Part shown: piece by piece, positions 1 through 64,000 of the stretch | Numbering within the stretch: the first letter of the stretch is position 1 | Layout: the number at the start of each line of letters is the position of its first letter | NCBI GenBank assembly: GCA_037447655.1 | Contig: JBBHKE010000303.1 | Span: forward strand, 391,465 to 455,464 | Direction: 5' to 3' | Source: Zygnema cylindricum | Taxonomy: Eukaryota > Streptophyta > Zygnematophyceae > Zygnematales > Zygnemataceae | Length of the DNA: 64,000 nt | Program-made: the position numbers and the translations under genes | The notes under the pieces: model-generated | What the model was told of the DNA's origin: nothing | What the model saw: only the letters and a program-made list of their open reading frames with translations | Database searches by the model: none

Positions 1-245
1 ATATTAGTTGAGACTTCGTGGTAGAATTATCTTTTTGGAGGCGTAGCTTGTTAAGGAGGCGTAGAAAGATCAGAAGTAAAAGGAAGGAAGAAAAAAAGTT
101 GTATTTGCATTGTGCTTAATATATTGAATGTGTTTTTGGAGGAACACCATTGTTGTGTGTGTAATTTATTAGGTTTGTAATCTTTCACTTGGTTGTCACA
201 CCAGATAGCCTGAGGACCTGCTTGCATATACCCAAGTTTTTATAA

Positions 246-503
246 AATTGACTTGACCCATAGAACCTCCTTGAGGGCAGAAGTTTTTGCCATTTATTCT
301 GACTCTATTGTGGATTGAGCTGTAACCTTTTGTAATTTGTTGCTCCAATAACAAATTCCATCTCCAATCTTAAGAACAAAACCGGTTGTAGATTTCTGGC
401 TTGGCATGTCCCCATAACTAGTGTCGCTCCACGTCTGTATTTTCACTTCTCCTCCTCCAAGCATAAGCTTAAAATTTCGAGTACCTAAAAGATATCTCAA
501 CAC
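246..503 (-). pseudogene. copia RNase H fragment (remnant A)
   Basis: The minus strand from 503 reads a copia RNase H core: RYLLGTRNFKLML, the TWSDTSYGDMPSQKSTTGFV strand and CYWSNKLQKVTAQSTIESE. A stop stands where the family has Tyr, and the same frame continues with MAKTSALKEVLWVKSIL. This is the standard C-terminal domain of a copia polyprotein, here inactive. Confidence 0.8.
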
Positions 504-1082
504 TCTTTTTGCTGCTTCCCAGTCTGCTTTTTGTTACATCCCAGTTTGCCTTTTTAGGGTTCGACTCATACTCAAAACTCCCACAAGTACTGCATTATTA
601 GATCTCGTACAGTTGATAGAATATATAAAAATTCTAACTACATGTCTTTATGGTTTTGAGGCCATAAACTCTATGGTTTTGAAGCCATAAACTCTATGGT
701 TTTGAGGCCATAAAATCTTCCTCCCTGTCTTTAGACTCTCACTAACCATTATCCCCGAATTTGAATCACTTCCTTCCTATTTCTGCTTGATTTCTATGGG
801 AGTTACACATCTTTTTACATCTTTCATTTCAATTTTTTCTAGCATATTACCTATTGCTTCTTTCTGAGTCACCATAATCAGCCTTTTTTTTCTATCTCTT
901 TCTACCTGTATGCCTAAGATATACTTGGCCTCACCAAGGTCCTTCATCTCAAACCTAGACCTTCAAGTTGTTTTAATGCGGTTTATCTTATCCATTGATT
1001 TACTTATTAGTAATAAGTCCTTCACATACACAGCAATGTACAATACCCCATCCTCCCCTTGTAAAACATATACAAAATTATC

Positions 1083-1620
1083 TCAGCTAATTCTCTTAAA
1101 ACCTAGCCCAATCAAAAACTCATCTAACTTCAAATTCCATTGCCTTAGGGTTGATTTAAGACCATACAAAGGTTTCATCAACTTACACACTAATTCTTCC
1201 TTTCCCTTTTCTACATACATTTCAGGTTGCTTCATATAAATGGTATCTTCTAATTTTCGAGGGAACATCCATTTGATATATTTCCATATTCTTTATAGCC
1301 GCTAGACTTTGCAGAATTCTGATAGTAGGAAATCTAACAACTGAAGAGTAGATTTCTTCAAAGTTAATACCTTCTTTTTGATTGTACCCTTTGGCCACTA
1401 GTCAAGCCTTATAACTCTCAATGGTGTTGTCCGGGTTCAACTTCACCTTAAATACCCATTTGCCGCCGATGTCTTTTCTTCCCGGAATAAGAACTACGAG
1501 CTCCCATGTCTGTTCGTCCATTATAGACTCCATGTCATCGTTTACTGCCTTGATCCAGTGATTTCTCTTAGGTGATGGAAAGGCCTCCTGAATTGTTAGA
1601 GGCTCCCTTGTAGCTACAAA
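1083..1620 (-). pseudogene. copia reverse transcriptase fragment (remnant A)
   Basis: From 1620 to about 1420 the minus strand encodes the N-terminal reverse transcriptase landmark: AVNDDMESIMDEQTWELV, then GGKWVFKVKLNPDNTIE. From 1268 to 1083 a second piece reads IYMKQPEMYVEKGKEELV followed by LMKPLYGLKSTLRQW, the region just before the polymerase active site. The two pieces lie in different frames with stops between them. The downstream polymerase motifs toward 504 are too degraded to call. Confidence 0.8.
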
Positions 1621-2007
1621 AAAAACAAAGTGAGAAATTGTTTGCAGACGGCTCGTAGATCTTCTTCCCCCCGGAAATTTTGAGGCTAAAATTGTTGGCA
1701 GTCTACGATTTGACTACCTGGTCTGTTCCGTCACCTGTGGTGGTTGTGACTATGTAACAGTTTGTTCCGCGTGAGTTTGAACTTGCGGTAAAGCATCCTA
1801 AGAAGGCACCAAGGGAACTGAAGGAAGAGATGTCCCCCTTGTTGGTAAAAAGTAAACTCATTGTGTTTGGTGAAATTTAAGATATTATTGTTTGTCTTTT
1901 GCCGATTAGTCTGCCACTTTAAATAAGTCAACCGACTCCTACTCATCTTGAATCACTATATTTCTAAAGATGATTACTTTCTGCTTTTCAAATATATATA
2001 TTCTATA

Positions 2008-2700
2008 TCATTTTGCATGATCATCATACCCCATAAAAATCCTCAGTAAACCCTTAGCATCCACTTTCCATCTATCTTGTGAAATATCTAGAATTAAACA
2101 CTTGCTACCAAAGATCTTAAAGTGACTAACATCAGGTTTTTCTATTGTATAAAACTCATAAGGTGTAGTGATAATAGATCTGGATGCAGTTTTGTTCTTA
2201 ATATAAGCAACACAGTTGAGTGTTTCAACCCAAAATTTCAAATCAAGCCCTTTATCTGCTAGCATGGACCGAGCACTTTCTGTCACTGTCCTATTTAATC
2301 TCCCAGAATCACCAATCTCTCAAGATCACCATTTTGTTCCACTGTATATAGAACACTAAGATTGTGATTGATACCTTCCTAAAGGAGGAAGTGTTCGAAT
2401 TCTCTTGATGTATACTCTCCTCCGTTGTTTGATCTCAGTGTCTGGATTGGAACTCCATGAAGCTTTTATGCCCACGCTTTGTAGTGTTTGAAGTGAGTAA
2501 ACACTTCTATTTAGTGATGCATGAAGTAAACTTTGGTGTACCTCGAGGCAACAATATAGTAGACGCCTCCAGCCGAGGCCACTTATGAAGGATCGAAAAC
2601 ATCACAATGTATTACCTGCAAAACTCTTTACGATCTGTGGCTTGTTTCTTGTGGAAATTGTAATTTGTGGATCTTACCAAGTGAACAACAATCACATGAT
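2008..2700 (-). pseudogene. copia integrase fragment (remnant A)
   Basis: The minus strand near 2400-2460 encodes LRSNNGGEYTSREFEHF, the second catalytic Asp block of a copia integrase. After a frameshift, 2286-2008 reads 92 residues that start TESARSMLADKGLDLKFW and include HFKIFGSKCL and a GYDDHAK end, the usual integrase C-terminal landmarks. A frameshift near 2330 separates the two parts. The domain would catalyse strand transfer of the element's DNA, but this copy cannot be expressed as one protein. Confidence 0.8.
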
Positions 2701-2779
2701 TTGATAGGATGAGATGTGGGAGAAACTCCATCAACTTTTCCTGAAAGAACTATTTTTTTTAGACTATCATAATTCATAT

Positions 2780-3655
2780 TGTTGAAATTATGTATTTTCT
2801 AGGTTTGGAATAGGAAAATAAACGAAAAGAAAACAACAAAGGCAGCCTGCTTCTCACTCTACTCTCCAAGTCCCCACACTTGTTGCTGTCACTAAAGACT
2901 GGAGAGGGATTCAGAGCCATGGCTGCCTATGTTGTCTTAGAAGATAGAGTAGGCTTAACTAAGTTTGTACCAAAAGAGGCTACAAGAACCAGGACTTGAT
3001 CCTGGTACCTATCGTCCGGAATAGCCGGATAGCCGATGTCTCTATCCTATAACCTGAAACCACTGCTAGATTATATAGGGTACGATATTTATTTGAATGT
3101 GAAAGTTGCGTTACTTTTTATTCAACATTTCACGGGACGGAACGTACATAGAAATGAATTAGTACGCACAAATTCCGGACCGCACGGAATTAACGAAACA
3201 ACATTAATTTCGACAGCTAAGATTACATGCCGGCATTCATCGAACGGCCGTGGTAGGAGCCGAGATTGTGGATAGGGCGTTTTGGCGTTTTCCGGACACC
3301 GCCACTCTGGATGACACGTGGCGACATTGTACGGTTTTGCAGAATCGTCGGAGTGCAAGACAACAAATCCGGATATGACAAATTTCACTATTATAGCGAT
3401 GTCGTACCATGTATGTACAGAAAGTACTCCGGAACCTCTACTTTATTGTACGGTACAGTCCTTTGATTGGTCCGTACCTCAGTACTAGGGGGTTTAGAGA
3501 GGGGTTTAGAACTTCGAATATTTTGGGTAGGTAGCCGCCTCTCCCAAAGAGCATCTTGTATAAAAGGAAAACTTTGGCCAGCCATAATTATCAACTCATT
3601 GTACCATTTCAGTGATTCTTTTTGCTCCGGAATCAAGGGAGTCTAGGCTACACAA
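2780..3655 (+). repeat. LTR-like repeat, copy 1
   Basis: This block starts TGTTGAAATTATG and shares long stretches in the same order with 57335-58225. Examples are the segment around TCCCCACACTTGTTGC, the AATCCGGATATG block and the TTGATTGGTCCGTAC-like block near the end. In both places a plus-strand copia element follows, so the pair are best read as LTRs of one copia lineage. The LTR at 7081 is clearly different, so this block need not be the 5' LTR of the element right after it and could be a solo LTR. The exact 3' edge is uncertain by tens of bases. Confidence 0.6.
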
Positions 3656-3743
3656 AGGTGTAGTTGGTCAGAGTTATATGATGATAAATAGATGGAAATG
3701 TTGTTGTCAATTCTGCAAATTCCGCATGTGGAACTTAAAGTTT

Positions 3744-4044
3744 TAAAGATTGGATAGTTGATTCTAGAGCAACTCATCATATTTGTATTGATCTTAGTTT
3801 GTTTACAAAATTGAGAAAGCTTACAGTTCTTAAGACTATTACGATTGCTAGTGGACATATTGTCCCGATAGATACAATGGGAACTGCCAAATTATATTTA
3901 CGTGTTAAAAATGTGAATGGTCAAGTTGTTTTAAGGAAAGTGAATTTAAACAATACTTTGTATTTTCTTGATGGAGTTGTAAACCTTTTTAGCGTTCCTC
4001 AGATACAAAGAAATGGTGGTACAGTAACCTCGTTTGAAAATTGA
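3744..4044 (+). pseudogene. copia aspartic protease fragment (remnant B)
   Basis: Reads WIVDSRATHHI, then a protease-like domain ending TLYFLDGVVNLFSVPQIQR. This matches the copia protease, where the active-site triad is normally D-S/T-G within WxxDSGAxxHM. Here the Gly is Arg, which would abolish folding of the active-site loop. A stop at 4042-4044 separates it from the pre-integrase part at about 4190-4330. Confidence 0.75.
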
Positions 4045-4389
4045 AGGGTAATTTTCCAATTTAGAGAAAGAAATCAATTTGGAAAATGTTATCTAAGTAA
4101 CTGTTTGCAAAGTAAGTTAAAATAGATTAGACCACACAAAGATCAGAGTTCAGTAATTTCGGCCAATGTTGTAAGTTGTGAAAGAGGAGATTTAAGTTTA
4201 TGGCATCAAAGACTGTCATACTTCAGAGTCTAATATAAAGAATATGATGAAAAGTGCAGCAGTGAGATGATTAGAGTGTGTATAAAAAGAGAAAGTTCAA
4301 GGTCGTAATCGTGTAGCAAAGAGAAACAAATTAGGAAATCTCATCCTGTAAAAGATGTCAAATATAGAGCTAGTGCTCCACTTGAGCTA

Positions 4390-5179
4390 GCAATGTAGAA
4401 TTGTGTGGAGATGTCAAACTTCTAACTCTAGGGGAACACAAGTATATATCTTTGTTATTGTGGATGATAAGAGTCGAAAAAGTTGGTTATATTTGTTGAA
4501 ACATAAGTCAAAAGCGTTATATAATTTTTGAGAATTTGTTGTAATGGCTGAGAGAGAAACGGATATAAAGTTAAAAGCGGTGAATTTAGATAATGGAGGA
4601 GAATTTGTTGTTTTGAAAAGCATTTGTCTTAAAAAAGAGATTAAGCAACAATTTAGGGTTGCATACTCACTTGAGTCTAATAGAGTTGGTGAGAGAAAGA
4701 ATACGACACTTGAAGAGATGGTTAGAACTATGTTACATAGCACTAAACATTGTGTAGGGTTTTGGGGAGAATTTATTCTTACAGCAAATGACATTTGTAA
4801 CAAAAGACTAACTTCGGTTTCTGGAAATAAGACGCCTGAAGAACTATGGAGTGGCACCATTCTATCTGTTCGACATTTGAGGATTTGGGGATGCGGAGCC
4901 ACTGTCTACATTGACAAAAGATATCGAACAGTCCCAAATCTTAGACGGGTATTTTTTGTTGGATATAGTCCAAATTCAAGTCAATACAAGATTTTCAATC
5001 TTGTTGCTCGAACAATATTCGAATCGAGGAATGTGGAATTTCATGAAGATTTGGTGAAAGCAATGAAGTTCACAAAGGATAAGGAAGAAAGTTTGGATTT
5101 TGAGGAAGAGAGCAATTTGCAGGATCTCAAAATTAATGAAGAGAGTGACAAAAAAGAGGAAGAAGAAATTCCATTGTAA
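4390..5179 (+). pseudogene. copia integrase (remnant B)
   Basis: From about 4450 the frame gives VDDKSRKSWLYLLKHKSKAL, the first catalytic Asp region. It then runs from 4544 with KAVNLDNGGEF (second Asp), VGERKNTTLEEMVRTML (the usual E..N motif, partly altered) and the C-terminal HLRIWGCGATVYI and RVFFVGYSPNSSQYKIFN. The reading frame from 4544 is open for 211 residues and ends in an acidic tail. A stop lies upstream near 4530. Confidence 0.8.
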
Positions 5180-5508
5180 AAAAAGAAATCTATTAGGTTT
5201 GGTAAGAGATCCGAATCCTCCAAATAAAATTTTGAAACATTGAAAAGTGAGAATGGAAGTCAAAGTTCTAAGTCTAACAAAAGATCTTTTAACAAACAAA
5301 TGAGAGAATGTAGTTTGCCATCTGTAAGTGAGAAGGGTGAGAAAGATGATGTTGTTGAAAAAAAAGTTGTTCTTAGCAGAAGTAGTCGAACGAATAAAGG
5401 AAAGTATTTTGAGTAACTCTTCATATGAATGCTAAGGATAATTCGGTTAATTGAATTTCATATGCTAGGTTAAATGAGTTTTTTTTATATCAAATACTGG
5501 GTGAGCCT

Positions 5509-6237
5509 TTGAATGGGGATCATAAGTCTTATTCAGAAGCTGCAACATCAAGTGATTGGAATGAAAAATGGAAACCAACTTTTGAGAAAGAACTTAAGTT
5601 TATTATTGATAATGGGACATTTCAAGAAGTGGTTTTACCAATGGAAAAGAAAGCTAATGATTATATATGGGTATTCAAAACTAAGATGGGTGCATCAGGT
5701 GAAATTATCAAATATAAAGCAAGATTAGTTGGTATAGGTTTTCAGCAAAAGAAAGGTATAAATTATACATCGACATATGGACCTGTATCTAAGTTTTATA
5801 GTGTAAAGATGATTATTGCGATTGCTATTGCTAAGAGAAATCATATTCACCAAATAGATGTGGAAACTATTTTTCTAAATGGAGAATTGGAAAAAGAAGT
5901 TTATATGAAGATTTTAGAAGGAGTTTTTGGAAAACCTGGACATGTGTGGAAGTTGAAGAAGTCCCTTTATGGACTAAAGCAAGCACCAATGACTTGGTAT
6001 ACTCGTCTTCATAAAGTACTTTTGGATTTCGGCTTTGTTTGTATATTTTCAAATTTAGGTGTTTATGTGAAAGGAGTTGATCAAATTATTTTTATTGTGT
6101 ATTTTGGTGATTTTATTATGATTGCAAATAGTCTTGAAATGATTCAAGAAATGAAATGCATTTTTAGTAAATTCTTCAAAGTTAAAAACTTAGGAAAAGC
6201 TAGGTACATTCTTAGTATTGAGGTGAAAAGAAATTAG
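5509..6237 (+). pseudogene. copia reverse transcriptase (remnant B)
   Basis: An open stretch of 242 residues with the reverse transcriptase landmarks in order: WNEKWKPTFEKELKFI, YIWVFKTKMGASGEIIKYKA, the IHQIDVETIFLNGELEKEVY block, and KKSLYGLKQAPMTWYTRL. The polymerase active site, usually YVDD, reads YFGDF, so one of the two metal-binding aspartates is Gly. The frame ends just after the expected LGIEV-like motif (ILSIEVKRN). Confidence 0.85.
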
Positions 6238-6524
6238 TTTGGTTCCTTGAAACATAGTCAGAATCAATGTTGTATGGAAGTCTTAGCTAGGTTCTCTATG
6301 CTCAATGCTAAGCCTTTGAGTATACCTTTGGATCCTAGAGTTTAGTCGAGTAAAGAAAAAAGTGAGCCAACAAATGATATACCTTATAGAGAAGTTGTTC
6401 CTTGTTTGATGTAACTTAGTGTTAGAACTAGATCTGATATTTCGGCACCTGTTAGCGTTGTGAGTAAATATTGTCAAGCACCTAAAAAGTGTCATTGGGA
6501 GAGTGCTAAAGGATTTTTAGATAT

Positions 6525-7028
6525 TTGGTTGGAGCCTTATATTATGGTTTAGTTTATAAGGCGGATTCAAAGCTAGATTGTTTTGGATATTGCGATTTCG
6601 ATTGGGGTGGAGACTGCGACAAAGGAAAGTCAACCTTTGGTTACGCTTTCATCTTATGTGGAGGTGCAATTTTATGGAGCTTGATAATTCAACCTACGGT
6701 GGCCTTGAATTTGAGAGAGACCAAATATATGGCGACTAGCCATGATGCCAAAGCTTCAATTCGGTTAAAAGAAATGTTGAGTGAGTTCGAAAATATTATT
6801 ATGTGTATGAAGTTGTTTTCAAATAGTATGTCAAGCATTGCATCGGCTAAGAATCTAGTGTTTCATAACTGGACTAAGCATATTAGGATTCCGTGGCATT
6901 TTGTATGGGACTTAGTAAATGCTGGTGAGGTAGTGTTCATTTTTGTGCCAACGGGTGAAGAAGCATCTGACATGTTAACAAAATCTGCTATGCATGATGT
7001 CTTTCTGAGAGGAAGGCGTGAGTTATGA
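6525..7028 (+). pseudogene. copia RNase H (remnant B)
   Basis: Reads GYCDFDWGGDCDKGKSTFGY, then LCGGAILWSLI and NLRETKYMATSHDAKASIRL, the copia RNase H signature, and ends with the FVPTGEEASDMLTKSAMHD tail typical of the polyprotein C-terminus. The domain degrades RNA in RNA-DNA hybrids during reverse transcription. It is open for 167 residues but detached from the upstream frame by stops between 6237 and 6525. Confidence 0.85.
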
Positions 7029-7080
7029 TTATTTTGAGTTTCATTAAGAGTTGGTATCGATTCAACATTGAGCGAGGGAC

Positions 7081-7665
7081 TGTTAGGATTTACAATATTT
7101 CAATCTATGTTTGCGTAATGTTGGTTCGTAGTTAGTGTGGTTTAGATTTGGTCGTGCGTCACTTCACGGATTTGGTTTTGTTTTGTTTAGTTTTGATTTT
7201 GTATTTTTTACGTGTACAGTTACGAATACGTGATTTGATTTGTATAGTTTTGTTTGAGTTCTAGATAAGTACTTCGGAAAGTTTCCTTTCGTGCGACGTA
7301 CGTCTAGTAGTTTCATTTTGTGTAAGTTAAGTTTGTTGTACAGGACTTTGTCTGTTTCGTTTCTAATAGTTTCATTCTGCGTTGTACCATATTTGTGTCT
7401 ACGTACATTGTGACGCTTCTAGAAATAGTGTTCTAGATTTTTTCAGTGGCTAAGTTAAAAGCCATCGTGTGAGTGTGGTGGAATCAATTAAGAGAAAATC
7501 AGGAAGAAAATCAAGAGTCAATTAAAGAAGAATGTTAGTATAATGTTTGAGTAAAGGATTGAGAAAATATAAGTTTATTTTATTATGTATTTAATTTACA
7601 TCTGTTTTGGATTATGAGCTTCTAATGTGATTGTAATGTTTGATTTGATTTTAATTTTGCTTCCA
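7081..7665 (+). repeat. 3' LTR of copia remnant B
   Basis: Begins TGTTAGGATTTACAATATTT directly after the RNase H end and a purine-rich GAGCGAGGGAC tract, which is where a copia 3' LTR is expected. It is AT-rich with CGT-containing words. The end is placed near GCTTCCACA by the usual CA ending, but no second copy exists in the window, so the right edge is a guess. Confidence 0.5.
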
Positions 7666-8097
7666 CATTGAGACATTAAGTATTTGTGAGAGCATTCCGA
7701 TTGAATTTTCGGCTGACGCCCCCCCCATACGGGCGCCGACTTTTTGTACGTAGGTGTGACGGGCGAAAGAATACCGGAGGAGTGCGATAAATTGCACGTC
7801 AATCCAAAGGCTTCGCACCTAAGCTTTGATACAAGCAAAAGCCCGAGGCTGTAAGTCGGTGCACTTCTTGCACTCTTTTAGGGCCGACGTAGCACCCCGG
7901 CTAGGGCCGATGCTACGTCGTCCAAAAAGAAGGTGATAAGCAGCAAGCTCCCCCTCCCCCTCAACCTCAAACCCCCATTGCCCGTGCTTCAGCTGGAGTG
8001 CTATGCACCTATGTACCTCTGACGAATCGAAAAATAATGAGTGCCAGAAGTTGTGACGTAGGGGGGGCTTTGCCGGGCTTTACAAAAAGGGAAACAT
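7666..8097. other. no gene seen; perfect 10-bp inverted repeat
   Basis: No coding signal was found here. CGACGTAGCA at 7885-7894 is the exact inverted repeat of 7911-7920, with a GC-rich 16-base loop. It could form a hairpin. A C-rich run precedes it at about 7720. Confidence 0.5.
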
Positions 8098-8398
8098 TCA
8101 ACACCAATATAGGCAGGGGTAGAATTTAATTCACACACCGAGAGTATCAAATAAATCCTCACAGACAAATGCGCAACCACTTACCAATCCATTTAGGTCA
8201 AAGTTCGTGGAAATACTGATGTAGTCGTGATGCTACAATGACCGGTCACACACATACACTCAAAAATTGCATTGACCAAGGTAGACGCGTTAATATTCTT
8301 AATGGAAGCCGACAATGAGGATAGAGACAGAAGCCAGCCAAGAGGGGAACTCATGGGCTTCTGAATGTGTTGCAAGTAACCCTACACCTTAATAAGTT
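8098..8398. repeat. dispersed repeat R1, copy 1
   Basis: Shares most of its sequence in the same orientation with 28140-28430, for example the stretches around AGGCAG, CACACACATACACTCAA and TTGCATTGACCAAGG. On the minus strand both copies encode similar peptides (SASI, LVNAI, ECMCVT, then SIT, TSV), so it may derive from a coding sequence. I do not recognise the family. Confidence 0.6.
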
Positions 8399-9534
8399 AG
8401 GGGACAAAATAAAGAATTAAAACAAATGAATAGGAAAGGACATGAAATACATAAAAGGGGCAAATAAAGAGGAAAGACAGCAATGACAAAAGAGGATGTC
8501 GAGAACTTCAATTCAATATCTTGATTGAATAAAAAAGACAATAAGACGTTTGAGTTGTATAGTTGAACTCAAACGTGTAAGCCGCACTATACAAAGTGGA
8601 GGTACGAATAATCTAGGTACATCTGATAAGTGGAGATGTTAGGATTTAGTACTGAGAACTCTTTTAGCGACGAGTCATTCTTGTAGCTAAAGTAGCGACG
8701 ACCAGCGACGAAGTAGTTTTGTCGCTGGATATTTGAAGTGACGTAGCAATTAAATGTTCATTTCGTTTCACGTATGTTTGAATAATACTATAGAAGTGAC
8801 GTGGAAATTGCTTGGTAGTTTTGGTTCACGTAAGTTCAAGTCGTACCGTGTGATTCAAGTTGGTTCGCGGTTGACTTTCTTAGCCGTACCGTGTAGTTCA
8901 AGTCGGTTCGCACTTGTCGGTTGTTTGTTTCACCATGTTGACTCTTACGCGTTGGTATTGTTACGTGACGTTTGAAGGAGTATATTGATGCGTAGTGAGA
9001 GAGAGGTTTTTATCAATTTGGCGAGAGTTGATCCTCCTTGTAGATTATGAAGGCGTTCAAGGAGTTAAGGGAGTTTGATAGCTTTGTGGTGTTTCTTGAG
9101 GAGTTAGAGGAGGTTAGTGAAGATTATCTTTTACATGATTAAGAGGAGTTAGAAGTGAGAGTGTTTTGAGGGTGTGATGAAATTATGTAAGAAAAGTTCT
9201 CTGTGGAATATATTGGCTTCCGTGGGGTTATCTTTCTCTAGGGTGTGCTTTATCTTTTATGCTTCCGCTTGCATTTGCACTCAGTGTTTTATTATTCGAT
9301 CCTTTCACGAGATAGAACTATTCTTGGTACATTAGAACTACTTAGATAAATTCCAAAAGGTAGTGGGAATCTTTCTACGCTAAAACTATATGTTCAAGGA
9401 AGGAACAACAAGTACATGAACACTAGTTAAAGTAGTATATTTAAGACTTAGTGTTCTAAGACTTAATCATCATGAAAGTGAAAACTAATTAAACATAGTG
9501 GTTCAATAGTAGAGTGGAATGTCGAATTCCAATA
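8383..9534 (-). repeat. LTR of copia remnant C, split by a solo LTR
   Basis: On the minus strand this LTR starts TATTGGAATTCGACATTCC at 9534, right after a GAGAGGGGGG polypurine tract. Its other copy is at 22590-23080. Excluding the nested 671-bp insertion, it is close to 480 bp, like the other copy. The distal end near 8383-8402 is uncertain because the two copies drift apart gradually. Confidence 0.75.
8637..9307 (+). mobile_element. solo LTR (TG...CA, 671 bp) nested in an older LTR
   Basis: The block starts TGTTAGGATTTAG and ends TTTCA. Flanks are GGAGA on the left and CGAGA on the right, a 5-bp target-site duplication with one mismatch. The undisrupted copy of the host LTR near 22840 reads GTGGAGATAGAAC across this point, which shows the empty site. 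No internal element sequence is present, so it is a solo LTR, presumably left by recombination between two LTRs. Its first 11 bases match the start of the LTR at 7081, but the rest differs. Confidence 0.85.
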
Positions 9535-10481
9535 CCCCCCTCTCGATTGAAGCACGGAGCTAGCCACATAAACTAGAAAAAAAATAGGTTTGTCGAAGGA
9601 CGGGCAAAAGAGAGGTTTGGGAAGAAATTCGGCAAGTTGGTCAGAGGTAGAGCAATGGGAAAAAGAGATCGTGCCATCCACAATAGTTTCACAAGTAAAA
9701 TTGAATTATATATCGATATTCTTTGTTCGAGTATGGTGAATGGAATTTTCCATGAGGGCGAGAGCCTCTTGAGAATCAAAAAACATAGGAGTGGGAGTAT
9801 TATGATAAAATAAAAGGTTTGTTAGAAGGCGACAAAGCCAAATGGCGGTTTTGGTGGTAGAAGTACCAAGCTCTGTATTCAGCTTGAGTGGATGAGAGAG
9901 CAACGGTTGATTGTTTCGGGAAAACTATGAGAAAAGACCACCACCAAGGGAGAAAAAAACCCTAAAAATAGAACAGCGTTCATCAGTTTCATTCACCCGG
10001 TCCGCATCACAGAAACCAACAAGAGAGGAATCAAAAAGAGAGAGAGAAGAAGAGGAAGAAGAAGGTAGAGAAAAAGAAGGAGGGAGAGAGAAGGTGAGGC
10101 GAAGATGTTTGATGTCTTAGAGGTATCTAAGGACACGTTTTGCCACATTTAGATGAGTGGGAGTCTCATAATGAGAGAATTGTGACAAGATGCACACAGC
10201 AATGCAAATGTCCAGACGTGACCCCAACATGGCATAAATCAACTTTCCTACAATAGACCGATAGAGGGACCCAACGTCTCCTTGAACATCCCCATCGGAG
10301 ATTTCTTTTCTAAATGTGGTATTTCGATCAAGGGGTGTATAGACAGATTAGAATCGGACATGCCACAAGAATCTAAAAGGTCGACAATATAATGTTCTTG
10401 GCTTATCTGTAATAAACCTTTAGAAGTTTTTCTTGTAATACTTTTATTTAAATGGAAATCAAGGTCACACAAATCAGTCAT
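9463..10481 (-). pseudogene. copia remnant C: reverse transcriptase end and RNase H
   Basis: Minus-strand reading gives the end of a copia reverse transcriptase (LDFHLNKSITRKTSKGLLQI, then VDLLDSCGMSDSN), then a LIYAMLGSRLDICIAV block. RNase H pieces follow: AIWLCRLLTNLLFYHNTPTP, FDSQEALALMENSIHHTRTK and STSDQLAEFLPKPL. The end RGGYWNS runs into the polypurine tract at 9535-9548 and the LTR. Frames shift several times, and a purine-rich stretch at about 10020-10100 on the plus strand interrupts the coding. Confidence 0.8.
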
Positions 10482-11475
10482 TGGTTCAAAGTGGGTTCAC
10501 TTTTGTAAAAGAAAAATACCTGTCGCTTTGTCTCGACTTCGTACGAATTGTTACAACCGCTAACAACACTAGGCTACTTTTATGCACCGCATACGAAACC
10601 GATACAAGCCCGCATCGCTTAGCTTTGCGAGGAGTATTTATCCTTTTTGAAAAAGATAAGTTTGAGTATATGTTTTCCTTTATCCAAAAAGTACATTCAT
10701 ATGTTGGTTACTTAAAATGCATTGATTACCTGGTCACACACGAAGATTTGATTAGCGTGATTTTGGCGAGATTGTCGCCCAGCTTTGAGTCATTTGGTTG
10801 TATAGTGTCCTTACCTCATTTAACCAATCAGCTTGTTTACGAGGAGAGTAGACAGAAACTAAAAAAACAGGTGACATCATCTGTCGCCACAACGCTAACT
10901 ACCTTTGTTGCAAAAATATATTTTACAGGTGTTGTAGGATCTTCCAATTTTTGCAAATATTGCAAAGAGAAATATCACCTCATTGCCGCGTGTTCAGTCC
11001 TCGCTGTCCGTACAGTCCTCCTCCTCTTTGGTACAACATGATGTCACCCCAATTCCAATTTGTGCCACCTGTACCTCCAGCGCATCTTCAATCAAATGCA
11101 ACAAATCAAGATGCGTTACCTATAAACCACACCAATTCCGTACCTATTCCCATCCCTCCAATGGATTATAGGTATGCTTTTAATATATCAAGTAATAATT
11201 ATGAATGGTTGATAGATTTTGGTGCTTTGCATCATATGTCATGTACAAAATCTATCATGGAAAATCTTGTGATGTTTTTTGTCCTTTTGCCCATTTTACT
11301 TGGAAATGATTATGTCCAGACATCAAATATGGTTGGAGAGGTGGCCATAAATCTGAATAGCTCCAAACCTCTCATCTCGGAGAACGTTTATTACATTCCT
11401 CAACTCAAAGAAAATCTCTTCTCAGTGGGAACGGCTCTACGAAATGGCAATTTCGGAGTCATTTTGGAAAACTGT
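10482..11475 (+). pseudogene. copia remnant D, first half: gag and protease
   Basis: The plus strand encodes a degraded copia gag (CIDYLVTHEDLISVILARLS, then a KKQ region and a CKYCKEKYHLIAAC zinc-knuckle remnant). After a frame change it encodes a Pro-rich linker and the protease NYEWLIDFGALHHMSCTKS with the end YIPQLKENLFSVGTALRNGN. The protease active site reads DFGA where DSGA is normal. Coding stops abruptly at the left edge of the gypsy-like insertion near 11475; the same polyprotein resumes at 22221. Confidence 0.8.
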
Positions 11476-12950
11476 CATGCCGCATCTCGTCGGCTATTTT
11501 AGTTGTTTATATTTAGGTGTTAGGACATGCAGCCACTACACTAATTTGTATTTAGGTGTTATTTGGGTTTCGCAAGACCGTACGACGTGTACCGTATGAC
11601 CTACATTTTTCGTAATTTCCGGGATGACGATTTGGACCGTATCCGCGGGCCTTCCGTACGACGTATATTTTCCCCGATTTCCGTCGACGGTGGATTTGAT
11701 TATTTCGCGTCGACCGTACGACTTACGTTGACCGGAATTCTCGCGGCCACAAATTGGACCGTACTTGCGGTCCTGCCGTACCTGTTTTAATTTCCCGGAT
11801 TTTCCGCCGACGACTCATATTTGAATTCACGTCGGTGCAAATAATCTTGCCATACCACATCTATCGCCCGCGATTTCCGCCGACGCCTTCCTTGTTGATT
11901 TCACGTAAACCGTACGACTCACCTTTTTCGGAATTCCCGCGACTACAAATTGGATCGTACCTTCGGTCCTACCGTACCTACTTTCATTTCCCGAAATCCT
12001 GGCCGACGACAATTTGGAATCATTTCGCGCAAGGGAGCATCTCGACCGTCGACGCAAAGTATACGATTTTCGTAATGACTCATCTGGACCGTTGACGCGT
12101 GTGACAGACAAACTGTCAGTTCTGACGAAGTGACGCGATTGGACATTCAAAAGTCGTGAACCATTTGGAGGTTCACGCATTCATATGTAGATAGGAAGGG
12201 TTTTAATCCGTAGGTTATAGATTTTGTAACGTAGGGCATAGGATTTCGGCCTCCTATTAGCTGAATCCAAACTGGACGCAAATGTTTTCATAGCACGCTG
12301 TGCTCTGATTGGCCTGTTTTCGCTAGGCGTAGTTTTCTGTTACTTAGTTCATTTCGGAACATTTGCTGCACACAATTTTCAAGTGCAGGAATTATTTATT
12401 TATTTATTTTTCAGTATTGAGGATTTTTTTGCAGCCATCTTTTTATTTGTAAAATTGTCCGGACAGCTTAGAGGCGATTTTCTGCCTTTGCGTGAAGCGT
12501 CTAGTTTTCCATTACATTATCAATATCTCGTAAAGCCTTACATATTAATCTATACGGCTTCGGCCAAGACCTACACGGTTTCCCTTCACTTCTCTCGTCC
12601 TTTTGAGTGGATTTCGACCGCGATCTCACAACACAAACTTCTTTCCCCGGTTGTGGCTGAATTTTAATTAGAGTGGAAGTTGCATGTTGGGATTATTGAT
12701 TTGTTGTTTTATTTCTTGAGTTTGTGTATTTATTTCTATTTGGCTTTTGCGCATCTTTTGAGTTTGGTTATCTCAAACCTCATAAGTGTCGGGCATATTG
12801 TCATTTTCAGTTTTTATTTATCTTTCTCGGTTGTTTATGTTTTGATTCCTTTTATTTAAGTATAAATTCAGATTATTCTCAATAAAGATAACTCCTGCAA
12901 GGAATATAAATAGACCGTGGGGCCTAGTGGTCATCCATCGGCTTAGTATT
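11476..12950 (+). repeat. left LTR of the gypsy-like element, lacking its first ~197 bp
   Basis: Aligns with 20646-22028 from CATGCCGCATCTCGTCGGCT to GGCTTAGTATT. Its 5' part (about 11560-12070) is dense in CGTACG, CGTCGACC and GGACCGTAC words arranged as diverged subrepeats. After TATT at 12950 the sequence CTTGCACTTGAAAATTGTG follows, with no TGG-type primer-binding site, so first-strand priming is not the usual tRNA-Met type or the site has mutated. Confidence 0.85.
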
Positions 12951-13877
12951 CTTGCACTTGAAAATTGTGTATTTTCTTTTCTCTCCTATTTGTTTTTATT
13001 TCAATCTCGGTTTTCTTTTTAATTAAAGAAAAAAAAAACAAAAATATTTAAAAAAAATATCAAAGATATATATTTATAGATACATTTCTACAAATATCTA
13101 TAACTAGCTTTACATTTATAATTACCATTTGCTTGTTAGTTAACGTTTTATCTTATTGGCCAATTTTCGGCCAACGATATACTACACTAACTTATATATT
13201 TGGTTTTTATTTTCCCCATTTTCTTTGTTATATATCTTGAGCATCGTTTGCTCATATTGAGACATACTTCACGGTGGAGTGAAGTTAGTGGAGCGGATCC
13301 GTTCTTGGGAGCTCTGCAAAACTTCGGTTGTAGCGAATAACCGCAGTTCACCCTTGGCAATCACTATATTACTAAGAGTGTTATGTATGTATCACGATGC
13401 CTTGCGGGTACAAGCGCGTGTTAAGGTAGTCGGTTGATCGTATAGAGGGATCGTGTTTGGACTAGATTAGTGTTAATCCACTTGTATTGAGCATTGCATT
13501 TGTTTAGCTTTCCTTGCTTGCTATCTGGCCCTGAGTGGCCTTGGCTGAGTTTGCTTTGCCCGGAGTGGGATTTCTTCTATAGATATTGCTGTTGGAGGCA
13601 TTCGTTACCACGTTGTTTTGATTGTGCCGTTTTAGATCTGCACTAGGGAGTGCTTGGATAGTAAGTTATTTGCCTTTATAGATCAGGTCCTTCGGCCTTG
13701 TCCCCTTGTTTGCAGGGTAGAAGGTTTTGGTAATACGGCTTCTTGATAGATCAGGCCATCGAGGCCCTGTTAGAGATTGATTGGTTGATTGGACAAAAGA
13801 ATGGTGTGGCCTGGCATTTGAAGCATATCGGATAGATCGGTTTTGTTATCTGGTCATCATTTGGTGTTATTATTTTT
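12951..13877 (+). other. untranslated leader of the gypsy-like element
   Basis: Lies between the left LTR and gag. It is AT-rich at first, including an A-rich stretch near 13020-13060, then more GC-balanced. No open frame of note and no recognisable primer-binding site were found. Confidence 0.6.
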
Positions 13878-15503
13878 ATGCCCACCGATTGGGATAATCT
13901 TGATTATCCTGTCGGAACTACTCGATCGTCGGCCTCGTTTAGGCCCACGGAATCCGGACCATCAGATTTATCTAGTCTTTTGGACCATCCTTCCCTTAAT
14001 ATCTCGGTTCAAATTTCCCCTTCGGTTCGATCCACTCTCACCTCAGTATCTTCCTTATCATCAGTCTCTTCCACATTTTTCGAAAATGAATCTGACCACG
14101 ATTCCCTTGACGGGTCGGATTCCAATTCATTATCTTTTTGGTTTTCGCAAATTACCAATCCAGTTTTATCCCCAAGCATTCCATTATTGGAAATGGCTCC
14201 CACATCCGAGGGAGGGGGGCGCCTTCATTTCTGTTTTTCAGGAATGAAGGACACCATGACTTTATCGCATTTTCGAATGCTATTCGATACCGAAATGCGT
14301 GATCTTGCATTCCGCTACCAAGATCGGTTCAACCTACGCCTCGCTTTCTCTCTTTAAGGCCGTTACCTTCGCGGTTCAGCCCTTACTCTTTATTCTCGCA
14401 AGTATAATTCCGTACTTGCGATGACAGATTTTTCTCCAGCTTTCGCTGGGAGTCTTGCTATTATAGGACAACCAGAAATTCCATACCAACCGGCTATCTC
14501 GGAAGTCTTGGATCTCAACGGCGATGTTATTACAGCAGCAGTTGCGGAAATACCGCAACAGTTTGCTATAGCCGCACGTGTTGGAATCCCAGCAGGACCA
14601 GCAATGACGATCCCTATACTAGATCCGCTCTCTGTCATGTTTGAAATGTTGCAAGCGGAATACCGTATGCAAAACCCTGACCAATGTCGGGAGTTAATGA
14701 ACTTCGAACGGAAGTTAAGAGAGACCGCCCCTGCCATACGTGCTCGCATAGAAGCTCTTCGTGAAGCATTGCCAAACTTAATGTCGGATGCTAAAGCTGT
14801 CCAAAAATTTGTAGGACAGTTTCCGAGTCAGTCTAAGAAATTTATTCAGAGTCACTTGACTCAAACGTACGGCTTGAAGTTCACTTTCGACCAAGCCGCC
14901 CAGCATGCCGTGGAATACGAAATGCGAAATTGTTGGTGGGAAGCCCATGACTGTCCTAAAGCGGCCCCGAAAGAACCGATTGTTCCACCATGGAACAATC
15001 CTCGTCCTAACAACCGGCCCCCTAAAGTCCCGGCCATGGGAACCCCACTTGTTGCTCCCAGAAACCGATTATGTTTTCGATGCGGGAGGACGGGGTATAA
15101 TGCCCGAATGTGTCCAGACAAAATAGTTACCTGTACACATTGCAAACAAACTGGACACTACGTCCAACGTTGTCATATAAAGAACCCGAATTTTCCTATC
15201 AGAACCAAATTAAAAATGGTGGCATTCCCGCTCGATCCCCAAAATCGGTTCAACCGGTTAAAGAACCGGAGAAAGACACCACTCCACCTAAGGTATCTCG
15301 AAGAGAGAGAGAGAGCGTTTAGAAATGCAACAGCAAATGGAGGCTATGATGAAGGAACAATTCGCAGCCTTCATGACTCAAATGAAACCACAATTTACTG
15401 GCATGACTCGCATGGTTGTACACATGCCCACGTTGGCAGGTCGAATCTTACGAGATTCCACCATCCAACAACGAGAGGTTACGTTCGACAAAGGTTCAAC
15501 TGA
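13878..15503 (+). pseudogene. gag of the gypsy-like element (two zinc knuckles)
   Basis: One reading frame from 13878 is interrupted by a TAA at 14355-14357 and resumes to 15503. The N-terminal part is Ser-rich. The middle includes the capsid-like PTLAKxF-type region seen as SDAKAVQKFVGQFPSQSKKF. Two zinc knuckles follow: CFRCGRTGYNARMC at 15072-15113 (Tyr in place of His) and CTHCKQTGHYVQRC at 15132-15173 (canonical CX2CX4HX4C). After the knuckles the natural-looking Pro/Lys-rich reading moves to another frame near 15200 and then to the pol frame around a GA repeat at 15301-15316. Gag would package the element RNA. Confidence 0.8.
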
Positions 15504-16515
15504 TCACAGCCGTGACGGTAAAACTCCTAACACACGAATTCCTTTGTCATTCACTAAAGAGCTTTCTCCTCCCTTGCCCGAAACTGCTTGAGCCATCGCA
15601 GCTGAAGCTCTCAACATAGTGGATCGACCTATACACGAGAAACACCGCGTAAAAGAACGCTTGTGCATTCTATCCAGTATGATTTCTGACTCACCAAAAA
15701 TCTCCCCTATCTCCTTTACCTCCGACAGCTCAGCTGCAGCTGCCGCGTTACAAGCACTTCAGCTGCATAGAAATCTTGCTGCTATTCAGCCTATTTCCAT
15801 AGAGGAGCGAAAGTCCCTCGATCCTCACATCAGTTTTTTGGATAACACGAAGGGTGCATTGTTGATCAATGGTATAGCCCCTTCCCTGCCTCTCATGGAT
15901 ACAGGTGCAAAGCCGGTGATATTGGGCTCTAGCTTTGCACTGAAGCTTGGTCTAACTCCGAATAAGCTTCAGTCCACTTCTTCCCGTTTGTTAACCTCCG
16001 TAGGTAAAACCGAGCCAGTCCTAGGAATCACTAAGGAATCGCTTGTTTTCAGGTTCCAGAACGGAACGGCCACAGACTTTGCTGAGATCTCGGTTCACGC
16101 TCTGGTCACTAAATGTAATGACTATGAATGCCTAGTGGGACAGGACGTTATATTCCGTGTTGGGGGTGGAGTTGATATGCATGATCAGACATTTTCTTAT
16201 AGGCCCACTAACTTTTTGGAACGCAAAATCTGCATTCCGCTAATTTCCGCTAGGAAGCCCATGCCTACTATGGCGAATTCGGCCACATCCATACCTACAT
16301 TTTCAGGGAATTCGGTGGGGGCCGAAATATTTCATTTATTGTCAGCAGAAGAAATTTTGCCCAATAGTTCTTACTTACCAAAAATTTTCAGTGACCCAGG
16401 TTTTCGTATAGATACGAGGGAATTTGACCGAATCTATAACCAAACCTTGTCAATTCCACTTTCTACGCTCTCTCCCACAATCCTAGTCCCTACAGACTCT
16501 TCTAGGTTTCTTCCC
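15325..16515 (+). pseudogene. aspartic protease region of pol
   Basis: The pol frame is recognisable from MQQQMEAMMKEQFAAFM at 15325, with a TGA at 15589-15591, and runs on to 16854. The protease core is LLINGIAPSLPLMDTGAKPV, with the active-site triad D-T-G in LMDTGA at about 15892-15909. A flap and C-terminal segment (ECLVGQDVIFRV) follow. This is the pepsin-like domain that would cleave the Gag-Pol polyprotein. The reading continues without a break into the methyltransferase motif I, so the two were one polyprotein. Confidence 0.8.
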
Positions 16516-16518
16516 ATT

Positions 16519-17545
16519 AATTGGAATCCGGTCGAATTGAACCTTTATCCAAATGGATTGGTGGTTTTGGACCTTTTCGCTGGAATAGGGACTTCTCTCC
16601 TTGCATGTTTGCGGAATGGATTATTAATCCGATTTTATTATTCGGTTGAGATTGATCCGTTAGCACAGAAAGCACAATTACATCATTGTAATCTGTTGCA
16701 TTCCCAATACCCGCATTTGTTACCTAAATCTGCATACGAGCATATGCATACTGCCCTCCCACAAGACATTCAGATTGTGGGCAACCATCACTTACTAGAG
16801 ATTGGTCGAATCGATCTAGTTTTTGGCGGATGGGAGTGCCAAGGAATGTCTTGAGCCGGGAAAGGTCTTGGATTAGCCAATCCCCGCACCAAATTATTTT
16901 TGAGTTGGTTCGTATCCTGCATTTTCTACAAACTTTAGATCATTCTATGGGGTATATCTTGGAAAATGTCGTAGCCTATAATGATCCAAGACCTACAGTC
17001 TTGGCTGATTATCAACGGATTGAACGATTAATTTGTCCGCCTCTTATTATTGACGCTGTTCGCCATGGTTCACTAGCACACCGGGTTCGCTCCAAATGGA
17101 CGAACCTGATCGATATTGGTATACTCCGTGAGGCCAACTTGTTAGTTCGTCCTCCTCTTACAGACGTTCAGGCTGCCCTTCTTCCTTTTCATAAGGTGCA
17201 GCCTTGCATTCAAAATGATTGTCCCCCTAATTTAAGTGTCAATGTCCTGGGTCAACCGCTCAAGGTGCTTCCTACCTTAGTTTCTTACCCACATTCCCAT
17301 GCATTCTCTAATGACGGTCCTGGCATGCTCCAAAACATTCATACCAGTGAGCTTGAAGAGCCTACCTCTACAGAACGAGAACACCTCATCTATTTCATTG
17401 TTGGCACTACGGACTCTACTGGTCTTACAGAACGCCAAAAATGCACTTTATTAGGTCGTGACATGGACCCTCAGTCTTTGTCTTTTGTTTTAGGTCTTGG
17501 GTTTGCAGTTGGTCGCCACTCTCAGCACATTCGTCTCAACCAGCT
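16519..17545 (+). pseudogene. DNMT3/DRM-type C5 cytosine DNA methyltransferase domain within pol
   Basis: Motif I reads VVLDLFAGIGTSLLACLRNG at 16561-16620 (AdoMet binding), followed by YSVEIDPLAQKAQ. Motif IV is RIDLVFGGWECQGMS with the catalytic Cys codon at 16837-16839. Motif VI is YILENVVAYND at about 16960-16990, motif VIII HGSLAHRVRSKWTNL near 17070-17110, and motifs IX/X TERQKCTLLGRDMDPQSLS near 17430-17490. The LFFELVRILHF-like block, the IIDAVRHGSLAHR order and the RQKxxLLGR end resemble DNMT3/DRM enzymes rather than DNMT1, CMT or Dnmt2. It would methylate C5 of cytosine in DNA. A TGA at 16852-16854 lies four codons after the catalytic Cys, and a one-base shift near 16900 moves the rest to another frame, so it is inactive as read. 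Position: between protease and reverse transcriptase. Confidence 0.88.
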
Positions 17546-18130
17546 GGGGGGGGGGAATGCATCAAGAAAATCTTTCCGTCCCACTCTCCAAGGACCACAT
17601 TTCAATTTTTCCTCTTTCCTTCTCCAATTCCACCAGTCCCGAAGATCTCTATCTACGATTTCCTTCACCCTAGCCATATGTCCTGGTCTATCCCCGCATA
17701 TACGGCTGTCTTGTCTACAAGTCCCATGCATATTCCGCCCACTCCTCATTGGAGTGTTGCTTTCCCAACACGCAGTTGGAATCATTCGGTTAATTGCCTT
17801 AAACAGACACCGGTAGCTTACGAGTTAGGTCAAACGCTTATCGCACATGAGCATTTGGCCTTTGCACAAGCCATGGAAGCTATGACAACCGAAAATCCCA
17901 ATGTTCCTAAATGGAAATTCGGCACCAATCTAACCAAAGTCGAACAAGAGTTACTGAATGACGTAGTTTTACAAAATGTCGACGCCTTTGCCATTTCTAT
18001 GAACGATTTGGGTCGTCACACCGCTTATAAGATGTCGATAGATCTCGAAGATGATCGCCTGATATTTAAACCGAAACATCGTTTGTCAGAAACCGAATGG
18101 GTATTGACTGAATTGAAAAAGGTTGGATAA
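17546..18130 (+). pseudogene. reverse transcriptase N-terminal part
   Basis: After a run of ten G (17546-17555) the open frame shifts again and reads through KISIYDFLHPSHMSWSIPAY to WKFGTNLTKVEQELLNDVVL, NVDAFAISMNDLGRHTAYKM and KPKHRLSETEWVLTELKKVG. That is the start of a Ty3/gypsy reverse transcriptase, up to the segment usually written SPxExxxLxxxLxELLxxGxI. A TAA at 18128-18130 follows. The family's next 130 or so residues, holding the palm and the YxDD active site, are not present. Confidence 0.75.
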
Positions 18131-18840
18131 AAGTGTCATCCCGCAAAATGCACCTTTGGATCCAAAGGAGTGCCTTACCTTGGCCATTTTATCTCGGCTG
18201 AGGGGATCACTCCTCTCGAAGCAAAGGTAGAGGGAATCAGTAAATTGCCGGCTCCCACAGACCTCACAAGTCTGCGAGCGTTCCTCGGGCTTGCTAATTA
18301 TTATCGCAGGTTCGTCCTTAATTTCAGGACAATCTCATCTCCTTTAAACGACCTTCTCAAGAAGGAAGTGGCGTTTATATGGGGTCCCGATCAGATTTCC
18401 GCATTTCTAAAATTAAAAACCGCCTTATCGAGTGCTCCAATTATCCGTCCTCCCAATCACAAACTTCCTTTTTGTCTCCAAACACATTTTGGAAAACCCG
18501 AAATCGCTGCCATTTGACACAAAGAGAGTTGAGCGGAGAGGAATACCTAGTTGCTTACACGAGTAGAAGCAATAACCGGGCTGAATCAAATTAAAGTAGC
18601 TACGAAGGAGAGTGTCTAGCCGCGATTTGGGGAGTCGTTCACTTCCTCCACTATTTGTACGGAAAACCTTTCACACTCCTAACTGACCATCAGCCACTCC
18701 ATTGGCTGATGACTAATGATAAGCTTTCCGGGAAACTAGCCCAATGGGCTTTAATCTTACAAGAATATGACGTTGAAATCATTCATCGACCCGGTCTGCT
18801 TAGTCTAAATGTGGACGGGATTTCCCAAAATCCTTTGCCT
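18131..18840 (+). pseudogene. reverse transcriptase thumb and RNase H
   Basis: In the same frame as the preceding part, the sequence resumes directly at the post-catalytic landmark: CTFGSKGVPYLGHFISAEGI, LRAFLGLANYYRRFVLNF, LKTALSSAPIIRPPNHKLPF. RNase H follows in shifted frames: VAYTSRSNNRAESN, EGECLAAIWGVVHFLHYLYG and KPFTLLTDHQPLHWLMTNDK, then LILQEYDVEIIHRPG. The first RNase H Asp (usually TDAS) reads QTHFGK, so it is lost. The abrupt join at 18127/18131 shows a deletion of the polymerase core. Confidence 0.82.
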
Positions 18841-19099
18841 CGAACAACGGATAACGGAGTTCGACAGGATTTCGACGACGATGAGGTTCCGGCCATGTCT
18901 GCGGGTTCTTATCTTACTTTCTGTCTAGCCTCTATTTCGAACCCCCGTCCCGCCGCAGATCCTTGGCGTGATGGGCCTCTCATTCTTTTCCTATCCTCCC
19001 AGACCTTTAGGTCCGGCACTACCTCTGATGAAGAAGACAGAGTGAAAAAGAGGGCCAAAAGTTACCTTTGGCTCGGGGGATCTTTAGTTCGGTTGTTGG

Positions 19100-20205
19100 C
19101 AGATGGAAGCCATAGGCACGTTCCACGGCCTATCGAGCGTCTTTCTCTCATTGAGAAGAATCACACTGAGCTTGGTCACTACGGTACCAAGCGAACGTTA
19201 AGTCTAGTTCAGGCACGTTATTGATGGTCAAAAATGCAAGCTGATGTCGCTGTTATTCTACACAGGTGTGCCACCTGTGAGCGTCTTTGAACTTCTTTCT
19301 CTAATCGGCAGACTACGCTCCAACCTCTACCCAGTAGGGGTTTATTCTATCGATGGTCGGTTGATCTAGCCGGACCTTTTCCCATATCATGTAGGGGGAA
19401 ACAATACATCATGATTATGATCAAAAATTTCAATAAGTGGGTAGAAGTCGTAGCCCTGCCTCACAAGACAACTAAGTTAACCACCGAAGCTTTTAAAGAA
19501 CATGTCCTTATGAGATACGGTGCTTCATCCGAGGTCATAACAGATCAGGGTACAGAATTTCGGAGAGAATTTCAAAAGATGCTTGATGAGGCTCTCATCG
19601 ATCATCGTCGTACTAGCCGGGATCACCCCCAGGCCGATGGCCTTGGCTGAACGGGCAGTCCAGACATTTAAGCGTGCCTTGCGTAAGCATTACTTAGAAA
19701 AACACATTTCGGTTTGGGACGAGTCCCTCGGCTACATTACCATGGGATATCGCATGTCAGTTCAGGCTAGTCTGGCTAATTTTAGCCCGTACTATGTTTT
19801 ATTTGGGCGACAACCGTTGCTCGGTCGCAATATTCAGAAAGCTGCGAGCTTTCCACTTCCACTGATGTTTGACACTATATTTTTGGAAGAACTCACTCGT
19901 CGTGCTTTGCTTTTTGCCCGTGAAATGCCCATGGCTTTTGATAACCTACAGATTTCCCAGCATCGGGACACACTTCGGTTTGCCACCACTCGAAGCGGCA
20001 GTTACAGGCCGCAACTGAGCCCTATCGAGTGGGAGATTATGTTTATCTTCACAAGCAATCTTTTGACACTTTGGACACGGATGTTTCTGCATATATCCTA
20101 CGTATTATCGAGGTGGATCGGAACGGAATGTTGGGATTACAAGGAGCAGACACACAGACTTTTCGAGAGCACTCCAAGAACTGTGCTCCATGTTATCTAC
20201 CAGAT
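19100..20205 (+). pseudogene. Ty3/gypsy integrase
   Basis: The zinc-binding domain is seen as KNHTELGHYGTKRTLSLVQA, then VILHRCATCERL (H-H-C-C). The catalytic core shows WSVDLAGPFP near 19355, EVITDQGTEFRREF near 19530 and the third acidic region SRDHPQADGLG with LAERAVQTFKRAL after a frame change near 19645. The C-terminal domain reads GDYVYLHKQSFDTLDTDVSA and NGMLGLQGADTQTFREHSKN at 20029-20200, a GPY/F-like module. Stops at about 19223 and 19289 interrupt the zinc domain. Integrase joins the element DNA to the chromosome. Confidence 0.85.
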
Positions 20206-20400
20206 TTGTCGCAGGATATGGATCCTATGCGGATGTCGATTACGGAGGCGACAGCACGTACCTATTGTCATCGATCAGACAAGGAAACTACCATGTTACT
20301 CTGTGATCATTGCAATCAGGGGTTTCACATGGAGTGTTTGGTGCCACCATTGTTGGCGGTTCTGGATGGTCACTAGTTTTGCCACAGATGTCGCGAGCTT
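20206..20400 (+). pseudogene. PHD-finger module after the integrase C-terminus
   Basis: The frame of the integrase C-terminal domain continues into YCHRSDKETTMLLCDHCNQG, FHMECLVPPLLAVLDGH, then FCHRC at 20266-20391. Spacing matches the C4-H-C3 PHD fold: Cys, a second ligand that reads Ser here, LLCDxC, Gly, H-M-E-C, L-x-PP, then a GxW position that is now a TAG stop (20374-20376), and the final CxxC. PHD fingers commonly bind histone H3 tails, so the module could direct integration to marked chromatin. That role is inference. The expected trailing tryptophan is lost by a TGG-to-TAG change. Confidence 0.75.
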
Positions 20401-20435
20401 TCGGTTGTGTTGGCCAGCTCCTTTGCCGGCTAAAG

Positions 20436-20448
20436 AGCTAGGGGGGGG
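20436..20448 (+). other. polypurine tract before the right LTR
   Basis: GAGCTAGGGGGGGG immediately precedes AATAAACCG, which is repeated at 22029. Plus-strand DNA synthesis in Ty3/gypsy elements starts from such a tract next to the 3' LTR, which supports LTR start at 20449. Confidence 0.65.
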
Positions 20449-22028
20449 AATAAACCGTTCTAACCATAACCAGCTAAGTCGTTGACCTTTCTTTTTCTTC
20501 CACCTTGCCTGTTGTTGTATTTATCCATTGTTTTTTTTATGTTTTATTTCATTTACGATATCTCCCTATCATTTGAGTTTAAGTTGAGCACAGCTGATGA
20601 TATTGCATGCATCCTCATGTTATTTGACACATGCACGACAGCAGCCATGTCGCATCTCGTCGGCTATTTTAGTTGTTTATATTTAGGTGTTAGGACGGGC
20701 GGCCTCCACACTAATTTATATTTGGGTGCTATTTACGTTTTGCATGACAGTACATACCCACATTTCGCGTTCGCGTCAACCGTACAATTTTTACTTCGCC
20801 GTACGCGTCGATCGTACGTATTCGTTTTTGGCCGTAATATGCGCCAACGACAACTTGTATCGTACTTAATTATATTTTCCGGAATTTCCGCCGACGATAC
20901 ATTTCCGAATTTACGTCGGTACAAATAAACTTACGGTACCATAGATATCTTCCACGATTTCCGCCGACGATGGATTCGATTATTTTACGTCGACCGTACG
21001 ACTTACACTACCCGGAATTCCCGCAACTACAAATTGGACCGTACCTTCGGTCCTACCATACCTAATTTTATTTCCCGAAATCCCAGCCGACGATAATTTT
21101 TAATCGTTTCGCGTGAAGTAGCATCTCGGCCGTCGACGCTGATTATGTAATTTTCGTAACTTCCTATATGGACCGTCGACACAAATTACTGACAAATCGG
21201 CTGTTAGTTCTGACAAAGCGACGTCATTGGACTATTTTAAGTCGTGAACCATTTGGAGGTTCATGCACTCACATGTAGATAGGAAGGATTTTAATCCGTA
21301 GGTTATAGATTCTGTAACGTAGGGCATAGGATTTCGGCCTCCTATTGGTTAAATCCAAACTAGACGCAAATACTTACATAGCACGCTGTACTCTGATTAG
21401 CCTGTTTTCGCTAGGCGTAGTATTTATTACTTAGTTCATTTATGATAATTTCCTACACACAATTTTCAAGTGCAGGCATTATTTGTTTTCAGTATTGAGG
21501 ATTTTTTGCAGCCATCTTTTTGTTTGTAAAATTGTCCGAACAGCTTAGAGTCAATTTTTTGCCTTTGCGTGAAGCGTCTAGTTTTCTATTACATTATCGA
21601 TATCTTGTAAAGCCTTACATATTAATCTATACGGCTAGGGCAAAGACCTACACGGTTTCCCTTCACTTTCCTCGTCTTTTTGAGTGGATTTTGACCGCGA
21701 TCTCACAACACAAACTTCTTTTCACAGCTGTGGCTGAACTTTAATTAGTGTAGAAGTTGCATGTTGGGATTATCGTTTTGTTGTTTTTATTTCTTGTGAT
21801 TGTGTATTTATTTCTATTTGGCTTTTGCGCATCTTTTGAGTTTGGTTATCTTAAACCTCATAAGTGTCGGGCATATTGTCATTTTCAGTATTTATTTATC
21901 TTTCTCGGTTGTTTATGTTTGGATTTATTTTATTTAAGTGTAAATTCAGATTATTCTCGATAAAGATAACTCCTGCAAGGAATATAAATAGACCGTGGGG
22001 CCTAGTGGTCATCCATTGGCTTAGTATT
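20449..22028 (+). repeat. right LTR of the gypsy-like element (1580 bp)
   Basis: Bounded by AATAAACCG on the left and GGCTTAGTATT on the right. The terminal AATA/TATT is an inverted repeat instead of the usual TG/CA. From 20646 on it matches the left LTR. Its U3-like part (20750-21200) again holds CGTACG and CGTCGACC words and repeats of GGACCGTACCTTCGGTCC-type sequence. Confidence 0.75.
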
Positions 22029-22220
22029 AATAAACCGACCTAACCATAACCAACTAAGTCGTTGACCTTTCTTTTTCTTCCACCTTGCCTGTTGTTGTAT
22101 TTATCCATTGTTGCTTTTATGTTTTATTTCATTTACGATATCTCGCTATCATTTGAGTTTAAGTTGAGCACAGCTGATGATATTGCATGCATCCTCATGT
22201 TATTTGACACATGCACGACA
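22029..22220 (+). repeat. first 192 bp of a second, abutting LTR
   Basis: Repeats 20449-20640 almost base for base, from AATAAACCG to CATGCACGACA, directly after the end of the right LTR with no spacer. It then joins copia remnant D at 22221. The LTR-LTR junction looks like that of a two-LTR circle. Confidence 0.85.
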
Positions 22221-22590
22221 AGAAGTTTACCGCAATATCACAAATTGGAGGGGTAATCGATGGGACGCACATTTTTCGTGGAAAGTGCATTAAATGAGGT
22301 AATCTTTATGTTTCAAAATCTTTTAGAGATTTAGCAAATTCAAATGTAGCAAATTCCTCTCCTTCCTCTTGCTTTCACAAATGGCATTTAAGATATGGTT
22401 ATCCAAATAGACAAAACTTAGCTTCCCTTAGTAAAGGCCTTTTTTCAGCCTTAGATTCCTTTGTTGCAACAAATCTTGATTTTTCCATGGATGTATTATT
22501 GGGAAAATGCCTCATTTACCTTTTCCAAAAAGCTCTTCGAAATCAAAATCTCCTCTTGATTTAATTTATAGTGATTTATGTGCGCCCATA
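22221..22590 (+). pseudogene. copia remnant D, second half: GAG-pre-integrase
   Basis: Resumes the polyprotein cut at 11475. Recognisable are GNLYVSKSFRDLANSN, CFHKWHLRYGYPNRQNLASL and, with frame changes, GKMPHLPFPKSSSKSKSPLD and LIYSDLCAP. This is the GAG-pre-integrase domain and the start of the integrase of a copia element. It ends where the LTR at 22590-23080 begins. Confidence 0.75.
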
Positions 22591-23080
22591 ACCTAACAAG
22601 TTGGCGGCCGTAACAAAATAAAGAATTAAAACAAAGGAGCGGGCTAGGACAAAAAACACATAAAAGGGGCAAATAAAGAGATTAGACAGCAACGATAAAA
22701 GAGGATGTCGTGAACTTAAGTTCAATATCTTGATTGATTAAATAAGACAGTGAGACGTTTGAGTTTTATAGCTGAACTCAAACGTGTAAGCCACACTATA
22801 CAAAAGTCGAGGTCAACTAATCTAGGTACATCCGATAAGTGGAGATAGAACAATTGTAGGTACATCTAGAAGTGGATGTAGAACTAATTTGAAAGATTAT
22901 AAAAGTTAGTGGGAACCTTTATGCGCTAAAACAATATTTACAAGGAAGGTACAACAAGCACATGAACATCAATTAAAGTAGAATACTTAAGACTTAGTGT
23001 TCTAGGACTTAATCATCATGAAAGGAAAAAGTAATTAAACATAGTGGTGCAACACTAGAGTGGAATGTCGAATTCCAATA
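22590..23080 (-). repeat. LTR of the copia remnant C family, second copy
   Basis: On the minus strand it starts TATTGGAATTCGACATTCC at 23080 and runs to about 22590. It shows the uninterrupted structure of the LTR at 8383-9534. Just upstream on that strand, AAGAGAGGTG plus TATTGGAATTCGACATT is duplicated (23081-23104), so two candidate polypurine/LTR starts stand in tandem. Confidence 0.75.
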
Positions 23081-23398
23081 CACCTCTAATGTCGAATTCC
23101 AATACACCTCTCTTGTTCCCTTTCTTTCTGACAGTGGATTCCTTTTGGAGACCCTTCCTCTTCCTTGTGCCTAATCAACAACATAAGGTAGGCGAAGCCT
23201 TCCTCCTCCTCTTGCCTCATTAACGGGACAAGGGAGGCTTTGATTCACCACACTCACCTCAGAAGGTTACTTTCTCCAATATTTCTTTAGAGGATCTACA
23301 CAAGGGATTAAAGGGAGCAGGGATTGTCAAGGGAGCAAGGATCTGTTGTTTTGGGAAAGCTTTAGTCCTCTCTATGCCTCGAAATGTGAGGAAGAGAG
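23081..23398 (-). repeat. internal 3' end of a copia-like element (dispersed repeat R2)
   Basis: Lies upstream of the LTR on the minus strand, so it should be the end of that element's internal region. Parts are shared with 41690-41840, for example the stretches around GGATTCCTTTTGGA, AACGGGACAAGGGA and CACCTCAGAAGGTTA. No protein domain was recognised. Confidence 0.45.
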
Positions 23399-23921
23399 TG
23401 TTGGATTTATGCGATCTCGGGCGATACCTTTCGATACATTTTGGTACAAATGAACCTACACGATTTATATATGTGACGTCACGGACTCACACGTGCGGAA
23501 TCTGACGGACGATTCCATGACAAAAAGTACAGAAAACAGGACAAAAGAAAAACGGAAAAAACGGCCGTTTGTGGTTGAATAGTGACACGTGGCATCATGT
23601 GATAAGACCACACAAATAGGCATTTCACAGCACAGTGAATACACAGAGATATAAAATGCATGCAGGCACTAGAGACAAATATCTCACACAGACATTACAA
23701 TTCATAGAATTCATGGAATTCGGACATGACATTATTTCTTAGTCTTTCTGTACATAGAGATAGATAGCATTAGAATTAGGAGGATAATTCAGCTTTATTA
23801 GAGTAGAAAGTTCAGGAAACAATTGTACTTTGTTGTCCTACTTTATCAATCAAATCAAAGCTGTCTAAACCTGCCTCTCTAATCTACCTATCTATGCCTT
23901 CTCCCTTCTCTATTGTAACAA
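23399..23921 (+). repeat. possible solo LTR
   Basis: Starts TGTTGGATTTATGCG and ends TATTGTAACA, with a promoter-like to polyadenylation-like layout seen in copia LTRs. No second copy and no clear target duplication were found, so the call rests only on the ends. Confidence 0.35.
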
Positions 23922-25232
23922 CTGTGATTCTCTAAGGTCCACCCTAGTGGTGTATGTTTGGGACGCGACTACTTTAGCCTGAGGCCACGGGCTACGGTGA
24001 TTGTCCCAAACCAATAAAGAGAGTTTCGGGACTTAGAATGTTTTTCAGTAAGTCCGGTTTAGTACGAACCAGAACTGGTGTTACAGTGACTCATTGAGGA
24101 GTACACCGGTGAATACACTCCCAGAACACGCGTCGGTACAAGGGAGAACGCATTCCGTAATATCCGTCTGCTACCGAAAAGACACGTGGTGGTTCACCTA
24201 CGGATCTGAATTTGATATGTGGGCCGCTGACTGAGACCGACCGACTATATTCCCAACCACTATATTTCTCATCGGTTAACTGCTTATAAAACCATGTCTG
24301 GGAAGATAGATTATTGGTCGTGGACATTATTTGTTACCAACTATGGTATTTTGTGCGTGTTTAAATGAAATTAATTTCTCTTTGCAACGGAGGCATCAAA
24401 CAACAGGGTAGCCTTGAATTCTCTCTCGCTCTCATTCTTTCTCTGAATATGTACTATATATGTTTTTATATAAGTTTTTTTTATGTGCATGCTTCTATTT
24501 TGTCACCAACTTTCTTTATTTTTTATGTATCACGAGTGTAGCTATTTGCACTTATTAGGTTTTTATCTTTTTTATCGTGAATGCTTCAGTATTGAGCGGA
24601 TATTCTGTTTGATTGGTGTAGAGAAACTTTTCCTGTGGACATCAAATACCCAGTCACCCTTAATTCACTGGGACCATTCAAATTATGATGGTTTGTTGAA
24701 AAACCAAGCAGTCCTTTTTCCTCCAACAGTAAAGTTGAGGAAAACAGTGGTTCACGAATATCATGGATTTCCCTTGTTTTGATATCTATCGGTTGTAGAC
24801 TTGTATTTCTAATTTAGTATCGAATGACGTGGAGGATGACTAACCACTCAAAGGCTGTGTATTTTGAAAAAAGAAATAGTATTATTGAAGGTACTTTGTT
24901 GAGGCGGCTTTGTAAAGTCTGCTCCGAATCAGTGCTTTTAACCCCGATAGCTATTCGCGGTGTAGTTATGCGTGAACGGAATATTTTTTTTGATCATTTT
25001 GTTGGTCCACAATTGTGATGAAGGGCAGTGCAAATTTGGCTTTTCTGGTCAAATTGCTATGTGTTTTCGGTCTCCCCACAAATTGATGAAGAAATTTGCT
25101 GTTTAATTTTAGTAATACAAGTAAATTATATGGTCTAAGTGGTGTTGATTATGGACACTTAGTGTGGTTTGTTTATATACCCTAGAAGGAAATCGGTTTA
25201 TGTACTTTATCATTACTGTTTGCAAGGACTTA
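23922..25232. other. no gene seen
   Basis: Contains short open frames only, the longest being a 78-residue minus-strand stretch at 24091-24327 and a 99-residue plus-strand stretch at 24483-24782. Neither has a recognisable domain. Confidence 0.5.
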
Positions 25233-25988
25233 GGGTATGTCCCCATGTACTTGTAACTTAGCGAACTTACTTTGTATTTTAGCGCGGATCCGCCGGACCC
25301 GGTTTTCAAGTGTCCCTATGTGTAAGAACGTAATCGTAACTTACGTTTGTGACGATTGTATACGTCGACAATACCTGTGACGGTTGTTAGCGTCTACAAT
25401 CTGTGGTGTCGCACGTTATTTTTGGAACTACTTGTGAGTAGCATGTCTTACCGTGACATTGTAGACGTACCACATTCCAGCATGTGCAGTTTCACGGTTG
25501 AAGAAGATGCGCTTTGCCTTCGCGTCTCCTGTCCGGTCAACGTGAAATGGCATCGGAATTTCGAGACCCCTGCAAAAAAAAAAAAATCCGTACTAAACGA
25601 AAACAGACAAAACTAAACAGATTGTGTACTTTTCTTTGTCGTATTTAAAGCAAACGGACAAAACAGAACGAATTATGTACTTTTATTTGTCCTTGGAAAT
25701 CGTATGATTTTTTTTGAAAATTACGGCACATAAATATATGTTCCTATTTGTTTATCAAAAATACCTAGTTTTAAAACACATTTCGCATGTGTTTTAAACA
25801 TAGGTTTGAAGATGAGTTTTTTGTCGTGGAAGTGGGTCGAAAAACACAAGACGACAAATTTCCGTACATCCTAAGTACTCTACAAATTTGTGATTCTTTC
25901 GTACGGTTGTAACTTAGGCAATACGACGCTAAATTTTACAGAAAAACGACAGAAAAAAACCCTTACTTATGCACATGGGGACATACCC
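25233..25988 (+). mobile_element. Harbinger/Tourist-like MITE H1 (756 bp)
   Basis: Starts GGGTATGTCCCCATGTACTT and ends with the inverted form ATGGGGACATACCC, flanked by TTA on both sides (25230-25232 and 25989-25991). TTA duplications with GGG-starting ends fit PIF/Harbinger elements. No transposase is encoded. Further copies are at 34770, 35556 (reversed), 37405 and 51965. An internal AAAACACAT...ATGTGTTTT inverted repeat lies near 25770-25800. Confidence 0.85.
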
Positions 25989-26640
25989 TTAGTTATGTAG
26001 CGTGAGGACAATCGCCAAGTATTACAACGGACTATCCGCGACAATGAGTTACTGTACGGCATAAGCAGGTCGTTTGATGCTAATTAATTTAACGGATGTT
26101 TTTGCATATACAAACAAATTAGTGTTGACTTCGAGTAGTTTTAGTGTTGACTTCGAGTAGTTTTAGTGTTGACCTTGAGTAGTGTGAGGAAACAACCTAG
26201 TTGACTCTTGCCTTATGGATAATCATTGTGGGGGTACCAATTAGCATATTAGTAGACATGCGCAATTATTTCTTTTGTTGTTTTGTTAGATGTAGGTGGC
26301 TCACAATTGTATATATTCATGAGAGCCTTGTAGAACAAATATCAATGTGTTAAGAAAAGTAGAAACCTAAGATGTAGCTCTTTAAAGTTGTCGAGTGTAG
26401 GAAACGTAGATAAGAAACATGGTTGATAGCATTGCTTTGTTGCCTTGAGATAACATAAAAGTTTTTCAGAGATATCATGTGTATTCAAGTTGTTTAGTGC
26501 TTTGTGTATTTGATTCGTGTGTTATGTATTCTTTTATGTGTGTTGAGATCATTCTTACGTAATTCATAAGGTGTAGTTCTTGATGTGTCACAAGATTAAT
26601 AAGTACATGTAAGGAGTGAATGTCATTATTTATGGTGGAC
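25989..26640. other. no gene seen; 22-bp tandem repeat
   Basis: The unit TAGTGTTGACTTCGAGTAGT plus TT is repeated three times at 26120-26184. Nothing else was recognised. Confidence 0.6.
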
Positions 26641-27172
26641 TATATTACTCATTGCTAGGGATGCAATAGTTTGGGTGTTTTCCGCGGTCTATTTTAGACC
26701 AAGGAACAACATGTATTAGTGGAGGTAATTAATGACTCATACAGAGGGCATTATAATGTACTATCCAAAATTTCAAAACTGAACGACAAAAAGGCGGCAG
26801 CAAACTTTGATGGTGGGAGCGTGGCGGGATAATTTCAGCGGATTCGCAGCCACCCTGGCGGAAGGCACATGGCCCATGCCAAGTGTACACACATAAACGC
26901 GCGCTCCTCAAATATTTTTTTCCATTTCCACGTGGCCCATTTTTATACGTTCAGTCTCTGAGAAGTGGCCTCCCTGTGCACGGTCGTCAAAGACTATAGG
27001 GTTGGTGACGTGGCGTCTTGGACAAAAAGTGTACTGGCATCCGACAGTCAGATTTTAAGCCTACAACCTTTTAAGTAGTGATGTTTTCCTAAAAAAAAAA
27101 AAGTAAGTACCTGTACGAAACAGTACGACCCTTAGTAAACCACCCCATTTTGTCGCTAATTGAAGGCCACCC
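26640..27172 (+). mobile_element. degraded Harbinger-like MITE H2, copy 1
   Basis: Related to 52849-53596 across the GGAGGTAATTAATGA, GGCAAACTTTGA and GGCACATG regions, and ends in GAAGGCCACCC followed by TAA. The left end was not located. Directly after the TAA a new GGGTGAACCTCCATCAGGCG start of the same family appears at 27176, so a second degraded copy may begin there. Confidence 0.55.
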
Positions 27173-28139
27173 TAAGGGTGAACCTCCATCAGGCGAAAAA
27201 TGAGGTTCATTACTGGAAAAATTACATTTTTTTACAAGGTATTGTTTTTTTTTTTTTTTTTTATAAAACATGATTAATGTAGATTCGTCAAGATTCTCAA
27301 AACTTTTGGGTGACAACGTCGACCGTCCGAATATGTGTTTTCAAACCAAGCGGTCATTTTGTCTAGTGTTTAGCTAGTCTCTTCAGATAGTCTCCTCCCT
27401 GAGGAGACTACCTAGATAGGGAGGAGACTAGCTAGACACTAGACGTGTAAATTTTTACACGTGTAAAAGTCACATACGATCCATGATGGATGGCAAATTC
27501 CACCAAAGAAATCATCACAGATTCTAGAGAAATTGCTTACCGAGCGGAAGGTGCAAATTTGTGCAGAGAAGTTGCGAAGAGAGAAAAGCCCATCAATAGT
27601 GCCAATACTGCCAGGAATGAAGTCCTCAATCAAATCAAAGGGGTGCACGTACACGATCTGCAACTTAGAAGAAGTGTTAGCACCAAGTATTGTTTCAAGG
27701 ATGAAAATTGGCCTTATTTCAGAAAGGGCGTTAATTATCAAACAACGAGCAGAAAGTCAGACTTTGTGCTCATAGCTAACCAAATGAAACTATAAAAAAA
27801 AACAGTGTCGACCAAGGCGAGAGTGAGAGAGACACAAAAGGGGGAGCAAGAGGATCTTACAAAGAAATTGTTATCAACTAATGACCAACAATGTGCAACT
27901 CCACCTATTTGAAGGGCCGCAAAAATATCAAATTTCACCAGCCCCAACTCCACACTCAAATTCCCGTGTGGAATCAAGACTATCGAGTGCATCAAGATTT
28001 AATGATCTCTCACGAGGAAAGCCAAGCCAAATTAAAGAAAAGTCTAAGGGAGGAATAAAAAAGTTCGAAACAAAAATTGGAAAGATCACAAACGAAGGCA
28101 AAGAAGGCAAAGAACACAAAAACAAAGCTTTAAAAAGGC
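27173..28139. other. no recognised gene; unassigned open frames
   Basis: Holds a T-run at about 27244-27262, a short inverted repeat around 27385-27430 (CTCCTCCCTGAGGAGACTA region) and a 100-residue minus-strand open frame at 27439-27741 (start MIINALSEIRPIFILE). I do not recognise this peptide, and no splice partners were found. Confidence 0.4.
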
Positions 28140-28430
28140 TAGTCGACGCCAACATAGGCAGGGACAGACTTAATTCACACACTGATAGTATCAAAGAAAT
28201 CCTCACAAACAAATACACAACCACTTGTCAATCCATTCAGGTCAAAGTCCGCGAAAGCACGAGGAACACACAATACTGATGTAGCCGTGATGCTATGATG
28301 ACGAGTCACACACATACACTCAATAATTGCATTGACCAAGGCAAACATGTTAATATTCAAAATGGAAGCCGACAAGTAGGACAGGAAGAAAGGCACCCAA
28401 GAGGGGAACGCATGGGTTTCGGAAGTCGAT
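28140..28430. repeat. dispersed repeat R1, copy 2
   Basis: Same-orientation copy of 8098-8398. The minus-strand peptide ILNINMFALVNAIIECMCVT, then HHSITATSV, is more open here than in copy 1. Confidence 0.6.
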
Positions 28431-28854
28431 GCAATTTTGGAAATAATTCAGGCTCCTTTCTGGATAACCTTCCAATGCGAACAAATTGAGCCTTAAAAAT
28501 ATAACTACACCTTCCAAAGTAACACAAAAAAGGATGATTGTAATCAATAAAAACCTGGACCATTTTAATTCATAAGTGTGCTATATACAAAGCTAATTTT
28601 TTACTCTCGAGAGTGCTGTAATCCTCGGTTTCAAGGAGCAATTTAAACTGAAACTTAACCTAAAACCACAAAACTAAACTGAAGCTTATTTTGAAACTAA
28701 TAATAAACATGAAGCATACTTGGAAGCTTGAAACTCTTCAGGCCGACGTTGGAATATCTACAAGAACTTGAACTACCAAAAAAAAAAAAAAAAGCTAGAG
28801 GACTGAAAAACACTGGACAATGCGAAATTGCCTTCAAAATCTATCGTAGAACAG

Positions 28855-29030
28855 AAAATGGGAACAAACAAGTTCCGTTCCAAAGACTATCGGAAAAAAA
28901 GGAAAATGGGAAAAAGAAAATTCCCTCCAAATACTATCGGAGAAACATAAACATGGGAACAAGAAAATTCCCTTCCAAATTGTTTCGGAGAAAAAGAAAA
29001 ACGGGAACAAGAAAGTTCCCCAAAACTAGG
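28855..29030. repeat. minisatellite, ~48-bp unit, 3-4 copies
   Basis: Units share ATGGGAACAA, AAGTTCCnTTCCAAA and TATCGGAGAAA. The array lies just past the stop of the GH16 gene on the minus strand, so it could be in its 3' untranslated region. Confidence 0.7.
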
Positions 29031-29152
29031 TGGAAAAAGAAATTCAAATCCATGGGAAATCTCAACATTGGGATGTCGAATTTCCTATATGAAATCTTGA
29101 ACATTGTGTTTTGAAAAAATCGTAAGCAATATACATAAACATGGATAAAAGT

Positions 29153-29696
29153 TCACTTCTTCACTGGAGAAGTAATTTGGATATTGCGATATTGATAGAG
29201 AAAAGGCGCATCTTTTCCGTCCCAAACTCCCGACCATCCTCCAAAATTAACCGAACTTGCATTCCAGACGGAACCGTACAAGAATTGGGGTTTTACAGGA
29301 TACTCTGTAACCATACTTTTAAAAACTTCGCGGTGTAAAACGCCGTCTACCAGCCACCTGCAAGAAGAAAGAAAATTCCTCTCTTATTCCATGAAAAAAA
29401 AGCCTTCTTTTGTTTAATGGAACGTCCAAGAAAGAATTGAAAGCTCGAATGGAAACTCCAGCCATTTATGATGACAAGTATGCTCAATATTTTTAAAATT
29501 TAACGACAATCAAGATTTCGGCCATGGATGAAAGGAGTGAGCGAGAGAGTGACAGAGGGAGGGAGGGAGAAAAAGAGAGGGAGAGAGAGAGTGAGAAAGA
29601 GAGAGAGAGAGAGAGAACAGGGTGGGTGAGGGTATGAGGGAGAGCGAAAGGGGGGTAAGAAGAGGGGGTAGAGCGGGGGGGGAGAAAGAGAGAAAG

Positions 29697-29772
<76 letters not shown>

Positions 29773-32700
29773 CACCTTATGCTTACGGGAGACCACCGAA
29801 TTGTATAGGTGTGAAAATCCTCGGAACAGTCGAATCCGAGTTCGAACCAAACTTCATGTCCCCCAGTTCCGTTCACAAAGTAATTGCTTTGTACCACACT
29901 TTTGTTGTATCCTAACCACTCAAAGTCGATTTCATCCTGATCTATTGTCCCTTCCCGAGATGACAGCTGGCAAATAAAAGCATTTCCGAAAGGATATATT
30001 AAAAGTCAGCGGGAGAATAAGTCAAATCACGTGCTGCCTTAATAAAGGTAGTTTTTGAGTCAATAGAAATGTAAGAGGAAGAAATCGGAAGTGCTGAAGC
30101 AAGAAAACGTAAGATTTGAAGGAGACTTCCGTGTTTTGTTTTTTGTTTGGGTTTTCATTTGTGTTTTTTTTTTTCTTACATAGAATGAAGGCAAGAGTCC
30201 ACTCGTATTTCCATCAGCGCATTTAAACTTTGTTGTGAATTCCCCCGAGAAATAAGATAAACCCGAATGAAACCGACCTCCTGCAAAGAAATATGTACAT
30301 ATGCACATATATTTTTATTGCTTATTTTTCATTTTACATTCATGTCAGGCGACAACTTCCTTGTCGTTATAATGGTAACTCCAAAAACCTCCTACCTAAA
30401 ACATTCACATGATATATGATGCAAGTTTCATTTTTTCTGTCTTTCACCCTTTTCTTTGTTTCTCGGGGGATGGGGAAGAGGGAGAGAAGAGCGTTTTCAC
30501 GCCCACAATGTGTCTTTTATGTACATGTAGTAGTACTTTAATTTCTGATCTCTAGTATGCAGCTGCATTTTGTCAAATGTAATCATCTCCCCCTCTCCCT
30601 CTCCCTCTCTCTCTCCCCCTTCTCCCTCTGTTTCCATGTGTTCGACGGAACAACCAGGTACTCAATGAACATACAATAGATACAGTCAACACTGTTCTAC
30701 ACTCTTCCTCTCTCTCCCTGTCCACCTCGCCCCTTGACCTCTCCCCTCGCCCCTCACGCCCTCTAAAAAACGAAATGCCCACGTCTAATCTCCCCACTAC
30801 CACTCACCGCAATTAGTGTTGTCAAATGTAATATTTGCCGAACTGCTCGACCTTTCGAAGCTCATGTGGTCCCCGCAATAGTCGGTCGCCATAGTCGGCA
30901 TCGGTGCATTCACGGCTTTCCGGTTAAGTTTTGGCATTTTAAGGATGGGACTTCGTATGGTTACATTTTTGAAAGAAGCGGTAACGGAATCCGTTTCCGT
31001 ACCCAAATCCACAGCTGTTTGCCACGTGGGCGTTGTGTACGTTTCTAAAGCTTCGATTCCAAAATATAAATGCATTTTATTTCCCGAGGGAACGGGGGCG
31101 TACCACGTGGGTTTGTCGTACATGTGTAGGACATTGTTGTCGCTCATCCATCTAGTTCCAATCAAATTGACAATTGGGAATGGTGGTTTAGTAGCTATCG
31201 GGATCATTTATCAAATTAATACATTTGGGGAGGTTGTTTTTGTAGCTATTGGGGTTATGAATCAAATCGACACAGTTGAGGATGTCATTTTGGCATATAT
31301 GCGGCCATAGAAGATATTCTTCTCTACTTCACTTTTCTTTTCGCAAAAACTATTTAACCATATGAAGACACAAGCCTATTTTATTTCGAAAATGGTTTTT
31401 CTGGAAAATCTCCAAATTCCTTCTTTTTCTTTTTCCTTTACTTTTGCATTGGTGAATGCATGTTCTTTTACTATAGTTTCTAGGAACCTAAGAATCTTCA
31501 ATGTTTTTAAACCATCCTTTGATTGCATAAAATGAACTAAATAATAATATAGCTTTTTGTCCAGCAATTGTAACACAATTAAGTCCACGCCACTGACCAC
31601 TAATAGTGTGGTTTCTGCTAACAATTTTCAACCTTTATCACAGTTGACCCACACTAATTTTAATAAAATCCTCCCAGATGAAGTACACTCCAGCCGAACA
31701 CATTTTTTTTACTTTAAACAAATTCAGTTGGTTCATCTAGAAAAGCAATTATTAAAAGTCTGTAAACAGTGTGCATGACAACAATATCGGTTTCTTGTCA
31801 AAAGACACTTATTGAAGAGGCCCACGTTTCACCTTATTGCATGACTTGATTAGGAGTCCAAGAAGATCGGAATCAAAAACCGTGTTAAAAAATCTAAAAA
31901 CCCCGTTAAAAAAAAACCCGGAAATCCTAGAAAGGCCAAATGTTCACTATCAACATAATATTAATCGGAATCCAGACATTAGGCATAAAAACCCGCCATC
32001 TCCCCGCAAAAAAAAAACCAGAAAAAATGCTAGAGTTAAACACTCACATGATCATTTTGGGCGTCCAATAAATCGAATATAAATGGTAATCTTCTGCACA
32101 ATCATATCCAAGATCGACCGCAGTTCTGTCGCTCGTAACACCGTTATCGATAGTTTGAATCATCCCGAGGTTGCGATGTTTCCCTCTCATTTCAAAAACA
32201 ATGGACGAGCGATTTGAGTCGGTAAAATTGGTCGCCAACTGAAACATCAAAAAGAAAAAGGAGAGAAATAAAGACAAATTAGAAATACAGTATAAAGCTG
32301 GATGAGATAAACGGGTCAGTTTTGCGTAGCCGAATGGTATTACATTTAAATGGAGAGGTCAGAAAATGACAAAATAAAACTTGACAGTGTGTTGATACCG
32401 AACATATTCTAATAAACTAATTTCAATTGTGAAATCGACCATACACAGGCTCTATTTTGGAGAAACAGGAAAAAGATTGTGGACTCCCTAAATGTTGTAG
32501 TGGAGCACAGATTACGTTCTTTTCCCGTAACATAAAAAGTGAATAAAATCCAAAACCAGATTATAAAAAATACTCACGAAAAACGAGGTCAAGACTCCCG
32601 ATGTATTTCCGGAGGGACAACGAATATATGCAGAAAATACGCCCGTCAAAAAACTGGGTTCGGAATAAACTCGAGTACCTAAAAAAGTGACATTTCCCAA

Positions 32701-34308
32701 ATTACCGTAAAAATGAAAACAAATGTCATGTATTTTATTATAAATCCGAATCTCTGTACCAAGGCAAACTCAATAATCTGTTGCGAAAATTATCACGTGC
32801 ATTCACCTTCGATGAATAATTAGGCGTTTCAAAAGATTATTTTTGGATTTTTTCCTCATAACTGTTTTTGTTTTTTCGGAAAATAGAAAGTACTACTATT
32901 TCAATATTTTCAGTGATTTGACTCTCGCATACCTGTGCCATTTTTGGAATAAGTGAGGTCGTAGTTTCCGAGAGCGGCTTCTCCCATTGGTTCAAATCCC
33001 TGGTCGATAATTACACTTTGGAGAGGAGTCCGTTTTCTAAATGCGCCTCCCGTTTCGTTCAGCTTCGTATCTAAACATGAAATTGCGGTTGTGATTATAG
33101 TTCCAGCCACTTGGAGATCTCCTCCTTCCACACTATTTCCCCATGCTATACATTCGTTAACTAAAATCACGGCTCTCGAAAGACGTTTGTGAGTACCTCT
33201 GTAATCCAGAATTGCGAGATGGGCCTGAAAACACAAAGACGAAATTTGAATCTTATCTGAGTTTATTTTTGAGTGTGAGTTTTGAGCTTCTAAGTTTTGA
33301 GCTTCTAAGTTTTGAGCTTCTAAGGTTTTGAGTCAAGTTTTTTTCAGTATCCTGTTGTTAATTTAGTTAAATTAAGAATTTATGATATAGTTTGTGAGAA
33401 AAACCTTGTTCATGGGGAATTCCTCCAATGTCAGTATGCTTCTATTATATTTTTTGTTACTAGGATTAAGTTTAGAGAGTAGAAAACTAAGTAGGGATGA
33501 AAACAAGCCGTCATTGTTTCGAAGATTTGTTTGTTTTGTATTTTCCAATATCAATTTCCTTTTTCTCTTTTAAAAGCTTTTAGCTTGCTTTTTGTGGACA
33601 ACTTCCACGTCCTTCCGTTCATGACTTTTTTTCATATTGTAGACTTTATTTTGTTAGCGTATTTTAGCACAAGCTGTACATTTTTCTAAGAACTGCAGAT
33701 TTTACTTTTATTATTCTTTAGCACGGGAGGAAAAATACCCAGGAAAAAAAAAAGAACACGGATGGATAAAAGGGGCTTACAATTGCTTGATCAAGTGCGC
33801 CATATGTTTTTTTCATATTTCCTTTACAAATACTTGCTGCAATAGATTTCTGAGTTAAATTTTGGGCATTTCGGAGGGACGTTGGAATCTCGTCCGTACA
33901 GCTTCCATCTGACATTTCTCCGGAAGCTTCCTCCACATCTTCCTCCACATCTTCCTCGAAACCCTCTTCAGAGTATTCCTGGTAGTCTTCAGCGAAAGGT
34001 TTTTCCTGCATGCTCCGCTGAGCCCGGGTTGTACGACCGAGTGACTCCCACGTGTTAGGAAGCCATCTGGTGAGAGTTGCGACACGTGGCAGGCTCTCAT
34101 AGGCCGCATGTGCGAAAGGTTTCAATCGTGGAAGTTCGCCACGGAGTCGGTGTCGGATGAGTGTTTGGGAAAAGGAGGAGGAGGGAGAGGATTCTATAGA
34201 GTAAATACAGCAATTAAAAATAAGGAGGATTAAGATAGGAGGATAAAGAGACATGCTGGAGAGAGGATGGAGGGAGGAAGGGAGGGAGAGGAGCGAGAAG
34301 GAAAACAA
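29153..34308 (-). CDS. secreted tandem GH16 (XTH-like) protein with N-terminal inhibitor-like domain, 8 exons
   Basis: Exons (minus strand): 34308-33781, 33224-32933, 32678-32578, 32238-32048, 31151-30808, 30280-30180, 29966-29776, 29357-29153. All junctions are GT-AG and the phases join into 650 codons plus TGA. Residues 1-40 form a signal peptide; a second start at 34254 gives SLYPPILILLIFNCCIYSIE. An acidic run (EEGFEEDVEEDVEE) precedes a helical region (about 140-236: AILDYRGTHKRLSRAVILVN, AGTIITTAISCLDTKLNETG) that resembles pectin methylesterase inhibitors, a tentative match. GH16 domain 1 (about 257-440) reads SSIVFEMRG where GH16 enzymes have DEIDFExLG, so the nucleophile is gone. Domain 2 (about 462-650) keeps DEIDFEWLG with Glu531, Asp533, Glu535 and ends QYRNIQITSPVKK without the XTH C-terminal extension. 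It likely binds or remodels wall glucans outside the cell. Confidence 0.8.
29697..29769. repeat. (AG)n microsatellite in the last intron of the GH16 gene
   Basis: About 36 AG units, flanked by further purine-rich sequence from 29540. It lies six bases inside the intron that starts at 29775 on the minus strand, so the intron begins with a CT-rich tract right after the GTGCGT donor. Confidence 0.95.
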
Positions 34309-34769
34309 GCGAGGGATAAAGACGCGAAGGTGATAGAGACAAATATTCAGGCAGAAAGAAAGGGAGGAACGGAATAGATTTTACAGGTGAGGGAAGATAG
34401 AGGGAGGAATGGTAGGAGAGAGAGTGGCGGGGAACGAGAGAGGGAAGGGTAGGGGAAGATGGGCTTCAAGCGGCAGGAAGGGGAAAGAGTGTGTTGGACG
34501 CTTGTGGGAGAGGCGAATGTCCTTTGTCGGAATTTCCACTTATTTTATGGGCGTCTGTGTGCTGTACGGCGATCGAACGACAAACGGTGGTACTTTGACT
34601 TTGTCGTTTTCGGTCGGTGTGAGTCGGTCGTCACGGTTAAACTGGGCAGCCAATGAAAGCCGCCCTTACATTTTGATACATGTCGGCGGAAATGCGGTAG
34701 TCGGTGAATCCTGGCGGAATGTCGGTGAATTGGAATTCATTGGGGAAAAATGACTTAACGAAAGATTTA
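34309..34769. other. upstream region of the GH16 gene
   Basis: Contains CT-rich sequence on the minus strand (GGGAGG runs on the plus strand at 34260-34450), as is common in plant 5' leaders. No TATA box could be placed with confidence. Confidence 0.35.
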
Positions 34770-36507
34770 GGGTGCGTCTCCATGTACTTGAAACTTAGAG
34801 AATTTACTTTATTTTTTAGCGCAGATTCGGCGGACCCGGATTCTACATGTCCCTATGTGTAACACGAAACTGTTAATTAAAGGGTGTGACGATTGTATAC
34901 GCTGACAATGCCCGTGACGGCTGTTAACGTCTACAATCTGTGATGACGCACGTTATTTTTTGTAACTGCTTGTGACGTCGCATGCCTTTTCGTGACATTG
35001 TAGACGTACCGCCATCCATCCTGTGCCGTTTCACGGTTGAAGAAGACGCACTTTGCTTTTGCGTCGCCTGTCCGCTCGACGTGAAATGGCATCAGAATCT
35101 TGAACTTGAAATGGCATCAGAATCTTGAGACCCCTGGAGAAATAAAATCCGTATCAAGCGCAAACGCACAAAACCAGATAAATTGTGTAATTTGCTTCGT
35201 CGTACTTGAACGCAAACGGACAAAACATAGCGGATCGTGCATTTTCCGTCGTCGCTTGAATTCTTTTGAAAAATTTTGAAATTTTTTAACACGTGCAAAT
35301 ATGTGTTTCTATTTGTTTTTCGAAAATACTTTGTTTTAAAACACATCTTCCCTATTTTTTAAAGAAAAGTTTGAAGATGACGTTTTTTGGCGTGGCCGTG
35401 GGTCCAAGAACACAAGACGACAACATGTAGTACATCCTAAATTCGATGATGACCCAAAATGTACTTCTCATTTTCTCTATTTTTTTGTACGGTTGAAACT
35501 TACGCGGTATGGCTCTAAATTTTACAAGAAAACGACAGAAAAAAACCCTTACTTAGGGCGTGTCCCCATGTGTTCAAGTAAGGGTTTTTTTCCGTCGTTT
35601 CCACAGAAAATGGGACTTGTAACGAGAAAATATTACGCCGTACGAAAAATGGGCAAAAACACAAGTACATTTTGCGTCTTCTTCGAACTTGGAGGGTACG
35701 GCAATTTGGTGTTATTATCATCGCGACCCACTTCCTGTTCATCTTCACACTTGCACTGGAATCAAATCGCGACCTGATTTTTATCAAAATACTACCCTAT
35801 TGACGAATAGAAAACTTGTATTGCACGTGTCAAACGTTTTCGAAAAAAATTGCACGAAGGAAAGTACACGCTATTTTTTTCACTCCTCGTCACGCGCATG
35901 CACATAAGAAAATGAAAAACATGTACGGGAAAAATTTTGCAGGGGTCGCGAACCTCCACTTTCCTTCATGGGTCCTTTGCAAAATTTTACGGCGTCCTCG
36001 TCTTTCCCCCTCTTTCTCACTCGACCACTCCTCTTTCTCTCTTATTTACACGAGATGCGGCAATAATAGTATCAAATGAAAGTTATATATTTTTTCCTTT
36101 TTTTTGAATATTTTTGGTCTAAGTTTGATGGCATATCGAATGATAAAAGATAAGAAAACGAAATCGGGAAGCCATGGCGGAAAATGTACGTACTGATGAC
36201 GTCACATGGTAGCATGACTTCGCTATGTCACAAAACCCTAAACATCTACAACGTCACAAAAACCTCGACGTCTACAACCGTCGCCGTTTTTAGGAAGTTT
36301 CGTACTCGTCTACATTTCGTTTCGTAGACTGTCGCACATTTTGTAGACGTCTACAATTGTCACATATTCGAAGTAATGAACGCACAAGTAACGATTGACA
36401 TAGGCACACTTTGAAAAGTACACCGTAAAATTGGCGATAAAATCCAAAGTAACATTTCAAAGTTTCGGTTACATGGGGACACGCCCTTAGGCACATGGAC
36501 GGTCACG
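34770..36507 (+). mobile_element. Harbinger-like MITE H1, copy 2, split by a nested copy
   Basis: Starts GGGTGCGTCTCCATGTACTT after TTA at 34767-34769 and follows the internal sequence of the copy at 25233. Its right end is interrupted at CCCTTACTTA by the element at 35556-36486; the terminus GGCACATGGACGG then resumes after that element's TTA duplication. The right boundary is degenerate. Confidence 0.75.
35556..36486 (-). mobile_element. Harbinger-like MITE H1, reversed, nested (931 bp)
   Basis: Starts GGGCGTGTCCCCATGTGTTC and ends ACATGGGGACACGCCC with TTA at 35553-35555 and 36487-36489. The start GTAAGGGTTTTTTTCCGTCG corresponds to the reverse complement of the other copies' right end, so it lies in the opposite orientation. 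No coding capacity was seen. Confidence 0.85.
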
Positions 36508-37404
36508 TTTACTGGGAGTAATATTTTGATGAACTCTCCTGATTCTCCATCGGGTAATGCCAGGAAGGCATATATCGTCTACGCGCTTTATTACAAATGG
36601 TACCACGTAGCTTTATGTTCACACGCAAAGAATTGTCAAACATTTTAATAGCACAAAATTTGACTATCATATTTGTACCAACGAAATTTAAGATTTGTAG
36701 AAACGAAATAAATTTTAAGATTTGTACTTTCGTACTTTATTATTGTTCTTATAGCGCCATTATGTTTTAAACGCAGTCATTTCGGCGAAGGTCAACAGTC
36801 GGCCTTTTCCAATTCACTCGTCCGCCGTGGATCCTATCTTTTATTTCTTAGTGTACCGACCGTTCAAGGGCCATTGTGTGGCAAATGTCCTCTTTCAACA
36901 CACTTGAGGACATTAGCCAGACAATGGATAGAATGAGCGTTTGCTTCTAAGGCCTCCAAACTTTTACTGGCAGTAATGTTTTTATCACTTCTCCATCAGG
37001 TCGTGTCAGCAAGGCAACTATCGCCTACGTGCTTTCAACACGTAATGAAATATATTTTTCCAAGTAAACAACCTCCCGTTTTGCTTGAAGCATGTTCACC
37101 CTTATTCAACTTTTAATTCCATTCTCTATATTTTGACGGAAAACTGTTGAAATCTTCCAAGCAAGAACATGTAGTTGTGCATGGAAGTTTTGTTAGGGCA
37201 AGTTTTTGTTAAAAACATATGATAATATGTTCTTCCCTCGGGACCTAAAATCTACGCGTTTTTTGTACCCGTCCGTAAAATTACATTTGCGGCGGCACGG
37301 GAGATTTCAAGATTACAAGCATACACGAAATGGAAATCTTCTAAGTGGATAAATGTCAATAATTCATCAAGAAACCCATCAAATTGTTCTTCGTTTTCAA
37401 GTTC
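36508..37404. other. no gene seen
   Basis: Two short stretches, near 36540-36600 and 36985-37040, share TCTCCATCrGG, CAGnAAGGC and CTACGyGCTTT words and have a relative near 57040. This suggests fragments of another dispersed repeat. Confidence 0.4.
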
Positions 37405-38095
37405 GGGTCCCCATGTAATCTTCAGTCAGCAAACATACTTTTTTATTATAGCTAAGATTCTTCACGATTTTAAGTGTCTTAATGCTTAAAAACGAAATAG
37501 TTACTTAAGTCTATGACCATTGTATAAGTCGACAATGCCTATGATGGTTGTCAACATCTACTATTTGTGTCAGGGGACCTTGTTTTTTGAAACTGCTTGT
37601 GACGTCGTAGGACTTTGCGTGACATTGTAGAAGTACAACCTTCCAACCCTGTGTCGTTCATGGTTGAGGAAGGTGCCTTTGCCTTTGCTCCTCTTATCTG
37701 GTCGCGATGAAAGGAGATTGAATTCCATATACCCCTACAAAAAAAAATTCGGAAGGATACAAACGGACAAAAAAAAAAAATCATGTAATTCTCCTCTTTG
37801 AAAAAATTCCTTTAAAACGTGCGAAGTTGTTTTTCTATTTGTGGAGCGGTGATACTTTACTTTAGAACATATCTCCAACGTGTTTAAATGTAAAGTTTGA
37901 AAATGACGTGGGCTGATGTGGCCATGTGTCAAAAAACACGAAAGACAACCGATAGTACACTAAGTTTGAACATGACAGAAATTGTATTAAAGGATATTTC
38001 GCTTTCTTTGTTTAACTATAAATTTGCTAGTATGGCGTTAGGTTGTTGAGGAAAAAGAAAAAAAAACCCTTACTTTGGAACATGGGGATACACCC
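37405..38095 (+). mobile_element. Harbinger-like MITE H1, degraded copy
   Basis: Bounded by GGGTCCCCATGTAATC and ACATGGGGATACACCC, and contains the shared CGACAATGCC and GACATTGTAGAAGTAC segments plus a CCCTTACTTTGGAACATGG end. The flanking trinucleotides no longer match, so it is an old copy. Confidence 0.7.
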
Positions 38096-39351
38096 AAATG
38101 TAACTCTACCGATGGAGTGCGTTTCATATTGTATATTTCAAACGTTTTGTAAGGACAATGTGATACGAAAATCGATGCAGTGTCCTCAAAATTTAACCAC
38201 GTCAACAATAACACGACGGTTGCTTTATATGTTGATAACGCATGGTTTGCGAGCTATCTTATATTTTTAGTGTTTGTGCCAAATGCCTTTAATACAATTC
38301 GACGTAATGGTATATTTAGGGAGCTTGGGCAAGTATCGTCGCCACGATCATCAGCAAGCCAAATCTTCTCGTTTGTTTGAGCCTTTCATTGTAGACCAAG
38401 ATCCCTCGCCTTTCCCATTGCAAGCAAACTAGGCAATGGTGTCACCTTAGAATGCACGATTGGCACCAATCAAGTGAATATGTAAAGGACACGTTTTTTT
38501 GTTATAGTACACTTTTGATATTCAACGACATCAGCAACAACTTTCTCTGTTGGATTATTCCCTTGTATCGAGAATGACGTGCATATTGTGGGCATGTTAA
38601 TCAAATACTCTATGTGACTTTGAACTACTTTCAATCTCTTTATCAAGCAATATTTCAAAGATCAAAATCATCACCAAGCCGTCTCTATGTCTGGAATAGT
38701 GTCCTCCGGATTTGTCGAAACATATTTCTCCTTTACAATTTTTCATATTGCTTCCTTAGAGGAGGGCGTTAAAGCTTCGGGTAATCCCTTGGAAGTCGTT
38801 TCCGTCTTAAACGAAGTAATTTGTGAAATAGTGTTGGAAGACTCGTGTCATCAAGACCTGTCCGACCATCAAGTGGTATTTGCAATCCTATCAAGGTGAC
38901 TTGTTCAACATCCACTCCATCCCACGCATATTCACCCATTACCTACTTCATTTCTATCTTGTTTTCAAGACTTTGATGATTTTCTTTCTACATTGTCGCA
39001 CCACCTAAATGGACATGCAATTGCTGATTGGAGGAAATGACTTTTTGGTCGTGAACAACCTAGTCTCCAAGTTTTGAATTGCTTCTAGTCTTAATTTTCG
39101 TGGCCACAATTGAGCCACTAGTAAATCTAGGTGAACAAGGCTTTATTACGAAAGCAATATGGGATGTTTAGGTCGTTAGGTTTTGGTGGCTCCCACCCCA
39201 ACCTCTGGCTTGCTCGCTGATCTAATCCAAATTGCAGTCCAATTCGTCCTTAATGTGTAGTACTCTTCTCTTAGCTCGTGCACTCTCGCACTTCCGCTGA
39301 TCGAAGCATAAAGTCAAGTTTGCACCTTTCTACAGTGTTGTCGCCAATAAC
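38096..39351. other. no recognised gene
   Basis: Short open frames only: 38043-38270, 38180-38380 and 38687-38899 on the plus strand. None shows a known domain. Composition is close to that of the palindrome that follows, so it may belong to the same unknown element. Confidence 0.4.
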
Positions 39352-41158
39352 TTGTAAGTGCAGCCACGCGTATCGGAGCAACTAGTCGTCGTTCAATGTG
39401 AAATCCCGTAGAGGTCTCAACTTTTAAGCAGTCCTCCACTTGCTTACTTTCTTATTTTGGTTGAGGCTATTGCGTGGTTACTAGCAACACAATTTTTTTT
39501 TCGGCACCTTGTTTCACACTTAAATAATTTGCATGTTTTTTGCTCATACACTTATGTTTGCCTTATGCATCATTTTCCCATTACTTACATTGTGCTTCCA
39601 AGCAACATATTGATGGCAATGTGGGCCATCTAAGATTAGTTACTCACGTGGAGGGGAACGGATTGTAGCAAAAGATTTAATGTGGGGTGCAATCAGGGTT
39701 GTTGGAGTCAAAGTGAGGCACACGTAAGGAGGTTTGTCATATACTTTGCGCGTTTGACCTCATTCGAGAGTTCTTTAATGCACTCGGCTTGACTTGGTTT
39801 TTCTTCATAACGTCAGAGGGAGCATCCGTGACAAGTCACATGTTTTTTCTCGTTTGGCTTTCCATTTGGATGTGGGGATCGGAGACCAAGCCACTTCTAA
39901 AATATGAGATTACTCTCACCAACACCATACAAACTAATTTGTTCTTTTTGCAGTGGAGTTTTTTGTATCTTAGGCAAGTGGACTCTTGTTACCATTATGC
40001 TCGTATAATTTTTGAATCCAAGTTACAAATGAGCCTTTCGTGGATCCAATTGGTTGATTTCTACTTTCAACTTGTATCGTTTGTTCTTCAACAAGCTCAA
40101 GCCACGACCATTTTTTTGCGAAGTATGGTGGTAGATGACAAGAGAAACGTTCGAGGTTTTGCTCCAAAAGATATTGTCCACATTGACGACCTTTGTGATT
40201 GTCGATCTTATTTTAATATAGTACTGATAATTTCATATGGCGTTCGTTACTTTTCATTGTGAATAGTGGGTCAAGTTTGTTGGTTTCTACAAAAATTACT
40301 ATAGTGCACGCAAATGATTCAATTGCAACAATCATAGTGGGGAACTTACAGGATGCTAGGCCACAGGTAGTTGGACGGATAAAAGGTCGATTTCACGTTG
40401 TAGAGAAGAAAGTGCGATATGGCTTTTTGTGGGTATGGAGGATACGAGGGCGACATCATTTTTAGTTGTAAAAATTGTCAAGGAGTTGTGGGATGTTGGA
40501 GAGTAAGGTGCAAAAAAATGCAGGTCGGAGGCCATGGTAAAAATCTAGTGTTGTGTATCGATAGGCTCTTACCAATAACTGATATGTATTTTTTTTAACC
40601 TACCGATAATCGGTATATTGGTTGAATATACTGGTAAGGGAATTATCGCGATAAACTACCAATATATTGCGATAGACTATTGATAATTATCACGGTCACT
40701 TTGTACCGTGGTATGGAATGGACTGTGAAACAATTTCAACCCCCCCTTTTATTGTGATAACTCTTGATGTACTTTTTTTTGTACTGCAATTTCGTGCAGT
40801 GCCCCTCAAACTGATATATTGGCGATAATTTTTGTTGTTTCGGGAGAGATATATCGGGACCTGTCACTGTTCGATAATTGGTAATATTGGTTAACGAATG
40901 TATCGCGATATAAACTTACCCAATACACAACACTACAAAAATCATTAAACTAACAACGCCTCCCTCTTCGTTATCAAATGACACTAGTATTAAAAATAAT
41001 TGGGCGAGGCACTTTGGAAGCAACCACTGGTAAAGAGGGCTCTCAATCTGTCAAAATGGTCGATAGATTCTCACTTAGGAATTAGAAGGGATCTGCACCT
41101 TTTATAAGAGATCTAATCCTTCTCCACTTTTTGTGTTGGTATCCTCAAAGTAGAATAG
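39352..41158 (+). repeat. left arm of a 4.4-kb imperfect palindrome
   Basis: Inverted match to 41936-43738, checked at four places: the edges (39352-39490 against 43600-43738), 39611-39740 against 43370-43500, the GGACGGATAAAAG region near 40375 against 42730, and 40925-41158 against 41936-42175. It contains a 157-codon open frame at 39789-40262 whose peptide is conserved in the other arm (VDS, YA, QLVSF, LQQAQAT, FLR, VHIDD). A small inverted unit GTGTTGTGTATCG...CAATACACAACAC lies at 40547-40937. Confidence 0.8.
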
Positions 41159-41935
41159 TGGGGCTCAGTCAAGGATATTGGGTCAAAGATAGCGCGATAA
41201 CTGCTTGGCAGTTATGGGAAGGACTTGTAGTTTTGGGGTTAGTGAATAGGAAAATGAAAAGGGGCGTAGGGGTTAACATCAACCAATTAGGGAAGACAAA
41301 AGCTAATGGAGGTGATTTGAGAAGCTACTTCATTAAAACTAGTAAAAATAGTAAAAACATTTTGTGAGAGAAAAACATGTTTGAACTTCAGCCTAAACTC
41401 ATTTTGGGCTCTTACAATGACACATTTCCACGGGTGAACCATTGTAAGATCAAGAAATCTTATGATTATATGCCGCTACTTTTTGGATGAGATAGAGGAG
41501 ACCTGATCCCTTAAAGCCAGAACAAGAATTAGATCATATAGAAGAGTGGGTGTTTGCCTCGTTGGGGGGAGGACGCCAAAAGGGATATAAATCTCCAGAA
41601 ATGAAGGTTGAGAAAAGTAGCACTTCCTTGGTTTTGTCTCCGGAAGTTGTTACAAGTAACTAAACACATCTCTTATTCGTACACATGAAAATGGCCTTCT
41701 TTTTTCTGACAAATGATTCCTTTTGGACACCCTTCCTCAACCTTTTCCCTCATCAACGGGACAAGGGAAGCTTGATTCACTAAAAGACCACAGTCACCTC
41801 AGAAGGTTATTTTCTCCGATAGTTCTTCTAAGGATATAAACCTGATGATTTTTTTGCAAACATCACTTCACAAACATTTGTAACTGGAAAATATTATACA
41901 AACAATATATTTTTTTCTGACCTCGATTGACCCCC
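41159..41935. other. spacer of the palindrome
   Basis: About 780 bp of single-copy centre. It includes repeat R2 sequence (41690-41840, shared with 23130-23300). No coding region was recognised. Confidence 0.6.
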
Positions 41936-43738
41936 CCCCTTTTCTACTTTGGAATGTCAACAAAGAAAGTGGATAAGGATGGGAACTTTAGTAGAAGGAG
42001 CAGGTCCCTTGTAATACCTAAATGATAATTTATCGCCAATTCTGACGGATCGGGAGCCCCCTTTACTAATGGTTGCTTCCAAAGTGCCCCACGCAATTCT
42101 TTTAATATTAGTGTCGTTTGATACGTAAGAGGGAGGTGTTGCTAGTTTAATGATTTTTGTAGTGTCGTGTATCGTGTAATTTCATATCGCGATTGATTGA
42201 TTACCAATTTTATCAGTTATCAAACAGTGTGGGGTCTCGATATATCTCTTTAGAACCAAAAAGAAAAATTCGCCGATATATCGGTGTGAGGGGGGTTGTC
42301 CCAACCAGAGGGAACTGAGGTAAGGAAGCAGAGCACAAAATGAAGAGTTATCGCAATAGGGAGGGGTTTGATTTTTCTATCAAAATCCATTCCGTAAAAC
42401 AGTTCAAAGTTATCGTGATAATTATAAGCCCGATAATTATCAGTAATCAGTTGCAATATATCGATTACGTGTCGCGATAATTCCCAATGTATTGAACCAA
42501 TATACCGATTATCGGTAGGTCAAAATAAAGTTCATATCTGTTATAGGCAAGTGGCGGCCGATAGACACCGCAAGATTTATATCATGGCCTCTAACCTACT
42601 TTTTTATGCATCGTACTCTCTAACATTCTACTTTTTGGTTGTTACCACCACCTCTGATGTTGCCCTCGGATCTTGCGTACCCAAAAATGGCCATGTCTCC
42701 TCCTCTACAACTGGAAACCGATCTTTTATCCGTCCAACTACCTCTGGCCTGACATCCTCTAAGTTCCCCCTATGGTTGTTGCCGACGAGTCTAGTGATTG
42801 CACGATAGTAATTTGCGAAGGAACCACCGAACTTGAGCCACTACTCACACCAAAAATTAACTAACGACATATGAGCTACTCCGCACTATATTAAGATAAG
42901 GACCACAAAAGTCGTCGATGTGGACTAGATCCTTTTGAAGGAAAGTGTCGAAGGTTCCGCTTGATATCTGCCGCCATGTTCGCAAAAAGGGGATTGTGGC
43001 TTGAGCTTGTTGAAGGGCAAACGATACAAGTTGAAGGTAGAAAGCAACCGAAAGGATCCACGGAGGGCTCCTTTGTAACTAGGATATAAATTTTTTACAA
43101 GCATATTCGCAATAGGAGTCCACAGATCGAAAAATACTAACCCCAAAAAAACAAACTTTGTATGGTTTCGGTGAGAGTAATCTCATATTTTAGAAGTGGC
43201 TTCGCCTCGGGCCTCTACGTCTATTTGCAAAGCGACACGAGAAAAACCATGTGTGCGATTCCAATGTGTGAGGACTCATCACGATTGCTCTCTCTAGCGT
43301 TGTGAAGGAAAACCAAAACGACCCATGTGCTTCAAAGACCTCTCAAATGATGTCAGGGGATTGAATTTTATGACAAACCTCTCCTTACATGTGCCCAATT
43401 TGACTCCAACAACCCCGATTGCACCCCACATTAAATCTTGTGCTACAATCCGTTCCCCTCCACGTCAGTAACTAATCTTAGACGGACCACATTGCCATCA
43501 ATATGTTGCTTCGAGACACAACATAAGTAATGGAAAAGTGACGCATGAGGAAAAGAACATGCTACTTATTCAAGTGTGAAACAGGGTGCCACAAAAGTTG
43601 GTGTGGCTAGTAACCACGCACTAGCCTCGACCAAAGAAAGAAAGTAAGCATGTGGAAGACTGCTCAAAAAGTAGGTGTCTACAGGATTTCAACATTTAAC
43701 GGCTACTAGTTGCTCCAATACGCGAGGTTGCACTTAAA
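41936..43738 (-). repeat. right arm of the 4.4-kb imperfect palindrome
   Basis: Reverse complement partner of 39352-41158. Its minus-strand reading at 43090-42900 gives FYLQLVSFALQQAQATIPFL and LVHIDDFC, which parallels the peptide of the left arm, although a stop is present. Divergence between arms is substantial, so this is not an assembly mirror artefact. Confidence 0.8.
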
Positions 43739-45899
43739 AATTAAATGAAAAGATCTCATACCCAATCTTACAAAAATACTTAGAAATACCGCTTTTTCTC
43801 TTCTTCTTTTTTGGCGATTTCTCGGAAACATATACAGGAGAAGGTTACATCAAAAACTTTTCTAAAAAACCCAAAAAGTTCCAAATGTTCTTCACCGTGC
43901 AAAATCACAAACTTGTTCTTTTTTCTTTCTGAAACTTTCTATTTTTATTTTCTAAGATTTTCAAATTAAACTTTTCCGATAATCCTTCTTCTATATTCTC
44001 GATCTTCGGTAGTTAAAGGTCCACTTTTCGAATAATAAAATTTTTGATATCCCGGAGGTTCACCCGTGACGGAAACGGAAACTGTTTGCATAGAAAGTGG
44101 AGATCCTGAAATTCTTCGAGTATTGGTTGGTGTTTCCTGATCCCCCCCCCCAAAAAAAAAAAAAAACCCAAAGTTAGTAAAGTAACTACTTAATTGATTT
44201 CTTCTATTTCCTGAAACTTTTGACTTTTACGCAAAAAACAAAACCCTTTTTTTATGAATGGATGGCCTATGGATAAAACGGGTAAATTTTCGGTAAAAAG
44301 TGGGTGAAATTTTCTGAAAACGGGTGAAATGAGAAGGGGAAAAAAAAACAAAACAAAAAAAGACATAGAAAAGAGACAAAAACAATCCTGGTTTTTTCTC
44401 ATTAGCGACCTTTCCTCCCCCCCCCCTTTTTTTCAGAAGCACCGTTTCTTCATAACTCACCTTTTCACAAATATTTTCGTTGACATTTCCACCAACATCT
44501 CTCCTGTCAATGCTGATGTCATCTATTCTGTCCTTATTCTTATGATCATCTCCTTCCTCCTCTCCTCCCTCCTCTCCTTCCACCCCCTTTCTTGCACTCT
44601 CTAGGAACCTCCCTATCCCCACTTCCACAACATCTCTCCCCTCAAACCCTCTTCTCTCCTCTCTCTCTTCCCGCCTTCTTTCTACCACCTCACGAAGTCC
44701 ACTCTCCACACCCTCTCCCCCTCCCTCTCCCCCTCCCCCTCCCTCCCCCTCCCCCACTCCCTCTCCCTCTCCCTCCCCCACTCCCTCTCCCTCTCCTCTC
44801 CACTCCCTCTCTCCCCTCCCCTCCCTCCCTCCCCACTCTCTCCCTCTCCCTCTCCCACTCTCTCTCCCACTCTCTCTCCCTCTCTCACTCCCTTGCGCTC
44901 GCCCCCCTCCTCTCTCTTCTTCTTCTCAGCAGCCATGGCTTCCATCGCTTCGTATTCTCTCTCCTCCTCCTCCTTTACCACAAAAAACATACGATGAAAA
45001 AAATTATAAAATGAAAAAAAAAAAAAAGAGAAGATAGATAACAGAATAAAGAACAGAAGTGATCGAAAAAAATTAAACAGGTAAATAATACAAGCGAAAA
45101 AATGGTTTCCCTAAAACATGCATCGAAAATTTAAACGATGAAAAAATTTGATAAAGAAAAGCATATGATATATTAAAAAATACTAATAAAATATGTAAAC
45201 TAATATAATATTGATAAATTCTAAAAGAGAGTCAAAAAGTACAGCTTTTGGGTTCATAAATAATGCTAAAACTATGACTCTTGGAAATAAAAATAACGAG
45301 AAGCAAAAGAAAAAAAGAGAGGAACCATTAAAATCGATAAAATCATAATTCACAAATTCCCAAACAGTTTCAAATTCTTTTTCCTACTAATTTGTACAAA
45401 TCAATTATTTACCAATTTCCCGTTGTCCTTTTGAGTTTTGTACCAAACTGTATTGAAATAGCACTAAAATTCCTTCTTACTAACCTTCAAAACACCGTTT
45501 TTTCTCCCAATTATTAAACTAATCGACTTTTCTCAGTTAACACAATTACCGGGCTTTACTTTAAAGTTTAAACCGACAACAAAGATATAATTTTCAGCGA
45601 ATTTTTTGTCGGTTTTCTAAAACGGAATATAATACAAAAACCATGCATTAAAACCCGCGGGAAAAACTCTCATTCCTACACCAAAATTAGTGTAGATACT
45701 ACCTCCATCATGTGCTCTCGACCATAACAAACCCCTAAAAAAACCCTAAAAGTCCATCACCACACCACAACTAGTGTGGATCAGTACCATCATTCTGTAA
45801 TCCCTGTCTTAAGAAACCCTAGCGAAATCCAAAACCAAAACACGGTTTCCCTCCCACTCTCCCTCGCCGCTCTCCCTCCCCTCCTCTTCCCAACCGGAA
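43739..45899. repeat. low-complexity CT-rich tract and AT-rich flank, no gene
   Basis: From about 44520 to 44960 the plus strand is almost pure CT with CCCTCTCCCTC units. Long open frames on both strands here are by-products of this composition. Flanks at 43740-44400 and 45000-45890 are A/T-rich without recognised features. Three diverged copies of a TTAGTGTnnA...CCATCAT motif stand near 45690, 45772 and 45900. Confidence 0.6.
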
Positions 45900-46547
45900 T
45901 TAGTGTGAACCTTTCCGTACCATCATTCTCCTCTGGTCGAGGAACCAGTCCGGGAGGGAAGGAGGGAGAGTGACGAGGTCTTCGTCGAAAAGTTCGATGA
46001 ATTGCTCGTTCACGTATCGGGCCTTGCTGCCGGCATATCGGCGGTACTGGGAGGGAGAGAGAGAGAGAGAGAGAGAGAGACTTAGTCTTGGCCATGCCCA
46101 TAAACCTTTCAATGCTTTTTCCCGTTTATGATTAACCTCGTTGAAAGCTTGAAAGTTCATCGATAATTAGCTAGGGAAGAAGAGACAGGAAGGGAGAGGG
46201 AGGGCTAGGACAAAAGGAGAGAGAGAGAAGACCAGTCGAAAGATAAGCTTGCAGGCAGATGATAAGAATAGTCAGTTTGAGTCTAACTTTTTAAACTGTA
46301 ATAAGTATTTTGAACTGGAATGTGTGTTTTGTAAAGGTGAAAAGTATTTTCGGTAAGTATATTTAAACGACAATAAATAAATCAAATTGATAATAAGAAT
46401 TTTTATAATTAAACCTATTTTAAAAGAGCGATACGTATTTTTGAAGCAGGTAATATTATAACTAAATGGTGTTATTAAAGATAATTTTCGACTTTTTTGG
46501 GTCAAAAAATTATTGAGTGATTAACTATAATAACAATAGGGCGGGTA

Positions 46548-46757
46548 CACTGTGAACCACTAATAGTGTTAATAACACCACAAAATAGTGCTAATAACAC
46601 CACAAAATAGTGTTAATAATACTAATTGTTTTTATCTTAAGACTAATTTGTTAGGCGGTTCAAAATCAGTCACGACATTCGAAACCGGATAATAATTAGA
46701 AACACTAAAATAAACCCAAAACTTTTTTTTTTTTACTCTAATAGCGAATTCACGGTA
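46548..46757. mobile_element. TA-flanked MITE T1 (210 bp)
   Basis: Ends CACTGTGAACCACTAATAG and the inverted CTAATAGCGAATTCACGG-TA, with TA on both sides. It belongs with the elements at 53878 and 61217, whose ends are CACCGTGAATCGCTATTAG-like. TA duplications suggest Tc1/mariner or Stowaway relatives. It lies between recognised exons of the phosphatase gene. TAATAGTGTTAATAACACC is repeated inside. Confidence 0.7.
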
Positions 46758-47284
46758 TACCCTTACGAAAAGAAAAACAATTAATGTTGATTGAATAAAT
46801 ATTGACACTATTTTTATTTTTGGGAGGTAAAAAAAAAGGGTACCAAATTAGTGTTATTAATGCGAATTAGTATAAACAGCAATTCCATGTGAATTAAGAA
46901 AAAAAGTAGGGGGAGAAAAAGAAGGACGGGAAGGGGGGAGGGAGAAGGGGAGAGGGAGTGGGGTTCCTGGGTGGTTTCCCATGGGAGTTTTGAAGGCCTT
47001 TTTAATAAGTCTTTTGGGCTTTTAAAAGCTAAAAAGATGCATTTTACAGTTATTTCCAATCACCTTTCTTTCATTTATTCCACTTCCTATTCGATCGTTG
47101 TCCTCTTTTATGTTGTTCCTTTTTTGTTGTTTTCTTTTTTATCGTTTCTTTTGTTGTTGTTTTTTCTTGTTTTGTGATTTCCCGAATGGTTTTAAAAGCT
47201 TAAAAATAAGTTTTTATTTTTTTGTTACCTCTTCAATTACGGATCCATTTTTGGATCAAACAGACAAGATCCGGATCGGATAAA

Positions 47285-47345
<61 letters not shown>
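47285..47345. repeat. (G)61 homopolymer
   Basis: Sixty-one consecutive G, followed by G-rich sequence to 47395. Such a run is hard to sequence, so its length and the immediate surroundings should be treated with caution. It lies in the part of the phosphatase gene where the catalytic exon is expected. Confidence 0.95.
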
Positions 47346-47346
<1 letters not shown>

Positions 47347-48234
47347 GGGGGGAGGGGGGGGGAGGGGGGGGGAGAAGGAGGAAGAGGAAGGGAGATTGGA
47401 ATAAGAAAGTGCAACACTGTTTTCTTCTTACAGCTGTCACGCTATACATTCTCAACCATTTAAATAAAAGTTTGTTTTCTCCCACTCCCTCTCCCTCTCT
47501 CCTCCCTCAAACTCCCTCTCTAAATATTTTCTTTTATCTTGCTATCCCTCCTTTCTCTCGATGCATTCTAGCTCCTGTCCCTTGTTTTCCATCACAGTTT
47601 TAGGGTTTAAGAATGCAACAAAAAGAAGTAAACCTATCAGAAATTTTCCAATTAAACGTTGAAAACAATTTGATTAAAAGAAAATTTTAAAACAATTTGA
47701 CTTAAAAACACTTTTTAAAAACAAATTGGTGGAAAAAGCGTTTCGAAAAGAAAATGAAAAGAACGTTCGGGAACAAAAAATCATCGAAAAAATACATTTG
47801 GAAAAAAAAATGATCAAAAGCATATTTTTCTTCAAAAAAATGATCCCTGTCTTCTTAGATTGACCTAAAAAGCCCTCAACCGCCCAATACGGCAATAAAA
47901 TGGGGACTTTCCCTTCAACAAATATTTTTTACACGAATTCTTACAACAAATATTTTGGTATTCAAATAAAGGTAAATCAAAAAACCACAAAAGTCGTGTT
48001 GGGTATCGCTAAATTCCTTTCGCGGTATTTCCGATAATCGATTTTATTGATTATCGAACAGCAAGAGGGGGCGATATATCACGTGCGGAAGAATAAATGG
48101 TTATTGTCGTTATATTTCTACATATGGGATAGTATTATACTATACCCTCTAGAGAATACATTATTTATACTATAAAGTATGCACTGTCGTCGTGTATCAC
48201 AAACCAACATGACTTCGTAGCCCAAAGTCACAGT

Positions 48235-48350
48235 CACGAAAATTACGGTCACCCAAAAGTACAGCCACCAAAAGTAAAAGCACCAAAAGTAAAGTGACCA
48301 AAAGAACAGTCACCATAAGTACCGTCCCCGGAAGTACAGTCACCAGTCCT
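48235..48350. repeat. short tandem repeat, ~15-bp unit
   Basis: Diverged units of the type AGTACAGTCACCAAA repeated about eight times. No spacers or other structure. Confidence 0.7.
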
Positions 48351-49058
48351 TACTCAGGAATATGCGGCACAAAGTGCAGTTGTTCCACGGTGATTTCACA
48401 GAGCCAATCTCGACTGTCCAATCGACCTTTTTTGGGTCGGATTTATTGTATGAGCATGAGTGAAAACAATAGAGATAGGTTTTTGTTTTTTTAAGAGCTT
48501 TTTCACGTACCTAAAAAAAGAAACGAACCTATGAGAGATGAACCTATTTTGACTTATCGATAATCAATATATTGAAATAAGAAATTATCGTGATAAATCG
48601 CCGATACATTTGTCCCATATAGGGATAAATCAATATCGCAATGATACTTTAAAGGTTTTTAAGGTTTGATAGGTCTTTCACTTTTATGCACTCATTGTGT
48701 CACAAATTGGGAGGAGAGAGAGAGAGAGAGGGAGAGAGAGAGAGAGAGACCACGCTTTGTGGCAATGTTCCGTGACTTAATGTGACTGAAATTCTGTGGT
48801 CATCTTTGCTTCAAGTGGGAATTTCTGTTCTCATATTCGCATCAAGGACAATTGTGGTTAAATTGGCTTCAAGCGGGATTTGCACTTTGCTCCCACTGGC
48901 TATGTCCCTTTACAATTTTGTGAAGGCAAAAAAAATAACGAGAAATTTGGTTCGATCCACACTATGACGGTAACCGCTAAAACCATAAAAACAAAACCCA
49001 AAATGCCAAACAAAACTAAAGGGGGTAGAATAAACGCGTAAACAAAAAAAAAAAAAAA

Positions 49059-49098
49059 TGTTCACTCACACCCACATAACCATAATTGGATGAGTTGC
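49059..49098 (-). repeat. duplicated 3' end of phosphatase exon 2
   Basis: TTCACTCACACCCACATAAC and the following bases repeat 49183-49222 with about six differences. On the minus strand it encodes THPIMVMW followed by a GTGAGTG donor, so it mimics the end of exon 2. It sits about 124 bp downstream of the original. Confidence 0.75.
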
Positions 49099-49339
49099 CA
49101 GGAGAAAAAGAAAAAAAAAACACAAAAAAGAAAAGAAAAGAAAAAAAAAACACAAAAAGAGAAGAAAAAAATATATATATGTTTTTCACTCACGCGCACA
49201 TAACCATAATGGGATGAGTGGCCCGATCGAGCACAAGTTCCAAAGCTTCCTTTATGAGCTCCTCACTGATAGGCTTCCACGTGGCATACGGTTTCCAGGC
49301 CTTCAGGCCCAGGTGGATCTGCCAGCTGGCAGCACCAAA

Positions 49340-49735
49340 CCCTGGGTCAGCCACACATTCCAAACCATAATTGGCGAGGGGTGAAAGGAGATCTAGGAAA
49401 TAACAGGAAATAGATGAGGGAGGAAGGAGAAACCCGGGTCAACCACACATTCTGAACCATAACTGGCGTGGAGTGGTGAAAGGAGATCGAGGAGAAAATA
49501 GGGAATAGAATTAGAGGAAGGAGAACGGAAGAACGTGGGTCAGTCACACATTTTAAACCATAATTGGCATGGATCGCTGAAAGGACATCGAAAGGAAAAC
49601 AGGGAACAGAGGAGGGAGGACGAAAAAACAAGGGCCGACTACACATCCTAAACCATAATTGGCACGGATCGATGAAATGAGAACCAAAACATTGGTAGGA
49701 GGAGATCGAGGAAAAAGAGGAAAAAGAGGAAATAG
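49340..49735. repeat. minisatellite next to phosphatase exon 2, ~95-bp unit, 4 copies
   Basis: Units begin near 49351, 49443, 49543 and 49638 with nCACACATTCnnAACCATAA and continue TTGGCnnGG, then GAAAGGAGATC and GGAGGA. The array lies in the intron immediately upstream of exon 2 on the minus strand. Confidence 0.75.
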
Positions 49736-49969
49736 AGGAGAAAGGCGGAAAAGAGGCAAGTGGAACTTGCAATTGAGAAGCACATTAAAGATGAAATATC
49801 GGATGGTTGGAGAATAGACATTGAAGAGTTGCCATCAAGCTTGGTTAGTTAAATAATAGCAGATAAAATATGTTAGATTAAAAACACTGATATTAGATGT
49901 TGGAAAAAAAACAGTGGGAATCAGATATTGGATGAATAGGGTTGGATATTAGAGGCATTGGATATTGGA

Positions 49970-50215
49970 CATCAGAAATGAAAAAAAAAAAATATATATA
50001 TATATACATATTTTTTTAAATTAAGACACGACATGCAACATTAGACATTTGGCATGTGAAAACTGAACATAAGACATTTGACATTCGACATTCGAAACTC
50101 GACATTCGGCAATTGACATTCGCATTTGGTGTTCGACATTGGACATTGGACATCCAACGTTCGACATTTGGCATTCGACATTCGGCATTAGATATTAGGC
50201 TTTAGACATTAAAGG
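49970..50215. repeat. GACATT-type simple repeat
   Basis: Irregular repeats of GACATTCG, GACATTTG and GGCATTAG, preceded by a short AT dinucleotide run near 49992-50006. Related words also occur from 49890. Confidence 0.7.
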
Positions 50216-51352
50216 AAAGGGCATGATGTTGGTTCGTTTCTATGAGATGATGGAGTTGGAGAGAATTCAACGACCTTTTCAACAATTTCAAAGTTTTATA
50301 AAGTGTTCTATGCTGTAAATTAAAAAAAGACTATCTCTCGTACGATTTCTAGGTCCTTTGAGCCTGATTTGGCTTACACTTTCATGATTATACAATAATG
50401 AGCAGACAAAAAAGTGGAAATTGAAAAAAACCATATAAGGTTGGACATTAGCAGAGCTAAAAACTTGGTTTTGAAGTTGGACTTAGTCGTGATGATGATG
50501 ACAACATGACCATTATCAATCGACCTGTGATGGAGATGACATTAACTATGGAAAAAAAGATTCTTACAAACCCTAATTCCAAAAACTCACACAAACCATC
50601 TCAAACCACCATATCTCTCTCTCAAAAAAAATCTCACATACTAACCAGCCTATTCCTAGGCCCCAAAGCCCTAAAACCTAAAACCAAAAACCTCTCCCAA
50701 CCTCTCCCTGTCCCTTTCTCTCAATCCAGAACCCTAACCCGGTTTCTTAGCCACCCTTGCAAAAGATTCGAAATCCTTAAAATACTTGAAAATACCTATT
50801 TAACCATCAGAAAACCTCTTCAACCCTTGAAAATAATCCCCGTGCACACCTTTCTTTCCCACTCCCAAGACTCACAAAGGTGGTATCAGTATCCTGGAAG
50901 AAGGTGGTCAGCGCCCTGACAGGATGTTCGTTGCTAAGCCAGAGCGCCGTACGGAGACCTAACCGCCGTACAAACGCGAAACTTCCTGGAGGCAGCGCTC
51001 CACATCTATAAACGCCGGCTTGTACGGCGGCGAATCCGGGCGGCGGAGCCAAATACTGCAGCGTTGCAGGAGGCGGCGGTGATGACGAAGCCATGTGTGA
51101 ACACGCGCACAACAGTTCGAGCTTTTTTTATTCCACTTTTTTCCGAAGCAGGTCGCGTACGGATTCGGTTTCAGAGTTGCAGGTTTCGTGCGAATTAGGG
51201 TTAAGGACTCAAGTGGTGACAAGAAGAAGAAAAGGAGTTCTGCTTTCCTTATTCATTGCCTTTTGAAATGCTTGGATGCAGAGAGGAGGGTTGTTTGGGA
51301 TGTGAACTATGAAGGATTCCAAATGTATGAGGGAAAAGAAATTAGAGTGCAT

Positions 51353-51964
51353 GGCTAAGGGTACTTTCGCATGTGCTAAAGTTACAGTTATTTTCTGTCG
51401 TTTTCCTCCATAACTAAGAAAAAAAAGAGAAAATCAGCAACCGTACCAAAAAATAGAAATAACAACCGTACAAGTTGCGTTACATTTAAACTTTATACGT
51501 ACAGTATTTTGTCGTCTAGAGCGATGCAATTTGTCGTCTAACGCATTTCGACCCAATTCGCGTCCTTTCAGCACGTGATTTGAAATAAAGTCCAATAAGT
51601 TAAGCGAATAGTCAGACGCTGTCGCACGTGTCGGTAGTTTTTTACAATATTTGTGCGCGGAGTACCAAAAAACAAATCACACTGCACGTTTCCAGCCAAT
51701 GCGTACTGTTTTCTGTCCGCTGATTTCCGTACAGGGGCCGTCACTCTCAAACACACGTGTCTTCACACATACGGCGTAGGAAAAAACTCTCAAACACACG
51801 TGTCTTCACACATACGGCGTAGGAAAAAACTCTCAAACACACGTGTCTTCACACATACGGCGTAGGAAAAACATTGGGCACCTGTCGGCAATTTGGGAAA
51901 ACGAAAAACGAAACCGCATTTCTGTACGACAGCGAAAGGGTATGTCCCCAACTTAGCGAACTTA
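51353..51964. repeat. degraded MITE fragment with 43-bp triplication
   Basis: A CTAAGGGTACTTTCGCATGT start resembles a MITE end. A 43-bp unit (CTCTCAAACACACGTGTCTT and CACACATACGGCGTAGG) is repeated three times, head to tail, at 51744-51870. At 51938-51961 a truncated GGGTATGTCCCC plus AACTTAGCGAAC repeats the start of the next element. Confidence 0.7.
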
Positions 51965-52725
51965 GGGTATGTCCCCATGTACTTGTAACTTAGCGAACTT
52001 ACTTTGTATTTTAGCGCGGATCCGCCGGACCTGGTTTTCAAGTGTCCCTATGTCTGTAAGGACGAAATCGTAACTTACGCTTGTGACGACTGTATACGTC
52101 GACAATACCTGTGACGGTTGTCAACGTCTACAATCTGTGGTCGCACGTCATTTTTTGGAATTGCTTGTGACGTCGCATGTCTTACCGTGACATTGTAGAA
52201 GTACCCCCTTACAGCCTGTGCCGTTTCACGGATGAAGACGAAGCGCTTGCCTTTGCGTCTCCTATCCGGTCGATGTGAAATGGCATCGAAAATTGAAGAC
52301 CCTTGCAAAAAAATATATCTTATTGGACGAAAACGGACAAAACCAAACAAATTGTGTACTTTTTTTCGTCGTATTCGAACGCAAACGGACAAAACATAAC
52401 GAATTATGTACTTTTCTTTGTCCTTGGAAATCGTATGAAAAATTTCGAAAATTACGGCACGTGCGAATATATGTTCCTATTTTAGTTTTAAAACACATCG
52501 CTCATGTGTTTTAAACGTATGGTTGAAGTAACGTTTTTTGTCGTGGAAGTGGGTCGAAAAACACAAGACGGCAAATTTTCATACATCCTAAATTCGAGGA
52601 TGATGCATATTGTACTCTACAAATTTGCGATTCTTTCGTACGGTTGCAAATTAGGTAGTACGACACTAAGTTTTAAAAGAAAACGACAGAAAAAAACCCT
52701 TACTTATGCCCATGGGGACATACCC
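51965..52725 (+). mobile_element. Harbinger-like MITE H1, copy (761 bp)
   Basis: Near-duplicate of 25233-25988: same GGGTATGTCCCCATGTACTT start, same CATGGGGACATACCC end, same internal order. Left flank TTA, right flank TAA. It is closest to the copy at 25233, so the two moved relatively recently. Confidence 0.85.
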
Positions 52726-52848
52726 TAACCGACGATACGGGATGTAACCGAGGCCTCTGTAATACAGAAATTTTGTTGTCCGTACTATTGCAAAGACCTC
52801 CAGATGTAACCATACCCCAAACAAGTAATTATATGAATTACAGAATTA

Positions 52849-53596
52849 GGGTGACGTTCCATTAGGCGGTCCTAGTAAATGTACGGACAAGTCTACTGGA
52901 TGCGTTTACTGGAAGTCCGCTCCATTTTGTTTGGCCAGTAACGAACCTTCCTCAATTATGACTGGCGCCACGTAGGTTAGAGTCCAGATTCTAAAAATCT
53001 TGAAAAAAATCTTCAAACGGAATATCTGTACGAAATTTCTGTACCACCGGAGGTAATTAATGATTCGTACATAAAGTTTTCGGCTAGATTTTGATTTTGA
53101 AAATGGAAATCAATATTTCGAAAGAGAATGGCAAAAAGATGTGACAAACTTTGAAGGTCGCGGCAAACTTTGAATGTCGGTGGATGTCAGACGGAGCGTG
53201 CGAGGATATTTTCACCTGACTTGCATTCAACGTGGCAGGAGGCACATGACATGTATGACGTGCACGCCTGTGATCGCTTGTACAATGTAGATATTTTTTT
53301 TCCTTTTCACGTGTACCAATGGTAATGAATGGAAATCATCTAGTGGGCCCCAGCTCTCCTCGGTGAGGAGAGTTGGGGCCCACTAGGCGATGTGCCCGAT
53401 TGCTTCACGGATCTAAAAAAGTGAAACATCCAACGGTCAAGAATTACGCCTACATCATTGGAGCTTCCTGACAGCTTTCCAGTAACGATGTATGTCCGAC
53501 AAAAAAAAATTTATGGTACGGCTCCGTACGACGCTGTACGAAAACGTACGGCGTCCAGTAACGAACCCCACTTTTTCGTCTAATGGAACTTCACCC
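52849..53596 (+). mobile_element. Harbinger-like MITE H2 (748 bp)
   Basis: Starts GGGTGACGTTCCATTAGGCG and ends CTAATGGAACTTCACCC, with TTA at 52846-52848 and 53597-53599. No transposase. A near-perfect local hairpin (GGGCCCCA...TGGGGCCC region) lies at about 53345-53385. Confidence 0.85.
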
Positions 53597-53877
53597 TTAG
53601 TACTTTTTTGTCGGTTACATTTTGCGGCGTCTACCTTTAAGTAATGGAACGGTAATCACATCGTACGTGGCGTATCACACAATTTGTCTTTTTAGCTAAA
53701 ATTACATATTTTATAGAAATATAAAATTTAAAATCTAAAAAATGCTATACATCGCGATATATATCGTGATAAACTATGTTGGTCTCGGTACGATATATCG
53801 AGATTCTGCTCGATCGATATTCAATATATCGAATATCAAAATCATCGCGATATGAATATGCCCGTTACCCAACGCTA

Positions 53878-54365
53878 CACCGTGAATCGCTATTAGCGTA
53901 ATAAAATCGATAGCGTAATGAAACAATTAGCGTACTTTACGGTAAATTAGGTTTTTTGGGGTACACAATGATACTAATTTATCATTAACTCTGATTTGTA
54001 AGCTGCTTTGTAAAAAATTTCGGCACATAATGTGTCCACACGAAAACATGTGGATGTACGAAATTGTTCAAATTGTACGCCGTCGCGTTTTTTTGACATC
54101 CGCGTATGCCGGAAAATATTTACGCTATTATATATTATTATATTTTCTGTACTTTAATATTTTAAAGATACGAAATAGTACGAATCTGACAGTCCGTACA
54201 CCACACTATTTAAAAGGGCACTAAATTACAGTTATGAACCGTATTGAGTGGGGTACCTCAAATGACGTTCAGAAACATTTAGCGTACTTTATTCTATTTG
54301 AGAATTTGCCGAAAAAAAAGGGGTACCCCAATTAGCGTCATGTACGCTAATAGCGATTCGCGGTG
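53878..54365. mobile_element. TA-flanked MITE T1 (488 bp)
   Basis: Ends CACCGTGAATCGCTATTAG and the inverted CTAATAGCGATTCGCGGTG, flanked by TA at 53876-53877 and 54366-54367. Internally it repeats GGGGTACCnCA and ATTAGCGTA words. It abuts a stretch of TATCGCGATA-like sequence at 53745-53860 that recurs at 40550-40930, 42180-42560 and 48000-48660. Confidence 0.8.
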
Positions 54366-55198
54366 TACATTTTTGAATGTAGCTAAAATTTTTTGCCACT
54401 TGTGACGGATGGTTTACATTTTTATTTTATTTTGTTAATTTTTAACATCCTGTCCGTACATCTATTTTCCGATTCTACTGTACTTTCATACCATTTACGT
54501 GTACGGTTTTGATACCGTACATCTGGTGAAGAGTTTAAAAATGTCAGATTCGGCTGTTTCGTTCTAAAAGTGCGAACATTTCGTACGGATGGCACAGGAA
54601 ATCCGTACATGACTTTTGCTTTTTTTTCACAGCAAGCTCATGGATCAGATTTTTCATTTTTTCTCATTTATTTTCAATTTCTTTACACTTATTTATTTAT
54701 TTATTTTGGCTAAAAAAAAATTAATATTCTTTTGTTCTTCGAGTTATACTACAGCTATTATGATATTTTCCCCCATTTTTTCACTTTTATGGATCTCTCT
54801 TTTTTTTTTTAAATTATTTTTTTTTAAATCCTGTTTTTAATAATACCCAAAATTCTTCAAACCTAGTTCCTTCAATTTTGGTTAAAAAGGGTCCCAACGG
54901 TTTCCGATGTATCGCTCCTGGAAGAATAAATTTGTTATCGTTGGTTAGAGGTCGCAAAAGTCAAAATTTCAAATACCCGAATCCGATATTTTTTTTCTGT
55001 TTCAAAATCAGAGCACCCGAAATGCGGTCGAGTTTTTGCACGCTCCTAAATTGTTACGGCAACAATTTTACAATTCATACGGATTTGGACTTTTCCCCGA
55101 AAACTACGTAGTATTCGCTTCATTCGTAAATTTCGTAATTTTCTTACGTTTCACCCTGTACAACAAATTTCACTGACATTACAAAGAAAATGACATTG
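54366..55198. other. no gene seen
   Basis: AT-rich with T-runs at 54630-54840. No recognised feature. Confidence 0.5.
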
Positions 55199-56288
55199 CT
55201 TCATTTGCGCGCGTGTATTTTTATCTGTTTTAGAAAGAAGCCGCCGTTAGAGACGCCATAAATTCCGCCACTCGCCGCTAGTTCATTGCACTTTTCAGTT
55301 TTGCTTATTTTTCGCGCGTATTTTTATCTGTCCTCCACTCCGTGTGCAGAAGGAAGCCACCATTGGAGACGCCATACATAACGTCGCTCGCCGCTAGTTC
55401 GTTGCATTTTCCAGTTTTTTAGGGTGTTGAATATTTAGAAAATTGAAATTTTAAAGTCAAAATAAGGTACAATTTTTAAAAATTCCGAAATCGTTTGATG
55501 CGCAATGTACATAGTAATCGTTAGTTTAATCCGTGCGTGTTATGCGCATAGGATATCTATGAATTCAGTTAACTTTTTTTTTCTTAAACGCGTACCGGGC
55601 ACTGTGTAACAACATGATTTCAGTTAACATTTTTTTCTTAAATGTTTACCAGGCACAGAGTAACAACATAATTTTAGTTTAACTTTTTTTTTCTTAAATG
55701 CGTATCGGGCACCGGGTAACAACATGATTTAAGTTAACTTTTTTTTTCTTAAACTCGTACCGTGCATCGCGTAACAACATAAATTTCCAATGCGCATAAC
55801 ACGCACGGATTAAACTAACGATTAATACGTACAGTGCGCATCAAACGATTTCGGAATTTTTAAAAATCGTACCTTATTTTGACTTTAAAATTTCGAAAAA
55901 TATAACTATTCAACACCCTAAAAAACTGGAAAATGCAACGAACTAGCAGCGAGTGGCGGAATTTATGGCGTCTCCAACGAAGACTTTTGTTTGAAGACAT
56001 ATTGGAGGAAAAATAAAAATTCGCGCGCGCAAATGAAGCAAAAAGGCAAAACAGAAAAGTGAAACGAACTACATTAGCGTCGAGCGACGGAATTTACGAC
56101 GTCTCCAATGGCGTTTTCAGTCCGAAGACGGATTGGAGGACAAGTTAAAATACGCACGCGCAAATGAAGCATAACTGAAAAGTGCAACGAACTAGCGGTG
56201 AGCGGCGGATTTTACCGCGACTCTAATGGGGGCTCATTCTGAAGAGGGATTGGAAGACAGATAAAAATACGTGCGTGCAAATGAAGCA
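55199..56288. mobile_element. fold-back element with tandem units in both arms
   Basis: The left arm (55199-55556) is inverted relative to the right arm (55786-56288). Each arm carries tandem units of about 107-125 bp containing GAGACGCCATAAATTCCGCC and CGCTAGTTCnTTGCA; the left arm has two units and the right arm three. The inner parts (ACACCCTAAAAAACTGG and GCGCATAACACGCACGG) are also inverted. The centre, 55566-55785, is a four-copy tandem repeat of about 54 bp (AGTTAACTTTTTTTTTCTTA, CGGGCACnGnGTAACAACAT). No coding sequence. Confidence 0.85.
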
Positions 56289-57334
56289 ACGTCTTTTTTT
56301 ATGTCTGTACAATCTTCCGTACATTTTGAAAAGTAAGAAATTTACAAAATTTATGAAACAAGGGAATACTAAAGTCCAAATCCGTACGATTTGGACAACT
56401 ATTACTAAACTTGATTTCTCGCGACTACTCGTACTCGCCCTTACTTCAATAAGTACAAAATTACTGGTACATCTCCCTTATATTTCCACAATATCAAGAG
56501 CACAAAGTACAAAAATATTATATAGTATGGACACAACAATACAGCACTGTAGTGTATTGTTCTGAACTGTACATACAAAACCTTCAATTTTTTCGCCTTT
56601 TGCATACCCAACTGTACCAGATTTCTTTTTTCCTTTTTAATCACTCGTCTGAATCCGGTTGGCCCACAAGTTTTGCCACCCGACTCCGTTCCGGAGCCGA
56701 AGCAGCCCGCCAGGTACGGATCGCGTACGGATTCGGGTACCCAATTGCGACCTTTAAACAACACCTTTATACTTATTAGATTACACCTGTCTGATTCTCA
56801 AGGATATTGGGGAAACGCGCCAAGTGTCAACCGGAAACGATAGAAGAACAAAAGTCTTTGTTTTTGATGACATCCATTGAACTCTTCTTGTACGCTCAGT
56901 GAGAAACGTTAATGACGTAGACATTCTGCTTCATCGGGGATTAAGCCCTACCGCGCAATCTATAAGGATTACACTTAAAGTCTTGGTCCATCAAGCGTGT
57001 CCATTAGGGATTTCCAGTAATCGATACTAGCAGTAATATTTGTATTACTTCTGCCAGCAAGGCACCTATTGCTTACGTGGTGCATTGCGATTGGAACCAC
57101 GTAGGTTCCACCTCACCGGCCAGGAGTATTGAAAAATTCTAAAAGCACCAAATCTGAATGGCGTATGTACGGACAAACACAGATTAAAATATCTAAAGCC
57201 TTATGTGAATGAACAATTTGTACGTTCTTGTCATTTCGTTCTACCAACCTTTTTGAAATACATTTCAAAATGAAAATTTGTACTTTTATCGTTTGCCACT
57301 ATGTTTTAAAAGCAAAGTCTTTATAGAAATTAAA
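56289..57334. other. no gene seen
   Basis: Open frames up to 107 residues (minus 56441-56764) lack any recognised domain. A short repeat relative of 36540 and 36985 lies near 57040-57110. Confidence 0.45.
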
Positions 57335-58225
57335 TGTTTTTTTAGTATTTTTTAGGTTTTGAAAAAGATAAAATGCAGGAAAGAAGCAGAAGCAGTCTGC
57401 CTCTAACTCCTCTCTTTAGCTCCCACACTTGTTGCAATCACTCAAAGGTGGAGAGGGAGCTAGAACCATGACTGCTTATGCTATCCAGAGGGAGAGAGGC
57501 ACTAGTTTGGTAGATTTACTATAAAAGGTACTGGACGGACCTAGAGTTTGATCTTGTTACCTGCCAGCCGTCAAAGTTGCCAGTAGCCGGTAGCTTTATC
57601 CTATTAGTCTAAGACTAGTGCTAAGTGATATATGGTTTGATAGATATATAATTGTTAACACCTAGAGTAATTCATTTAAATGTTGAATATATTCCTAGTA
57701 CATAGAAACACTTCAAGTACAATACGGTTGTATGTATTTTATGAAACAGATACCGCGCATTTGTTTCGACCGTGAAACAAATACCGCGCGTCTATTTTCA
57801 ACGGCTAGAATTATAGCCGGTTTTTATCGAACGACCACCATAGGCGCCTCGATTGCGAAATAGGTACTTTTGGCCTCTAACAGTCATCGCCACGTCAAGT
57901 GAAACGTGGCGCGACAACATTGGATTGCGGCAAACTCTGGAGATTACGGGAAAATCCGGATATGGCATATGTCGACTTTTTGGCCATGTCGTACGATGGC
58001 TGTACGGAAAGTACACCGGCACCTGTAGTTTTCTGTACAACAAATTTTTTTGATTGGTGCCGTACGTCAGTAGATAGAGTTTTAGAGAGAGATAGGACTT
58101 AGAAAATTAAGTAGGTAGCCACCTCTCTCCGAGAGAGCTTCTATACAAAAGGTCATCTTTAACCACTCATAACTTACTGCTTACTAGAGCAAATTCAAAG
58201 ATTATGTTTGCTATCGACTCAGGGG
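57335..58225 (+). repeat. LTR-like repeat, copy 2; probable 5' LTR of copia remnant E
   Basis: Collinear with 2780-3655. It begins TGTTTTTTTAGTATTTTTTA and ends near the ATCGACTCAGGGGAGTC region. A copia gag follows within 130 bp, which is the expected place for a 5' LTR. Its first 25 bases also resemble the sequence starting at 63109. Confidence 0.65.
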
Positions 58226-58354
58226 AGTCTTGCCTTCACAACGGTGAAGGTTGTCAAAGTTTTAGATTGCCAAGGTGGCAGTTGTTCGTGGTGAAAAACA
58301 AAGGGGTTAGGGTTATCCTAGAAGTTTCGTATGAGCTGCCCATTCTAAGAACCT

Positions 58355-59374
58355 ATGGAGGTCTTAGAATTGCAAGTTACGGGCCCACCCTCTAGGGTGC
58401 CCATCTTCAATGTAACTGGCTTCATATTCTGCGAAAGTATGATGACAAGAGCTCTAAGTGAGAAAAGGTTTTGGGGAATAGTGAGTGGACGGGTGAGGCG
58501 TCTTGTTACTCTTAGCATCCCTCTAGGGTTTGGAGGAAACAAATTCACCGTAGATGTTGATCCATCCCAATAGAGGAGAAAAACGAAGGGGAGGTGGTGT
58601 ATAAAGGAAAGGAGAAGGAGACAGTCACACCAATAGCAACGGGTTCGGCATTCATGTCAATTATTTCGAGGAACGACGAGAATGATACCGATACATGGGA
58701 CTACAACAATATGGCGGCAAAACACTTCATCCTATGCCATCTTACTCAAAGGCTTGCATCTGCTCACTTGCATGTAGAGAGGGCATCCGATCTTTGGGTA
58801 GCTCTCATAAAGATTTACCAAAGTGGTTTGATTCAGCAACAGCAGTTGGTTGATCAAAAAATTGACGCATATGTATACAAAGGGGGGGAAGATGTTGGAT
58901 TTTTGTAATGAGCGCGCAACACTTTTCATGGAGCTAGAGAGTGTTTGAAAAGTTGAAACTGAAAAGATGAAGGTTAATTGCTTGCTCATGAAGTTACCAG
59001 ATGAGTTCGAGAACATAGTCAACTGTGTGTAGGACTTACCAAACTCAAGGTGGATATGGAATTCAATGGTAGGGATGATTTTCGTTTTGGAGAAGACAAT
59101 TGAGATCCAAAGAGGAGGAAAGAGTGGGCAAGCCTTGGTAGATGGGCCCAATTGGAGGAAGAAGGATTCCAAAAAACTGGTAAGAAATTATGGGGCGGGG
59201 GGGCAAAAAAATCAGACCGACAAGTTCGGACTGAGGGCTCTTATGGGTTTGTGCCACTTTTGTAAGAAACTAGAGCACTATATGGTGGAGTGCACTAAGC
59301 TAACCGAACTTTGGTTAAAGGTGGGGCAGATCAGTGGACCTCCAAGAGGAAAGAAAAAGGCTCTTGTGACTTAG
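58355..59374 (+). pseudogene. copia gag (remnant E)
   Basis: Starts with an open frame at 58355, shifts at about 58575, and continues with YNNMAAKHFILCHLTQRLAS, HVERASDLWVALIKIYQSGL, the gag UBN2-type core. After another frame change it reads NCLLMKLPDEFENIVN-like sequence, then the zinc knuckle CHFCKKLEHYMVEC at about 59250-59295 (CX2CX4HX4C). The nucleocapsid function is inferred from the family. Confidence 0.75.
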
Positions 59375-59413
59375 GTACACGAGGAGGAATTCGAGGACAA
59401 AGACAATGAGCTC

Positions 59414-59710
59414 TTGTTGGATGAGGAGTTGGAGGTGAGGACGAAGGTCGAAATTTCTCGAAAGAGGAAATGTGCTTTCGGAGGTTTGAAAAGTGTAGGA
59501 GGTTGGATTGTGGATTCGAGTGCCTCCATGCACATGTGTAAGGATAAACACCTTTTCACTAAGATGACAATGATTCCCACCGTAGAGATAGAGTATAGGG
59601 ATGGGAGGGTAGTCACTCCTACTATGGTAAGATCGGTAGATCTCAAAGTTTTAGTGGAGGGAAAGACATCCATAATGACATTCTTTGATGTGTTGTTTAT
59701 TCCCGAGTGA
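59414..59710 (+). pseudogene. copia protease (remnant E)
   Basis: Reads GGWIVDSSASMHMCKDKHLF, then KTSIMTFFDVLFIPE. The active-site triad D-S-G reads D-S-S. A stop at 59708-59710 comes before NKNLISTSLLDDKGI, which belongs to the same protein. Confidence 0.8.
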
Positions 59711-60305
59711 AACAAAAACCTCATCTCAACGTCTTTGTTAGATGATAAGGGTATCGAGACTAGCACTAGGAAGGGAACCTTTACTGTTAGCTTTGAGGAC
59801 GAAGTTTTTTTCACTGCTGAAAAAGGTAACCAAGGGATGTTTAGACTGATTTTAAGCAATGAAAAGAAGAAATTTTACTATGTTGGTGTTCATGATGTTA
59901 TGTTGTGGCATTAGAGGCTTGGACGTGTGCATTTAGATAATTTAAAAAAAATGAAAGAGATGGGAATAGTGGAAGGAATTCAGTTTGGAGAAAATGAAAA
60001 CCTGAGTGACTGTAGTGGTTGTGCTCAAGGTAAGGCACACATGTTACCCTTCCCAAAAGAAGCCACTTATAAAGGAGAAAAAGTGTTAGACTTAGTACAC
60101 AGTGATATTTGGGGACCGGCCAAAGTGCCCTCACTTTGTGGTAAGAGGATTATTATGACAGTCACTAACGAATTGTCTCGGTACTCAAGAGTGCAATTTT
60201 TGAAAAATTAATTAGAGGCCCAAGGTTTTTAAGGAATATTAAGCGTGGAGTGAGAAACTTCATGAAACCTCTATTAAGAGAGTAAGGAGTAATAATGGGG
60301 GAGAA
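59711..60305 (+). pseudogene. copia GAG-pre-integrase and integrase, first part (remnant E)
   Basis: Includes MLWH and RLGRVHLDNLKKMKEMGI separated by a stop, SDCSGCAQGKAHMLPFPKEA (zinc-binding C-C), VLDLVHSDIWGPAKVPSL (first catalytic Asp) and, in another frame, IKRVRSNNGGEYT (second Asp) up to 60310. There the LTR insertion begins. Confidence 0.8.
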
Positions 60306-60310
60306 TATAC

Positions 60311-61454
60311 TGTTGAAATTGAAAATCTTAATACTCACTAAATAGAGCTGTGAGGAGAGACCAAGTACTTAGAATATTTTTGGTCTATAAAGTTGTAATA
60401 CTTACCTCAGTTAGTGTGACAGTAGCAATAGTACTTTGTGAGTGAGATGTACTTCTGCAGGGACACGCGTCACAATACAAACATCATACAGGTTTCACGG
60501 AAAGGCGTCGACATACTTTACCACGCGTCACACATCGGACGAACACTATTGAAGAATCGGATGGACGGAGACTCAATCGGTTATCTAGGAGAATGATTTT
60601 TCGACATTCAACGATGATCGTAGATGTGAATCGAGTCAACGGACGAGAATCACACGGGACCACAAAGTGACTCATCAATTTGTACGACCTCAGGTGACAT
60701 GGACCACTTTATCGACAATCAGCTGGACGCTTGCATCCACCACTGACTAAACACCTGTACAGAAAACTATTTGTATATCTAAAGCACATTAGTTTGTAGC
60801 GTAGCGAATTAGAATTTAGTGTTCCACTAAGAATATTTTTGTATAGTAGTCAATTAGGGTTTGGACGTACTCGTAGTACAATAGCGTACTAGGTGTAGAA
60901 ATCTGATTAGTTAGTTTTCAGTAGATACTCTATGTGAGTATAAAAGTTTAGGACTTAGTCAAATTAGGATTATCATCTATTGAGATCTAACTCTCTAAGG
61001 GACAGTTTTTGGGAAACTTCCAAGTATTGTATCTTATGGTATACAAGTTCAATTGGGCTGCAATTTTGGGAATTGGCAGATTGCATGTGATACTGCATTA
61101 GTGTGGATTTTGGTGTTATTTGGAAAGTGTGAGTACTTTCTGTGTTGTATTAAAGTTGGCTCTTTGAAAGGATTTCTAGTAGTTTTTGCTGAAGTCTATG
61201 TCTACATCCACTACTACACCGCCAATCGCTATTAGAGTCAAGGATTAAATAGCGTCAAAAAAAAATAGCGTTATTGATTCAAATTTAGTACCTGAGACGT
61301 GGCAGATTGTGGTCCACCTACTTAAATAGAGTTATTAATTGTATTTCAGATTTTTTTTTTTGAAAAAAAGGCATCGAATTGGTGTTATATACTCTAATAG
61401 CTATTGGCGGTGTACTGCTGGATCTCCACTTGCAACTGTGGTTGTAGAACAACA
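60311..61454 (+). mobile_element. solo LTR inserted in the integrase of remnant E (1144 bp)
   Basis: Starts TGTTGAAATTGAAAATCTTA and ends GTAGAACAACA. Both flanks are TATAC (60306-60310 and 61455-61459), a perfect 5-bp target duplication. Removing it restores continuity of the integrase from NNGGEYT into TSNQFEDFLREDGV. No internal retroelement genes were found inside. Confidence 0.85.
61217..61412. mobile_element. TA-flanked MITE T1 nested in the solo LTR (196 bp)
   Basis: Ends CACCGCCAATCGCTATTAGA and the inverted CTAATAGCTATTGGCGGTG, flanked by TA at 61215-61216 and 61413-61414. It has T- and A-runs in the middle. It shows the third layer of insertion at this locus. Confidence 0.85.
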
Positions 61455-62014
61455 TATACCTCCAATCAATTTGAGGATTTTTTGCGAGAAGATGGAGTGC
61501 AACACCAAAAGACAGTTCCTGAAAATCATGAGCAGAATGGTGTAGCTAAGAGGTTAAAAAGAACACTAAGTGATACAGGCAGGAGTATGTTGTCAGATAA
61601 CAAGATAGGAAAGAGATTTTGTGCCGAAGCAATGAACTATGTTATTATTCTTAAGAATAGAGTTCTTACTTCAACGGTAAAAGGCCAAACACCTTATGAG
61701 AGATGGACTGGCCGCAAACAAAATGTTACACACTAAAAGGTTTTTGGTAGTCAAGTGTTCAGTCTAGACAGAGATCGGTCAAATAGGAAGTTAGATCCAA
61801 AAGAAAAACCAAGATATCTGTTAGGATATGATGAAGATCTAAAAGGATATAGAGTGTATGATCTCAAGAGAGAAGATATAATCGTAGTGAAGCATCTAGT
61901 GGTCATGGATGAAGGGAAATCTATAGATCGCTTTAATGATAGAAAAACAGTCAAAATCAGATTTGAGTCAGAAAATTGTGATCACTTTGAGCTTCCTAAC
62001 TATCTAAGTTTCTG
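61455..62014 (+). pseudogene. copia integrase, second part (remnant E)
   Basis: Continues TSNQFEDFLREDGVQHQKTV, PENHEQNGVAKRLKRTLSDT (the catalytic Glu position of the E..N motif reads Lys), KGQTPYERWTGRKQ and, past a TAA near 61736, VFGSQVFSLDRDRSNRKLDP and RYLLGYDEDLKGYRVYDL. The frame ends in a linker toward the reverse transcriptase. Confidence 0.8.
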
Positions 62015-62149
62015 AGAAGATGATGATCTTACAAATACGGATCAGATCAAAGAGGACACAGCCGTGGGACCCCTAGTAACAACTCCAACTGAAGCGGAAG
62101 ACGTGGTAGAAATAGACATCGGAATCGAGGGATAGGGGAGAAGTGGAAA

Positions 62150-63108
62150 CTGTTTGGAAAAATCCACGGGAGCCATCTATTCCGGCAACAAAGTTTGAGG
62201 GAGGAAGAAGAAGCAACAAAACAGTGCAAGAGAGACAAGTTACCAACAAGGTAACCAAATTGTTTCACCCCCATGAGCCTCAAACTTATAAAAAGGCAAT
62301 GAATTGTCTTGAAAGGAACCTATGGAATAAACCAATAACGAGGAGATGACTTTAATTATGGCTGCCGATACATGGGAATTGGTGGATTGTCCTCTTGACA
62401 GAAAGTCAATTGGGTTTAAGTGGGTATATAAATTGAAACTCAACCCCGATAACACCATTGAGCGCTACAAGGCTCGGTTAGTGGCTAAAGGATATACCTA
62501 GAAAGAAGGAATTGACTACGAGGAAGCTTTTGCTCCGGTCGTCAAGTTTCCCTCCATTCGGATACTTCTCAATATGGTTGCAGCAGAAGACATGGAAGTA
62601 CATCAGATGGACATCAAGACAGCCTTCCTACATGGAGAGGTGGAAGAGGAGATCTTTATGCGACAGCCCGAAAGATTTGTGGAACAAGGGGAGGAGAGTA
62701 AGGTATGCCGATCGATCAAATCTTTGTATGGGTTGAAACAGGCGCCTCGGCAATGAAAAAAAAAGCTCGATGAGTTTCTTACGAGTTTGGGATATATTGG
62801 GATCAACTCAGATCACTCAATTTATTTGTTTAAATATGAGAAAGGAGTTATCTTTATTGTTTTTTTTTTTTTTTTTGATGATTTGCTTGTTTTAAGTAAA
62901 TCTATGGATAAAATAAATAAGTTGAAAAATGATATAAAAGGAAGATTTGAGATGAAAGATATGGGAGAAACAAGGTATATTTTGGGAATTCAAGTAGAGA
63001 GAGACAAAGATAAAAAGATAATAAGATTAACTTAGAAAGAGGCCATTGGAAGCATGTTAGAAGGATTCCAAATGGACAAGGCTAATAGTTGTACCACTCC
63101 AGTGGAAT
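62150..63108 (+). pseudogene. copia reverse transcriptase (remnant E), truncated
   Basis: Shifted frames give HEPQTYKKAMN, TWELVDCPLDRKSIGFKW, KLNPDNTIERYKARLVAKGY, a stop, then EGIDYEEAFAPVVKFPSIRI, VHQMDIKTAFLHGEVEEEIF and KSLYGLKQAPRQ. The active site is FFFFFDDLLVLSKSMDK, with both Asp kept after a T-run of 18 bases that may have slipped. It continues to MKDMGETRYILGIQVERD and TTPVEL, then stops at the element starting near 63109. Confidence 0.85.
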
Positions 63109-63682
63109 TGTTAAAATGTGTGTATTTTTTAGGTCTGTATTTGTCTATGTTGAAAAGAAGTAATTAATATTCACTTTTTAATTTAGACTCTAGAGTGAAT
63201 AAAGAGAGAGAGAGAGTCACCATGACCGCCGCTATGTCCAAAATCCGCCAAAGATTCATTCGGGTTTGGCGGGGGCGACGTCGTACATCCGATCATGTAT
63301 TCTACACGGTAAGATTCGCGACTGCGAGCGCCGTTTGACTATAGATTTTTGTCAATTTTGGTGTGTTTAAGTGAAAGTGACGTTTGTGTGACACTTTTAT
63401 TAATCATTGAACCACGAACGTGTATCGTTTTGTTAATGCCTTAATGGTTAAGGCGTAGGTCTAGTAAGTACCCCGTAGGCTTAGGGTCAAATCGTGTTTA
63501 GGGCAACATTTTGGTAATCTATAAATCTGTCTGCCTGTCTGCCTCTTTCTTTCTGACTATGGCGGCAGCCATGGTGACTCTCTCTCTCTCTCTTCACTCT
63601 AGAGTATAAATTAAGAAGTGAATATTAATTACTTCTTTTCAACATAAACAAATACATACCTAAAAAATACACACATTTTAAC
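63109..63682. mobile_element. inverted-repeat element with ~120-bp ends and a tRNA-like centre
   Basis: The first 125 bp (TGTTAAAATGTGTGTATTTT ... GAGAGAGTCACCATG) are inverted at 63560-63682 (CATGGTGACTCTCTCTCTC ... ACACACATTTTAACA). The centre includes GCCTTAATGGTTAAGGC, GGGTCAAATCG and AGGGCA at about 63440-63510. These look like the A box and, more weakly, the B box of a tRNA-type promoter. The ends share a start with LTR-like copies at 2780 and 57335. It interrupts the reverse transcriptase of remnant E. Confidence 0.7.
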
Positions 63683-64000
63683 ACTCCCCTTATTTTCTCG
63701 TCTACTTTTCTTTCAACTCACACTTAATAACAAAACACATTTTTTTTCCTTTCCCTTTTTTTTTTCCCCTTATAAAACTTTAAGTGAATAGCCCCGTATT
63801 TGAAAGAGTGTATTAGATGAACCGAAATAATAATTGCATCACGCATTTTATTTTGCATGCCATTTTTCATAAATCCGGGCTTTTGGAGCAAGGACTTTAT
63901 CCACCTCATTCCTTTTTAATCCGAGCAAAATCCATATTCCCACTTGCATTTCAAATAGCCAGCCCCATCCCCAACGTGCAACACATACCCAGATGCTAAC
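63683..64000. other. no gene seen
   Basis: AT-rich flank with T-runs. The missing RNase H of remnant E does not resume here. Confidence 0.5.

Follow-up and report, generated by a model that had tools for sequence, protein, structure and literature searches.

A DNMT3-type methyltransferase domain in the pol of Ty3/gypsy retrotransposons with a PHD finger in Zygnema cylindricum and related green algal elements

Introduction

Retrotransposons that carry a DNA methyltransferase (DNMT) have precedents. The closest published one is the Klebsormidium nitens element KnitGypsy-Dnmt3. According to the main text of de Mendoza et al. 2018 (PMC5890265), it combines a Dnmt3 domain in the Gypsy Pol with DIRS-like repeats, is under purifying selection, and belongs to a host with fewer copies than Symbiodinium. 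The occurrence of a DNMT in a Gypsy retrotransposon is thus already known. The preliminary description of the locus analysed here had named retroelement capture in a charophyte and in dinoflagellates as the only precedents, which agrees with that paper. In passages of a 2025 study, retrotransposon DNMT3s are cited only as earlier reports from streptophytes and dinoflagellates (PMC12344493).

Here, we describe a window of 64,000 nucleotides (the whole stretch of DNA analysed) from Zygnema cylindricum, contig JBBHKE010000303.1, together with its relatives in the same genome and in databases. De novo methyltransferases silence transposons, and an element that carries and conserves a DNMT of its own inverts this expectation.

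Results

The methyltransferase domain of the window

The domain lies at positions 16519-17545 of the forward strand, and its motifs can be read directly: motif I (VLDLFAGIG, 16564-16590), motif IV (GGWECQGMS, 16825-16851), motif VI (LENV, 16959-16970), motif VIII (AHRVR, 17076-17090) and motif IX/X (RQKCTLLGR, 17433-17459). The order is the correct and unrearranged one, as had been noticed beforehand. Motif IV is usually PCQ, with a proline before the catalytic cysteine; in the window a glutamate takes the place of the proline. The domain had also been described as continuous with the protease. This holds for motifs I to IV, which share one frame with the protease (ORF 15592-16854), but not beyond, where a TGA stop (16852-16854) directly follows motif IV and the frame changes near 16897.

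When the two open frames of the domain were searched separately, there was no Pfam match to DNA_methylase. Joined end to end, with an X at the stop and another at the frame change, they matched PF00145 with an E-value of 1.3e-9, which passes the cut-off, and among solved structures they matched DNMT3C, DNMT3A and DNMT3B best (2e-8 to 5e-6), with DRM2 at 3.5e-4. A profile of nine relatives placed DNMT3A on top (3e-25), followed by 4onj and 4onq (9e-14 and 6e-12), which are labelled merely as DNA methyltransferases and which we take to be DRM, then by HhaI (4e-11), by chains labelled DRM2 (7e-11, over the first part alone) and by DNMT2 (2.5e-5). The closest solved relatives of the DNMT of this family are DNMT3 enzymes, ahead of DRM, DNMT1, DNMT2 and bacterial enzymes. 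In DRM enzymes, the motif order is rearranged. Motif order and profile rank together rule out a DRM identity, and of the earlier wording "DNMT3/DRM" only the first half can be retained. The window domain is a DNMT3-type C5-cytosine methyltransferase.

Architecture of the element

All parts of the element are on the forward strand. It begins with the left terminal repeat B1 (11473-12950), which starts with TGTCATGC and matches repeat B2 at about 20646-22028. The gag region (13836-15503) consists of two open pieces and has two CCHC knuckles, read directly at about 15072-15173; no Pfam model for gag matched it. The aspartic protease (15865-16038) has a PF13650 match below the cut-off (E 0.0021) and a directly readable DTGA motif (15898-15909). 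After the DNMT come the remains of the reverse transcriptase (RT, 17900-18517), which, by comparison with the copies L009 and L010, have lost 486 bp at about 18094-18101. A short repeat is found at this junction, with six of eight bases alike in L009, and the YIDD motif of L029 and L033 has disappeared with the deleted segment. RNase H follows at 18598-18768 (PF17917, E 5.5e-17; the Pfam match to the RT/RNase H connection in the window pol is below the cut-off), and then the integrase at 19135-19629, with a zinc-binding part (PF17921, E 0.0018, below the cut-off) and a DDE core (PF00665, E 7.4e-12). A PHD finger (20263-20352; PF00628, E 5.7e-8) ends the pol; alignment with relatives reveals a stop and an altered first ligand in the window copy.

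The order protease, RT, RNase H, integrase, also found in L033 and L029, is that of Ty3/gypsy. The location of the DNMT between protease and RT, proposed in the preliminary description, is correct for the family, and correct for the window as far as its RT survives the 486-bp loss. The window copy itself is dead, with a stop and a frame change in the DNMT, the deletion in the RT, and a damaged PHD finger.

Downstream of pol, a polypurine-tract-like G run (20441-20448) directly precedes the split repeat A1 (20449-20640), with a counterpart at the same position in the copies C1344 and C232. A1 is followed by B2 (20646-22028) and by A2 (22029-22220), which ends with GCACGACA. Split repeats with a G run, at 20441-22220 in the window, occur likewise in L042 (1888-3305) and L040 (2211-3641). 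The insertion interrupts a Copia element, with one side at 10852-11472 (PF22936, Pol_BBD, E 2.1e-13) and the other, probably of the same element, at 22221-22564 (PF13976, GAG-pre-integrase, E 2.1e-6, just below the cut-off); some of the joins that were tried are readable in frame across the insertion site. Elsewhere in the window, on the reverse strand at 29493-30005, there is a GH16 exon (Pfam E 1.1e-18), by reading of the xyloglucan endotransglucosylase kind, beside a long run of Leu-Ser repeats.

Copies in the Z. cylindricum genome

The assembly that was searched comprises 352.8 Mb in 2689 contigs (the K. nitens genome is about 0.1 Gb). Only the best candidates were scored, and the copy numbers are therefore lower bounds. 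The DNMT query has at least 118 matches, including the window's own (117 scored of 1812 candidates), and the integrase query at least 150, also including the window (150 scored of 2928 candidates, 77-100% identity). Excluding the half that belongs to the window (99%), the DNMT matches are 62-88% identical to the query, and in view of so many matches in the same genome the domain is not a chance similarity. The DNMT is free of stops in 24 of the 118 matches, the window's half included.

The copy C1344 has a single open frame of 2395 amino acids that runs from gag through protease, DNMT, RT, RNase H and integrase to the PHD finger. Its repeats B1 and B2 are identical over 931/931 bp, and A1 and A2 over 242/242 with one gap column; from reading the sequence, this copy is nested in another Gypsy element. 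The identical repeats and open frame of C1344, and the nearly identical DNMT of C1407, show that the family moved recently. Other copies are open from gag or protease into RT. The DNMT thus lies inside a Ty3/gypsy pol, as the preliminary description had it, and the whole-genome search suggested there has found an intact copy with the same gene order. The DNMT frame is intact in seven of 32 loci (L004, L005 and L009-L038), and all seven keep motifs I, IV, VIII and IX/X (motif VI was checked in the sequences of three copies); many of the decayed loci in this set are without the tryptophan, cysteine or glutamine of motif IV.

Copies that lack the domain had been named beforehand as an observation that would argue against its belonging to the element. 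For 22 of the 50 best integrase matches (not counting that of the window itself), a DNMT of the same orientation is listed 1.5-6 kb upstream (61 listed DNMT places were used for the pairing, and the remaining listed ones were compared by eye). Nineteen stretches from the other 28 were examined (a twentieth would fall outside its contig), of which eight contain a DNMT in the same orientation, one a DNMT in the opposite orientation, one RT and linker at a shifted spacing, and nine none of these. Four of the nine were read. The element begins within the linker in one of them and in or at RNase H in two, and in the fourth nothing of it precedes the integrase. All four lack the whole 5' part, so that no DNMT-less element with protease and RT is among them. 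The domain might have been a separate gene fragment inserted later into the window copy alone, which would be in keeping with the broken frame of the window DNMT. This is contradicted by other copies, which have the domain in the same slot and in the same frame as pol, and the elements that were read include no DNMT-less one with protease and RT; we attach next to no probability to this scenario. Stray insertion of a DNMT gene into a single copy is ruled out by the open copies of the same order.

The top three matches to PF00145 in the genome fall outside the window family, and the next ones, L004 and L005, inside. The DNMTs of L001, L002, L003, L006 and L008 are 38-46% identical to the DNMT of the window or to database relatives. 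In L006 (1093-3342), protease, a DNMT with PCQ in motif IV, and RT are found in this order. These loci represent a second, deeply separate DNMT-Gypsy lineage in the same genome. L007 contains an exon (1498-1797) that resembles plant chromomethylase (GGPPCQGASGHNRFR) and looks like a host DNMT. The RuBisCO small subunit has its strongest matches among chains of land-plant type (down to 4e-62) and weaker ones among chains of Chlamydomonas type (about 1e-43); together with L007, this points to a streptophyte host.

Split repeats and mode of insertion

Three copies, the window, C232 and C1344, were read to both ends. Two identical direct LTRs at both ends were not found in any of them; instead, all three have the repeat order B1 - ORF - A1 B2 A2, the split direct repeats of a DIRS-like arrangement. 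In the 10 window ORFs scanned, there was no Pfam match to a tyrosine recombinase, and rve was found (E 7.4e-12). With a DDE integrase present, the element is not a DIRS element. The outer ends TGTCATGC...GCACGACA form a short inverted TG...CA pair. Both ends could be located in six copies; the 4-bp target duplication is exact in three of these (TTGG in C1344, CCAT in C232, CCCT in C1915), three of four bases agree in C449, and two of four in C2526 and in the window; C1407 and C783, where one end only was located, are outside this tally. On the basis of the integrase type, the TG...CA ends, the 4-bp duplications and the split repeats, a DDE integrase seems to insert a split-repeat element.

Where A1 meets B2, the sequences of the two outer ends lie opposite each other, a few bases apart. 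One may hypothesize that a linear cDNA of the form A-B...A-B would be closed to a circle, which the integrase would then open at the A/B junction. In C232, B2 ends before the point where B1 ends, which is what an imprecise joint of such a circle might leave. Dating from B1 and B2 was set aside, because in the window these repeats are only 85.5% identical (1177/1376 ungapped positions), compared to 96.9% for A1 and A2 (186/192).

Relatives in databases

A protein search limited to short proteins gave one relative, of bacterial type. Scoring of longer candidates for the DNMT gave 13 relatives, 12 of them of the retroelement kind. In 5/12 (P0002, P0003, P0004, P0010 and P0013) the DNMT is beside the protease or before the RT. 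In the other 7/12 it precedes the integrase, and three of these reach back far enough to establish the order RT - RNase H - DNMT - integrase. Four proteins (P0006, P0008, P0009 and P0012) extend to a PHD finger.

With the integrase-PHD part of P0009 as the query, a search found 397 proteins, of which 120 were listed, including the query. The named PHD-Gypsy relatives are from chlorophytes, namely Haematococcus, Chlamydomonas reinhardtii, Volvox, Pleodorina, Tetrabaena and, going by its label, Chromochloris. In seven relatives, the integrase-PHD part is 41-51% identical to that of L042 from the window family. A model built from 13 retroelement DNMT segments detected a DNMT domain in 97/119 of the listed relatives, a biased sample that comprises the best-ranked of the 397 by likeness to a DNMT-bearing element. 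The precomputed Pfam annotation has PF00145 in 21/119, and in a Pfam scan of P0012, P0026, P0050, P0082 and P0127 this model was matched by P0026 only, below the cut-off. Many retroelement DNMTs escape the general Pfam model for DNA methylases, and surveys based on PF00145 undercount them. Both RNase H and integrase could be anchored in 84 of the listed relatives; 76 have a DNMT between the anchors (median spacer 645.5 amino acids), and eight have a short spacer and no DNMT. P0033, P0035, P0039, P0062, P0090 and P0128 make up a PHD-Gypsy subclade without a DNMT in the RNase H-integrase slot.

Phylogenetic position and origin

In the integrase tree, most rows without DNMT nest among rows with DNMT (88/95 and 93/87, branches that are not starred), which suggests loss of the domain, and P0089, which has a DNMT, has a near-twin without one in P0073. 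The absence of the DNMT from the nested PHD-Gypsy subclade is likely due to loss. The partner of L042 (window family) is P0121, which is cut upstream, and the two stand apart from the rest (100/97).

The DNMT tree was built only from rows of retroelement, phage and bacterial type, and three of the phage rows are at most half filled. Retroelement DNMTs are on one side of a 100/100 branch, opposite the seven phage and bacterial rows; P0014, which is not from a retroelement, is found on the side of the retroelement DNMTs, at the end of a very long branch. The window DNMT groups with L009 (99/99), then with L029 and L033 (100/100), and then with P0002 (96/99). DNMTs of the RNase H-integrase kind form one clade (100/98). 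A bacterial or phage origin was also considered and set aside. The 79 loci on viral contigs are far weaker matches (24-55% identity, partial), and the six of them in the tree fall opposite the retroelement DNMTs; a bacterial or phage DNMT may still be the deep source of the latter.

Instead of a single capture followed by a move, the two slots could reflect two independent captures, one between protease and RT (window family) and the other, chlorophyte-like, between RNase H and integrase. The existence of two slots and the single clade of the RNase H-integrase DNMTs speak for two events. On the other hand, all retroelement DNMTs (with P0014) are on the same side of the 100/100 branch in this tree of retroelement, phage and bacterial-type rows, and both kinds share the integrase-PHD tail. 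We regard two captures as possible, and put the suggestion forward tentatively.

Intact and inactivated domains

Among 87 near full-length database domains, the catalytic cysteine is kept in 81/87 and the EN of motif VI also in 81/87. The residue before the cysteine is glutamate in 54/87, proline in 18/87, and another residue in 15/87. The six domains without the cysteine are P0127 (C. reinhardtii, relic at 1220-1539), P0046 (Pleodorina starrii), P0024 (Volvox reticuliferus), P0055, P0091 and P0125; they persist in open frames. All Chlamydomonas, Volvox and Pleodorina domains that are long enough to judge (P0127, P0024 and P0046) have lost the cysteine. Shorter DNMT remnants are found in P0017 (Tetrabaena), P0113 (Pleodorina) and P0075.

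We compared the DNMT slot with the integrase in ten relatives of our choice, five of the six without and five of the 81 with the cysteine. In the former, pairwise identities are 31-62% for the DNMT slot compared to 60-83% for the integrase (10 pairs); in the latter, they are 51-72% and 49-73% (10 pairs). This contrast is the best evidence that catalysis is what selection keeps.

The contrast also bears on the possibility that the domain no longer methylates DNA and has been retained to bind nucleic acids, to methylate RNA or to help the polyprotein fold. Such a role would account for the glutamate in most domains, for the persistence of cysteine-less domains in open frames, and for the inactivity of the K. 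nitens domain on yeast DNA reported in the main text of PMC5890265, a result that the authors called inconclusive. It does not agree well with the retention of the cysteine and of the EN of motif VI in nearly all near full-length domains, or with the fast evolution of the slot where the cysteine has been lost, and we consider it improbable.

Selection and CpG content

Comparison of three subfamilies gave a pS of 0.74-0.81 (saturated) and a pN of 0.11-0.16 for the DNMT. Between subfamilies, pN was 0.05-0.07 for the RT, 0.18-0.25 for the DNMT-RT linker, and 0.18 for the protease stretch (one pair). Within subfamilies, dN/dS of the DNMT was 0.17-0.38 where dS was measurable; the pair L033-L034 was left out, having too few differing sites. 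The DNMT is under purifying selection and is kept as a protein, under less constraint than the RT but more than the DNMT-RT linker.

The observed/expected ratio of CpG is 0.81 in the seven intact DNMT frames and 0.75 in 23 broken ones, and 0.70 in the window copy compared to 0.91 in the whole window. CpG decay was considered as a proof of self-methylation and set aside, as the depletion is too weak and neither proves nor excludes it.

Discussion

In the interpretation that we find the most convincing, and consider probable, the window holds a decayed Ty3/gypsy copy with a DNMT3 as a standing part of its pol and a PHD finger after the integrase, the former acting on the element's own cDNA and the latter in targeting. 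Methylation of the element's own cDNA is inferred as the likeliest role of the DNMT; the preliminary description had suggested, also as an inference, that the element could once have methylated its own DNA or that of its competitors. The enzyme would travel in the particle together with RT and integrase, and would methylate the cDNA at or after reverse transcription. The PHD finger could hold the integrase to histone H3 tails and thus guide integration, so that the methylated copy would enter chromatin already marked. Such marking might weaken a host defence directed against naked or unedited DNA, or might lower the cost of a new unsilenced insertion.

This explanation draws on the Pfam and PDB identity of the domain, the numbers of DNMT and integrase matches (at least 118 and at least 150), the open copy C1344, the signs of selection, and the retention of motifs in 7/7 intact frames. 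It is also in agreement with the methylation of CG in yeast by SymbioDIRS-Dnmt3 domains, as described in the main text of PMC5890265. The arguments against it are the result with the K. nitens domain in yeast, the glutamate instead of the usual proline of PCQ in the window family, the weak CpG depletion, the 8/84 anchored relatives without DNMT, and the lower constraint on the DNMT than on the RT. The DNMT might alternatively act in trans, by marking host chromatin at the insertion site or by silencing competitors, rather than on the cDNA of the element. The enzyme could be brought to nucleosomes by the PHD finger of its polyprotein, and the copy number is high; yet in the polyprotein the DNMT adjoins RT or integrase, where the cDNA is made. 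An action in trans appears unlikely, and we retain methylation of the element's own cDNA as the role to be preferred.

Beyond the window family, the survey makes it reasonably probable that a DNMT3 is an ancient and near-standard part of a PHD-Gypsy clade of the green lineage, placed in either of two slots, mostly under selection for catalysis, and dead in volvocine hosts although the element itself survived there. With the same reservation, its breadth would have been overlooked because PF00145 misses most of the domains (21/119 precomputed versus 97/119 here). If this is true, the clade offers a natural experiment for asking how a transposon benefits from DNA methylation of its own making. 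Working-looking and dead DNMTs occur side by side, and the gain from an own DNMT can be tested by comparison, either between hosts with live and with dead versions, or between DNMT-bearing and DNMT-less members of the same clade.

Our literature searches, which covered mostly titles and few subscription papers, found no title on DNMT-bearing PHD-Gypsy elements or on chlorophyte cases. The terms 'PHD', 'chlorophyte', 'Chlamydomonas' and 'Volvox' are absent from the main text of PMC5890265. Within the reach of these searches, five features are new: the PHD finger, a second DNMT-Gypsy lineage, the breadth of occurrence, the dead relics, and the slot between RNase H and integrase.

Judged by its published description, KnitGypsy-Dnmt3 resembles the window family in that it is an LTR Gypsy element whose Pol ORF includes a DNMT of the Dnmt3 type, unrearranged and free of introns; DIRS-like repeats, purifying selection and conserved key residues are shared as well. 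By the same description, the window family is set apart by the PHD finger, by more than 100 copies, by two DNMT lineages in one genome, and by 4-bp target duplications. The Gypsy case published in PMC5890265 concerns one alga, and to this an abundant and recently mobile family in a second streptophyte genome can now be added. SymbioDIRS-Dnmt3 and SymbioLINE-Dnmt of Symbiodinium are similar in that the DNMT is borne by a retrotransposon, in the split repeats of the DIRS element, and in the hundreds of DNMTs, again going by the main text of PMC5890265. They differ in the means of insertion, which is a tyrosine recombinase in SymbioDIRS and an endonuclease in SymbioLINE, instead of the DDE integrase and TG...CA ends found here. 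The PHD-Gypsy elements of green algae (Haematococcus, Chlamydomonas, Volvox and Pleodorina) have a related integrase-PHD part and a DNMT of the same group, which is located between RNase H and integrase, whereas the window family carries it between protease and RT.
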